From: Desulfobacterales bacterium | GTDB taxonomy: Bacteria; Desulfobacterota; Desulfobacteria; Desulfobacterales; JANQIE01 | NCBI GenBank assembly: GCA_028282295.1 | Contig: JANQIE010000188.1 | Span: 1-43,019 of the forward strand | Length of the DNA: 43,019 bases | Reading direction: 5' to 3' | In this document: piece by piece, positions 1-43,019 of the stretch | Numbering within the stretch: the stretch's first letter is position 1 | Layout: each line of letters begins with the position of its first letter | Notes under the pieces: model-generated | Databases searched by the model: none | What the model saw: only the letters and a program-made list of their open reading frames with translations | What the model was told of the DNA's origin: nothing | Program-made: the position numbers and the translations under genes

Positions 1-307
1 ATAATGAAAAACAATGATGCTTAAAACTCGGTGATCAATGATTTTGCAATGATTGCTTTACACTGAATTTGCGGATATTATTTATGCGCGAGCCCTAAGG
101 TGATACATTATGTGCTGCATAAGAATTCTTTTAGTAAATGCGGTCAAAATGTATCGGCCAAACTTTACACCGAGCAGCGTTTTGGCTATGGCGCCCGCAT
201 GGACACTCTGATTGCCGAGTTAAGGGTTCGCGCCAAAATATGCCGGTGCCGCGAAAAGCTTCCAATTGGAGCGCTGACAACATTCTGTTTTAGACACAGG
301 CACTGCT
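1..307. other. Left edge, no supported gene
   Basis: This stretch lies beyond the dnaK terminator. An open frame of 69 codons starts at 100 on the plus strand, but it has no ribosome binding site, no recognisable motif and an unremarkable composition, so I do not call it a gene. I see no dnaJ, which often follows dnaK, on either strand. Confidence 0.5.
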
Positions 308-344
308 AAAAAAAAACCCGCGCTCCGGATAACGGAGGCGCGGG
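308..344 (-). terminator. Intrinsic terminator after dnaK
   Basis: A GC-rich stem pairs CCCGCGC-TCCG (317-327) with CGG-A-GGCGCGGG (333-344), with one bulged base and a short loop. On the minus strand it runs directly into nine U residues (A-run at 308-316). It lies about 48 bases after the dnaK stop codon, so it should end the grpE-dnaK transcript and separates dnaK from whatever lies to the left. Confidence 0.85.
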
Positions 345-391
345 ATTATTAGTTTTCGGGGTTTATTGTTTTCTTTGGGGAGCGAAGCCGT

Positions 392-2332
392 TTATTTCTT
401 TTCTTCTTTGACCTCTTCAAAATCGGCATCCACAACATCTTCCTCGGCATCGGCTGTCGCGTTACCGGCCTGGGCGTCGGCCGCACCGTCAGGCCCACCG
501 GGCCCGGCTTGTTCCTGACCGGCTTGCGAGGCTTGCTGGTACATGGCTTCCGCCAATTTGTGCGAAGCCTGCTGGAGCTCTTCACTCAACCGTTTGATCT
601 CCTCAAGGTCCTCACCATCCATGACCTTTTTGAGAGCGGCGGTGGCGGCCTCAACCTTGGTTTTGGTTTCATCGTCGACCTTATCTCCCAGGTCCTTGAT
701 CGATTTTTCCGTGGCGTAGATCAATGAATCCGCCTGATTGCGGGCCTCCACCAGTTCCTTTTTCTTTTTATCATCTTCGGCATGCATCTCGGCATCTTTG
801 AGGGCCTGATCGATCTCGTCCTTGGACATGCCGCTGGAGGCGGTAATGCGGATCGACTGTTCCTTGCCGGTGGCCAGATCCTTGGCCGACACATTCACGA
901 TGCCGTTGGCATCAATATCAAAGCCGACTTCGACCTGCGGCACACCGCGCGGTGCCGGCGGAATACCGACCAACTCAAAGCGGCCGAGGGTTTTGTTGCT
1001 GCCGGCCATATCCCGCTCACCCTGCAACACATGGATCGAAACCGCCGGCTGGTTGTCGGCGGCGGTGGAGAATACCTGACTTTTCTTGGTGGGAATGGTG
1101 GTGTTTTTGTCAATCAATTTGGTCATCACTCCGCCCAGGGTTTCGATGCCCAACGACAGCGGGGTGACGTCCAACAACAGGACGTCCTTCACATCGCCTT
1201 TGAGCACCCCCCCCTGGATGGCGGCGCCGATGGCAACCACTTCATCCGGGTTGACGCCTTTGTGCGGCTCCTTGTCAAATATTTTTTTGACCCGGTCCTG
1301 AACCGCAGGCATGCGGGTCATCCCGCCGACCAGGATCACTTCATTGATGTCGCCGGATTTCAAGCCGGCGTCTTTCATGGCGGTTTGACACGGCGCCACC
1401 AGTTTGTCCAGCAGATCGCTGACCAGGGATTCGAGTTTGGCGCGGGTCAATTTGATGTTCAAATGCTTCGGTCCGCTGGCGTCGGCCGTAATGAAGGGCA
1501 GATTCACATCGGTTTCCATGGCGCTGGACAGTTCCATTTTGGCTTTTTCGGCCGCCTCTTTCAGCCGTTGCAGCGCCATTTTATCCTGACGCACGTCAAT
1601 GCCTTGGTCTTTCTGGAACTCGGCGGCCAGAAAATCGATAATGCGCAGATCAAAGTCTTCACCCCCAAGGTGGGTATCGCCGTTGGTGGCTTTTACTTCG
1701 AATACGCCTTCGCCGATTTCAAGGACGGAGATGTCGAAGGTGCCGCCGCCCAGGTCAAAGACTGCGATTTTCTCCTCGGATTTTTTATCCAGGCCATAGG
1801 CCAACGATGCCGCTGTGGGTTCGTTGATAATGCGCAGCACGTTCAAACCGGCGATCTTGCCGGCATCCTTGGTGGCTTGGCGCTGGCTGTCATCAAAATA
1901 GGCCGGTACGGTGATAACCGCGTCGGTGACCGCCTCACCCAAATATTCTTCTGCGGTTTTTTTGATATTGGCCAGGATAAAGGAAGATATTTCCGCCGGG
2001 CTGTGCTGTTTACCCCGTAAGTTTATACGGACATCACCATTGGATGCCGGCTCGATCTTGAACGGCAGAATTTTTACATCGTTTTGTACTTCGGCTGATT
2101 TATATTTACGGCCGATCAACCGTTTTACGCCAAAGACCGTGTTTTCCGGGTTGGTAATGGCTTGTCGTTTGGCGATCTGCCCCACCAGGCGCTCTTTGGT
2201 TTCCGATACCGCAACAATTGACGGTGTAGTGCGTCCACCTTCAGGGTTGGTGATAACTTTCGATTCACTCCCTTCCATCACGGCAACGCAGGAGTTGGTG
2301 GTTCCCAAATCGATTCCGATGACCTTGCCCAT
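392..2332 (-). CDS. dnaK: Molecular chaperone DnaK (Hsp70)
   Basis: ATP-dependent Hsp70 chaperone that binds and releases unfolded proteins in the cytoplasm with DnaJ and the exchange factor GrpE. At 646 residues it has the family's usual length. The N-terminus carries the phosphate-binding signature IDLGTTNS. The second signature, [10 protein letters not shown], lies near residue 195, and the third, [11 protein letters not shown], near 335. A substrate-binding domain follows, then an alpha-helical lid and an acidic tail ending EEVKEEKK. The ATG at 2332 is preceded by AAGGAGG at good spacing. grpE lies 59 bases upstream on the same strand, which suggests one transcript that ends at the hairpin at 308-344. 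No CIRCE operator is visible nearby. Confidence 0.98.
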
Positions 2333-2391
2333 GTCGTATCCTCCTTAGCTTACGAGGCTTGTGTAAAAAAGACCTCTTACTCTAAAAAATT

Positions 2392-3057
2392 TTAATCACT
2401 ATTTGGTTGTGTTGATTCAGTTGTATTCTTATTGCCGGCCGTTTTGGCGACTACCACCATGGCCGGCCGTAACAAGCGTTGATGGAGCAGGTACCCCTTC
2501 TGAAATTCTTTGAGGATGGTATTTTCAGGCTGTTCGTTGGATTCTTCTTGCATAACAGCTTGATGAAAAGTCGGGTCGAATTCCTGTCCCAAGGCCTCGA
2601 TCGGTTCGACTCCGTTTTTTTTCAATGTTTCCAATAATCCCTTGAGGGTCATGTCAACCCCCTCAACCACACATGCCACCGCCTTGGATTCCCTGCTTTC
2701 GGTGGATTGCACGGCCCGCTCCAGGTTATCGACCACGGTCAACAACTCCAGGATTATGGACTTGTTTGCAAACTTGCGAAAATCTTCATTCTCCCGCAAT
2801 GTCCGTTTTTTAAAATTCTCGAATTCGGCAGTCACCCGCAACAAACGGTCATAATGTTGTTGCGATTCCGCTATAGCGTTTTCATATTTTTGCTGCCATG
2901 CCTCCGGTGAATCATCCTTGGGGCCTGCGTCTTCCAACGGGGTGTCTTTTGCAGCCGTTGCGGACTGGTCTTTTGGGGTGTCCTTTTCTTTTGCCCGGTT
3001 ATGAACCGTCGACGGGTTTGCTGATTTCGAATTCATGGATTTGTTTTGCGCATTCAA
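2392..3057 (-). CDS. grpE: Nucleotide exchange factor GrpE
   Basis: Cytoplasmic exchange factor that releases ADP from DnaK. I place the start at a TTG (3057) because a perfect AGGAGG at 3067-3072 stands nine bases before it; the first in-frame ATG (3036) is too far from that site. The protein is then 221 residues. The first 75 or so are low-complexity and charged. A coiled-coil region follows (YENAIAESQQHYDRLLRVTAEFENFKKR) and then the GrpE core ending with FQKGYLLHQRLLRPAMVVVAK, the family's conserved beta-wing signature. The frame stays open upstream to 3222, but that part lacks a ribosome site and looks like leader. Its neighbour dnaK is its partner. Confidence 0.95.
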   Translation of the reverse strand: MNAQNKSMNSKSANPSTVHNRAKEKDTPKDQSATAAKDTPLEDAGPKDDSPEAWQQKYENAIAESQQHYDRLLRVTAEFENFKKRTLRENEDFRKFANKSIILELLTVVDNLERAVQSTESRESKAVACVVEGVDMTLKGLLETLKKNGVEPIEALGQEFDPTFHQAVMQEESNEQPENTILKEFQKGYLLHQRLLRPAMVVVAKTAGNKNTTESTQPNSD

Positions 3058-3248
3058 AACAGTGTGCCTCCTAAAAATGGCTTTGTGCTCCAACTCAAAT
3101 GACAGCAATAATCCGGCATAAAAAAAGCGACATTTTCTAAACGCACGCCTCTTGTCCGAATTGGCTGGAGGCTGGGTCTGGTTTCCTTCTCGGAACCTCA
3201 AACCGTCTCGTGGGAGATGCACCTGAAAATGGGCTCTACAATGATTGA

Positions 3249-3291
3249 CCGCCGGTCCGGCCGAAGGGTTCGCTCGGCTTACACCCGGCGG
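3249..3291. repeat. Nested inverted repeat in the grpE leader
   Basis: Outer arms CCGCCGG (3249-3255) and CCGGCGG (3285-3291) enclose an inner hairpin GCCGA...TCGGC (3260-3278). It lies just inside the predicted grpE transcript start. No U-run follows on the minus strand, and only a weak TTTTAATT follows on the plus strand. It may be a leader structure or a remnant terminator for a lost plus-strand gene. Confidence 0.4.
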
Positions 3292-3312
3292 CCGGAGTTT
3301 TAATTGCCATGA

Positions 3313-3340
3313 AAAATAATACTGTTTAAACTAATGTCAA
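3313..3340 (-). promoter_or_regulatory. Candidate sigma70-type promoter for grpE-dnaK
   Basis: Read on the minus strand, a perfect -35 TTGACA (3335-3340), a 16-base spacer and a moderate -10 TATTTT (3313-3318) precede the nested hairpin. Transcription would begin near 3305 and leave a leader of about 250 bases before grpE. I see neither a clear sigma32 -10 (CCCCAT) nor a CIRCE inverted repeat. The rest of the interval from 3341 to 3606 shows no gene. Confidence 0.4.
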
Positions 3341-3606
3341 GGCACAAAATAATAACCCGAACCGACCGAAATTCCCGACAAATTGCATTCTGGATCGACC
3401 TGAAAAAAATTGACGCGACCGCGTTGGCATAATTTGCTTTTTGTGCTGAAGATGAGTAAAAGGGTCGGATCAAGCATGATTTATGATTGCGCAAAGAACA
3501 AAAGGCGGGGTTCACAGTCTGGAAGGGAAATAGGCCGCAAAGAGCGCGGCGCGGGATGGGATGGATTGGCAGCGTTGCGGCAGCCCATGCAACCGAAATA
3601 AAAAAT

Positions 3607-3863
3607 ATGGTTGTGCACCCCCTATCGAATCCTTCCCGAACATAGATGAACCAAAACGTAACCGGGATCGATCCACGACACAGCCTGCATCCCTTATCGC
3701 TGCTTCCTTCCGGACCTGACGAGGTTCGGGACCGTCTGTTGCGCGGCGGCCGGTCAGATTGGCTCACGGCGTTCAAGGTTGACCCTCAAGGGGGAGTTCA
3801 GCCCCGCATAAAGCGGATTTCGGGTGGAGGGCACCGCTAACTCCCCGCCTAGCACAACCAAGG
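3607..3863 (-). ncRNA. ffs: Signal recognition particle RNA, large bacterial type
   Basis: RNA component of the signal recognition particle, which targets nascent membrane proteins together with Ffh. The universal apical core GTCAGGTCCGGAAGGAAGC is present (minus strand, 3702-3720). The transcript also has a complete 5' Alu-type domain: GTGCTAGGCGGGGAG then TAGCGGTGCCCTC, closely matching the start of the Bacillus subtilis scRNA as I remember it. A matching 3' end, GATTCGATAGGGGGTGCAC, is also present. The two ends close as a helix (GGTTGTGC with GCACAACC), and U-rich sequence follows. Length is about 255 bases, against about 270 in B. subtilis and 114 in E. coli. Open frames overlapping this region are artefacts. 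Confidence 0.93.
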
Positions 3864-3868
3864 CATTA

Positions 3869-3897
3869 CTTATAAGCGGATCAAAACCTTTTTTCAA
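3869..3897 (-). promoter_or_regulatory. Promoter of the SRP RNA
   Basis: On the minus strand, TTGAAA (3892-3897), a 17-base spacer and TATAAG (3869-3874) form a near-consensus sigma70 promoter. The predicted start, near 3861-3863, coincides with the first base of the closing helix of the SRP RNA, which supports both calls. The element lies in the short divergent gap before tilS. Confidence 0.7.
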
Positions 3898-3918
3898 GGG
3901 AAAAAGGACACCCACAAT

Positions 3919-5448
3919 TTGAACCGGGATAGACGCAACCATTTGAATCTTGGAAAAAAAATACCGGCCGGCGGTGATGACAAGTTTGTCCGCGGCGTTG
4001 AGCACAGCATCCATGCGCATGCATTGGTGGACGAAAACGATCGTATTCTGGTCGCAGTTTCCGGCGGACCGGACTCGGTGGCGCTGCTTTATGCATTGGA
4101 CCGGCTGGCACGTACCTGGCCGTTCGATTTGGCCGTGGCCCACCTGAATCATGGCCTGCGCCAAGAGGCGGACCAGGAGGCCCGCCTGGTCCGCGATCTG
4201 GCCGAAACCCTTGGTTGGCCTTATCATGAAGAACGCCAGGATGTGGCCAAAGTGGCCCGACAGCGCAAGCTTTCGCTGGAGGACGCCGGCCGTCGCTGTC
4301 GCTACGCGTTTTTTGAAGCCATCGCCCGCAAACACAACCTGAATAAGGTCGCCTTGGCCCACCACCGCGACGACAACGCCGAATTGCTGCTGATGTTTCT
4401 TTTTCGCGGCAGCGGCGCAAGCGGTTTGGCCGGTATTGCGCCCAAACGCCGACTCCGTCCAAACGAACCCCTGGAAATTATTCGCCCCTTGATCGACCTG
4501 TCAAAGGCCGAAATCAAAAGCTTTCTGAGCACTCACCGCTACACCTATTGCGAAGATCAATCCAATCAGGATATCACTTTTTTGCGCAACCGTATCCGGC
4601 ATCGCTTGTTGCCGCTCTTGCAACGGGAGTACAATCCGAATATTGTTGCGACTTTGTGCCGCACCGCCTCGATTTTAAGCGCTGAAAACAAGTGGCTGGA
4701 AGAAACAACGGACGGTGCGTTCACGCAGGCGTGCCAAAGCATTGCCGCAAATAAAATCGAACTTTCCCTGGACGCGCTGGCTGATTTGCACCCCGCGCTG
4801 CAAAGACGTGTTCTGCGCTCTGCGATTGCGCGGCTCAAAGGTGATTTAAAACGACTGAGCCGGCGCCACATTTCCGCCTGCCTTGCGCTTGTCAACACGC
4901 ACGGCCAACAGGTCAAACAGCAGCATCTGCCTGATCAGATTCTGGTCGAGCGCTGTACGCCGGTGTTGCGGCTGACCCGTAGCCAAACGCCTTTGCGCAA
5001 ATTGATGTCCGGGTCAAAGACGACCGCACGCAATACCGCGCCGCACTACACTTATTTGCTCGATCGCCCTGATAGGGAAGCTGCCATCCTTTATATAAAG
5101 GAGATCGACGCCCGGCTGGAACTGGCGCTTCTTGATGCCGACGCATTGCCGCCGTGGGGTGAAGCTGGACATGGGGTTGCCTTTTTTGATATGCATGGCT
5201 TATTATTTCCGCTTACCGTGCGCCATGTCAAACCGGAGGACCGGTTCCAGCCGCTTGGGATGCGTGGCACGCAGTGTGTAAGGGCGTTTTTGAGCAAACA
5301 GAAAATTCCACTGCATCAGCGCCGACGATACCCGGTGATCCTGAGCGGCGACCGTATCATCGCAGTTGCCGGCAGCCGAATTGATGAAAAGGCCAAAACA
5401 GGTCCGCTAACACGGCAGGTACTTAAAATTACGTTAACCCTTGCTTAA
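3919..5448 (+). CDS. tilS: tRNA(Ile)-lysidine synthase TilS
   Basis: Cytoplasmic ATP-dependent enzyme that converts C34 of tRNA-Ile(CAU) to lysidine, so that the tRNA reads AUA. The PP-loop signature SGGPDS lies at residues 48-53, followed by AVAHLNHGLR and the family block LAHHRDDNAE. The N-terminal catalytic domain is followed by substrate-binding and C-terminal TilS domains (MKPEDRFQPLGM-type region VKPEDRFQPLGMRG near 430). At 509 residues it is longer than the E. coli enzyme. The TTG start at 3919 has AAGGA at 3904-3908; there is no in-frame ATG before the PP-loop, and a TTG/GTG pair near 4022 is the alternative. It is divergent from the SRP RNA. Confidence 0.95.
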   Translation: MNRDRRNHLNLGKKIPAGGDDKFVRGVEHSIHAHALVDENDRILVAVSGGPDSVALLYALDRLARTWPFDLAVAHLNHGLRQEADQEARLVRDLAETLGWPYHEERQDVAKVARQRKLSLEDAGRRCRYAFFEAIARKHNLNKVALAHHRDDNAELLLMFLFRGSGASGLAGIAPKRRLRPNEPLEIIRPLIDLSKAEIKSFLSTHRYTYCEDQSNQDITFLRNRIRHRLLPLLQREYNPNIVATLCRTASILSAENKWLEETTDGAFTQACQSIAANKIELSLDALADLHPALQRRVLRSAIARLKGDLKRLSRRHISACLALVNTHGQQVKQQHLPDQILVERCTPVLRLTRSQTPLRKLMSGSKTTARNTAPHYTYLLDRPDREAAILYIKEIDARLELALLDADALPPWGEAGHGVAFFDMHGLLFPLTVRHVKPEDRFQPLGMRGTQCVRAFLSKQKIPLHQRRRYPVILSGDRIIAVAGSRIDEKAKTGPLTRQVLKITLTLA

Positions 5449-5502
5449 GGGCGAATGATGGTTAAGTTACTGGATTGATTCCGTTCATCACGTAACCGCT
5501 AC

Positions 5503-5530
5503 CGGCATCACGATGCCGTTTGGCGTTTTT
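5503..5530 (+). terminator. Weak terminator-like hairpin between tilS and ftsH
   Basis: A CGGCAT-CACG-ATGCCG stem (5503-5518) is followed by TTTGGCGTTTTT. The U-tract is interrupted, so termination may be partial. It lies 55 bases after the tilS stop codon and before the ftsH ribosome site. Confidence 0.4.
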
Positions 5531-5594
5531 CTGAAATATCTGAACGGACGATTCCAAATACAAATCACGAGAACACCAGCAGGAGGCACCCCTT

Positions 5595-7460
5595 TTGAAT
5601 CCATTTTACAAAAATCTGGCACTGTGGCTGGTTATTACCTTAATGATGATAATGCTCTACAGTCTTTTCAACCAGCCCCACCTCGTTGAAACCTCTCTCA
5701 GCTATTCCGATTTTCTGGCCATGGTCGAGTCCGAACGTGTGGACGAAGTCGTCATTCAGGGCCAGGAACTGTTCATCAAAGACAGTGGTCAGGGCCGTTT
5801 CAAAACTTACGCTCCCGAAGACAGCGAACTGATCAAAATTCTGCGCCAAAAAGACGTCAAGATCAAAGCCAAGCCGGTGCGCGAATCGCCCTGGTACAGC
5901 ATTTTGTTGAACTGGTTCCCCATGATACTGCTGATCGGCGTGTGGATCTTTTTTATGCGCCAAATGCAGGCCGGCGGCGGCAAAGCCCTGTCTTTCGGAA
6001 AAAGCCGCGCCCGTTTGCTGTCCGACCAATCGGCCAAGGTAACCTTCGAAGACGTGGCCGGAATTGACGAAGCCAAGGAAGAACTGGGGGAAATTGTCGA
6101 ATTTTTGAAGGATCCCAAAAAATTCACCCGCTTAGGGGGCCGCATCCCCAAAGGGGTGCTGCTGATGGGACCGCCGGGTACCGGTAAAACGCTTCTGGCC
6201 CGTGCGATTGCCGGCGAGGCTGGCGTGCCTTTCTTTAGCATTAGTGGTTCGGATTTTGTCGAAATGTTTGTGGGTGTAGGTGCTTCGCGGGTTCGCGACC
6301 TGTTTGTCCAAGGCAAGAAAAACGCTCCTTGCATTATTTTCATCGATGAAATCGATGCGGTGGGACGCCATCGCGGTGCAGGTCTGGGGGGCGGCCATGA
6401 CGAACGCGAACAAACCTTGAATCAATTGCTGGTGGAGATGGACGGCTTTGAATCGAATGAAGGCGTGATCCTGATCTCGGCTACCAACCGGCCCGACGTG
6501 CTCGACCCGGCCCTGCTAAGACCCGGACGCTTTGATCGCCAAGTGGTGGTGTCACTGCCGGATATCATGGGCCGCGAGAAGATTCTTAAAGTTCACATGA
6601 AAAAAACACCGGTGGACGACGATGTAAATGCCAACATCCTGGCCAAGGGGACCCCCGGCTTTTCCGGCGCTGATCTGGAAAACCTGGTTAACGAAGCCGC
6701 ACTGCTGGCGGCCAAGCGCGACAAGGAAAAAGTCGGCATGGTCGATTTTGAAGATTCCAAGGACAAGGTCTACATGGGCCTGGAGCGCAAGAGTAAAGTA
6801 ATTACCGAGGAAGACAAAAAAATCACGGCCTATCACGAAGCCGGCCACGCGCTGGTGGCCCGCTTTTTACCGGAAACCGATGCGGTCAACAAAATCACGA
6901 TCATCCCCCGGGGCCGTGCCCTGGGCGTTACGTGGTACTTGCCGGAAGAAAAAGACCATCTGTTCAAGGACCAATTGAAAAGCCGTCTGTCGGTAGCCTT
7001 CGGCGGCCGGGCAGCCGAAGAAATCATTTACAACCGCATCACCACCGGTGCTTCCAACGATATCAAACAGGCCACCGATATCGCCCAGAACATGGTCCGG
7101 GCCTGGGGCATGAGTGAAGAGCTGGGGCCGTTATCCTACGCCAAGGACGACGACCAGATCTTTCTGGGGCGCGAGATCGCCCAACATCGCGATTACTCCG
7201 AAGCCACGGCCCAGAAAATCGACAACGAGATTTCAAACCTGATCCAGGAAGCCTATCAGATTTCAAAGGATGTGTTGAATGAGAATATTGACATCCTGCA
7301 CAAGTTGACCGAATTGCTGCTGGAAAAAGAGACGGTTTTGGGCAAGGAACTCGATGAGTTGATCCAAAACATGCGGCCGGGTATCCAGTTGCCCGCCATG
7401 AAGGGTAAAGAAACCGGCGAAGAAAAATCGCCACCGCAAGCCGGTTCCGAATCGACTTGA
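5595..7460 (+). CDS. ftsH: ATP-dependent zinc metalloprotease FtsH
   Basis: Membrane-anchored AAA+ protease that removes damaged membrane proteins and unstable regulators. A TTG at 5595 is the start, with AGGAGG eight bases upstream (5581-5586). Two transmembrane segments, at about residues 7-25 and 102-120, flank a small periplasmic domain. Walker A GPPGTGKT is at 192-199, Walker B IIFIDE at 247-252, and the SRH region ends GRFDRQ near 311. The zinc motif HEAGH is at 414-418, with the third ligand Asp near 489. All catalytic residues are present. The region after HEAGH reads GVTWYLP where many homologues have GVTMQLP. folP follows after 31 bases. Confidence 0.98.
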
Positions 7461-7491
7461 TACCAGTTCGCAAAAAAATGAATTGAGCCCG

Positions 7492-8364
7492 ATGCAAAAC
7501 TACATACTTGCCTGGAACGACCACCGGATAACGCTTGGTCGCCGCACCCGTATCATGGGCATTTTAAATGTAACCCCCGATTCTTTTTCGGACGGGGGTT
7601 ATTTTTATGATCATGCTGCTGCAATTGCTCACGGTGAACAGATGGTCGCCGACGGTGCCGATATTATCGATATCGGCGGTGAGTCGACACGGCCCTTTTC
7701 CGAACCGGTTTCGCAACACGAAGAGACCCGGCGTGTGATACCGGTGATCGAAGCACTGGCACAACGTGTCCGCGTGCCGATTTCCATCGACACCACCAAA
7801 GCCGCCGTTGCAGAACGCGCGTTAGATGCCGGTGCCGCCATCATCAACGATATCAGCGCCCTGCGCCAGGACCCACAAATGGCGCCACTGGCCGCCCGGG
7901 CAGGGGTGCCGGTCATCCTGATGCACATGCAGGGCACCCCTTCAAACATGCAGGTCAACCCGCAGTACACCGACCTTTTGGGCGAAATTCACCAGTTTTT
8001 CAAAACGGCCATTGAACAGGCCCAACAACAGGGTATTGGCCGCAAACAGATTGTCATCGATCCGGGCATCGGTTTTGGTAAAAATGCCGACAACAATCTG
8101 CAGTTGCTCAAGGAGCTATCTTTTTTTTGTGATCTACAAACACCGCTTCTGGTCGGTTCGTCACGCAAAGCGTTTATCCGTAATCTGCTCAAGAACGAGG
8201 ATCACCCGGATATTGACCCGTTGTTGCCGCTGGTGGAGACCGGTACCCAGGCCAGTGTGAGTGCCGCCGTCTTAAACGGGGCTCACATCGTACGGGTCCA
8301 TGATGTCGCCAATACGGCAGCAACGGTTAAAATTCTTGATGCCGTCCGCAATTGCGGCACGTAA
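7492..8364 (+). CDS. folP: Dihydropteroate synthase FolP
   Basis: Folate-pathway enzyme that joins 6-hydroxymethyl-dihydropterin pyrophosphate to p-aminobenzoate; target of sulfonamides. The N-terminal signature GILNVTPDSFSDGG and the block DIIDIGGESTRP bind pterin. The later motifs SIDTTK, NDISA, MHMQGTP and DPGIGFGK complete the TIM-barrel set. From the ATG at 7492 it has 290 residues; a TTG at 7483 would add three. Neither start has a strong ribosome site, consistent with translational coupling to ftsH. It sits between ftsH and ybbR, an arrangement common in bacteria. Confidence 0.96.
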   Translation: MQNYILAWNDHRITLGRRTRIMGILNVTPDSFSDGGYFYDHAAAIAHGEQMVADGADIIDIGGESTRPFSEPVSQHEETRRVIPVIEALAQRVRVPISIDTTKAAVAERALDAGAAIINDISALRQDPQMAPLAARAGVPVILMHMQGTPSNMQVNPQYTDLLGEIHQFFKTAIEQAQQQGIGRKQIVIDPGIGFGKNADNNLQLLKELSFFCDLQTPLLVGSSRKAFIRNLLKNEDHPDIDPLLPLVETGTQASVSAAVLNGAHIVRVHDVANTAATVKILDAVRNCGT

Positions 8365-8383
8365 AACGGTTTTCGGATTGACT

Positions 8384-9334
8384 ATGTGGGAACAACCCCA
8401 GGTACCGCGCATCAGACCACCGATTTTCAGATTTATCGGGCTCAAACAGATTCTAATCGTGTTCGCGCTCATCGGTATCGCCATGGTCTTTTGGCTTCCC
8501 CAGGGACGCGCTACCGAAAAAGATCTTTTTGTCCCCGTGCAACTCGGCCAGACGCCGACCGGTTTAATTGTAACGGAGATTTTCACGAAGGGGTTTGAAA
8601 TCCGGCTTAAGGGATCGCGAGCCAGAATTGGTGCGGTAACCAGAAAAAAACCGGTGTACCGTCTCGATCTCAGTCAGGCCGAGGCCGGTGTCATGCAAGT
8701 GACAATCGATCTTGCACAAATGAAGTTGCCGGACAATTTGCAGGTCACAGAAATCAACCCGCCGATGATACGCCTTAAAATCGAGCGCGAAATCAACAAG
8801 GTCCTGCCGGTCAAAACGGTGCTCACCGGTAAACCGGCGCCCGGCTTTCAGGTGGCTGGTGTTGCGGTCACCCCCTCGACCGTGGTGGTGCGCGGCCCTG
8901 AAAACACCCTTGCCGTCCTAAGCTCGATTACCACGAAACCACTGGATGTCAGTGGCCTGGATGAACCGCAGAAAAAAGAAATTGCGCTGAATCTGCCTGA
9001 AAATCTGTCCGCCCATAAAGGACCGGTCATTATTCTGGCGCAAATCGACATCGCCGCCAAGGTCATCACCCAATCGTTCGCCGGCATCATTGTCACGGCC
9101 CGAAACACGTCATACAAAACCGCGATTACGCCTGCAGCGGTGGACATTCGGATCAAAGGTCCGCAACAAACCCTGGCGCAACTGGCGGCAACCAAGAGCA
9201 TCGACGTGTTCGTCGACTTAAAGAATCACGAGCCGGGCGTATACGTGCGCCGGGCCACTATTCGCCTGCCGGTGAACACAACCCTGGTCGGCAGTGAGCC
9301 GGAGCTGTTCACTGTCACGCTTACAAAACCGTAA
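8384..9334 (+). CDS. YbbR/CdaR-like domain protein
   Basis: Membrane-anchored protein with an N-terminal hydrophobic segment (GLKQILIVFALIGIAMVF, about residues 17-36) and an extracytoplasmic part made of repeated YbbR-like units. The repeat is seen as spaced segments resembling TEINPPMIRLKIER and ITPAAVDIRIKGPQ. In many bacteria YbbR (CdaR) binds and regulates the diadenylate cyclase CdaA, encoded next to it. Here no cyclase lies between folP and this gene. The frame is open from 8300 inside folP, but ATG 8384, 19 bases after the folP stop, fits best; no strong ribosome site is visible. Length is 316 residues. Confidence 0.8.
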   Translation: MWEQPQVPRIRPPIFRFIGLKQILIVFALIGIAMVFWLPQGRATEKDLFVPVQLGQTPTGLIVTEIFTKGFEIRLKGSRARIGAVTRKKPVYRLDLSQAEAGVMQVTIDLAQMKLPDNLQVTEINPPMIRLKIEREINKVLPVKTVLTGKPAPGFQVAGVAVTPSTVVVRGPENTLAVLSSITTKPLDVSGLDEPQKKEIALNLPENLSAHKGPVIILAQIDIAAKVITQSFAGIIVTARNTSYKTAITPAAVDIRIKGPQQTLAQLAATKSIDVFVDLKNHEPGVYVRRATIRLPVNTTLVGSEPELFTVTLTKP

Positions 9335-9432
9335 ATCCGAAGACAGCCGTAACCTTGCCCGTAAATATAAGGGCTTGCGAACAAAGAAGTTTTCTTCAGT
9401 TTTTTAATTTCTGATTTTTAACCGGAGTGGTT

Positions 9433-10230
9433 ATGCTACTGGTTATTGATGTGGGGAACACCAACACGGTTTTGGGAATCTACCAAGACGACCGTCTGCT
9501 GAAGCATTGGCGTATCCGTACCGTCAAGGATACCACCGAAGACGAATACAACATTCTGCTGGTCAACCTGTTCAAGGAAAGCGCCATCAAAGTGGCTCAG
9601 ATCCGACGAACATTGATAGCGTGCGTCGTGCCGTCCATGGTAACCATCCTGGATGCCTTTTGTCGTAAATACCTGGGCCACGGCCCCCAATGGGTCGATC
9701 CCAAAACCGCCGCCGGAATGCGAATCCTTACCCACAATCCCAATGAAGTCGGCGCCGACCGCATCGTCAATGCGGTGGCGGCCTATGCGAAATACAAAAC
9801 CAGCCTGATCGTGATCGACTTCGGTACGGCCACCACCTTTGATGTCATCTCCGAGCAAGGGGAGTATTTGGGGGGCGCAATCTGCCCGGGGGTCATGATC
9901 GCCTCGGAAGCGCTTTTTCAACGCGCATCCAAGTTACCACGCGTGGAAATCCACGAACCGCCGGCTACGGTCATCGGCAAAGACTCCATCAGCAGTATCA
10001 AATCCGGTATCATCTATGGTTATGCCGGACTCGTCGACGGCATGGTGCGGCAAATCAAACGGGAATTGCCGACCTTGCCCCGAGTTATCGCCACCGGCGG
10101 CCTGGCGCGGCTCATTCATGAAGTGGCCGAATCGATTGAGGCGGTGGAGGCGGACTTGACCTTGGAGGGCTTGAAACTGATTGCGGACACACTCTCTTGC
10201 GAAGTAAATGGCCGCGATAGGCGCCCCTAA
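9433..10230 (+). CDS. coaX: Type III pantothenate kinase CoaX
   Basis: First enzyme of coenzyme A synthesis, in the ASKHA-fold class that is not feedback-inhibited by CoA. Motifs: DVGNTNT at the N-terminus (phosphate loop), GADRIVNAVAAY near residue 115, DFGTATTFD near 137, GGAICPGV near 155 and IATGGLA near 220. Start ATG 9433 has GGAG five bases before it; a GTG at 9427 overlaps that site and is less likely. Length is 265 residues, usual for the family. It follows ybbR after about 100 bases and may have its own promoter. Confidence 0.95.
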   Translation: MLLVIDVGNTNTVLGIYQDDRLLKHWRIRTVKDTTEDEYNILLVNLFKESAIKVAQIRRTLIACVVPSMVTILDAFCRKYLGHGPQWVDPKTAAGMRILTHNPNEVGADRIVNAVAAYAKYKTSLIVIDFGTATTFDVISEQGEYLGGAICPGVMIASEALFQRASKLPRVEIHEPPATVIGKDSISSIKSGIIYGYAGLVDGMVRQIKRELPTLPRVIATGGLARLIHEVAESIEAVEADLTLEGLKLIADTLSCEVNGRDRRP

Positions 10231-10243
10231 ATAGAATGCTTCA

Positions 10244-10281
10244 GAAGTGGCAAGCCGTTTAGGGACCACCACTGCCACTTC
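10244..10281. repeat. Inverted repeat after coaX
   Basis: Perfect nine-base arms GAAGTGGCA (10244-10252) and TGCCACTTC (10273-10281) enclose a 20-base loop. No U-run follows in either direction. It sits between the coaX stop and the MscS start and may be a weak stop or a leader hairpin. Confidence 0.35.
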
Positions 10282-10299
10282 AGGGCTCGCGCAAAAAAA

Positions 10300-11733
10300 A
10301 TGCAAATCTCTAAAACCAAACAAAGGCAAGGCCGCACAATCACCATCCATAGATATATATCATACCTTATTGCGGTAGTATTAATAGTTTTACTACCACC
10401 TATGATTTATGCCCAAGAAACCAATCCCGCAAAAATCGCGAAATCGGCACAAGCTGAAGAAAAAACGGAAAACGCCAAGCCGGAGCCATTAAAAGTTACC
10501 GAGCCTACCAAACTGGATCAAGCGGGGGAGAAAATCGGGGAAAACATTGAGGCCTTTGCCGACAAAGCGTCCCGGCGGGTCGGTAATTGGATTAATGCCA
10601 AGACCATTGCGGATATTTCCTGGCTAAAGCTCAGCTTTTGTTTAGTGTTGCTGTTCGGCGTTTTTCTGTTGGAACGAATTATCCGTTGGGCGATTCAGAA
10701 ACGGATTGAACGTATACCTCAGATCGAAGGTAAAATTTCATGGATTCGACTATTTTTGATCGCGCTGAACAAACCCTTGAGTTTGTTTATTCTGATTTAC
10801 GGTGCCTATGGCGCTTTAACTCCGATTTTTGGGCATTTTCAATCAGACGAAGGCGGCAACCTGGTTCATTTTGCGGCCCAAAAAGCCTTCCAAATCGGCG
10901 GTTCCATCGCCATTATCTGGTTTGTTTTCAGCTTGGTCAATCTCATCGACGCCCGTTTAAAACGCTGGGCCGAAGGGACTGAAAGCACTATTGACAATAT
11001 TCTGGTCCCACTTGTTGGAAAAACGCTACGTGTTTTTATCGTAATTGTGGGGGGCATGCTGGCCATTCAGAATCTAACCGGAATCGAGATCGGACCGCTT
11101 GTTGCGTCGCTCGGCATCGGTGGTGTTGCGGTGGCGTTGGCAGCTAAAGATTCAATCGCCAATTTCTTCGGCACATTGACGATTATATTCGATAAACCCT
11201 TTCAGGTGGGCGAACGGATCGTCATCGACGACTATGACGGCACCGTGGAACATGTTGGTTTTCGCAGTACCCGCATCCGAACACTGGCCGGGCATCTGGT
11301 CACGATCCCCAACGAAAAATTGATCAACTCGGGGCTCGAAAACATTGGTAAACGGCCGCACATCCGCTGGCTGACCAATATCGGCATTACGTATGATACG
11401 CCACCCGATAAGGTCGAAAGGGCGGTGGCGATCATCAATGACATTTTGGAGAATCATGAAGGAATGGATCCCGAATTTCCGCCCCGCGTCGCTTTTAACA
11501 ATTTCAATGACTGGAGCCTCAACATTCTGGTTGTAGCCTGGTACCATCCGCCTGAGTATTGGGAGTATACCGCCTGGTTGGAACGAACCTGTCTTGAAAT
11601 CATGCGCCGATTCAAGGTCGAAGGGATCGAATTCGCCTTTCCCACTCGTACGCTCTATATGGCCAATGACGATAAGCGTCAGCTTAAATTAGAGTTGATG
11701 CAAACAAATGCTGATCGCAGCCTTGGCGAGTGA
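10300..11733 (+). CDS. MscS-family mechanosensitive channel
   Basis: Inner-membrane channel that releases solutes under hypo-osmotic shock. A signal peptide (about residues 1-38, ending MIYA) leads into a charged linker rich in Lys and Glu, which should be periplasmic. Several transmembrane helices follow between about 105 and 250. The pore helix and vestibule start show the MscS hallmark LGIGGVAVALAAKDSIANFFG, and the beta-domain motif PFQVGERIVIDDYDGTVEHVG comes directly after it. At 477 residues it is longer than E. coli MscS (286) because of the N-terminal extension. The start lacks a good ribosome site, so the exact start is less certain. Confidence 0.92.
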   Translation: MQISKTKQRQGRTITIHRYISYLIAVVLIVLLPPMIYAQETNPAKIAKSAQAEEKTENAKPEPLKVTEPTKLDQAGEKIGENIEAFADKASRRVGNWINAKTIADISWLKLSFCLVLLFGVFLLERIIRWAIQKRIERIPQIEGKISWIRLFLIALNKPLSLFILIYGAYGALTPIFGHFQSDEGGNLVHFAAQKAFQIGGSIAIIWFVFSLVNLIDARLKRWAEGTESTIDNILVPLVGKTLRVFIVIVGGMLAIQNLTGIEIGPLVASLGIGGVAVALAAKDSIANFFGTLTIIFDKPFQVGERIVIDDYDGTVEHVGFRSTRIRTLAGHLVTIPNEKLINSGLENIGKRPHIRWLTNIGITYDTPPDKVERAVAIINDILENHEGMDPEFPPRVAFNNFNDWSLNILVVAWYHPPEYWEYTAWLERTCLEIMRRFKVEGIEFAFPTRTLYMANDDKRQLKLELMQTNADRSLGE

Positions 11734-11803
11734 TTGTCCTGCCTTTTGACCATGGTGTTTTTTCTCAATAAAGATAACAGGTTTTAAGGGCCGCCAGTTT
11801 AAT

Positions 11804-12328
11804 TCAGCTTTGCGATTTTTCCCCCCTTCGTATGCATTCACTAAGAAGGCAGTAGGTATTTTCAAGACTGTCAACTGCATGTTCCAGCTTTTCGAGCACA
11901 GGATCATCAGGCCCCAATTGGTCCTTAACCTTTTGCACGATCACTTGCTGCTGTTTGAGCTGTTTTTTGATATTGGCCGCGATTTGTTTTCGAAGGACCA
12001 GTTTCTCTTTCTCCTGCTCGATAATCGGTTTGAGGCGTTGAATCGAAAATTCGACCAGTGCGTCACGCGGCGTTTTGTAGTCTTGCGCCATACGTTCTAA
12101 TATCGAAAGCGATTGACGGCTGATAACAATTGTTTTTTGTACCCGTCCGGATTTGTCCAGTTTGTTTTTCTTGATTTCGCGGGCAATTGTCTCCAAGGCA
12201 GCGGTATCGCCGATCAGATGATCAAATAGCGATTTTTGTTTAAGCCCCAAATGGCTGGCGATAAGGCTCAGTGCATGGATGGTCCCTTTCGACAACTTGA
12301 AAGTCGCCCTTACCGATTGTTTGCCCAA
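11804..12328 (-). CDS. Unknown protein with two ribbon-helix-helix-like segments and a coiled coil
   Basis: I do not recognise a named family. The 174-residue protein shows two similar segments (about residues 5-40 and 63-102), each with a short beta-type stretch (RATFKLS, KTIVIS) followed by two amphipathic helices, as in ribbon-helix-helix DNA-binding units. Residues 103-160 are charged and heptad-like, rich in Lys and Gln, probably a coiled coil. The start is a TTG at 12328 with weak GGAT upstream. A possible promoter lies in the short gap before it: TTGACA at 12372-12377 on the minus strand, with a poor -10. It is the last gene of the pilT group. DNA binding is inferred from the predicted shape only. 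Confidence 0.65.
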   Translation of the reverse strand: MGKQSVRATFKLSKGTIHALSLIASHLGLKQKSLFDHLIGDTAALETIAREIKKNKLDKSGRVQKTIVISRQSLSILERMAQDYKTPRDALVEFSIQRLKPIIEQEKEKLVLRKQIAANIKKQLKQQQVIVQKVKDQLGPDDPVLEKLEHAVDSLENTYCLLSECIRRGEKSQS

Positions 12329-12383
12329 AAGATCCGCCGCGCTTGTGTACGGTAATTCGAGTTCAAAATCATGTCAAGGCGAC

Positions 12384-13034
12384 CTATATATGCTGCGCAT
12401 CCCGATACGACTCTTTATAAATGCGGTAGAAAAACTCGTTCTCCGTTGTGCCATTCTGGATAATTCTACCGACCTCGTCGATATTGGACATGTTGACGAT
12501 CAGGTTGACACTGCGATTGAGCGTCATCATGTTGTCTTTGGTGCGAAAGCGCCGGCTTAACAGGACAACGAAGACATTGCGCCGCACGGACATCTCCAGC
12601 CGTTCGATGTAGATCAAGACCCCGTTGGTATCCGGGTTGTTGGTGTCGAACTCTTCGTTGACCACGATTAGATCGTAGTCGTGAAAGCGCATTTTTTTCA
12701 ATGCCTCGCGGGTTGTGTCCACCGCCGTCTGGTGATATTCGAGTAAATCGAGTGCAGCGGTGATTTGCTTGCGCGCCATCGGGTCGGGTTCGCAAACCAG
12801 TGCGGTTTTGCCTTCTTCTTCGGCAAACGAGAACGGGACGTCGGGTGACTCATACGTATCGGATTCAGCCTGGTCAAAACCGGCGAAGCTATTGGCTTCG
12901 TCGATCATATCGGCCGGATCAATGGTGATGCGCTGCTTGCATTTCAGACAGGCAAAGGACGACACGCGGTCCGTGGGGACTTTGTGGTCAGGTATTTTGA
13001 ATTTGGCCTGGCAATTACTACAGATAATTTGCAT
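12384..13034 (-). CDS. Zinc-ribbon protein with degenerate receiver-like domain
   Basis: The N-terminus has paired cysteines C5-x2-C8 and C29-x2-C32, a zinc ribbon of the MJ0042 type common in deltaproteobacteria. An acidic linker leads to a CheY-like fold from about residue 75 (TALVCEPDPMARKQITAAL). The position where a response regulator carries its phosphorylated aspartate reads DYDLIVVNEEFD, so the acceptor is missing or shifted and this is probably a pseudo-receiver. Length is 216 residues. It lies 99 bases downstream of pilU on the same strand, and twitching-motility genes often carry receiver proteins, so a role in pilus control is plausible but inferred. Confidence 0.8.
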   Translation of the reverse strand: MQIICSNCQAKFKIPDHKVPTDRVSSFACLKCKQRITIDPADMIDEANSFAGFDQAESDTYESPDVPFSFAEEEGKTALVCEPDPMARKQITAALDLLEYHQTAVDTTREALKKMRFHDYDLIVVNEEFDTNNPDTNGVLIYIERLEMSVRRNVFVVLLSRRFRTKDNMMTLNRSVNLIVNMSNIDEVGRIIQNGTTENEFFYRIYKESYRDAQHI

Positions 13035-13133
13035 TTCGGTTCACCTGGTTAAAGCAGCCGCTTCGATTCTTTGGATTGTGTAAACACGTTGCACGGTAAA
13101 AACCGATCCGTTGTCATGCCCCACGGCACGGCC

Positions 13134-14306
13134 CTACCGGGCTTGCCGTCTGGTATACTCTTTGTCGATTTCCAGCGAATCGATATCGGTGGTTGTTTCG
13201 CCGCGCGAACTTTTCACCGCATCGATGCCGCGGCCCATGACCCCCTTGCGTGAGGCGTACGATTTGGCCGTTTCCTCGGTAATCATGCCGCGCTCGTACA
13301 GGTCAATGATCGATTTGTCAAATGTGGTCATCCCGTAGGCGTCACCCGCATCAATAATATCGTAGAAAGTCTTGCCTTCATCTTCACCATGCAACATGGC
13401 TTCCTTGGTCCGCAAGTTTGACTTCATTACTTCAAAGGCCGCCACGCGGCCGCCGCCGATTTTAGGCAACAAGCGCTGACTGACGATCCAGCGGACCGAA
13501 TCCGCCAGGCGGACGCGGATCTGTTTTTCTTCCTCGATACTGAACATACCCAAAATGCGGTTGACAGTTTGCCCGGCGTCCACGGTGTGCAGCGTGGTCA
13601 AAACCAAGTGGCCGGTTTCAGCAGCGCTCAGACCGATTTCCACCGTTTCACGATCCCGCATTTCACCGACGAGGATTACTTTGGGCGCCTGACGCAAGGC
13701 CGCGCGCAAGCCGTTAGCAAAAGAATCAAAATCGATGCCCAGCTCACGCTGGTTAAACGTGGCCCGTTTGTGGGGATGCTGGTACTCGACCGGATCTTCC
13801 AGCGTGACCACGTGGACCGATTTGTTTTCATTGATGTCATCCAAAATGGCGGCCAGTGACGTTGATTTACCCGAACCGGTGGCGCCGGTGAAAATAACAA
13901 TGCCGTTTTGCTCCTTGGCGACATTGAAGAACGGTTGCGGCAGGTTCATCTCGGAAATGGTCGGTATTTTCGATTCGAGCTTCCGAAGCACAATCGAATA
14001 GTGACCGGACTGGGAAAAAATATTGACACGAAAGCGGGCTTTGCCCGGCAGGCTGTAAGACAAATCACAGGAGCCGTGCTGCAGCAGCATTTCGGTCAAA
14101 CGGCGGTTTTTACCAACCAAATTCAGGGCAAAGACTTCGGCCTGGAAGGGCGTGATCTCTCTGAACTCGGGATTCATTTTAACAGGAACCAATTGACCGT
14201 CGGCCTCCACCTGCAACGGCTTGCCCACCGTAAAATTCAAGTCCGACACATTGTTGTACGAGTCGAGCATGCGGGTTAAAATATGGTCTATTTCATGTTT
14301 GCGCAT
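13134..14306 (-). CDS. PilT/PilU-family twitching ATPase (second copy, PilU-like)
   Basis: Hexameric cytoplasmic ATPase that powers type IV pilus retraction. Walker A GATGSGKS is near residue 143, the Asp box EDPVEYQHP near 172 and Walker B VILVGEMRD near 215. The His box reads TLHTVDAGQTVNRI, where PilT has TLHTxxAxxTxDRI. The C-terminal PilT hallmark AIRNLIRE is absent (SNLRTKEAML instead), and a 40-residue tail rich in Arg, Asp and Thr follows, as in accessory PilU proteins. Length is 390 residues. It lies 48 bases after pilT; an ATG start at 14306 is preceded by GGAAAAA. Confidence 0.92.
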   Translation of the reverse strand: MRKHEIDHILTRMLDSYNNVSDLNFTVGKPLQVEADGQLVPVKMNPEFREITPFQAEVFALNLVGKNRRLTEMLLQHGSCDLSYSLPGKARFRVNIFSQSGHYSIVLRKLESKIPTISEMNLPQPFFNVAKEQNGIVIFTGATGSGKSTSLAAILDDINENKSVHVVTLEDPVEYQHPHKRATFNQRELGIDFDSFANGLRAALRQAPKVILVGEMRDRETVEIGLSAAETGHLVLTTLHTVDAGQTVNRILGMFSIEEEKQIRVRLADSVRWIVSQRLLPKIGGGRVAAFEVMKSNLRTKEAMLHGEDEGKTFYDIIDAGDAYGMTTFDKSIIDLYERGMITEETAKSYASRKGVMGRGIDAVKSSRGETTTDIDSLEIDKEYTRRQAR

Positions 14307-14354
14307 ACGCTTTTTCCGGGTAAGAAATTGTTGATTTTTAATATTGCCTTGGCG

Positions 14355-15437
14355 CTATGCCTCGGTAAAATCTTTCGGCGGATTCTTGAGAAACGGTCGA
14401 AAACGTGACTTTTCATTCGACTTGGCATAGGCTTCATCTCCGCTGATCCACCCTTTTTCGAACAAATCCATAATGGCATCGTCCAGCAACTGCATGCCGA
14501 ATTTTTTACCGGTCTGCATCATCGATGGAATCTGATGCGTTTTGGACTCGCGCACCAGGTTGCGCACGGCGGGATTGGCGATCAGTATTTCCAAAGCCGC
14601 GCACCGCGCCGGTTTGTCAATGCGTTTAAACAATACCTGGGCCACCACCGCTCGCAAACCGTCGGCCAGGGTCGAGCGAATCTGCGGCTGCTGGTTGGCC
14701 GGAAAAACCTCGATAATCCGGTCGACGGTCTTGGGGGCACTGGTGGTATGCAGGGTCGCCATGACCAAATGCCCGGTGGAGGCCGCCTCGATGGCCAAAG
14801 AGATGGTTTCCAGATCGCGCATTTCGCCGACCAGAATGATATCCGGGTCTTCCCTTAGCGCACCGCGCAAAGCATTGGAGAACGTTTTTGTATGTAAGCC
14901 GACTTCGCGCTGATTGACAATACAGCCCTGACTCTTGTGGACAAATTCGATGGGATCTTCGATGGTGATAATATGATCGCGTCGCAGCCGGTTGGCTTCG
15001 TCGGTGATTGCGGCCAGAGTGGTCGATTTGCCGCTGCCGGTAGGGCCGGTAACCACAATCAATCCGCGCGGCAGGCTGGCCAGACGGGCGATTACCGGCG
15101 GCAGGCCGAGTTCCTCGCAAGTGGCGATTGCGCTGGGGATTTCACGAAACACCGCCCCCACGCCATTGCGCTGCTGAAAAAAATTGGCGCGATATCGCGC
15201 CAATCCCGGAATTTCATAGCCGAAATCGACATCACCGGTCTCCTCAAAAAGTTTGACCTTGTCTTCCGGGGATATCTCATAGAGCATCGACTTAAGGTCA
15301 TCGTTGTTCAGTACTTTGTATTTTATCCGTTCAATATCGCCGCGAATTCGAAGGGCCGGCGGCTGTCCCGAACACAAATGCAGGTCGGATGCGCCTTGCT
15401 CGTTCATGAGTTTAAAAAAAGCATCGATTTTGGCCAT
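14355..15437 (-). CDS. pilT: Type IV pilus retraction ATPase PilT
   Basis: Retraction motor for twitching motility. The frame is open to 15620, but the typical PilT N-terminus (AKIDAFFKLMNEQGASDLHL) starts at ATG 15437, with GAG-containing sequence upstream, giving 360 residues. Walker A is GPTGSGKS, the Asp box is EDPIEFVH, Walker B is IILVGEMRD and the His box is TLHTTSAPKTVDRI. The C-terminal motif AVRNLVRE matches the conserved AIRNLIRE needed for retraction by PilT. It is the first gene of the minus-strand group pilT-pilU-zinc ribbon-RHH. No pilin or pilB gene lies in the window. Confidence 0.95.
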   Translation of the reverse strand: MAKIDAFFKLMNEQGASDLHLCSGQPPALRIRGDIERIKYKVLNNDDLKSMLYEISPEDKVKLFEETGDVDFGYEIPGLARYRANFFQQRNGVGAVFREIPSAIATCEELGLPPVIARLASLPRGLIVVTGPTGSGKSTTLAAITDEANRLRRDHIITIEDPIEFVHKSQGCIVNQREVGLHTKTFSNALRGALREDPDIILVGEMRDLETISLAIEAASTGHLVMATLHTTSAPKTVDRIIEVFPANQQPQIRSTLADGLRAVVAQVLFKRIDKPARCAALEILIANPAVRNLVRESKTHQIPSMMQTGKKFGMQLLDDAIMDLFEKGWISGDEAYAKSNEKSRFRPFLKNPPKDFTEA

Positions 15438-15726
15438 TAATCTCTTTCCCGTCTTTTTGAATAGATTATAAAAAATCGCACTATTTGACGCAGAAATTTT
15501 GACGATCGCTTTATGCCGTGCTGTCGTTCGTACCGGGGGGAACGGGATCAAGATCGATATTGCCAACAATATCAACAAATAAGGCCTGTACCCGAAGTGC
15601 CCGGCATGGGGATTGCCCAAGTACCGGGCTGTAAGACTGCAAAATCAGTTCCATTGGGAGAGGATCATCGCATGCGGCGGCAAGCGCAATCGCCCACGAT
15701 GAAAATACGGGGAGCACCCCCGGCGG
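15438..15726. other. Intergenic region between divIVA and pilT
   Basis: About 290 bases with no supported gene. A 68-codon frame on the minus strand (15511-15717) has no ribosome site and no recognisable motif. A small hairpin GACTG-CAAAAT-CAGTT near 15640 resembles an anticodon arm, but the rest of a tRNA is absent. The pilT promoter probably lies here; I cannot fix its position. Confidence 0.4.
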
Positions 15727-16230
15727 TTATTTGGAGTGGCTTAAAAACTTGATCTTGGCATCTTCCTCATCCAAGGCCAAGGCTTCTTCGTTGCCGACAT
15801 CAAGTAGTTTGGCGTGGGCATCGATGATGGCGCGCAATTGTATTTCAATTTGAACACGCTGTCGTTTCAATTCGGCGATATCTTCATGGAGCTGGGCCAG
15901 TCGATTATGCGCCCGATTCAAGATCTTTTCGGCCCGCACTTCGGCGTCGGCGATGATTAGTTCTGCCGATTTATGCGCATTGGCCTTCATCTGTTCCATT
16001 ACCTTTTGCGAGTTAAGCAAGGCGCGCTTGAATGTTTCCTCACGCTCTTTAAAACTCTCTGCCTCTTGCTCGAGACGCGCCACGCGTTCGCCGAGGGTTT
16101 CATTTTCGTGTTGCAGGGCATCAACCAATTCAGAAATTTCCTCAAGAAAGCCATCCACCTCGCGCACATCGAAGCCGCGAAAACGGACATGAAATTTTTT
16201 CTGCTGGATCTCTATCGGATTTATATTCAT
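15727..16230 (-). CDS. DivIVA-domain protein
   Basis: Cytoplasmic coiled-coil protein of the DivIVA/GpsB type; members mark curved membranes and poles and recruit division or polar-growth proteins. The N-terminal motif is conserved: PIEIQQKKFHVRFRGFDVREVDGFL (residues 5-29), with the membrane-binding loop in its first part and a first short coil after it. Residues 30-140 form a long charged coiled coil. Length is 167 residues. Its ATG at 16230 follows AGGTGA at good spacing. It is divergent from proC, an old neighbour in many genomes (proC-yggT-divIVA), but yggT is not between them here. Its work in this organism is not evident from the sequence. Confidence 0.88.
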   Translation of the reverse strand: MNINPIEIQQKKFHVRFRGFDVREVDGFLEEISELVDALQHENETLGERVARLEQEAESFKEREETFKRALLNSQKVMEQMKANAHKSAELIIADAEVRAEKILNRAHNRLAQLHEDIAELKRQRVQIEIQLRAIIDAHAKLLDVGNEEALALDEEDAKIKFLSHSK

Positions 16231-16402
16231 GATGTGTCACCTGCCTTTCCACGCTTGGTAGACCGATACGAAGAATTCGGCAATTTGGAGCATTCGATTA
16301 TTACAAAGTATTTGGATTAGACACGTCTTCAATTCTATCGGAAATATCGTGCATAGATTAAGTATATTGCGATGGATAAGTCAAGTTTTTTCACTTAATT
16401 CA

Positions 16403-16432
16403 TTGACATAGCAGATTCGGCACGGCTAAAAC
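16403..16432 (+). promoter_or_regulatory. Candidate promoter for proC
   Basis: A perfect TTGACA (16403-16408), an 18-base spacer and TAAAAC (16427-16432) lie about 100 bases before proC. On the other strand TTGACT (16379-16384) with an uncertain -10 may serve divIVA. The interval 16231-16537 holds no gene. Confidence 0.35.
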
Positions 16433-16537
16433 ACTTAAAACTAAGACTTTGGAATATCCTGATCAGCTTAAATCCCTTGCAAATCCGCATCCCGGAAATA
16501 TGGGTCAATAAAAAAGAACAAAGGAATCCTTCCCAAC

Positions 16538-17389
16538 ATGACAGCCTCGGAAAAAAAAATCGGCTTCATCGGCGGCGGCAACATGGGCGAAGCATTTATC
16601 GGTGCTATCATCAAAACCGGTATTTTCCAGCCGGCCCAAATCCAGGTTTCCGATATCAGCGACGCGCGCCTGGAATACTTGGCCAACACATATAACGTTT
16701 CGACAACACGAGATAATCTCGGGTTGTTTACAGCGTGTGATGTGTTGATGCTGGCGATCAAGCCCCAACAATTAGATACCGTCTTGTCCCGTATCGCAAC
16801 CGATGCGGCCTATCGCATCGAAAACCGTAAATTGGTCGTTTCCATCGTCGCCGGTGTGCGCCTGGCCCAATTGGAGGCGCTTCTCTACTCCCCGCTGGAT
16901 AAAGCGGCCCGGAAGCGCCTGCCGATCATTCGCGTCATGCCCAATACCCCCGCGCTCGTACTGTCCGGTATGTCCGGCATGAGCCCCAATTCCAATGCCT
17001 GCCTTGAAGACATCGACGAACTGCAGGTAGTCCTGGAGGCAGTCGGCCAGGTACTCGAATTTGAGGAAGACGACATGGATGCCGTCACGGCGGTTTCCGG
17101 TTCGGGTCCGGCTTACGTATTTTACTTAGCCGAAGCCATGATCGCCGGCGGTATCAAAATTGGCCTACAGCCCGAACAAGCCCGGACCCTGGCGCTGACA
17201 ACCCTCAAGGGCGCGGTGACGTTGCTGGATAAATCCGGTGAGCCCCCTGAAAACCTGCGCGCCAACGTCACTTCACCGGGCGGGACGACCGAAGCGGCAA
17301 TAACCCTGTTTGAAGCCCATGACGTCAAAACCAACATCATTCGGGGAATCGAAGCCGCGGCCGCTCGCTCCAGGGAACTAAGCCGATAA
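16538..17389 (+). CDS. proC: Pyrroline-5-carboxylate reductase ProC
   Basis: NAD(P)H-dependent last step of proline synthesis. The N-terminal Rossmann motif is GFIGGGNMGEAFIG. The middle has the conserved VKP-like IKPQQ and RVMPNTPALV. The family signature SGSGPAYVFYLAEAM is at about residue 188, and the C-terminal dimer region includes SPGGTTEAAI. Length is 283 residues, normal for the family. ATG 16538 has AAGGA about ten bases upstream. ccdA follows after 45 bases on the same strand with no functional link. Confidence 0.96.
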   Translation: MTASEKKIGFIGGGNMGEAFIGAIIKTGIFQPAQIQVSDISDARLEYLANTYNVSTTRDNLGLFTACDVLMLAIKPQQLDTVLSRIATDAAYRIENRKLVVSIVAGVRLAQLEALLYSPLDKAARKRLPIIRVMPNTPALVLSGMSGMSPNSNACLEDIDELQVVLEAVGQVLEFEEDDMDAVTAVSGSGPAYVFYLAEAMIAGGIKIGLQPEQARTLALTTLKGAVTLLDKSGEPPENLRANVTSPGGTTEAAITLFEAHDVKTNIIRGIEAAAARSRELSR

Positions 17390-17434
17390 CCGAATTTGCA
17401 TTAACCTATAGCCGTAAACGGACGCGACTGACCG

Positions 17435-18142
17435 ATGCTCAATGAAACCCTAACCTATTCAGCCGTTTTTCTTGAGGGCCTGTTGTCTTTTTTGACCCCG
17501 TGCATCTACCCGCTCATCCCGGCGTATTTTACCTACATCACCGGCTGCTCGCTGGACGAGCTCACGGCCGGCGATTCCGCCCGGATTCACCGCCGGACCA
17601 TTTTGGCCACATTGGCATTTGTAATTGGCTTTTCGACAGTGTTCGTGTTGTTGGGCGCTTCGGCATCGCTACTGGGCAATGTATTAACCGCCCATGGCCG
17701 CTGGATCAGAATCAGCGGCGGCGTGTTGATCGTTTTATTCGGTATCCATGTGTCCGGGCTGTACCGTCTAAAATTCCTGGAAATTGAAAAGCGACTCAAT
17801 ATCGCTCCAAAAACAACCAATTATTTTACCGCCTTTGTTATCGGGATGGCGTTCGGCATCGGTTGGACCCCTTGCATCAGTCCCATATTGGGGTCGGTCA
17901 TGGTGTTGGCGATGAACAGGGAGACCGTCGGCGAGGGCATGGTGTTGCTCGGTGTCTACTCTGCCGGGTTGGCCTTGCCGTTCATCCTGCTTTCGATTTT
18001 TATCCAGCTTTTGATCGTCATCATTCAAAAATTCAAACCGTTAATGAAGTACGTCAATGCCGTTGCAGGCATCATCTTGATTATTGTCGGCGTGCTGCTT
18101 ATGTTTGACAAACTCGGCGCCATTGGCGTCAATTCTTTATAA
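17435..18142 (+). CDS. ccdA: CcdA-type thiol-disulfide transporter
   Basis: Inner-membrane protein that passes electrons from cytoplasmic thioredoxin to periplasmic thiol proteins, for cytochrome c maturation or disulfide repair. It has six predicted membrane helices. The two redox cysteines lie in the symmetric motifs FLTPCIYPLIPAYF (C23) and GWTPCISPILGS (C147), as in DsbD beta domain and CcdA. Length is 235 residues. The next gene, 15 bases downstream, encodes a periplasmic thioredoxin, so the pair acts as a split DsbD-like relay. Confidence 0.93.
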   Translation: MLNETLTYSAVFLEGLLSFLTPCIYPLIPAYFTYITGCSLDELTAGDSARIHRRTILATLAFVIGFSTVFVLLGASASLLGNVLTAHGRWIRISGGVLIVLFGIHVSGLYRLKFLEIEKRLNIAPKTTNYFTAFVIGMAFGIGWTPCISPILGSVMVLAMNRETVGEGMVLLGVYSAGLALPFILLSIFIQLLIVIIQKFKPLMKYVNAVAGIILIIVGVLLMFDKLGAIGVNSL

Positions 18143-18157
18143 AGGTAACCGGTTGCC

Positions 18158-18631
18158 ATGATACAAAAAATTGCGGTATTGCAAAGCACGCTCGTATTGC
18201 TGGGATTGATTTTGACGCCGCCCCTATGGGCAGCCTCACAGGATCAAAAAAAAGGGATCAAGTGGTATGGTTATGAGGAAGGTCGCCGTCAGGCGGTTCG
18301 TAGCGGCAAAAAAATCTTTCTTCACTTCAAAGCCGATTGGTGCGTCTATTGCACCAAGATGGACAAGGAAACGTTCGTCAGCCGCCCGGTGGTTCGCTAT
18401 CTGAATGACAATTTTGTTTCAATTATAATAGATGTCGACCGCCGAAAAAAAATCGCCGCCAAATACCGTGTACGCCCCTTGCCCATGACGATCTTCATAG
18501 ATCACGACGGCGCCAAGCTTGCCGGCCGTCCGGGTTACATCGAGCCGGAAAGGCTATTGAAACTATTACAGTTTTTCCATACAGATAGCTACAAGGATAT
18601 GAGCTTCAAGGATTTTTTACACAAGACTTAA
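18158..18631 (+). CDS. Periplasmic thioredoxin-fold protein
   Basis: A signal peptide (about residues 1-26, ending WAAS) exports a thioredoxin-like domain. The redox motif is ADWCVYCTKM, with cysteines at 62 and 65, and the cis-proline loop reads VRPLPMTIFID. This resembles the C-terminal domain of DsbD and the Thioredoxin_7 group. Length is 157 residues. ATG 18158 follows AAAGGT. It is directly downstream of ccdA, so it is probably the acceptor of CcdA electrons and a reductant for periplasmic or cytochrome substrates. The substrate cannot be told from the sequence. Confidence 0.9.
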   Translation: MIQKIAVLQSTLVLLGLILTPPLWAASQDQKKGIKWYGYEEGRRQAVRSGKKIFLHFKADWCVYCTKMDKETFVSRPVVRYLNDNFVSIIIDVDRRKKIAAKYRVRPLPMTIFIDHDGAKLAGRPGYIEPERLLKLLQFFHTDSYKDMSFKDFLHKT

Positions 18632-18646
18632 ATCCGGGACGGCCAC

Positions 18647-18907
18647 TCATTTGGGATAGTGGATCGCGTAATACCGTTTGACCAGCCGGATGGCCACCGA
18701 CACGATAACCAGCAGGCTGAACCCCAACAAAAGCACCGGCAACCACCAATACCCCTGATAGGCAGGTGTATCCACGGCGACCCAAATACCCGCAACAGCG
18801 AACAACAACACCGCCAACATGGCAAATAACAAAACCAGACAAGCCGTATTGGAATCATACCACGGCACGATAACGCGGCGAAAAAGCGGATTCTGATCCA
18901 ACCGCAT
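18647..18907 (-). CDS. Small membrane protein of unknown function
   Basis: An 86-residue protein with two hydrophobic helices (about residues 22-45 and 54-76), a short polar N-terminus (MRLDQNPLFRRVIVPWYDS) and a basic C-terminus (RLVKRYYAIHYPK). I do not recognise the family. ATG 18907 is chosen because AAGGAGGTG stands just before it; an ATG eight codons upstream lacks such a site. The strong ribosome site makes it a real gene. It is convergent with the thioredoxin gene and divergent from chaN, with 47 bases between the starts. Confidence 0.8.
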   Translation of the reverse strand: MRLDQNPLFRRVIVPWYDSNTACLVLLFAMLAVLLFAVAGIWVAVDTPAYQGYWWLPVLLLGFSLLVIVSVAIRLVKRYYAIHYPK

Positions 18908-18954
18908 AATCAGGCACCTCCTTCCATTCATGAAATAAAATCATTGAGCGCATT

Positions 18955-19884
18955 ATGCCAAATCCAACAGTAGTTAACAAGCAGCCTCAAAAATTAGCAA
19001 AGACATTGTCACTGCCGACCCGAAGACTTGTCTTCAGCATTATGATACTGGGGGTTTTACTCATGGGCTGCGGCACAAAACTTACCAAAGTTGAAATCGA
19101 GGGCCTGGATCGCCCTGTTGCCCGCGATACCATCCTGGCGGCGGCAACCCGGCAGTCGATCGGTTTTGATGCCCTGATCGACGAACTGGCAAACGTCCGT
19201 GTTGTGTACGTCGGTGAAAACCATCCCAACATGCACCATCACCACATCCAGCTACGCATTATCCAGGCGCTGGCCGCGAGAAATCCGGCGCTGATGGTCG
19301 GCATGGAAATGTTCGACTATACCTATCAGCCCATACTGGACGATTGGTCCAGCGGGCGGCTGGACACGGAACAATTTATCGAAAAAACGCATTGGTACGC
19401 CAATTGGAGATACAATTTTGAACTCTACCAACCGATCCTTGAATACCTGAAAACAGCCGACCTGCGCCTGGTCGGTTTGAATGTGCCGTTTTACCTGCCG
19501 GCCCGAATCGCCACCGGTGGCCTGACCAATCTCGCGGAGACCGACAAGCAGCATTTGCCGTCCCAAATCGACCTGACCCATCCCGCGCATCGGGCCTACG
19601 TGCGCACCATCTTCGATCGTCACCGCATCCGCGGACGTCGTAAATTTGAGTATTTTTACGCGGCTCAATGTGTTTGGGATGAAGCCATGGCAGGGCAGAT
19701 CCATCGGCATCTGCAAGACGGCCAAATGGTGGTGCTGGCCGGCAATGGTCACATCATCGAAAAATTCGGTATCCCCGATCGCGCCCACCGGCGCAATCAG
19801 CAAACCTTTAAAACCGTTTATTTGTCTCCCGTGAAGGCTGAAGTAAAATTGTCTTTCGGCGATTTTATCTGGATCGCGCCATAA
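18955..19884 (+). CDS. ChaN family lipoprotein
   Basis: Lipoprotein of the ChaN/DUF399 haem-binding fold. A basic N-terminus and hydrophobic segment end in a lipobox VLLMGC (lipidated Cys39). The fold's hallmark follows: VVYVGENHPNMHHHHIQLRIIQ (near 85-106), GMEMFDY (near 120) and, late, VVLAGNGHIIEKFGIP (near 265). Campylobacter ChaN binds haem and links to iron uptake, and related proteins occur widely without known function. No haem or iron-uptake genes are adjacent. The start has no good ribosome site, so a start slightly downstream is possible. Length is 309 residues. Confidence 0.88.
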   Translation: MPNPTVVNKQPQKLAKTLSLPTRRLVFSIMILGVLLMGCGTKLTKVEIEGLDRPVARDTILAAATRQSIGFDALIDELANVRVVYVGENHPNMHHHHIQLRIIQALAARNPALMVGMEMFDYTYQPILDDWSSGRLDTEQFIEKTHWYANWRYNFELYQPILEYLKTADLRLVGLNVPFYLPARIATGGLTNLAETDKQHLPSQIDLTHPAHRAYVRTIFDRHRIRGRRKFEYFYAAQCVWDEAMAGQIHRHLQDGQMVVLAGNGHIIEKFGIPDRAHRRNQQTFKTVYLSPVKAEVKLSFGDFIWIAP

Positions 19885-19970
19885 AAGCCCGCATCCTTTC
19901 ATAATTCGAAGATTTTAAAAAAACGAGATCCGGGCAGGGGCTGCTGGATAGGACCTTGCAGACGCACCAC

Positions 19971-20005
19971 AAAAAAACCCCCGCAACCTGAACTGCGGGG
20001 GTTTT
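19971..20005. terminator. Bidirectional terminator between chaN and the alanine symporter gene
   Basis: A perfect stem CCCCCGCA (19978-19985) / TGCGGGGG (19994-20001) with an eight-base loop. Seven As precede it (Us on the minus strand) and TTTT follows it on the plus strand. It lies between two convergent genes, so it can stop both transcripts; the minus-strand U-run is stronger. Confidence 0.85.
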
Positions 20006-20028
20006 GACTATCGGTTTTATAAAACGAA

Positions 20029-21420
20029 TCACTTATCGGATCCCATTACAATCGGCGGTTTACCGGCTTCGTAGTTTTTCAACATCGTGAAGATCATCGG
20101 TGAGCAACCGATCAGAGCGATTAAATTTGGAATCGCCATTAACCCGTTGAAGGTATCGGACAGATTCCAAACAAAACTGAGCGGAACCGCAGCGCCCACC
20201 AGAGTCAGTGCCACATAGATCCATTTGTAAACATTCACGGCGGAAACGCCGGCAATATATTCAAAACACTTGGAACCATAGTAATACCAACCGATGATGG
20301 TGGAAAAAGCGAAGAAAATCAGGCCGAAGGTGACAATGAAGCTGCCCAGGCCCGGCAAGGACTGGCTAAAAGCCGTGGAAGTCAATGCCGCACCGGACAG
20401 TTTATCCGTGATCGACATCAAACCGGCATCGTTGAAGCTCAACAGGCCCGACACCAGAATAACCAGAGCGGTCATGGTACACACGATCAGCGTATCAATA
20501 AAGGAGCCCAAAGAAGCGATTATCCCCTGAACCACCGGATCTTTGATTTTCGAGGCGGCATGCGCGATTGGCGCACTTCCCAAGCCGGCCTCATTGGAGA
20601 AAACGCCACGGGCCACGCCAAAACGGACAACCGCGCCCAAAAAGCCGCCGGCTACCGCTTTGCCTGAAAAGGCGTTGGAGAAAATCAGGCCGAAAGCATC
20701 GGGAATCATCGAGCTTTTGGCCACCAGAACGATCAAGCTGCCCAGGATGTAAATGACAGCCATGACCGGGACGATCTTGGAAGTTACCTTGGCGATGCTC
20801 TTGATCCCCCCGATAATGACCAATGCCACCGCAACAGCGATAACAACACCGGTAATCCACTCGGAAATACCGAACGACGATTTGATTGCCGCCGCCACCG
20901 AGTTGGACTGGACCATATTGCCGATACCAAAGGAGGCGATAAAGCCGAACAGGGCAAAACACCAGCCGAGCCAGGCCCAATTGCCGCCGTACTGGTCTTT
21001 CATACCATGTTTGATGTAATACATCGGACCACCCGATTGCTCACCTTTTTCATTGGTGATGCGGTATTTAACCGCCAGAACGGCTTCACCGAATTTCATG
21101 GAGCCGCCCAAAGCGCCGGTGATCCACATCCAGAAGACCGCGCCGGGCCCGCCGGCGGCGATGGCCGTGGCGACACCGGCGATGTTTCCGGTACCGATGG
21201 TGGCCGACAACGAGGTCATCAGGGCCTGGAAAGGCGTAATATCCCCATCGCCGGCATGCTCTTTGGAGACAAGTAGTTTAAATGCCTGGATCAGCTTTCG
21301 AAATTGCACGATCCGGGTGCCCAGGGTCAGCAACACTCCGGTAACGAATAAAAGGGTGATCATGATCGGACCCCATGCAAAACCACCTACCTTGCCGACT
21401 AATGCGTTTAACGCCTCCAT
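20029..21420 (-). CDS. Sodium/alanine symporter (AGCS family)
   Basis: Inner-membrane Na+-coupled uptake of alanine or glycine. The family block GGPMYYIKHGM lies at about 130-140, with ATAIAAGGPGAVFWMWITG before it and FSNEAGLGSAPIAHAAS near 275. There are about ten or eleven hydrophobic helices. Length is 463 residues. ATG 21420 follows AAGGAGTG. It lies 134 bases after alanine dehydrogenase on the same strand, so uptake and deamination of alanine are linked. A long hairpin (21445-21489) lies in its leader. Confidence 0.94.
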   Translation of the reverse strand: MEALNALVGKVGGFAWGPIMITLLFVTGVLLTLGTRIVQFRKLIQAFKLLVSKEHAGDGDITPFQALMTSLSATIGTGNIAGVATAIAAGGPGAVFWMWITGALGGSMKFGEAVLAVKYRITNEKGEQSGGPMYYIKHGMKDQYGGNWAWLGWCFALFGFIASFGIGNMVQSNSVAAAIKSSFGISEWITGVVIAVAVALVIIGGIKSIAKVTSKIVPVMAVIYILGSLIVLVAKSSMIPDAFGLIFSNAFSGKAVAGGFLGAVVRFGVARGVFSNEAGLGSAPIAHAASKIKDPVVQGIIASLGSFIDTLIVCTMTALVILVSGLLSFNDAGLMSITDKLSGAALTSTAFSQSLPGLGSFIVTFGLIFFAFSTIIGWYYYGSKCFEYIAGVSAVNVYKWIYVALTLVGAAVPLSFVWNLSDTFNGLMAIPNLIALIGCSPMIFTMLKNYEAGKPPIVMGSDK

Positions 21421-21444
21421 AACAACACTCCTTTCACTTTAACA

Positions 21445-21489
21445 ACAGAGAACCGGATCACATTTCAGTGACCCGGAGAGCTTCTCTGT
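21445..21489 (-). repeat. Long hairpin in the leader of the alanine symporter gene
   Basis: On the minus strand ACAGAGAA pairs with TTCTCTGT (21482-21489 / 21445-21452). The inner part CCGGGTCAC pairs with GTGATCCGG, allowing one wobble, and five bases bulge. No U-run follows, so it is not an ordinary terminator. It may stabilise the downstream message after processing or occlude ribosome loading. Confidence 0.5.
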
Positions 21490-21554
21490 TTAGATTAGTA
21501 AAAGCCTGCTGCCGCGCAGTAAATACACAACAGATATTGCTTGTATCACAAATC

Positions 21555-22667
21555 TTAAAGCAGATCCACAATACGAGTGTATTTGAGATCAAACGCCTCG
21601 GCAACGCCGGCATAGGTCACCTCACCCTTGATGACATTGGCGCCCAATTTGATCTCTTCGTTTTCCAGCATGGCTTTTTGCCAGCCTTTGTTGGCGATTT
21701 CGACTGCATACGGCAAGGTGGCGTTGGTCAGTGCCAGGGTCGACGTCTTGGCCACGGCGCCCGGCATATTGGCAACACAGTAGTGAACAACATCATCAAC
21801 CGTGTAAATCGGCTCTGAGTGCGTGGTGGCCTTGGATGTTTCAAAGCAACCGCCCTGATCGATGGCCACATCAACCAGAACCGCGCCTTTTTTCATGGTT
21901 TTCAACATCTCACGCGTTACCAGCCGCGGCGCTTTGGCACCTGTCACCAGGACCGCACCGACCACCACGTCGGCATCGACAATCAGCTCACGCAACGTCG
22001 CCGGGCTGGCCATCAACGGGTAGCAGTTCGGCGGCATGACGTCGCTTAAGTAACGCAACCGTTCCAAATTCATATCCAGAATGTAAACTTTGGCGCCCAA
22101 GCCGCAGGCCATTTTCGCCGCGTTAATGCCGACCACGCCACCGCCGATAATGACCACGGAACCCGGATCGACGCCCGGTACGCCACCGAGCAGCACGCCA
22201 TGGCCGCCCTGCGCCATCTCGAGATACTTTGCGCCCTGTTGAATCGCCATGCGGCCGGCCACTTCACTCATCGGGGTCAACAGCGGCAGCGACCCGTCGG
22301 CCTTTTGAATGGTTTCATAAGCGATATTGACTGCACCGCTGTTGATCAAGGCATACGTCAGCTCTTCGTTGGCGGCCAAATGCAAGTAGGTAAACACAAT
22401 CTGGTCTTTCCGAATGAGTTTATACTCAGATGGCAGCGGCTCCTTGACATGCATCACCATGTCCGCCTTGGCGAAAATCTGCTCGGGACCTTCAATAATT
22501 TCGGCGCCGGCATCAACATAGGCCTGATTCTCGAACCCACTGCCTTTGCCTGCATTGTGCTCCACCATCACTTGATGGCCGTTCTGACGCATCACTTCCA
22601 CGCCGGCCGGTGTCATGGATACCCGATTTTCTTCCGCTTTGATTTCTTTTAAAATACCTACTAACAT
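21555..22667 (-). CDS. ald: Alanine dehydrogenase
   Basis: Reversible NAD-dependent deamination of L-alanine to pyruvate and ammonia. The start is ATG 22667, where AAAGGAGG stands five bases before it and the typical N-terminus MLVGILKEIKAEENRV begins; the frame upstream to 22817 is leader. Substrate residues are in VMVEHNAGKGSGF, and the Rossmann motif is VVIIGGGVVGINAAKMACGLGA (near 170). Length is 370 residues. It lies between a sigma54 activator gene upstream and an alanine symporter gene downstream, and has a -24/-12 promoter at 22732-22746. The context suggests alanine is used as carbon and nitrogen source. Confidence 0.97.
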   Translation of the reverse strand: MLVGILKEIKAEENRVSMTPAGVEVMRQNGHQVMVEHNAGKGSGFENQAYVDAGAEIIEGPEQIFAKADMVMHVKEPLPSEYKLIRKDQIVFTYLHLAANEELTYALINSGAVNIAYETIQKADGSLPLLTPMSEVAGRMAIQQGAKYLEMAQGGHGVLLGGVPGVDPGSVVIIGGGVVGINAAKMACGLGAKVYILDMNLERLRYLSDVMPPNCYPLMASPATLRELIVDADVVVGAVLVTGAKAPRLVTREMLKTMKKGAVLVDVAIDQGGCFETSKATTHSEPIYTVDDVVHYCVANMPGAVAKTSTLALTNATLPYAVEIANKGWQKAMLENEEIKLGANVIKGEVTYAGVAEAFDLKYTRIVDLL

Positions 22668-22731
22668 TTGTCCTCCTTTAAAAATTTTCGATATGAATGA
22701 ATGGATTTGATGACAACACTTGTGTGTTCTG

Positions 22732-22746
22732 GCAAAATGCTTGCCA
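22732..22746 (-). promoter_or_regulatory. Sigma54 (-24/-12) promoter of ald
   Basis: On the minus strand TGGCAAGCATTTTGC matches the RpoN consensus TGGCACN5TTGC, with the GG and GC doublets at the required spacing and one deviation (A for C). Transcription should start near 22720, leaving about 50 bases before ald. The sigma54 activator encoded just upstream makes this assignment coherent. Confidence 0.72.
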
Positions 22747-22943
22747 CTTTCAAAAAAAAAATCTTGCTCAAATAAACAAACCCGGATCAACACGAAGTTG
22801 CACCCCAAAGTTGCCACAAGAGGAAATAATCAATATTTTTTCAAACGGTTACAAAGATCCGGCTCCCAGACAAAAAAAAAGGGCGCCACAAACACCACCC
22901 AATTCAGCGGCGCGGCACCCAATCAAAATCGCACGACCAAAAC

Positions 22944-22959
22944 GGAAACAATTGTTTCC
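22944..22959. promoter_or_regulatory. Palindromic operator, candidate enhancer site for ald
   Basis: The perfect 16-base palindrome GGAAACAATTGTTTCC lies about 225 bases upstream of the predicted ald transcript start, a usual distance for sigma54 enhancer sites. Its half-sites GGAAAC/GTTTCC recur at 22991-23022. The Fis-type C-terminus of the neighbouring regulator would bind such a palindrome. Confidence 0.55.
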
Positions 22960-22990
22960 AAAATTTCAATAACAAATAGCCTATCGACAA

Positions 22991-23022
22991 GGTTTCCTTA
23001 CTCTAACCAGCCAATGGAAACC
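22991..23022. promoter_or_regulatory. Second inverted repeat with the same half-sites upstream of ald
   Basis: GGTTTCC (22991-22997) and GGAAACC (23016-23022) are inverted with centres 25 bases apart, about two helical turns. They share the six-base core of the palindrome at 22944 in the opposite arrangement. It lies just after the regulator gene's stop codon and probably forms a second part of the enhancer. Confidence 0.45.
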
Positions 23023-23043
23023 AAAGTTACCGATGGCAACTTA

Positions 23044-24627
23044 TCATTCCACAGTTATCTCGTATTTTCGCATTTTTTTAAGTAATGCCGTATGAGACAT
23101 CCCCAGCTTCCTGGCAGCCCCGCGCACGGACTTTGAGTTGCCAACCGTGCTGGCGATAATCCCCTTTTCGTATTCGCCCACCAAATGTTTGAGGGACTGA
23201 CACTCAAAACCATCTTCGAAACAAATCTGCGCGGGTGAAAGCGAGTTGGTGGTATACTCATGGCTGAAAACAATACAATTGACGTCGATCTTACCACCAT
23301 CACTCAAAATGGCCGCACGCTCCACAACGTTTTTCAATTCACGCACATTGCCCGGCCAGTTGTGCTGCGCCAGCTTTCGCAGCGCTTCGTCGTTGGGCGC
23401 CTGCAACACCTTGCCCAGCTTGGTGCCGAGTTGAAACAAAAAATGATTGACAAGCATCGGGATATCCTCGGGCCGTTCGGCCAGCGAGGGGATATGAATC
23501 GGCAACACATTGATGCGGTAGTACAGGTCCTGGCGGAATTTTTTTTGCGCCACCCGCTGTTCCAGGTTGCGGTTGGTCGCCGTAATGATCCTTGCCCGCA
23601 GGGCGATTTCCTTGGCCCCGCCTATGCGGCGCACCGCCTTTTCCTGGATCAACCGCAACACCTTGGCCTGTGAATTGAGCGACATTTCGCCGATTTCATC
23701 GAGAAAAACCGTACCGTCACCGGCGATTTCGAACAGACCCGCTTTACCTTGCTTTTTGCCGCCGGTAAACGCCCCGCCAACATAACCGAACAGCTCGCTC
23801 TCCAGCAATTGATCCGTCAGCGCGGCACAGTTAATCGGAACAAAAGGCCCTTTGCGCCGGCTGGCGGTATGGATCGCCCGGGCGAACAATTCCTTGCCCG
23901 TGCCGCTTTCCCCCCGAATCGATATCACCGCATCGGTGTCCGCGATCTTTTCGGCCACCATGATCGCTTCACTAATGCGATTGTTGCGTCCAACAATGTC
24001 ACTGAAGCTTACTCGGCCCGGCTCGGAAATCGACTGCGCCAGCCGCTTGATCTCCTGCATGTCCTTGGCAATTTGGACGGCACCGACAATCCGGTTGCCC
24101 GAATCGCGAATCGGCCGTCCCGTGGCAAAATAATGGTAGCGTCCGGTGGACGTGATCAAATTCTGCTTGACCCGGCTAAAACGCCGCCCATTAAGACATT
24201 CAAGAATCGTAAGGTCCGGCAGCTTGAGTTCATGGATGCTGCGGCCGATCATCTTTTTCGAATCACACCCCAACACTCTTTGGGCCACCCTGTTGATGGT
24301 CGTAATGCAGCCATTCTGATCAATCGACACAACCCCGTCGCTGATATTATCTAAAACAACCTTGAACCGGTTGGCACGCACCTCTTGAGGTAACGTATTG
24401 ATAAACCGTAAATCGATGAGTGTATCGACGCGCTCCAGAGTATCGAACAGGGCCTGCTTGTCACGCTGGCTACGACAGTTTACAATCTGAACAAAAACAT
24501 GGGCTTCATCATTTTTGCGGACCACCTCCATCATGTCGATACCCAACCCTCGCTTGGCGATCAACGCGGAAATGTCGGCCACAATGCCTACGCGGTCCTT
24601 GAATCGCAGTTTCATTTTCAGATGCAC
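23044..24627 (-). CDS. TyrR-like sigma54-dependent regulator (ACT-PAS-AAA+-Fis)
   Basis: Enhancer-binding activator. The start is a GTG at 24627 behind AGGAGG; the first ATG is four codons later. An ACT domain (about residues 4-75) begins KLRFKDRVGIVADISALIAKRGLGI and may sense an amino acid. A PAS domain (about 82-190) follows, then an AAA+ module: Walker A GESGTGKE at 239-246, Walker B VFLDEIGEM near 307. The sigma54-contact loop reads GAFTGG in place of GAFTGA (285-290). A Fis-type helix-turn-helix ends the protein (SVRGAARKLGMSHTALLKKM). Length is 527 residues. It lies directly upstream of ald and its sigma54 promoter, so alanine control is the natural inference. Confidence 0.92.
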   Translation of the reverse strand: MHLKMKLRFKDRVGIVADISALIAKRGLGIDMMEVVRKNDEAHVFVQIVNCRSQRDKQALFDTLERVDTLIDLRFINTLPQEVRANRFKVVLDNISDGVVSIDQNGCITTINRVAQRVLGCDSKKMIGRSIHELKLPDLTILECLNGRRFSRVKQNLITSTGRYHYFATGRPIRDSGNRIVGAVQIAKDMQEIKRLAQSISEPGRVSFSDIVGRNNRISEAIMVAEKIADTDAVISIRGESGTGKELFARAIHTASRRKGPFVPINCAALTDQLLESELFGYVGGAFTGGKKQGKAGLFEIAGDGTVFLDEIGEMSLNSQAKVLRLIQEKAVRRIGGAKEIALRARIITATNRNLEQRVAQKKFRQDLYYRINVLPIHIPSLAERPEDIPMLVNHFLFQLGTKLGKVLQAPNDEALRKLAQHNWPGNVRELKNVVERAAILSDGGKIDVNCIVFSHEYTTNSLSPAQICFEDGFECQSLKHLVGEYEKGIIASTVGNSKSVRGAARKLGMSHTALLKKMRKYEITVE

Positions 24628-24780
24628 GCACTCCTCCTCTTGCTTTCTTTGATTTCAAGATGTTTCTGATAGTGTTACGCGTAGAAATGAAAAATCTGAG
24701 TTCGGCCTTGAGTGATCTGTATACGCCAGCCGAATAAAACCGGATTTGACATTATGTTTGGGTTCAAAATAAATGCAAAA

Positions 24781-24786
24781 ATTATA
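24781..24786 (-). promoter_or_regulatory. Candidate -10 element for the regulator gene
   Basis: A perfect TATAAT on the minus strand, about 140 bases before the GTG start of the ACT-PAS-AAA+ regulator. I see no good -35 at 16-18 bases, so the promoter may need an activator or be wrongly placed. Confidence 0.3.
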
Positions 24787-25155
24787 CCGATAAAATTTTC
24801 ACGCTATCCGGTACCAAAACCAAAACTGCCTTTGACTATGAGCCGGCAACCCAATGATCACCGAGCCGAATCCGGGGACTGTAATTTCGCGCTAAACCAT
24901 TCAAGCACAGGGCACGGTAGTTGATTTTAAATAATTCAAACTTGGGATGCCCGATCAACGGGTTGACATATACTGAATTGCGTTTGGAGTGATGCGAAAA
25001 ACCTTTGAAGAAAATCGGTTGGTGGTGGTTGTAAGCGCTTTGATTGCCAAACGGCAGAGTCGCCGGCAAACAGATGGATCGAGCAAAACCACCGACGCGG
25101 CGATGGCGCGGCGAGCCCCAGGCGCAACCACCACCGAATCACAAAATAATCTGCC
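24787..25155. other. Gene-free region between regulator and repeat element
   Basis: No supported gene. Short frames on the minus strand between 24836 and 25223 overlap one another, have no ribosome sites and partly translate the palindromic repeat at 25156. The composition differs little from the coding neighbours, so a decayed gene is possible, but I cannot name one. Confidence 0.4.
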
Positions 25156-25321
25156 AGTGCCCATCCGGAAATAGCAGATTTTGGTTCCCGGCAAGGCCCG
25201 AGCATTTTTAAAACCGCAGGCACCGCGGGCTACTGCCGCAAGAACGTGAATGGCCCCGCCATTATTTTAAAAATGCGAAAACGCCAGCCTGAGCCAAAAG
25301 ATGCTGCTTCCGGATGGGCAC
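25156..25321. repeat. Compound palindromic repeat element (copy A)
   Basis: The left end reads AGTGCCCATCCGGAAATAGC (25156-25175), continuing to about 25190. The right end contains the same module inverted, TTCCGGATGGGCAC (25308-25321). The arms are alignable inward for about 50 bases and include GCATTTTTAAAA (25202-25213) against TTTTAAAAATGC (25264-25276). The whole is a 166-base imperfect inverted repeat with no coding potential, like a MITE or a pair of opposed short repeats. Related copies are at 28914 and 36826. Confidence 0.7.
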
Positions 25322-25414
25322 CGGCTAACCGCGGTAACGGTATGGCGATGCGGATGGTAACAAAAGGTACCACTATTTGCCGAAAAAGAACCAAATGGCA
25401 GAAAAACATTTGTC

Positions 25415-25434
25415 ACCCCGGCGAACGCCGGGGT
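25415..25434. repeat. Short REP-like palindrome downstream of nrdJ
   Basis: ACCCCGGC-GAAC-GCCGGGGT is a perfect eight-base hairpin within GTCACCCCGGCG and GGGGTCCAGG. This resembles the widespread dispersed repeat that spuriously translates as WTPAFAGVT. On the minus strand it lies after nrdJ and is followed by GACAAATGTTTTT, so it might also act as a weak terminator for that gene. Confidence 0.6.
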
Positions 25435-25505
25435 CCAGGCTCTAAACGACAAGACACCCTTTTCGTTTAATTCTCACCAGTCCATGGAGATGTGTCCATC
25501 CCATC

Positions 25506-27986
25506 TTAGCCGCACTTGGAAAACCCGCAGAAGTGGCAGGTCATGCAGCCTTCTTCAAAACTGATGGTTTGTCCGCAGTCGGGACATTTTTCGCCCATCA
25601 GGCTTTGGTGGTAGCCGTTGTTCTTTTTGCGCCTGTCGCGCCCATACCGTTTTTCCAGCACACGGCTGATGGCATCCGGAATCGATAGCACCAGACCGCC
25701 CTCCTGAAAGACCGGATGTTCGCCGCCGATCCCTTTGAGTTGATCGACAATGTTGTCGACGGTAACACCGGCGCGAAAAGCAGTGGAGATCAGGCGGCCG
25801 ATGGCTTCGGTTTTGGCGGTAGTGGAGCGGCCTGATTTACCGATGGTGGCAAAGACTTCAAAGGGGCGACCGTTGTGTTCGGTGACCGTAACGTAAAGAT
25901 GTCCGTATCCGGTTTTCATTTTGGTGGTAAAGCCTTCCAATGTTTCCGGGCGATCCATCACACCGGCCTGTGCGTCGGCCTCCTGCTTTTCTTTCTCCGA
26001 AAAAGAGAGGACTTGATTTTCCTTGCTGCCGTCGCGGTAGATGGTGACCCCCTTGCAGCCGAGTTGGTAGGCCAGATCGTATATTCTGCGCACGTCGGCT
26101 TCCGTGGCTTCGTTGGGCAGGTTCACGGTTTTGGAGACGGCATTGTCGGTGTGCTTCTGAAAGGCGGCCTGCATTTTCACGTGCCATTCCGGCGTGACGT
26201 CATGAGCGGTAACAAACACCCGGCGCACGTCTTCAGGTATTTCTTCCATGTGGGCAATACTGCCGGTGCGGGCGATGGTGTCCATAAGGTCGGTGTTGTA
26301 AAAACCGCGTTCACGGGCCACATGCTCGAAATAGGGATTGACTTCCAGCAGCTTATCATTATCCATGACGTTGCGCACAAAGCTCAGCGCAAACAACGGT
26401 TCCACACCACTGGAGCAATTGGCGATGATGCTCAACGTGCCGGTGGGGGCGATGGTGGTGGTGGTGGCGTTGCGGAAGCGCCGCCCTTTCTTGTCTTTAT
26501 ACGTGCTCTTGTCAAAATTGGCAAAGACGCCGCGATCTTCGGCCAGGGCGGCTGAAGCCGCGTGAGATTCGCTCTGGATAAACCCCATGACTTCCTCGGC
26601 CGCCGTCAAACCGGCCGCCGAGTTGTACGGCAGGCCGAGTTGAAACAGCATGTCGGCAAATCCCATCACACCCAGGCCCACCTTGCGGTTACCGGTGACC
26701 ATGTCGGTGATGGCTTGCAACGGGTAGCGCGACATGTCGATGGTATCGTCCAGAAAGCGGACCGCCTGCCAAACGGTCTTTTTAAGCGCGGGATAATCGA
26801 TGGCGGCCTGACCGTCGACCCAGGTGACAAATTTAGCCAGATTGATCGAACCCAGATTGCAGGCTTCCATCGGCAACAACGGCTGTTCACCACACGGATT
26901 GGTGCTTTCAATGCTTCCGATCTCCGGCGTGGGATTGTCCCGGTTGATCACGTCCAGAAAGATAATACCCGGATCACCGTTCTCCCAGGCCTGCTTGACC
27001 AATGCCTTGTATACTTCGCCGGCATTGAGCTTTTCGATTACGACTTTGGTGTTCGGATCGATCAGTTCATAATCAGCCCCTGTCTCCACAGCCCGCATGA
27101 ACGTGTCGGTGACAGCCACGGAAATGTTGAAATTATTCAGGTCACCGTTTTTCTTCTTACTATAGATAAAATCCATAATATCCGGATGGTCAACATTGAG
27201 GATGGCCATGTTAGCTCCCCGGCGGGTGCCGCCCTGCTTCACCTGCTCGGTGGCGGTGTTGAAAATCTTCATAAAGGAAACCGGACCGGAAGCAATGCCG
27301 CCGGTGGTGCCGACCATGCTGTTTTGCGGGCGTACCCGCGAAAACGAAAAACCGGTGCCGCCCCCGGATTTATGAATGATCGCCGCATTTTTAAGGGTCT
27401 CGAAAATGCCGTCCATGCTGTCTTCCACCGGCAGCACAAAACAGGCGGCCAACTGCCCCAGGCGGCGCCCGGCGTTCATCAGGGTGGGCGAGTTGGGCAG
27501 AAAACGGCCTTCGGTCATCAAGCGGTAGAAAACGTCTTCCATTTCCTTGACGTCTTCGTCGGTGCCGTATTTCTTTTCAGCCTTGGCAATGTGCTGCGCC
27601 ACCCGGCGAAACATGCGGTCGGGCGACTCCACGATCTTGCCGTTTTTATCCTTGCGCAAATACCGCCGGCGCAGCACGGTTTTGGCGTTTTCCGACAAAT
27701 CAGGACCGTTTTTTATGAAAATCGATTTATCCAGGCGTACCGGCGCCGGTTTGCTCAAACCAAATTCGGCCAGTTTGGTTTCAATCAGCTTTTCAATTTC
27801 AGGCATGGTGATACGCCGCATCCTTCCGATCTCGTCGCGGACAAAGCGACTGATGTCGTGCGCTTTTTGGGAGTCGATGGCATTTTCCTTGATCAGGATG
27901 TTGGAAAACAGCCGGTCATCCAGCCGGTAGGCCTTTAAATCAAACTGTGCATTTTCCGTTACTAACACTTTTGCTCCTTGCCCCAT
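25506..27986 (-). CDS. nrdJ: B12-dependent (class II) ribonucleotide reductase NrdJ
   Basis: Adenosylcobalamin-dependent reduction of ribonucleotides for DNA synthesis, oxygen-independent. N-terminal residues 20-85 resemble an ATP-cone-like segment. The catalytic barrel shows FLPNSPTLMNAGRRLGQLAACFVLPVEDSM (first active-site Cys), TGFSFSRVRPQNS, NPCGEQPLLPMEACNLGSINL (radical Cys with Glu) and later APTGTLSIIANCSSGVEP. The C-terminus carries CPDCGQ and CHFCGFSKCG, a zinc and redox-cysteine tail. Length is 826 residues. ATG 27986 follows GAGGAGGGG. A 340-base leader upstream contains a palindrome overlapping TTGACA and a perfect hairpin. A cobalamin riboswitch lies farther upstream but serves another gene. 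Confidence 0.96.
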   Translation of the reverse strand: MGQGAKVLVTENAQFDLKAYRLDDRLFSNILIKENAIDSQKAHDISRFVRDEIGRMRRITMPEIEKLIETKLAEFGLSKPAPVRLDKSIFIKNGPDLSENAKTVLRRRYLRKDKNGKIVESPDRMFRRVAQHIAKAEKKYGTDEDVKEMEDVFYRLMTEGRFLPNSPTLMNAGRRLGQLAACFVLPVEDSMDGIFETLKNAAIIHKSGGGTGFSFSRVRPQNSMVGTTGGIASGPVSFMKIFNTATEQVKQGGTRRGANMAILNVDHPDIMDFIYSKKKNGDLNNFNISVAVTDTFMRAVETGADYELIDPNTKVVIEKLNAGEVYKALVKQAWENGDPGIIFLDVINRDNPTPEIGSIESTNPCGEQPLLPMEACNLGSINLAKFVTWVDGQAAIDYPALKKTVWQAVRFLDDTIDMSRYPLQAITDMVTGNRKVGLGVMGFADMLFQLGLPYNSAAGLTAAEEVMGFIQSESHAASAALAEDRGVFANFDKSTYKDKKGRRFRNATTTTIAPTGTLSIIANCSSGVEPLFALSFVRNVMDNDKLLEVNPYFEHVARERGFYNTDLMDTIARTGSIAHMEEIPEDVRRVFVTAHDVTPEWHVKMQAAFQKHTDNAVSKTVNLPNEATEADVRRIYDLAYQLGCKGVTIYRDGSKENQVLSFSEKEKQEADAQAGVMDRPETLEGFTTKMKTGYGHLYVTVTEHNGRPFEVFATIGKSGRSTTAKTEAIGRLISTAFRAGVTVDNIVDQLKGIGGEHPVFQEGGLVLSIPDAISRVLEKRYGRDRRKKNNGYHQSLMGEKCPDCGQTISFEEGCMTCHFCGFSKCG

Positions 27987-28222
27987 TGCCCCTCCTCAAA
28001 AAAAAACGATTATGGAAAAATTTACTGTCACCAGCCTGCAGCTACCTTAATAATAAGAATGATAAGCACATCATTTATATCCTGGAAGAGCCCCCCCATG
28101 TGGGGCAATGCAATACTCCCGGATTTTAAGGGAATAGATCCCCTTCACATGTCGTTTTGCTACAACACGTTGCGTACGCTACCAAGCGTCTTCAGCAGGA
28201 TTGATATTATAAGGTGAAAGGA

Positions 28223-28262
28223 TGAAGTATTTGCGAACATCGGAAGCTTCGCAAATACTTCA
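28223..28262. repeat. Perfect 15-bp hairpin in the nrdJ leader
   Basis: TGAAGTATTTGCGAA (28223-28237) and TTCGCAAATACTTCA (28248-28262) are exact inverted arms around a ten-base loop. There is no U-run on either side, so it is not a classical terminator. It lies about 240 bases before nrdJ in the putative transcript and could be an RNA element or a protein site. Confidence 0.6.
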
Positions 28263-28328
28263 ATGTGAATATCCGCTCTATATTCTAACCGAACGGGTTT
28301 TGATCATCATCCGCAGGAAATGACATTT

Positions 28329-28346
28329 CATACAATATATTGTATG
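28329..28346. promoter_or_regulatory. Palindromic operator overlapping a -35 box, NrdR-box-like
   Basis: The perfect 18-base palindrome CATACAATATATTGTATG begins inside a minus-strand TTGACA (-35). It resembles the NrdR repressor box (ACACTATATATAGTGT type) that controls ribonucleotide reductase genes, but NrdR boxes usually come in pairs about three turns apart and I find only one. It lies 343 bases upstream of nrdJ. A -10 cannot be fixed. Confidence 0.45.
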
Positions 28347-28515
28347 TCAAGACTTAATTGCCCCCAACACCTGCTATTTTGGTTTTTGATCCAAAACACA
28401 GATTCAGGCAGGCAATCGCCCCAAAACCAAAGTGGCGGCAAACTTGGACTACAAGAACATCAGCAACAAAAAATACCTGACAACCACGTCAAAAGACACC
28501 AAATCGACTTTGGTT

Positions 28516-28776
28516 TCAGCCGCACAACCGCATCTGTTGCCCGGTCAACTCAAGGCGCCCCGGAGCCGTGTAACGGGCCATGCGGCAATCGATATGCTGC
28601 ATCCCTTTGGCAATCAAGGCCCACCAGGCATCGGCAATTTCGAAATGGCCGGCTCGACGGGCAATCACTTCAATCCGGTCAACGGGCAGTTTCAATGCCC
28701 GCACATCCTTTTCAGGATCGCTGGCCGATTGCAGCTCGGCATCACCCACCACGTAAATAATGGTTCCACATTTCAT
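28516..28776 (-). CDS. Unknown small protein under a cobalamin riboswitch
   Basis: An 86-residue soluble protein starting MKCGTIIYVVGDAELQ, with a following acidic helix and a conserved-looking middle (VDRIEVIARRAGHFEIADAWWALIAKG). I do not recognise the family. ATG 28776 follows AAAGGAGTG at ideal spacing. Upstream on the same strand are a terminator (28848-28885) and a cobalamin riboswitch (29065-29292), so its expression should fall when B12 is plentiful. It has three cysteines and no membrane segment. A role in B12 supply or in replacing a B12-dependent function is an inference from this control only. Confidence 0.8.
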   Translation of the reverse strand: MKCGTIIYVVGDAELQSASDPEKDVRALKLPVDRIEVIARRAGHFEIADAWWALIAKGMQHIDCRMARYTAPGRLELTGQQMRLCG

Positions 28777-28847
28777 GTGTCACTCCTTTCATCGGTTGTG
28801 ATCGATCCCGCCGCCTGCCATACAGGACGAAGCTCCGGACTTAAAAC

Positions 28848-28885
28848 AAAAAAACCCTTCAAGCGATTGAACAATGCTTGAAGGG
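28848..28885 (-). terminator. Terminator of the cobalamin riboswitch leader
   Basis: A perfect ten-base stem CCCTTCAAGC / GCTTGAAGGG (28855-28864 and 28876-28885) has a run of seven Us on the minus strand (A-run 28848-28854). It lies between the riboswitch aptamer and the 86-residue gene, as expected for an expression platform, although about 180 bases separate it from the aptamer. Confidence 0.8.
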
Positions 28886-28913
28886 CGGCACCCGGATTTT
28901 CCGGCCCTTAGCG

Positions 28914-28958
28914 AGTGCCCATCCGGAAATGGTAGATTTTGGTTTCCGGATGGACACT
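28914..28958. repeat. Palindromic repeat (copy B) inside the riboswitch leader
   Basis: AGTGCCCATCCGGAAA (28914-28929) and TTTCCGGATGGACACT (28943-28958) form a hairpin with one mismatch and a 13-base loop containing TAGATTTTGG. The pairing extends outward through CTTAGCG/CTAGCGAG-like sequence. It lies between the cobalamin aptamer and its terminator. It is the same family as 25156-25321 and 36826-36864. Confidence 0.75.
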
Positions 28959-29064
28959 AGCGAGAATTTTCCCAAACAGCCTGGTCTGCGAACGCGCCAA
29001 GCGGTCCTGGAATCCTCTCGGCATTGCATTTAAGTCGCTCCGCAAAAACGCAACACGCACACCA

Positions 29065-29292
29065 TCAAGGCAGGTCTTCTGACTTCCCCGTTTTTTAGTT
29101 GCCTTCCCAGCCGATTGCGGCCAGTGACAATATTTCGGTACTGCTTGCTGCTTGCGCAGCCACCTACTAAAAAACGCTTTTCCAATAGAAAAGACAGGGT
29201 CACAGCGGCGGGACCGTTCCAGATTTACACTGAATTCCCTTTTCAGCCCGAGCCGGCCGTGCAATGACGCAACCGCCGGTCCAGGCGCCTCG
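29065..29292 (-). promoter_or_regulatory. Cobalamin riboswitch
   Basis: Adenosylcobalamin-sensing RNA of the RF00174 type. In RNA order on the minus strand: GGGAATTCAGTGTAAATCTG, then ACGGTCCCGCCGCTGTGA (29199-29240), then GTCACTGGCC and GGGAAGGCAAC, and the 3' hallmark GGAAGTCAGAAGACCTGCC (29069-29087). All conserved aptamer blocks are in the right order and spacing. It is read toward the unknown 86-residue gene. Coordinates of the 5' end are approximate. Confidence 0.92.
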
Positions 29293-29330
29293 ACGGAATT
29301 GAGAAAAAACTCAATTTCGATATATCTGCA

Positions 29331-29360
29331 TCCCTAACACGCAACATTTAGTATCGTCAA
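29331..29360 (-). promoter_or_regulatory. Possible promoter of the riboswitch transcript
   Basis: On the minus strand TTGACG (29355-29360), an 18-base spacer and a weak TAGGGA (29331-29336) precede the aptamer. The -10 is poor. An AATTGAG-AAAAAA-CTCAATT hairpin (29299-29318 region) lies between it and the aptamer. Confidence 0.3.
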
Positions 29361-29540
29361 ATCATTATTTGCCACATCTTGTTGACCGGACTGCCCACCA
29401 CCAGTCGATCCAAAACCGCGCCGCAGGCCTCCACCCACCTTCAAGATTTAGGCCCATTTGTTTCTTGAATCATTTTTTTCTTCTTCTGGTTATTTTGAAG
29501 CTATAGGGTGTTCAGTTACTGTAGCGCATTCATTATTTCC

Positions 29541-29570
29541 TTGACACGTTCAGCGGCCTTTACCTATGGT
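29541..29570 (+). promoter_or_regulatory. Promoter of prpE
   Basis: A perfect TTGACA (29541-29546), an 18-base spacer and TATGGT (29565-29570) predict transcription from about 29577, some 40 bases before the ATG and 25 before the ribosome site AAGGAGGG (29603-29610). No operator or riboswitch is visible on this strand. Confidence 0.5.
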
Positions 29571-29616
29571 ACTAAGTGCAGGTTTTTTAACTTTAACGCG
29601 ACAAGGAGGGGCAGCC

Positions 29617-31521
29617 ATGTCAAACAAGTACGACGAAGCATACAAACGCAGCATTGCGGATCCGAACGGCTTCTGGGGCGAAGCCGCCGCCGACTGCCAC
29701 TGGTATGAAAAATGGGATCGGGTGCTCGACGACAGCAATCCGCCGTTTTACCGCTGGTTCAAGGGCGGGGTTATCAACAGTTGCTACAATGCGCTCGACC
29801 ATCACATCGAAAACGGGCTGGGGGATCAAAATGCACTGATCTACGACAGCCCGGTTACCGATACCATTAAAAGCTATACCTACAGCGAACTGCGCGATGA
29901 AACCGCCCTGTTTGCCGGGGCCCTGGCCGACCAGGGGGTGCGCAAGGGCGACCGGGTGCTGATCTATATGCCGATGATCCCCCAGGCGGCCATCGCCATG
30001 CTGGCGTGCGCGCGGCTGGGTGCGGTGCACTCGGTGGTCTTTGGCGGATTTGCCGCCAACGAACTGGCCACGCGGATCAACGACGCCAAACCCAAGGTCA
30101 TCGTTTCAGCCTCCTGCGGCATCGAGGTGGCCAAGGTAATTGCCTACAAACCGCTGCTCGACGAAGCCATCGACCTGGCGGCGAGCAAACCGGACAAATG
30201 CGTTATCTTCCAGCGCCCCATGAAAACCGCCACCATGATCGCCGGGCGCGATATCGATTGGGGCGACGCCACGGCCGCCGCCCAACCGGCCGACTGCGTG
30301 CCGGTGGCGGCCACCGACCCGCTGTACATTTTATATACTTCCGGCACCACGGGCCAGCCCAAGGGGGTTGTGCGCGACAACGGCGGGCATGTGGTGGCGC
30401 TCAAGTGGACCATGAAAAACATCTACAATGTGGACCGGGGCGATGTCTACTGGGCCGCATCGGACGTGGGCTGGGTGGTAGGCCACTCTTATATTGTTTA
30501 CGGCCCGCTGTTCAGGGGCTGCACCACCGTGCTGTTCGAAGGCAAACCGGTGGGAACCCCCGATGCCGGCGTGTTCTGGCGGGTAATTTCCCAACACAAG
30601 GTCAAATGCATGTTCACCGCGCCCACCGCGTTTCGGGCCATCAAACGGGAAGACCCGGACGCCAGGCTGATGGCCGATTACGATCTGTCGAATTTTAAAA
30701 CGCTCTTTCTGGCCGGCGAACGGACCGATCCGGACACCTTGCAGTGGGCCGAAAAATCGCTCAAGGTGCCGGTGATCGATCACTGGTGGCAAACCGAAAC
30801 CGGCTGGGCCATCGCCGCCAACTGCATGGGGCTGCATCATTTTGAAGTCAAACCCGGCTCACCCACCAAAGCCGCGCCGGGCTGGAACCTGCAGGTGGTC
30901 GACGAATCGAGCAACCCGGTTCCGGCCGGCCAGATCGGGGCACTGGTAGTCAAGCTGCCGCTGCCGCCGGGCACCCTGCCGACCTTGTGGAACAACGACG
31001 ACCGGTTCATCGAATCGTACATGAGCGAGTTTCCCGGATTTTACAAAACCGCCGACGCCGGCTTCATCGACGAAAACGGTTATGTGTTCGTGATGTCCCG
31101 CACCGACGACATTATCAACGTGGCCGGACACCGCTTAAGTACCGGGGCCATGGAAGAGGTTCTGGCCGACCACCCGGACGTGGCCGAGTGTGCCGTGTTG
31201 GGCGTGGAAGACAGCCTCAAGGGACAAGTGCCGGTGGGTTTTCTGGTGCTCAACGCGGGCACATCCCGCGAGCAATCCGAAATTATCGGCGAAGTAATTC
31301 AGATGGTGCGCGGCCGCATCGGGCCGGTGGCGTCGTTCAAAAAGGCCACGGTGGTCAAACGGCTGCCCAAGACCCGTTCGGGCAAGATCCTGCGCGGCAC
31401 CATCCAGAAGATCGCCGACAACCAGGATTACAAAGTACCGGCCACCATCGATGATCCCACGATTCTCGGCGAAATGGAGCAGGCCCTGACCGGCATCGGA
31501 CTGGCCAAAGCGCGCAAATAG
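29617..31521 (+). CDS. prpE: Propionyl-CoA synthetase (PrpE-like, AMP-forming)
   Basis: Activates propionate, or acetate less well, to the CoA thioester through an acyl-adenylate. ATG 29617 follows AAGGAGGG. The N-terminus has the ACAS_N block FWGEAA and WYEKWDRVLDDSNPPFYRWF. The P-loop is ILYTSGTTGQPKGVVR (near 245-260). WWQTETGW follows near 390 and the A8 region SRTDDIINVAGHRLSTGAMEEVL near 495. The acetylatable lysine is in PKTRSGKILR near 590. Length is 634 residues. The phrase DHWWQTETG with the following Gly/Ala pattern is PrpE-like rather than Acs-like, but acetyl-CoA synthetase activity cannot be excluded. A terminator follows at 31547. Confidence 0.92.
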   Translation: MSNKYDEAYKRSIADPNGFWGEAAADCHWYEKWDRVLDDSNPPFYRWFKGGVINSCYNALDHHIENGLGDQNALIYDSPVTDTIKSYTYSELRDETALFAGALADQGVRKGDRVLIYMPMIPQAAIAMLACARLGAVHSVVFGGFAANELATRINDAKPKVIVSASCGIEVAKVIAYKPLLDEAIDLAASKPDKCVIFQRPMKTATMIAGRDIDWGDATAAAQPADCVPVAATDPLYILYTSGTTGQPKGVVRDNGGHVVALKWTMKNIYNVDRGDVYWAASDVGWVVGHSYIVYGPLFRGCTTVLFEGKPVGTPDAGVFWRVISQHKVKCMFTAPTAFRAIKREDPDARLMADYDLSNFKTLFLAGERTDPDTLQWAEKSLKVPVIDHWWQTETGWAIAANCMGLHHFEVKPGSPTKAAPGWNLQVVDESSNPVPAGQIGALVVKLPLPPGTLPTLWNNDDRFIESYMSEFPGFYKTADAGFIDENGYVFVMSRTDDIINVAGHRLSTGAMEEVLADHPDVAECAVLGVEDSLKGQVPVGFLVLNAGTSREQSEIIGEVIQMVRGRIGPVASFKKATVVKRLPKTRSGKILRGTIQKIADNQDYKVPATIDDPTILGEMEQALTGIGLAKARK

Positions 31522-31546
31522 ATGCTTTACCGACAGCTATAAACAG

Positions 31547-31583
31547 ACGGCCCGGTCACCGCACCGAGTGATCGGGCCGTTTT
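31547..31583 (+). terminator. Terminator after prpE
   Basis: ACGGCCCG-TCAC pairs with GTGA-CGGGCCGT (31547-31580, small internal mismatches), followed by TTTT on the plus strand. It lies 25 bases after the prpE stop codon and overlaps the 3' end of the convergent ceramidase-like gene. Confidence 0.78.
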
Positions 31584-32341
31584 GCCTGCGCGCGTAATCG
31601 ACGGCGCAACATGTCCACCAGCGCGTAAGCACCGACCGCCGCAATCACATGTTTGAGGGTGTGCCCGCTCACCACTTTCAAAAACGCCAGCACCGGTGCA
31701 TCCAACACTTCGGCGATCTTGGCAAATCCATACGCGACAATCAGCAGAACAATCGCCCGCGTAAAATGGGGCGGCTTAGGGTACAGCCCCAACATCACCA
31801 CTGTCAGCCCGATTGGTAAAAACTGGACCAGAACATAAATACGCAAATCGCCATACCCCTGCCCCTCACTCCAACGCCAGTAAATCACACTGGCCGCGCC
31901 AACCACCAGAAGCGGTAGCAGCGCGAACAGCGACAAACGACGATGCACCATTTCCGCCAACATGGCGCTGAAAAAGCCGGTAAAGGCAATGGTCATCGGC
32001 AGGCGATCCCAAAACAGCGTCGCGTTGTCGGGGCTGATATGGTAGTAGCCCGACCCGATGCCGGTCAAAATCAACCCCACGAAAAACAGGCCGTAAAAAA
32101 TACCGACATCATTCACGGGCGGTTCGGATCTATGTTTGAAAATAACCGTCAATCCGAGACCGCCAACGAGAACAAACGCGAGGTTGGAGAGCACATTCAA
32201 GGCGTTGGGGATCCCCCCAAAGGTGCGGTCATCGGCAAATCGGTGGTAAGCCGGATCCTGGCTCAACGGTTCGACGCCCAGCATCGTTCCCGCAATTGCG
32301 GCCAGGGCCGCCCCCCCTAAAATAATGGTACGCTTGTCCAT
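31556..32341 (-). CDS. Ceramidase-like seven-helix membrane hydrolase (CREST superfamily)
   Basis: A 261-residue protein with about seven hydrophobic helices. The metal-hydrolase residues of the alkaline ceramidase/PAQR (CREST) superfamily are placed as expected: Ser97 and His101 in GIGSGYYH, Asp112 in FWDRLPM, and His227 and His231 in SGHTLKH. The substrate is unknown; eukaryotic relatives cleave the amide bond of ceramides. It starts seven bases after the histidine kinase stop codon, so it is the last gene of the CpxP-like/regulator/kinase operon. This suggests lipid remodelling as part of an envelope response. Confidence 0.82.
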   Translation of the reverse strand: MDKRTIILGGAALAAIAGTMLGVEPLSQDPAYHRFADDRTFGGIPNALNVLSNLAFVLVGGLGLTVIFKHRSEPPVNDVGIFYGLFFVGLILTGIGSGYYHISPDNATLFWDRLPMTIAFTGFFSAMLAEMVHRRLSLFALLPLLVVGAASVIYWRWSEGQGYGDLRIYVLVQFLPIGLTVVMLGLYPKPPHFTRAIVLLIVAYGFAKIAEVLDAPVLAFLKVVSGHTLKHVIAAVGAYALVDMLRRRLRAQAKRPDHSVR

Positions 32342-32348
32342 TTTTCCC

Positions 32349-33653
32349 TTAAAGTAACAGCCGCACCGTCACAGTCGTTCCCCGCTCCGGCGTGCTTTCA
32401 ATCTCAATGTGCCCCCCATGGGCCTCCACAATGGTTTTGCACAGATTCAGGCCCAAGCCATACCCCCCGGTGCGTTTGGACCGGGATTTATCCACCCGGT
32501 AGAATGGTTCGAAAATATGGGGCAGGTCCTCGGCCGGGATACCGATGCCGTGGTCAGTGACAGCAACCACCGCCCAACCGGCGCGGCCTTGCAGCCGCAC
32601 CTGCACCGGGCCGCTGTCAGCTTCGGAGTATTTCAAGGCATTGCTGAACAGATTCTTGAACACCGTGCGCAGCAATTCCGGTTCGCCGCTCACTGTCACG
32701 CCGTCCGGCACATGCAATTGCAAACCCGGCGCTTGCGGGTAAAGGCCGGCCACCTCGCGAATCAGATCGCCCAGCAAAACCGCTTGCCGCTTCAAATCGC
32801 CGTTGACGTTGCGCAGCCGCGCCGTCTCCAGGATTTCAGTAACCATTTGCTCCATTTCAAGCACATCGGCCTGCAAATTAGCCTTGACCTTGCCGTCGGC
32901 CAAAAACTCCAGGGCGACCTTCATGCGCGTAATCGGGGTGCGCAGTTCGTGACTGACATCCAGCATAAGTTGCTCGCGTGCATGCAACATCCGTCCGATG
33001 CGCTGGGTCATTTCGTTAAAGGCGGCCGCCAGGTCGCCCAATTCATCCTTGCGCCGGATCGGTACCCGGTGGTCCAACCGGCCCTCGCCCACCCTGCGCG
33101 CGCCCTCTTTCAGCAGCGCCAGCGGTTTGAGCAGACGACGCAGGACCAAAAAAGCAACAAGTAAAATAAGAGAGAGCAAAAAAAGCAACTGGATCACATG
33201 GCCGTGTTCCACCAGCCGTTTCCTGAAATCATCGGCCAGCGCCAGGGTAAACACGCCGGCATCGGTCCGAACCGTTATGAAATGACGCTCGCGATAATGG
33301 GCGATCTGCGTGTTGCCCTGGGAATAGATCAGCCTCAAGCGGCCCTTTTGACCCGGCGAGCTGTTGGAAGTAGTTGCCCACTGCCCAGCGGGACCGCGAA
33401 ACCAGATATCGATGCCGTGCGTCCGCGCAATCACGCGGGCGCGCTCCGGATCAGGCGGGGTGCCCACATCATCGACAATATAACCGGCATAGGCAATGAG
33501 ATTATTTTTGAACGTCGTGCGGCCGGCGGATTTGAATACCTGACGGAAAAAGACAAACACCGCCAGATTGATAAAAATACCGGCAATGAAAATCACCAGG
33601 AGCAACACCGCGAAGACGGAGCGAAATGCACACCTGAACCGTTGCAGGGCCAT
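32349..33653 (-). CDS. Sensor histidine kinase (CpxA/RstB-like)
   Basis: Inner-membrane kinase. ATG 33653 lies one base after the regulator's stop codon behind a GTGAGG site; the frame upstream is not used. Membrane helices at about residues 12-38 and 154-174 enclose a periplasmic sensor of some 115 residues. A HAMP linker follows (PLALLKEGARRVGEGRLDHRV), then the HisKA motif DVSHELRTPITRMK with phospho-acceptor His235. The ATPase boxes are NLFSNALKYS (N), DHGIGIP (G1), IFEPFYRVD (F) and TGGYGLGLNLCK (G2). Length is 434 residues. It pairs with the adjacent OmpR-type regulator and CpxP-like lipoprotein. Confidence 0.94.
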   Translation of the reverse strand: MALQRFRCAFRSVFAVLLLVIFIAGIFINLAVFVFFRQVFKSAGRTTFKNNLIAYAGYIVDDVGTPPDPERARVIARTHGIDIWFRGPAGQWATTSNSSPGQKGRLRLIYSQGNTQIAHYRERHFITVRTDAGVFTLALADDFRKRLVEHGHVIQLLFLLSLILLVAFLVLRRLLKPLALLKEGARRVGEGRLDHRVPIRRKDELGDLAAAFNEMTQRIGRMLHAREQLMLDVSHELRTPITRMKVALEFLADGKVKANLQADVLEMEQMVTEILETARLRNVNGDLKRQAVLLGDLIREVAGLYPQAPGLQLHVPDGVTVSGEPELLRTVFKNLFSNALKYSEADSGPVQVRLQGRAGWAVVAVTDHGIGIPAEDLPHIFEPFYRVDKSRSKRTGGYGLGLNLCKTIVEAHGGHIEIESTPERGTTVTVRLLL

Positions 33654-33654
33654 G

Positions 33655-34344
33655 CTAAGCCTCACCGCCAATAAACACATACCCGCTGCCCCAAACAGTC
33701 TTAATAAAACGCGGGGCTTTGGGATCATCGTTGAGCTTGCTGCGCAACCGGCTCATGGTGATATCCACCGAACGGTTGAAGGCGTCGCAATCGATCCCGC
33801 GCAATTGCTGTAAAATCCGGTCGCGGTCCATGACCACCCCCGGATGTTGCGCCAGCAGCAGCAACGCCGCGAACTCATTGGTGGTCAGGTTCACCAATTG
33901 CCCGTCAAGAACAGCCTCCTGGCGCGCCGGGTCAATGCGCAGACGGCCGAAGTCCAGCACCGTACCGGTTTGGGGGGCCGAACCCGCGCGGCGCAACACG
34001 GATTGAATGCGCGCCACCAGTTCACGGGGCTCGAACGGTTTGGGCAAATAATCATCAGCACCCAATTCCAACCCCACAACCTTGTCCATCAATTCGCCTC
34101 GCGCCGTCAGCATGATGATCGGAACCTGCGAACGGCGCCGGATCGCCTTGCACACCTCAAAGCCGTTCATCTCCGGCAGCATAACATCCAGGATGATCAG
34201 ATCCGGCTGTTGCGATCCAAGCAGATCCAGCCCGGCCGACGGCGTGGTCGCACTGATGGCGCGCAAACCGAAATCGACAAGAAACTCGGTGAGCAACGTG
34301 TTGAGCTTGGCATCATCGTCGATAATTAAAATGGTGGCGTCCAT
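33655..34344 (-). CDS. OmpR-family response regulator (CpxR/RstA-like)
   Basis: Two-component regulator. The start is ATG 34344 with GGAAG upstream, giving 229 residues; an open frame of 21 more codons reaches into the terminator hairpin and is rejected. The receiver domain (1-120) has the acidic pair near D10-D11, phospho-acceptor Asp53 in ILDVMLPEMNG, Thr80 and Lys102 in YLPKPFEP. The C-terminal winged helix (130-229) ends RFIKTVWGSGYVFIG, the OmpR-type signature. It likely controls its own operon through direct repeats at 34934-34950. Confidence 0.95.
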   Translation of the reverse strand: MDATILIIDDDAKLNTLLTEFLVDFGLRAISATTPSAGLDLLGSQQPDLIILDVMLPEMNGFEVCKAIRRRSQVPIIMLTARGELMDKVVGLELGADDYLPKPFEPRELVARIQSVLRRAGSAPQTGTVLDFGRLRIDPARQEAVLDGQLVNLTTNEFAALLLLAQHPGVVMDRDRILQQLRGIDCDAFNRSVDITMSRLRSKLNDDPKAPRFIKTVWGSGYVFIGGEA

Positions 34345-34355
34345 CAAATCTTCCG

Positions 34356-34392
34356 AAAAAGAGGGCGGGCGCCGTCGTCGCAGCGCCCGCCC
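34356..34392 (-). terminator. Intrinsic terminator between the CpxP-like gene and the regulator
   Basis: A perfect ten-base stem GGGCGGGCGC / GCGCCCGCCC (34363-34372 and 34383-34392), followed on the minus strand by TCTTTTT (34356-34362). It lies after the lipoprotein stop and just before the regulator's ribosome site. It should lower regulator and kinase expression relative to the lipoprotein. Confidence 0.75.
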
Positions 34393-34403
34393 TGTCAATA
34401 GTT

Positions 34404-34847
34404 TCAATCTTCATGAAAACAGGAATGCCACTTTTGCAGTTCTTCCAGTTTGGCGATCAGCCTACCCCGCTGCTCCGGAGTCAGCGACCGATGCAACTCA
34501 GCCACACTGTCGATGGTATATTCGATCAGTGCTTCCACCTGGGGTCGATGCGCGAAAATCAGCGTCTTAAGTTGCGCCTCGTCCATAGTTTCCTGTTTGA
34601 GTTGCGCCATGACCGCTTCCATGGTGGCATGCCGGTCGGCCCGCATTTTTTGCTTGCGCACGTTGATTTCGTTTTTAAACGTATCCACCATGGCGCGTTG
34701 TTCGTCACTCAAATCAAGTTCATCGGCCAGGTAACGGGCAAACCGGTCGGCCCGTTTTTCCGGCGACGAATGCCGGCAACCGACAAACGCCGCAAGCCCC
34801 ACAAGCAACAAAATCGAAACCGGGATGATAATTTTTTTACTTAGCAT
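34404..34847 (-). CDS. CpxP/Spy-like periplasmic lipoprotein
   Basis: A signal sequence ends in lipobox AAFVGC (Cys24). The mature protein is all-helical and highly charged, with the repeated LTxxQ-type motifs of the CpxP/Spy family seen as LSDEQRAMVDTF (near 46) and LTPEQRGRLIAKLEE (near 124). Such proteins bind misfolded envelope proteins or inhibit a sensor kinase. Length is 147 residues. ATG 34847 follows AAGGAGG. It is the first gene of the operon with a response regulator and kinase, which matches the Cpx-type logic. Metal-resistance relatives (zraP/CnrX-like) are an alternative. Confidence 0.85.
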   Translation of the reverse strand: MLSKKIIIPVSILLLVGLAAFVGCRHSSPEKRADRFARYLADELDLSDEQRAMVDTFKNEINVRKQKMRADRHATMEAVMAQLKQETMDEAQLKTLIFAHRPQVEALIEYTIDSVAELHRSLTPEQRGRLIAKLEELQKWHSCFHED

Positions 34848-34922
34848 AGTTCCTCCTTGAGTGTAAAATTAAGTCGTGTTGAACGCAAGTTACCCCCCAA
34901 GCAGTCCCAAATGCTTTTCATG

Positions 34923-34950
34923 CCTGTAACAGGTTGTATCAAATTGTATC
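34923..34950. promoter_or_regulatory. Direct-repeat operator, candidate site for the OmpR-type regulator
   Basis: TTGTATC occurs at 34934-34940 and 34944-34950, exactly ten bases apart (minus strand GATACAAtttGATACAA). This is the arrangement bound by OmpR-family dimers. The palindrome CCTGTAACAGG (34923-34933) abuts it. The site lies about 90 bases upstream of the CpxP-like gene. Confidence 0.5.
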
Positions 34951-35023
34951 CGGCGGCAAGTTTGGAAGAACGGCGAACCGCGGGCATACCCTGCGGCGAA
35001 GCGGCAAAACAGATCGCCGGTAT

Positions 35024-35073
35024 AAAAAAATCCCCGGCGACACCGGCGCACACGCACCGGCAGGTCCCGGGGA
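35024..35073 (-). terminator. Terminator after the glutamate-synthase-like gene
   Basis: TCCCCGG (35031-35037) pairs with CCGGGGA (35067-35073), with an inner GCCGGTG/CACCGGC arm. On the minus strand it runs into seven Us (A-run 35024-35030). It lies 27 bases after the stop codon at 35100 and separates this gene from the CpxP-like operon promoter. Confidence 0.8.
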
Positions 35074-35099
35074 TAAAAACCAATCGTAAAAAATGAACC

Positions 35100-36737
35100 T
35101 TAACTATTCAGAATCTTGCGCGCCACCTCGTCGTTCACGTCGGACACATGCATGATGCCGGTCTCGCGCTCGGTTTCGCGATTGGCGGCAAACAGGTCGC
35201 TACGGGTAATCCGGTTCAGCGTAAACTTGCGCGCACCGGCCATCAACTGCTGCAAGCCGCACGCGAGTTTGTCGGCCAGGGTCCAGAAAGCCAAGGCGCC
35301 ATAGGGGATATGTTTCATCTCGTCGGCACCGACTTTCTTTTGAACATCAAAATAACCGGCGAAGATTTCTTCGGCGGTCGCGCCCATGCTGCGAACCGAT
35401 TTGGGCAATTCACGCCAGTTGCCGTTAACCGCCTCCTTGTTCTCCGGTTTTAGAACCCCTTCAATATTAGCTCCCAGAAAACCGGGGATCATCAGGGAGC
35501 GCCCCATGCAGACCAGCTTGGTGTAAGGTGCGCCAAGCGCCAGCGCTTTGAAAATACTGTCTTCCAGAGCAAAACCGCCGGCAAAGGACATGTCGACCAC
35601 CTGTTGTCCCTTGGCTGCCAGCATGCCGGCATACTCATACGCCTTGGCGTGCAGGAAGATCGACGGCACGCCCCAGCTCTGCATCATGTTCCACGGGCTC
35701 ATGCCGGTGCCGCCGCCGGAACCGTCGATTGTAAGCAGGTCCAGATCGGCGTCGGAAGCAAACTTGATTGCCATGGCCAGTTCTTCCATGCCGTAGGAAC
35801 CGGTCTTGAGCGAGATGCGCTTAAAACCAAGGCTGCGCAGATAGTCCACGGTTTTCATGAAATCCTCGCGCACGTCGTCGACGCTGGCCAGATTTGTGGC
35901 CCCCAGGCGACTGTGCCGCGCAAACGATTTAATGGCGCCACTGTCAAACGCCGCCCGGACTTCGGGCAGCTCAGGATTCGGATCAACCACATACCCTCTT
36001 TTCCTCAGGAACATGGCATAATCGATACTGGTCACCTGGATTTCACCGCCGATGTCCTTGGCGCCCTGCCCCCACTTCAATTCGATGATGACCTTGTCGC
36101 CGTACTTCTGCGCCACGTATTCGGCCACACCGTTGCGCGTATCTTCGACATTGAGCTGGACAAACACCCCGCCGTAGCCGTCATAGTAGCGCAGGTAGGT
36201 GTCGATGCGCCGGTCAAGCTCCGGCGCCTTGCTGATTTTACCCCGGTTGATCTCCGACGCCAAATCGACCCCCACCACGTTCTCACCGATGACAATCGGC
36301 ACCCCGACCAGGGAGCAACCGGCGGCAAAGGCATCCCAGTATTTGGCCGCAATAAACGTGGACCCCAGGGCGCCGGTCATGATCGGCACCCGCGCTCTGG
36401 TTTTAACCTTGCGGCCGAATTGCGTGGAAATATCGACGTTGGGAAAGATGCAGTCGTCCGGGTCGTTGGAAAGATCGCCGTTCAACCCGTATGCGCCGTA
36501 AGCGTACCCCTGGATGCGCAGGGCGTTGTACGAAACCCCTACATGCGTGGTATTGTTGGCGCCCGCCGTTACCGTACCGAAATCGCGCGGGTAAAGCAGT
36601 TTACGCCCCTGCAGGCCGGCCAACCAGGTTTCACACCTGCCTTCACAATCCGCCCGGCACAACGTACACAGACTCGACTCAGCCGGATTGCCCCGGTTAA
36701 CGGTTCCAAGAGCATCATTCTTTTTTTCGAAACGCAT
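35100..36737 (-). CDS. FMN-binding glutamate-synthase-domain protein
   Basis: A 545-residue protein made of one glutamate-synthase-type FMN barrel. The core motifs include VIIELKWGQGAKDIGGEIQ and LLTIDGSGGGTGMSPWNMM, the phosphate- and FMN-binding part. It lacks the N-terminal glutaminase of the GOGAT large subunit. The N-terminus has C24-x2-C27-x3-C31-x3-C35, which may hold an iron-sulfur cluster. ATG 36737 follows GAGGAGG. The reaction is unknown: related single-domain proteins are called archaeal-type glutamate synthase. The leader (36801-36969) looks like an ANTAR-controlled terminator, and the ANTAR gene is upstream, so control by nitrogen or redox state is probable. Confidence 0.87.
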   Translation of the reverse strand: MRFEKKNDALGTVNRGNPAESSLCTLCRADCEGRCETWLAGLQGRKLLYPRDFGTVTAGANNTTHVGVSYNALRIQGYAYGAYGLNGDLSNDPDDCIFPNVDISTQFGRKVKTRARVPIMTGALGSTFIAAKYWDAFAAGCSLVGVPIVIGENVVGVDLASEINRGKISKAPELDRRIDTYLRYYDGYGGVFVQLNVEDTRNGVAEYVAQKYGDKVIIELKWGQGAKDIGGEIQVTSIDYAMFLRKRGYVVDPNPELPEVRAAFDSGAIKSFARHSRLGATNLASVDDVREDFMKTVDYLRSLGFKRISLKTGSYGMEELAMAIKFASDADLDLLTIDGSGGGTGMSPWNMMQSWGVPSIFLHAKAYEYAGMLAAKGQQVVDMSFAGGFALEDSIFKALALGAPYTKLVCMGRSLMIPGFLGANIEGVLKPENKEAVNGNWRELPKSVRSMGATAEEIFAGYFDVQKKVGADEMKHIPYGALAFWTLADKLACGLQQLMAGARKFTLNRITRSDLFAANRETERETGIMHVSDVNDEVARKILNS

Positions 36738-36800
36738 AACATCCTCCTCATAGCTTGAAAATTAAAAAGTGGGACTCAGAAGTTTCCGGTTCCAGAACGC

Positions 36801-36885
36801 AAAAAGGCGTCCGCTCTTTCTGGTTAGTGCCCATCCGGAAATAGTAGATTTCCGGATGGGCACTAGTTAAAAGAGCCCAGACGCC
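36801..36885 (-). terminator. Leader terminator of the glutamate-synthase-like gene
   Basis: On the minus strand GGCGTC-TGG-GCTCTTT pairs with AAAGAGC-G-GACGCC (arms 36870-36885 and 36806-36819), followed by UUUUU (36801-36805). The terminal loop contains the palindromic repeat 36826-36864. It lies 64 bases before the start codon and directly after two hexaloop hairpins, so it is an attenuator rather than the end of a gene. Confidence 0.82.
36826..36864. repeat. Palindromic repeat (copy C) in the loop of a terminator
   Basis: AGTGCCCATCCGGAAAT (36826-36842) and ATTTCCGGATGGGCACT (36848-36864) are exact 17-base inverted arms around AGTAG. It sits in the loop of the attenuator stem at 36806-36885, prolonging it into one very long hairpin. 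It is the most perfect of the three copies of this family in the window. Confidence 0.85.
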
Positions 36886-36904
36886 TTTGTCTCAGTCAGA
36901 TCAT

Positions 36905-36969
36905 CCCGTACCACGTTGTACGGGGGTATTACACAAAATTACCCGTAGCTATCGCCGTTGATAAGCGGG
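36905..36969 (-). promoter_or_regulatory. Tandem hexaloop hairpins, candidate ANTAR-protein target RNA
   Basis: RNA order on the minus strand. Hairpin 1 (36942-36969) has the stem TATC/GATA with further CCCG/CGGG pairing and the six-base loop AACGGC. A 17-base linker follows. Hairpin 2 (36905-36924) is CCCGTAC-AACGTG-GTACGGG with a perfect seven-base stem. Both loops are six bases and have A at position 1 and G at position 4, as known for ANTAR targets. The terminator follows. The adjacent upstream gene encodes a GAF-ANTAR protein. Confidence 0.75.
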
Positions 36970-37074
36970 CCGTGCATTAAAAAAACTCACCTGAAATTAG
37001 TTTAACTTGATTATTTTGTCAAACTTAAAAAAATAAAGTTCTTCCAAGCAAATGCCCGCAAAACACCGGCCGCC

Positions 37075-37800
37075 TCAATCTTTGGCCAGCTCCTCGGAAA
37101 GTAAAACCGCCTCAGCCACCTGCAGCATCGATTTGCGCCGGTCCATACTGCGCTTCTGAAGCCAGCGATAGGCCTCGTCTCCCTTCATTTTACGGCGGTG
37201 CATCAAAACTTCCTTGGCCCGCTCCAACAGTTTGCGTGTTTCCAGTTCTTCCTGGATAATTTTGGTTTTGACCATCAACTCGGTATTCAAAATGGCCACC
37301 GCCGCCTGGTTGGCGATGGCGGTCAGCAAGTTGACATCGGTCCTGGAAAAACTGTGCGGCTTGGAAGTAAAGCAATTCAACACCCCGATCACCCGCTCGT
37401 CCTTGAGTTTGAGCGGCACCCCAATCATGGAAACCAGCCCGAGCCGTTTGGCCATCTCCTTTTCCTTGAAGCGGCGGTTGCGCAGCACATTCTTGATCGT
37501 CACCGGCCGTTTGGTGGTCACCACTTGTCCGACTACCCCTTCGTCGGTATTGAGCGTGCGATCCTTTACATAGTCCGGGGCAATGGCCTGGGTGGCTTTG
37601 AGCCGGATCTGAGCCGGCGACGTCGAATCGTCCACCAGCCACAGCGAACAAATGGCCACACCGGTCACCTTGGCGGTCACCAGGACGATCAGTTTGAGCA
37701 AGTCTTCCAGAAACAGATCCGACGTGATGGCATGGCTGATATCGGTGAGCGCCTTAATATAATGATCGTAAGTCTGCGGCTCAATCTTTTCAATGGTCAT
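37075..37800 (-). CDS. GAF-ANTAR antitermination regulator
   Basis: A 241-residue cytoplasmic RNA-binding regulator. A GAF domain (about residues 25-172) has the usual core (TAKVTGVAICSLWLVD, TLNTDEGVVGQV, MIGVPLKLKDERVIGVLNCF). A coiled linker and a C-terminal ANTAR three-helix domain (about 183-236) follow, with ELETRKLLERAKEVLMHRRKM and the signature EAYRWLQKRSMDRRKSM. ANTAR proteins bind tandem hexaloop RNA hairpins and prevent termination. Its target is probably the leader at 36801-36969, immediately downstream. The GAF ligand is unknown (small molecule, redox or nitrogen signal). ATG 37800 has a weak GGGAAA site. It is divergent from sbcD. Confidence 0.93.
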   Translation of the reverse strand: MTIEKIEPQTYDHYIKALTDISHAITSDLFLEDLLKLIVLVTAKVTGVAICSLWLVDDSTSPAQIRLKATQAIAPDYVKDRTLNTDEGVVGQVVTTKRPVTIKNVLRNRRFKEKEMAKRLGLVSMIGVPLKLKDERVIGVLNCFTSKPHSFSRTDVNLLTAIANQAAVAILNTELMVKTKIIQEELETRKLLERAKEVLMHRRKMKGDEAYRWLQKRSMDRRKSMLQVAEAVLLSEELAKD

Positions 37801-37922
37801 CGGTGTGGTTTCCCGTAGTGGTTAATTCAAAAATGACAAAAGGGACTGTTAAATTAAATCAATTTAGGCTAAAAAAAGCAAGCAAGTGTCCATCAACCAG
37901 TGACCTAAGTAAAAGAGCAACC

Positions 37923-39182
37923 ATGACCACACCGGAAACCGCCGACACCGCCATAAAAATACTGCACACCTCCGACTGGCACCTGGGCAGGAAACTTTTC
38001 GGACGCAGCCGTTACGCCGAAACAGCACATTTTCTGGACTGGCTGACAGACACCATCGCCACGCAAGCAGTCGAGGTTTTGCTGATCGCCGGCGACGTGT
38101 TCGACAGCACCACCCCCAGCCACCGTGCCCAGGAACTTTACTACCGCTTTTTGTGCCGCGTGGCCGCAACCGGCTGCCGCCACATCGTCGTCATCGCCGG
38201 CAACCACGATTCGCCCACCCTGATCGACGCCCCGAAAGAAGTGCTGCACCATCTGCACGTACACGTTATCGGGGCGGCCACATCTTCGCCGCAGGATGAA
38301 CTGCTGCTTCTGCACGACAATCAGGGCCAACCGGAGCTGATCGTTTGCGCGGTGCCCTATCTGCGCGACCGGGATGTGCGCCGCGCCGAGGCCGGGGAAA
38401 GTGTCGCCGACAAACAACACAAACTCCTGGCAGGCATCCGGCAACATTACGAAGCGGTCCTGACCCTGGCCCAAGCCCAACAGGCCGCTTTGAACCGGCG
38501 CGTGCCCATCATCGCCATGGGCCATCTGTTCACCGCCGGCGGTCGCACCGTGGAAGGTGACGGTGTACGGGAACTGTATGTGGGCTCACTGGTCCGGGTG
38601 CCGGCTGATATCTTCCCGGATACCATCGACTATCTGGCGTTGGGCCATCTGCACGTGCCGCAACGGGTCGGCAGTGTCGACCACCGGCGCTACAGCGGCT
38701 CCCCCATGCCGGTCAATTTTGCCGAAGCCGGTCAGCAGAAGATCGTCCTCACCGCTACCGTCACGACGCAAAAAACCGAGGTGACCCCAATCCCGGTACC
38801 CTGTTTTCAACCGCTGGCAACCGTGCAAGGCGACCTGACAACCATCCGCGAACGCCTGGACGAACTGCGGCAGGGCGACACCCCCGTCTGGGTGGAAGTA
38901 ATTTACGACGGCCGGGACATCATCGGCAACCTCGCCGCAGACCTGCAGGAAACCGTTGCCGGCAGTCAGGTGGAAATACTGCGACTACGCAACCGGCGGT
39001 TGGTACGGCAAGCACTTGAGCAAAGCGCGATCCAGGAAACCCTGGACGACCTGACCCCCGAAGAGGTCTTTGCCCGCTGCCTCACAGCCCATGACGTCCC
39101 GGCGGCGCAACGTGACGATCTGCTGGGCGCCTTTCGTGAAGTGGTGACCGGCCTGGATGAAACCGATACCCTGGCGGAGTAA
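37923..39182 (+). CDS. sbcD: Exonuclease SbcD subunit
   Basis: Manganese-dependent nuclease subunit of SbcCD (Mre11 homologue), which opens hairpins and processes double-strand breaks. The phosphodiesterase motifs are ILHTSDWHLG (near residue 10), LIAGDVFDS, VVIAGNHDS, GHLFTAGG and LALGHLHVPQ. ATG 37923 is chosen because the usual N-terminus starts there; the frame upstream to 37803 has no ribosome site. Length is 419 residues. sbcC follows after 12 bases. The enzyme would be expected to cut palindromes such as the repeats in this window when they extrude, which is of interest here. Confidence 0.95.
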   Translation: MTTPETADTAIKILHTSDWHLGRKLFGRSRYAETAHFLDWLTDTIATQAVEVLLIAGDVFDSTTPSHRAQELYYRFLCRVAATGCRHIVVIAGNHDSPTLIDAPKEVLHHLHVHVIGAATSSPQDELLLLHDNQGQPELIVCAVPYLRDRDVRRAEAGESVADKQHKLLAGIRQHYEAVLTLAQAQQAALNRRVPIIAMGHLFTAGGRTVEGDGVRELYVGSLVRVPADIFPDTIDYLALGHLHVPQRVGSVDHRRYSGSPMPVNFAEAGQQKIVLTATVTTQKTEVTPIPVPCFQPLATVQGDLTTIRERLDELRQGDTPVWVEVIYDGRDIIGNLAADLQETVAGSQVEILRLRNRRLVRQALEQSAIQETLDDLTPEEVFARCLTAHDVPAAQRDDLLGAFREVVTGLDETDTLAE

Positions 39183-39194
39183 ATCGATAGTGTC

Positions 39195-42100
39195 ATGCGC
39201 ATAGAACAAATCCGATTTAAAAATCTGAACTCCCTGGCCGGCGAGTGGCGCATCGATCTGACCCACAACCAGTATACCGATGCCGGCATTTTCGCCATCA
39301 CCGGCCCCACCGGCGCAGGCAAGACCACCCTGCTGGACGCGCTTTGCCTGGCGCTGTACGGTCAAACCCCGCGCCTGAAAACCATCTCCCAATTGGACAA
39401 CGAAATCATGACCCGGCACACCGGCGAGTGCTTTGCCGAAGTCACCTTCCAGACCATCAAAGGCCGCTTCCGGTGTCACTGGAGCCAGCACCGCGCCCGC
39501 AAAAAACCGGACGGCAAGCTGCAACCGCCGCGGCATGAAATCGTTGACGCGCATACCGACACCGTGCTGACGACCAGAATCAAACAGGTGGCCGCAAAAA
39601 TAATCGCCGTCACCGGGCTCGACTTCGACCGCTTTACCCGGTCGATTTTACTGCCCCAGGGCGACTTTGCCGCATTTTTGGCCGCCCAGCCGGATGATCG
39701 CGCCCCGATCCTCGAACAGATCACCGGCACGGAAATCTACAGCCGCATATCCATGGCGGTGCACGCCCGCAACCGCGCTGAGCATGAACGGCTCGAAGTA
39801 CTGCGCATCGAACTTGCCGGCGTCAAAGTACTTTCAAAAGAAGAACTTGACGCCCTTAAGAGCGAGCAGGAAGATCTTCGCCGTCAAACCAAACAGACCG
39901 CCGCCGAAATCGAGGCCCTCAACCGCGCGTCCGCCTGGCGGGCCGGCATCGACCGTCTGACCCGTGACATCGCCGCCCTTGATCGGCAGCAAAACGAACT
40001 GGACAAACGCATCGCCGCAGCCGCCCCCGAACTGCAACGACTCGCGGCAGCCGGCAAGGCGCTTCCCCTGGAAGGGCCCCATGCCCGGCTGGCCGAGACG
40101 CGGCGGTTGCAGCAAACCGAACTCACCGACCGGCAAAACACCCAAAAGCAATTGCCGGCCAAGCAAACACAACTCACCACCCTCGCAAAAGAGTGCACCG
40201 ACGCCGACACCGCGCTGGCAACCGCCCGTGATAACAAAGAGCAAAGTGAAAAAATTATCCGGCAAGTGCGCGAATGGGATGTACAACTTCGAACCCTGGA
40301 AGACCAACGCCGCAAAAACACCCGGGAACTCAAGACGCTGACCAACACCCAAACCACCGTGCGCAAAGACCTGGCGGCCAACCACACCGCCCAGGCCGAA
40401 ACAGCCCGGCAGCGCGACCAGGTCGCCGGTTTTTTAAAACAGAATGCCCACGACCACGCCCTGATTGCCTCGCTGGAAGGTATCCGTCATAAAATAACAG
40501 CATCCGCAACCCTGCAACAGAAGGTGCAGGCCGTCCAGCAGCAACAGGCGCACGCCCGGCAGCAAATCCGGACCGCCACCGCCGCCCTGCAGGCCGAAAC
40601 CACGGCGCTGACGACGGCGCAAAATGCCGTGGCCGCAGCCGGGAAGAGCATCACTGCGGCGCAGGATGCCCTGGCGAGCCTGCTTCAGGCGCGCACGCCG
40701 GCCCAATGGCGCGAGGAGGTCGCAACCCTGACCCGGCAGACACTCCGGCTGGAGCAGGCCCTGGAGAAGACCGCCCAATTGACCGACATCACCCGGCAGC
40801 AGAAAGTCATCGGTGATAAACTGACAAATACTTCCGAAGCCTCAGCCCAAATTGAACAGCAACTCGCAGCCGCCGGTCGCGAGAAGGATCTGCAGCAGCA
40901 GGCGGTGGACGATAAAACCGACAAACTGGTCCTGCTGCGCCGGGTTGACGATTTAAGTGCGCAACGCGAACGGCTTCGGGACGGTCAACCCTGCCCCTTG
41001 TGCGGGGCCGAGGAGCACCCCTATGCCCGGGGTAACGTGCCGCGCCCCGATGAGGCGGAAAAGGACCTGGCCGCCGCCCGCCAGAACCTGACCCAAACCG
41101 AACAAGCGTTGACCGCGTTAAACCAACAGCAGAGTCGTCTTGAAACCGAAACCCGGCAGGCCGCCAAGGACCGCACCGCCCTGGCGCAACAGCGCACCCA
41201 AACGCAGACTGAACTGATCAACCTGTTAACCGAAGCCGGGCTTGCGGGGACCGTGAACGATCACACAGAAACACAAGTGCAAGCCGCTTTAAAAGACAGC
41301 CGCAAATGCCTGGACACCGGCCGCCAAACCTTGCACGCCGCCGACATCAAGGAAACCGCGCTTCGCACCCTGCATGAAAAACAGAACACCGCGCGTACGG
41401 ATCTAAGCCGCCGGGAGAAACAGCACCAGAACGCCGGCCATGTGCTCGACGCAGCCCAAAAAGAGCACGACCGGTTGCAGCGCGAGGCCGGGGAACTGGA
41501 AGCCGAATGCCTTGACGCCCGTAACGCGGCCGCGGCCGCTGTTGCACCCTACGGCATCGATCGCCCGGTTCCCGAAGAAGCCGATCAGGTCCTGGACGAC
41601 CTGACCCGGCGCAAGGCCGCCTGCGAAGAACAAGCCGCCGCGCAACAGCAACTGGAAAAGCAAACCACGATGTTGCAACACCAGGCCGCACGGTTGGAAA
41701 GCAAACAAGCCGAACTCGACCTTCAACGCGACAAATTACAAAAAGATCTGGCCCAGCAAACCGGCCGCATCGACAGCCTCAGCGCGCAACGGCAACAGTG
41801 CTTCGGCCACAAGGACCCGGACATCGAGGCCCACCAGGTCGCCCAAGCCGTGCAAGCCGCCGAAGCCCGGCGCGATGAACACCGGCAGACCATCAATCGC
41901 GTGCAAAATGAACTGACGATATTGCAAAACCAGATCGATACGCTCACCAGCAAAACCAACGCGCGGGCAACCACGCTTGCCACCCTAGAAACACAGTTCC
42001 GGCAACAATTAAGCGACGCCGGTTTTGCCACCGAAGCCGCTTTTCAACAGGCCCGCCTGTCCGCCGAAGACCTGCACCGGCTCAAAACCGGGCAGCACGC

Positions 42101-42875
42101 CCTTGATCACGAGGCCGCCGACATCAAAGCCCGCCACGCCGATAAACTTAAAACCCTGACGGAAGAAAACGCCAGACAGTTGACCGGTCAAACCGCCGAA
42201 GCCGTCAACACGGCACTGGCAAACGCCAACCGGCAGTTGGCCGGACTCCAGGAACGCCTCGGTGTTATTCGTGAAAAACGGGCGGAACAGGAACGGCTCC
42301 AGGCAAGCCAACAGACCAAGCAGGAAGACCTGCAAAAACAGCAGGCCGAATGCGCCCGCTGGGAAAAACTGCACGAACTGATCGGTTCCGCCGATGGGAA
42401 GAAATTCAGAAATTTCGCCCAGGGCCTCACCTTCGAGCAGGTGGTCGGCCACGCCAACCACCACCTGCGCACCATGAGCGACCGCTACCTGATTGTGCGC
42501 GCCGGCGCCAATCCCCTGGATCTGAATATCATCGACGACTACCAGGGCGGCGAAATCCGCTCCACGGACAATCTGTCCGGCGGCGAAAGTTTCATTGTCA
42601 GTCTGGCCCTGGCCCTGGGCCTGTCCCGCATGGCCGGGCGCAATGTAACGATCGATTCATTGTTTCTCGACGAAGGCTTCGGCACCCTGGACGAAGATGC
42701 CCTGGAAACCGCTCTGGAGACCTTGGCCGGGCTGCATCGTGACGGCAAACTCATCGGCGTCATTTCCCATGTACCCACCCTGAAAGCGCGCATCCCGGTT
42801 CAAATCACCATCGATGCCCTTGTCGCCGGCCGCAGCCGGATCAGCGGGCCGGGATGCTCGTCTCCCGGCGATTAA
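39195..42875 (+). CDS. sbcC: Exonuclease SbcC subunit
   Basis: ATPase and coiled-coil partner of SbcD (Rad50 homologue, SMC-like). N-terminal Walker A GPTGAGKT is at residues 37-44, and the Q-loop region LPQGDFAAFL near 153. Long heptad coils run both ways, with a zinc-hook CPLC at 600-603 at the middle. The C-terminal lobe has the ABC signature LSGGESF near 1126 and Walker B DSLFLDEGFGTLD near 1155. Length is 1226 residues, in the family's range. It is coupled to sbcD, and its stop overlaps the stop codon of a minus-strand gene by three bases. Confidence 0.96.
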   Translation: MRIEQIRFKNLNSLAGEWRIDLTHNQYTDAGIFAITGPTGAGKTTLLDALCLALYGQTPRLKTISQLDNEIMTRHTGECFAEVTFQTIKGRFRCHWSQHRARKKPDGKLQPPRHEIVDAHTDTVLTTRIKQVAAKIIAVTGLDFDRFTRSILLPQGDFAAFLAAQPDDRAPILEQITGTEIYSRISMAVHARNRAEHERLEVLRIELAGVKVLSKEELDALKSEQEDLRRQTKQTAAEIEALNRASAWRAGIDRLTRDIAALDRQQNELDKRIAAAAPELQRLAAAGKALPLEGPHARLAETRRLQQTELTDRQNTQKQLPAKQTQLTTLAKECTDADTALATARDNKEQSEKIIRQVREWDVQLRTLEDQRRKNTRELKTLTNTQTTVRKDLAANHTAQAETARQRDQVAGFLKQNAHDHALIASLEGIRHKITASATLQQKVQAVQQQQAHARQQIRTATAALQAETTALTTAQNAVAAAGKSITAAQDALASLLQARTPAQWREEVATLTRQTLRLEQALEKTAQLTDITRQQKVIGDKLTNTSEASAQIEQQLAAAGREKDLQQQAVDDKTDKLVLLRRVDDLSAQRERLRDGQPCPLCGAEEHPYARGNVPRPDEAEKDLAAARQNLTQTEQALTALNQQQSRLETETRQAAKDRTALAQQRTQTQTELINLLTEAGLAGTVNDHTETQVQAALKDSRKCLDTGRQTLHAADIKETALRTLHEKQNTARTDLSRREKQHQNAGHVLDAAQKEHDRLQREAGELEAECLDARNAAAAAVAPYGIDRPVPEEADQVLDDLTRRKAACEEQAAAQQQLEKQTTMLQHQAARLESKQAELDLQRDKLQKDLAQQTGRIDSLSAQRQQCFGHKDPDIEAHQVAQAVQAAEARRDEHRQTINRVQNELTILQNQIDTLTSKTNARATTLATLETQFRQQLSDAGFATEAAFQQARLSAEDLHRLKTGQHALDHEAADIKARHADKLKTLTEENARQLTGQTAEAVNTALANANRQLAGLQERLGVIREKRAEQERLQASQQTKQEDLQKQQAECARWEKLHELIGSADGKKFRNFAQGLTFEQVVGHANHHLRTMSDRYLIVRAGANPLDLNIIDDYQGGEIRSTDNLSGGESFIVSLALALGLSRMAGRNVTIDSLFLDEGFGTLDEDALETALETLAGLHRDGKLIGVISHVPTLKARIPVQITIDALVAGRSRISGPGCSSPGD

Positions 42876-43019
42876 TTAAATGGGTCATCGGCGCCATTAT
42901 CAATGGCGGCACGTATCTTGCCGCGCTGCTGGCTCCGGGCCCAGTTGTTGTACTCATTGAGCTTGCGGATCATGCCGTCCAGGTCGCCGCCGGCCGCTTC
43001 GTAGGCCCATTCGACCAGA
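42872..43019 (-). CDS. Unknown protein, C-terminus only (cut by window edge)
   Basis: The last 48 codons of a minus-strand gene are seen, ending GADDPFN at a TAA (42872-42874) that overlaps the sbcC stop codon. The visible part is helical and polar (WAYEAAGGDLDGMIRKLNEY, RSQQRGKIRAAI). I do not recognise the family. The start lies beyond the window. Confidence 0.6.
   Translation of the reverse strand, partial: LVEWAYEAAGGDLDGMIRKLNEYNNWARSQQRGKIRAAIDNGADDPFN

Follow-up and report, generated by a model that had tools for sequence, protein, structure and literature searches.

The leader at about 36987-36738 on the minus strand, together with the GAF-ANTAR gene that adjoins it, very probably forms a cis-encoded ANTAR-responsive transcription attenuator for a glutamate-synthase-like gene. 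It lies in a 43,019-nucleotide stretch of DNA from a sulfate-reducer-like bacterium of the Desulfobacterales (the window). On the sequence data, this core unit is supported by conservation, covariation, the overlap of one hexaloop hairpin with the terminator, gene adjacency and genome-wide co-occurrence (Table 1). The fold energy of the P0-P1 hairpin region is not unusual against shuffles (z = -0.9), thus the case rests on conservation rather than on energy.

An earlier note had described this locus as a complete cis-encoded antitermination unit. The core of that inference is retained but the pair of hairpins it named is not, since its pair was P0 and P1 whereas the canonical target is P1 and P2. 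The two hairpins it described, with loops AACGGC (36954-36959) and AACGTG (36912-36917), can be read in the sequence, both carry A1 and G4, and both form in the minimum free energy (MFE) structure; the 17-nt linker it gave between them holds if the lower stem is included in the first hairpin. The intrinsic terminator does end in five T at 36805-36801, with the start codon 64 bases on at 36737. P2 (loop AAAGGC), the hairpin that competes with the terminator, had been taken as terminator only; it was overlooked because its loop and 3' arm double as the 5' arm of the terminator.

Table 1 Features of the leader and its flanking genes (window coordinates).
Feature	Coordinates	Strand	Basis
Promoter-like site TTGACA, 17 nt, TAATTT	36994..37022	-	sequence; inference
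GAF-ANTAR protein gene, 241 aa	37075..37800	-	Pfam GAF/GAF_2; ANTAR PF03861, E = 1.5e-18
P0 hairpin TTATC-AACGGC-GATAG, extra upstream hexaloop	36949..36964	-	MFE fold; aligned in L010, L011 and L012
P1 hexaloop hairpin CCCGTAC-AACGTG-GTACGGG	36905..36924	-	48-leader alignment; model R1, 40.8 bits
P2 hexaloop hairpin AGAC-AAAGGC-GTCT; loop and 3' arm are the terminator 5' arm	36879..36892	-	alignment; fold
Intrinsic terminator; 5' arm 36888-36869, 3' arm 36820-36803, T run 36805-36801	36801..36888	-	fold
41-bp perfect palindrome TA-GTGCCCATCCGGAAAT-AGTAG-ATTTCCGGATGGGCAC-TA, in the terminator loop	36825..36865	.	miniature copy of genome-wide repeat
Regulated gene, 545-aa glutamate-synthase-domain (FMN-type) protein, N-terminal CxxCxxxCxxxC	35100..36737	-	Pfam

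The predicted terminator is stable (-57.4 kcal/mol, z -9.8). Folded alone, the segment 36879-36930 gives P1 and P2; when the downstream part is included, the terminator displaces P2, its pairing beginning with the first base of the P2 loop. Folding of growing leader prefixes from an assumed start at 36987, an equilibrium rather than a kinetic calculation, placed the appearance of P0 at nt 46, P1 at 82, P2 at 110 and the terminator at 184, with P2 opening once the terminator arm appears. The promoter-like site upstream was not listed by a consensus promoter scan because its -10 element is weak. The three closest leaders align with its TTGAC and with a downstream ACTAA-T, both without variation.

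Genome contigs scanned with the enzyme provided 80 loci, most of them labelled as Desulfobacterota and some as Clostridia such as Moorella. The signature GAC-ANNGNN-GTC is present in the leaders of 55 of these loci and in the window, and nearly all of those leaders also have, 28-47 nt upstream, a P1 closed by AC...GT, together with a terminator that starts in the P2 loop. Across 48 aligned leaders the P2 core (GAC...GTC, A1, A2 and G4) is invariant; since its inner pairs never vary, P2 is uninformative on compensatory change. P1 supplies that information. Five of its seven pairs are changed on both sides and about 91.3-93% of its cells are paired, against 79.2% in shuffles. The covariation score of 0.421 compares with 0.165 in shuffles, none of 500 shuffles scored as high, and sliding the partners destroyed the signal. 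In the 81 homologous leaders kept by a filter that required this very pairing, the pairing partners of the P2 loop and 3' arm lie in the segment ahead of the T run. This pattern identifies the second hairpin of the earlier note as P1, and the hexaloop that shares bases with the terminator as P2. The earlier note had named loss of its two hexaloops from homologous leaders as grounds for refutation; conservation holds for the AACGTG hairpin, as P1, and for the overlooked AAAGGC hairpin, as P2, and fails, in most leaders, for the AACGGC hairpin. The P1 loop of the window is itself unusual: positions 5 and 6 of AACGTG do not follow the usual AAYGGC, and one of the 81 leaders shows this loop.

Variations on the arrangement occur elsewhere. 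One leader (L148, 1508-1650) has a single P1 followed by two successive P2/terminator units, ahead of a paralogous glutamate-synthase-like gene. Additional A1/G4 hexaloops between the terminator and the start codon were found in 10 of the 81 leaders against 1.9 expected (L021, L024, L035, L064, L066 and L070 are examples), and several of these are homologous copies.

A covariance model built here from the homologous leaders (R1) matched the window at 40.8 bits (genome-wide E 3e-7), as P1-P2 and not as the pair previously named. Over the entire genome, 5.46 Mb long and estimated to be complete, the second-best match scored 19 bits; none of the weak matches inspected by eye (19 bits or less, the two strongest among them) had a P2-plus-terminator arrangement. 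The single ANTAR domain (PF03861) in the genome belongs to the gene adjoining the leader, and the window leader is the only convincing ANTAR target. An ANTAR gene lies no more than 3.5 kb upstream at 29 of 47 loci with the element and at none of 21 without it (p = 4e-7). Across 291 genomes of the order, 125 have both an R1 match and an ANTAR domain, 19 R1 only, 43 ANTAR only and 104 neither (Fisher p = 2e-24, a value that ignores phylogenetic relatedness). The 19 R1-only genomes make the link imperfect, and incomplete assemblies may account for some of them. At Rfam gathering thresholds the whole window matched no ANTAR-type family, the only matches being SRP RNA and a cobalamin riboswitch.

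In other genomes of the order the same ANTAR-type leader also stands ahead of a gene for an MvhD/FlpD-like subunit (L152, L153, L158, L159, L164, L165, L168, L170 and L171). From reading the sequences, we take the next frame to be MetV-like (L153, L158, L164, L170 and L152) and the one after it, where the stretch reaches, to be MetF-like. The ANTAR motif would thus be linked to a methylene-THF reductase operon, with a possible connection to nitrogen control.

P0 is a feature of the window and its nearest relatives. The three closest leaders (L010, L011 and L012) have a hexaloop at the same place with A1 and G4 kept in all, and in L012 P0 and P2 persist while the P1 stem has one mismatch. Two of the five P0 pairs are changed on both sides among these four sequences, which is suggestive rather than strong evidence of covariation. 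Elsewhere upstream hexaloops are near chance (6 of 81 leaders against 2.9 expected) and extra hexaloops in the linker are absent (0 of 81), which confines P0 to a small clade. Its best interpretation is a third site specific to this clade, most likely giving the same GAF-ANTAR protein one more place to load.

The loop of the terminator is occupied by a palindrome that is absent from the homologous leaders. Sampled by sequence pattern only, its arms recur in the genome as 243 exact half-copies (702 with up to one mismatch); in 57 other genomes of the order they occur at most once per genome. On this pattern the repeat is a lineage-specific MITE-like family; it had no match among phage records. 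The genome commonly has longer copies, about 165 bp in length, that share these ends; the 41-bp short perfect form occurs once. From the long copies, the short form could have arisen by deletion between ATTT repeats. Many half-copies of GTGCCCATCCGGAAAT lie at contig ends, and the elements of about 165 bp have TA flanks. Within the window a shortened imperfect copy also separates a cobalamin riboswitch aptamer from a terminator-like hairpin at about 28883-28848 (window 28915-28962 and 29052-29307, minus strand), so that two regulatory leaders in the window carry the repeat. Fold predictions leave the terminator arms intact in the presence of the palindrome. Terminator closure in the prefix calculation moves from nt 144 without the palindrome to nt 184 with it, which would about double the stretch over which P2 is free, from about 35 to about 74 nt. 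The palindrome is best explained as a decayed insertion, one that did not disrupt the switch and that delays closure of the terminator. Our search of open-access literature text found no repeat described within an attenuator.

We propose that the leader acts as an ANTAR-responsive attenuator. By default, RNA downstream of P1 would form the terminator, with the 5' arm beginning at base one of the P2 loop, and transcription would end about 64 nt ahead of the start codon. When active, the GAF-ANTAR protein would bind first the P1 hexaloop and next P2 as each emerges; bound P2 would stay closed, the terminator would not form and the glutamate-synthase-like enzyme would be made. Sequence and comparison show the hairpins with their conservation and covariation, the overlap of P2 with the terminator, the lone ANTAR gene and lone target in the genome, and their adjacency; protein binding, the direction of control, the signal and the product of the enzyme are what we infer. 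The signal would be a small molecule bound by the GAF domain, probably one reporting nitrogen status. A more elaborate scheme, in which the leader is a three-site attenuator with capture at P0, transfer to P1 and then to P2, and the palindrome serves as a built-in delay that widens the time for P2 capture, seems to us unlikely. Were it true, insertion of a repeat would have tuned an RNA switch.

The proposal of P1 and P2 as the switch has to be set against other readings of the same leader. P0 and P1 could themselves be the functional dual hexaloop, with a separate terminator downstream and no competing P2; both loops have A1 and G4, both hairpins fold stably and P0 is kept in the three close leaders. 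We regard this as very improbable, because P0 is missing from most homologous leaders, where upstream hexaloops are near chance, whereas P1 and P2 are conserved in the 48 aligned leaders; only P2 overlaps the terminator, and R1 matches P1-P2 rather than P0-P1. Somewhat less improbable, though still poorly favoured, is a decayed unit in which the repeat insertion and the unusual P1 loop have disabled the switch, leaving constitutive termination or a different control. The palindrome is indeed a recent, lineage-specific insertion within the terminator and the AACGTG loop is rare. Against this, nothing is lost from the terminator arms, the T run, the P1 stem (seven perfect pairs), P2 or the ANTAR gene, and the insertion sits in the apical loop, with the same terminator arms predicted with and without it.

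Chance is the remaining alternative: the repeat, which is the strongest hairpin of the leader, might serve as a plain terminator or mRNA-stabilising element beside hexaloops of no meaning. This we consider barely credible, as leaders free of the repeat still conserve the hexaloops and the terminator, and P1, P2 and an overlapping terminator were reproduced together in just 2 of 5000 dinucleotide shuffles of the leader, a count that leaves conservation out. The antitermination unit built on P1 and P2 remains the preferred reading. It has the structure by which an ANTAR dual-hexaloop attenuator is defined (PMC3369931). ANTAR control of glutamate synthase genes had also been predicted before (PMC3369931), so the unit belongs to a known kind, to which the extra hexaloop and the repeat in the terminator loop are two unusual additions. 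In open-access literature text we found no description of a three-hexaloop leader ahead of one terminator, nor of a mobile-type repeat inside the terminator of an ANTAR unit.

The Pfam matches of the upstream gene agree with the earlier assignment of GAF and ANTAR domains. Residues were mapped onto EutV by alignment to 6wsh and the published contacts (PMC8934654). The RNA-contact residues R142, K143, K149, Y164, M172 and R175 of EutV are identical in the window protein and K147 is replaced by R. Four contacts differ (E160 to G, R168 to Q, N173 to D and R177 to S), in changes common to most of the family, where the E160 position is mostly G or A. In EutV, an alanine mutant of E160 binds RNA 60-fold more weakly (PMC8934654). 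By this alignment the core of loop recognition appears to be kept, and the fine contacts to G4 may differ.

The regulated gene had been described as encoding an FMN glutamate-synthase domain. The PF01645 match bears this out in part only, covering positions 189-300 of 369, and the genome has three better PF01645 matches elsewhere, one of them in a 1642-aa frame. PF01645 is the sole Pfam match, with no N-terminal glutamine amidotransferase domain found. The clustered cysteines of the GOGAT [3Fe-4S] site are absent after the FMN domain, the C-terminal third having C410 and C493 only. Four N-terminal cysteines (C24/C27/C31/C35) are invariant in 26 homologues of 73-83% identity. A search by sequence found no solved structural relative. 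An AlphaFold model of moderate confidence (mean pLDDT 65) matches FMN TIM-barrel oxidases, of the alpha-hydroxyacid oxidase kind, with TM of about 0.3-0.5; it points to an FMN TIM barrel, and matches at such low TM do not name the reaction. With a partial domain match and other GOGAT features absent, the previous description as an enzyme of unknown reaction stands, and ammonia- or ferredoxin-dependent formation of glutamate would be a guess.

In NasR, nitrate is sensed by the NIT domain; the window protein has a GAF domain instead. The NasR/nasF leader of Klebsiella oxytoca (PMC7496416; ANTAR domain of 4akk) is otherwise similar in being served by a one-component ANTAR antiterminator with a non-receiver sensor and in its place in nitrogen metabolism. 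The EutV/EutW-controlled eut leaders of Enterococcus faecalis (PMC3369931, PMC8934654) also have two A1/G4 hexaloops, of which the second overlaps the terminator 5' arm, and an ANTAR protein with which the window protein shares most RNA-contact residues. In contrast to that system, the window sensor is a GAF domain and not a phosphorylated receiver, the target is a glutamate-synthase-like gene, the equivalents of E160 and R177 differ, and the leader has P0 and the repeat in the terminator loop.

From the EutV structure came the proposal that an ANTAR dimer engages a single hexaloop at any moment, moving on from P1 to P2 while transcription proceeds (PMC8934654). A leader with three conserved hexaloops ahead of a single terminator, and a 39-nt insertion between terminator arms, offer natural tests of this sequential-binding model, which predicts that an extra loading site or delayed terminator closure would give more readthrough. 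Predicted ANTAR targets already include glutamate synthase genes of Desulfotomaculum reducens and a nitrogen regulon of D. acetoxidans (PMC3369931), which share with the window the RNA motif before glutamate synthase genes and the nitrogen theme. Those targets are from Firmicutes and are covariance-model matches, with no alignments from the group of the window, whereas the present unit represents a Desulfobacterota-type family with an adjacent GAF-ANTAR gene and a three-hexaloop form. In this genome, the 48-leader alignment and covariance model point to one protein serving one target, a simpler arrangement than in the regulons examined to date.

Follow-up and report, generated by a model that had tools for sequence, protein, structure and literature searches.

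The 39-bp palindrome in the leader of a glutamate synthase gene of a Desulfobacterales bacterium appears, from its sequence, to be a collapsed copy of a high-copy foldback MITE of about 144 or 167 bp with ends AGTGYCCATCCGGAAATAG. We consider it very probable that this non-autonomous element inserted into the loop of an ANTAR terminator and then lost its middle, with the attenuator logic conserved.

The palindrome and the leader that carries it

The palindrome was found in a 43,019-nucleotide stretch of DNA (the window). The terminator that holds it has a GAF-ANTAR gene on one side and a gene for FMN-type glutamate synthase on the other, all on the minus strand:

35100-36737, minus strand: FMN-type glutamate synthase, 545 aa (PF01645)
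36801-36805, minus strand: terminator U tract (A's on the forward strand; five U's in the RNA)
36806-36819, minus-strand RNA: terminator 3' arm, AAAGAGC..GACGCC
36822-36825, unstranded: left target-site copy GGTT, matching the right copy at three of four bases
36826-36864, unstranded: collapsed MITE, 39 bp, with 17-bp perfect inverted arms and a 5-nt loop
36865-36868, unstranded: right target-site copy AGTT
36870-36885, minus-strand RNA: terminator 5' arm, GGCGTC..GCTCTTT
36879-36892, minus strand: P2 hexaloop hairpin AGAC-AAAGGC-GTCT, with A1 and G4 in its loop
36905-36924, minus strand: P1 hexaloop hairpin CCCGTAC-AACGTG-GTACGGG
37075-37800, minus strand: GAF-ANTAR antiterminator protein, 241 aa

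The original prediction, made from the letters of the window, described a perfect palindrome with 17-bp arms inside the loop of an attenuator. The palindrome is real: AGTGCCCATCCGGAAAT-AGTAG-ATTTCCGGATGGGCACT occupies 36826-36864 between the terminator arms on the minus strand, and it has 18 pairs when the bordering T/A is counted in. The arms themselves consist of the segments GGCGTC (36806-36811), GCTCTTT (36813-36819), AAAGAGC (36870-36876), and GACGCC (36880-36885). P2 overlaps the 5' arm of the terminator, and the minus-strand RNA folds with a free energy of -75.9 kcal/mol (z = -7.67, 200 shuffles). An Rfam scan of 36600-37100 returned only sub-threshold eukaryotic matches (microRNAs and rox1), which we took for chance, as any long hairpin may give.

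ANTAR proteins bind hairpins with six-base loops whose first base is A and whose fourth is G, and ANTAR leaders have two such hairpins, the second lying over a terminator, according to the relevant parts of two earlier papers (PMC8934654, PMC3369931). The window leader reads as an ANTAR dual-hexaloop attenuator of this kind, with two A1/G4 hexaloops and P2 overlapping an intrinsic terminator, for which protein binding and readthrough are predicted. The label 'attenuator' was thus correct, in that an ANTAR-type leader has the palindrome-bearing hairpin as its terminator. For Desulfotomaculum reducens, a section of one of these papers (PMC3369931) already reports ANTAR targets before glutamate synthase genes, so the switch itself is of a known kind. 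The likeness to the described leaders extends to P1 and P2 hexaloops with A1/G4 and to P2 lying over the terminator stem (PMC3369931, PMC8934654, in the portions cited), whereas the terminator loop here holds a mobile-element hairpin. The regulator also differs, being a GAF-ANTAR protein, an architecture termed uncharacterised in the cited part of the 2012 paper (PMC3369931). The GAF-ANTAR gene gave the sole ANTAR match in the genome.

A foldback MITE family in the host genome

As had been claimed, the palindrome arms recur in the window, at two further places:

25156-25322, unstranded: MITE long-form copy, 167 bp
28914-28958, unstranded: collapsed copy, 45 bp, with an AGCG/AGCG duplication (28910-28913 and 28959-28962)

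The 5.46-Mb genome has 871 matches (422 + 449) to the arm 16-mer AGTGCCCATCCGGAAA at no more than two mismatches, compared with 0 for a reversed-pattern control. The exact palindrome, with a loop of 0-30 nt allowed, was found once in the whole genome; the precise 39-bp form is therefore unique, though its arms are genome-wide. Copies were sampled from 120 stretches plus the window, together 1,756,055 bases or 32.2% of the genome; the first 40 stretches were picked on contigs known to carry the arm, and for the others either the contig number or that same list guided the choice. The sample holds 430 arms at no more than three mismatches, which make up 118 complete copies, with 194 arms left single. 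Sixty of the complete copies are 143-147 bp long, 32 are 162-169 bp, and 19 are 22-91 bp. The 144-bp consensus of 43 copies forms a foldback over nearly its full length (-92.5 kcal/mol). Both flanks fell inside a crude ORF proxy in 14 of 118 copies, and this proxy covers 86% of the DNA, which indicates that the copies are mainly intergenic.

Identical 4-bp flanks were found in 46 of 109 copies (flank permutation mean 5.48, maximum 13 in 2000 trials), and flanks matching at three or more of four bases in 81 of 109 (permuted mean 31, maximum 43). These counts, like the hairpin counts below, leave out nine of the 118 copies that lie too close to the end of a contig or region, and a nested 239-bp copy in stretch L091 was removed by hand from two counts, one of duplications and one of end pairs. 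Duplication lengths of 2, 3, and 5-8 bp gave no excess comparable to that of 4 bp in the same sampled copies. The favoured 4-mers at the target are AGCT, AACT, and AATT, flanked by TT/AA. The result was replicated with a related element in genome G037, from another family, where 8 of 18 copies have a 4-bp duplication (mean 1.28, maximum 6). The 4-bp target-site duplication argues that the repeat spread by transposition and that it is a MITE, whose terminal inverted repeats, short non-coding body, and target-site duplication are all present. One copy, at L091:15162-15400, is apparently nested in the centre of another. Many contigs end within a copy (L082:83, L092:85, L095:82, L120:83, and others), and assembly probably broke there because of the repeat.

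A search for the parent transposon covered four Pfam families of the DDE type as well as the third of the genome in the sample, and found none. PF01609 gave one match, with no such ends nearby and only 3-4-mismatch noise on that contig, and PF13701, PF13586, and PF13751 had no matches in the genome. Pairs of ends 250-6000 bp apart numbered four in each of two counts of the sample, each pair with at least one weak end; at L150:16404-16989 an end pair is 570 bp apart. The viral contigs contained no exact 19-mer end, and the plasmids no match to the MITE consensus.

As a high-copy intergenic palindrome, the repeat might also be read as a REP/REPIN element mobilised by a Y1 (RAYT) transposase, and the genome does have three Y1_Tnp fragments. 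However, all three match only in part and lie on a single contig, two of them have an internal stop, and no intact Y1 REP-associated transposase was found in the genome. The copies moreover carry a 4-bp target duplication, which to our knowledge is not expected of Y1 (HUH) transposition. We judge a REP/REPIN origin very unlikely and retain the MITE assignment.

Insertion, probable collapse, and the terminator

We compared the leaders of 80 relatives of the glutamate synthase gene, mostly from Desulfobacterota, seeking the arm core in at most 350 nt upstream. P2 with an overlapping terminator is present in 56 of the 80. P1 was counted in 63 relatives, after 17 of the 80 with short upstream DNA or at the greatest distance were left out: the P2 core occurs in 53 of the 63, and P1 accompanies it in 48 of those 53, compared with about 3.1 of 54 (the 53 relatives with P2 plus the window) expected from shuffled upstream DNA. 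The palindrome arm core occurs in none of the 80 leaders, three of which have less than 120 nt of upstream DNA. A 'module' flag in one relative, L028, proved to be a chance GCCCATCC outside the terminator. With the element present, the P2 loop lies 83 nt from the U tract. When the element and one duplication copy are subtracted, this span becomes 40 nt (-20.6 kcal/mol), compared with a median of 35 nt (range 30-76) in the relatives. The empty site is deduced from relatives of the same order, since the genomes drawn include none of the same family.

The nesting of the palindrome exactly between the terminator arms is what an ancestral piece of the attenuator would look like. Its absence from all 80 relatives, the fit of the element-free terminator to their span, and the identity of its arms with a genome-wide repeat leave that explanation a negligible probability, and these results bear out the proposal that the palindrome is an insertion.

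The left 23 bases of the window copy match the left end of the element (...TAGTAGATTT), and the others its right end (...ATTTCCGG...). The middle was probably lost through a deletion at a shared ATTT microhomology, and we infer that the collapse came after the insertion and not before it. The junctions of the 19 collapsed copies (22-91 bp) differ, and among the 18 with flanks, the duplication is exact in four and matches at three or more of four bases in 13. Alternatively, a collapsed hairpin of about 40 bp could itself be the moving unit. This would explain the exact duplications on collapsed copies of 45 bp (AGCG/AGCG) and 38 bp (CGCT/CGCT), and in a second repeat family of the genome, 23 of 45 pairs form a sharp class at 36-42 bp. 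But the short copies of the first family vary in length and junction, unlike a single mobile form, and the genome contains just one exact 39-bp form. A mobile short form is thus unlikely, and deletion in place is preferred.

The original prediction further suggested that the repeat targets, or is tolerated only in, terminator loops. Strong-hairpin insertions numbered two among the 109 copies in the 32% sample, against 1.45 expected from composition- and 4-mer-matched intergenic sites of the same genome; at lower hairpin thresholds the counts were three against 2.53 and then five against 5.29. The two copies that do occupy a hairpin loop are that of the window and L141:15698-15842, and the hairpin at L141 is itself a repeat with an AATT loop, a favoured 4-mer. 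With two observed against 1.45 expected, neither targeting of nor restriction to terminator loops is supported; we hold loop targeting to be highly improbable and conclude that site choice reflects the 4-bp target rather than the terminator. A first test with shuffled flank pairs had given two insertions at a score of at least 14 against 0.15 expected, but this excess was gone with matched sites; real intergenic sites replaced that null because shuffling the pairs destroys natural hairpins. The copy at L141:15698-15842, of the first family, lies in the loop of a short second-family copy, with the duplication AATT. A terminator-loop preference in genome G008, suspected from copy-specific outer arms, was traced to variable element ends, since pairing stops at the element border.

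The insert had also been expected to leave the terminator able to fold, and this was upheld: the predicted pair probability of the base stem is 0.988 with the hairpin and 0.990 without it. Scrambled inserts of the same length gave 0.955 on average, with 5% of them below 0.8. As scrambled inserts leave the base stem mostly intact, a palindrome is unnecessary for survival of the terminator, and the idea that it was needed as a rescue is weakened. In these folding models the insert hardly affects termination at equilibrium, and its palindromic nature helps only a little.

The course of events may be put as follows. A non-autonomous foldback MITE (about 144-167 bp, ends AGTGYCCATCCGGAAATAG, 4-bp duplication) would have entered the ANTAR terminator loop before the glutamate synthase gene, and an internal deletion at the ATTT microhomology would have stripped its middle to leave the 39-bp perfect hairpin. 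By analogy with the ANTAR literature, the terminator overlapping P2 should form when the ANTAR protein is inactive, and P1 and P2 would be held and transcription go on when it is active. The insert would fold on itself and so preserve the base stem of the terminator. RNA polymerase would make about 43 more bases between the terminator arms before closure, which may slightly extend the time for the ANTAR protein to bind P2. Against this course stand the inexact duplication of the window copy (three of four bases, GGTT/AGTT) and the search for a parent transposon, which found none.

Related repeats and implications

Among 291 genomes from the order, four contain the exact 19-mer end, this one with 287 occurrences and the three others with one each; the 16-mer at no more than one mismatch is present in 14 of 58 genomes, with 111 occurrences in G037. 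Full-length relatives of the element were found in G019, G008, G171, and G021, mostly at 74-85% identity. In G008, which belongs to the same order, 24 single-copy loci share a common core, yet their 19-bp ends are copy-specific and complementary within each copy:

L182, L241-L243, L256-L276: G008 copies with copy-specific ends

Across these 24 loci, 414 of 456 end positions pair (permuted mean 335.7, maximum 367 in 5000 permutations), many positions use at least three pair types, with changes on both sides, and beyond the element border pairing falls to 6-12 of 24 per position. This test left out five loci (the tandem arrays L237-L240 and the double copy L267) and the split copy L253. With the tandem copies of G008 counted in, agreement is at 13.97 of 19 positions between arms of one copy and at 10.19 of 19 between those of different copies; the same tendency is slight in the window's genome (16.90 versus 16.55, permutation maximum 16.83). 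A 4-bp duplication was found in none of 38 G008 copies, a count that kept the arrays and L267 and left out L253. The loci L237, L238, L239, and L240 of G008 are short tandem core arrays with a period of about 141-143 bp where regular, in which inner ends are often unpaired and the outermost ends can pair.

A second palindromic repeat family, with ends GGGCTCGCGC / GGGCTCGCGCAAAAATAATT, has 265 arms in the sample. Its short form (36-42 bp) is accompanied by a long form near 178 bp, and although its ends are unrelated to those of the first family, it has the same asymmetric 36-bp centre. Its sites include:

window 10283; L085:5540-5579; L082:4020-4185; L247; L248

Template switching from arm to arm would explain the covarying ends of G008, and so would selection on the fold. 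Tentatively, Desulfobacterota may have a modular superfamily of foldback repeats, with ends conserved by shape and not by sequence, of which the palindrome would be one; we give this reading less than an even chance. If it is true, a mobilising enzyme or an RNA or DNA function would read the folded form, or else arm-to-arm template switching would keep rewriting one arm from the other, and the window hairpin would be a collapsed unit of a shape-read system.

The family resembles the prokaryotic MITEs RUP, BOX, Chunjie, QMITE, and ERIC in being short and non-coding with inverted ends and a target duplication, and in being mainly intergenic, with strong stem-loop transcripts and long and truncated copies together, as far as these are described in the cited excerpt (PMC10969869). 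It differs in its very high copy number, and here the search for a parent transposase found none. No named MITE family in the literature searched matched the ends AGTGYCCATCCGGAAATAG with a 4-bp duplication. Searches of the open-licence literature for the end sequence, for MITEs and terminators, and for MITEs in sulfate reducers gave no paper with a title or opening of the abstract that described this element, and the letters of the end sequence returned only titles unrelated to bacterial repeats. The pneumococcal BOX and SPRITE repeats likewise enter cis-regulatory RNA, and one BOX element forms a composite RNA structure with two T-box riboswitches (PMC3049150, in the part cited); the element here differs in lying in a terminator loop with the stem intact and in not being terminator-like itself. 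It has been suggested, in a passage of the MITE review, that MITEs could conceivably form riboswitches or terminators (PMC10969869). Together with the BOX/T-box composite, this suggestion means that the kind of event was already anticipated. We conclude that the repeat family appears to be new but of a known kind, a MITE, and that the ANTAR switch is likewise of a known kind.

The locus is a clear natural example: a mobile element that folds on itself has entered a regulatory terminator at its loop and left it unbroken. As the ancestral form of the leader can be read from dozens of relatives, it lends itself to a simple test of loop length against ANTAR antitermination. A family with hundreds of copies here and covarying ends in a relative also provides material on how arm complementarity arises, by mutation (template switching) or by selection.
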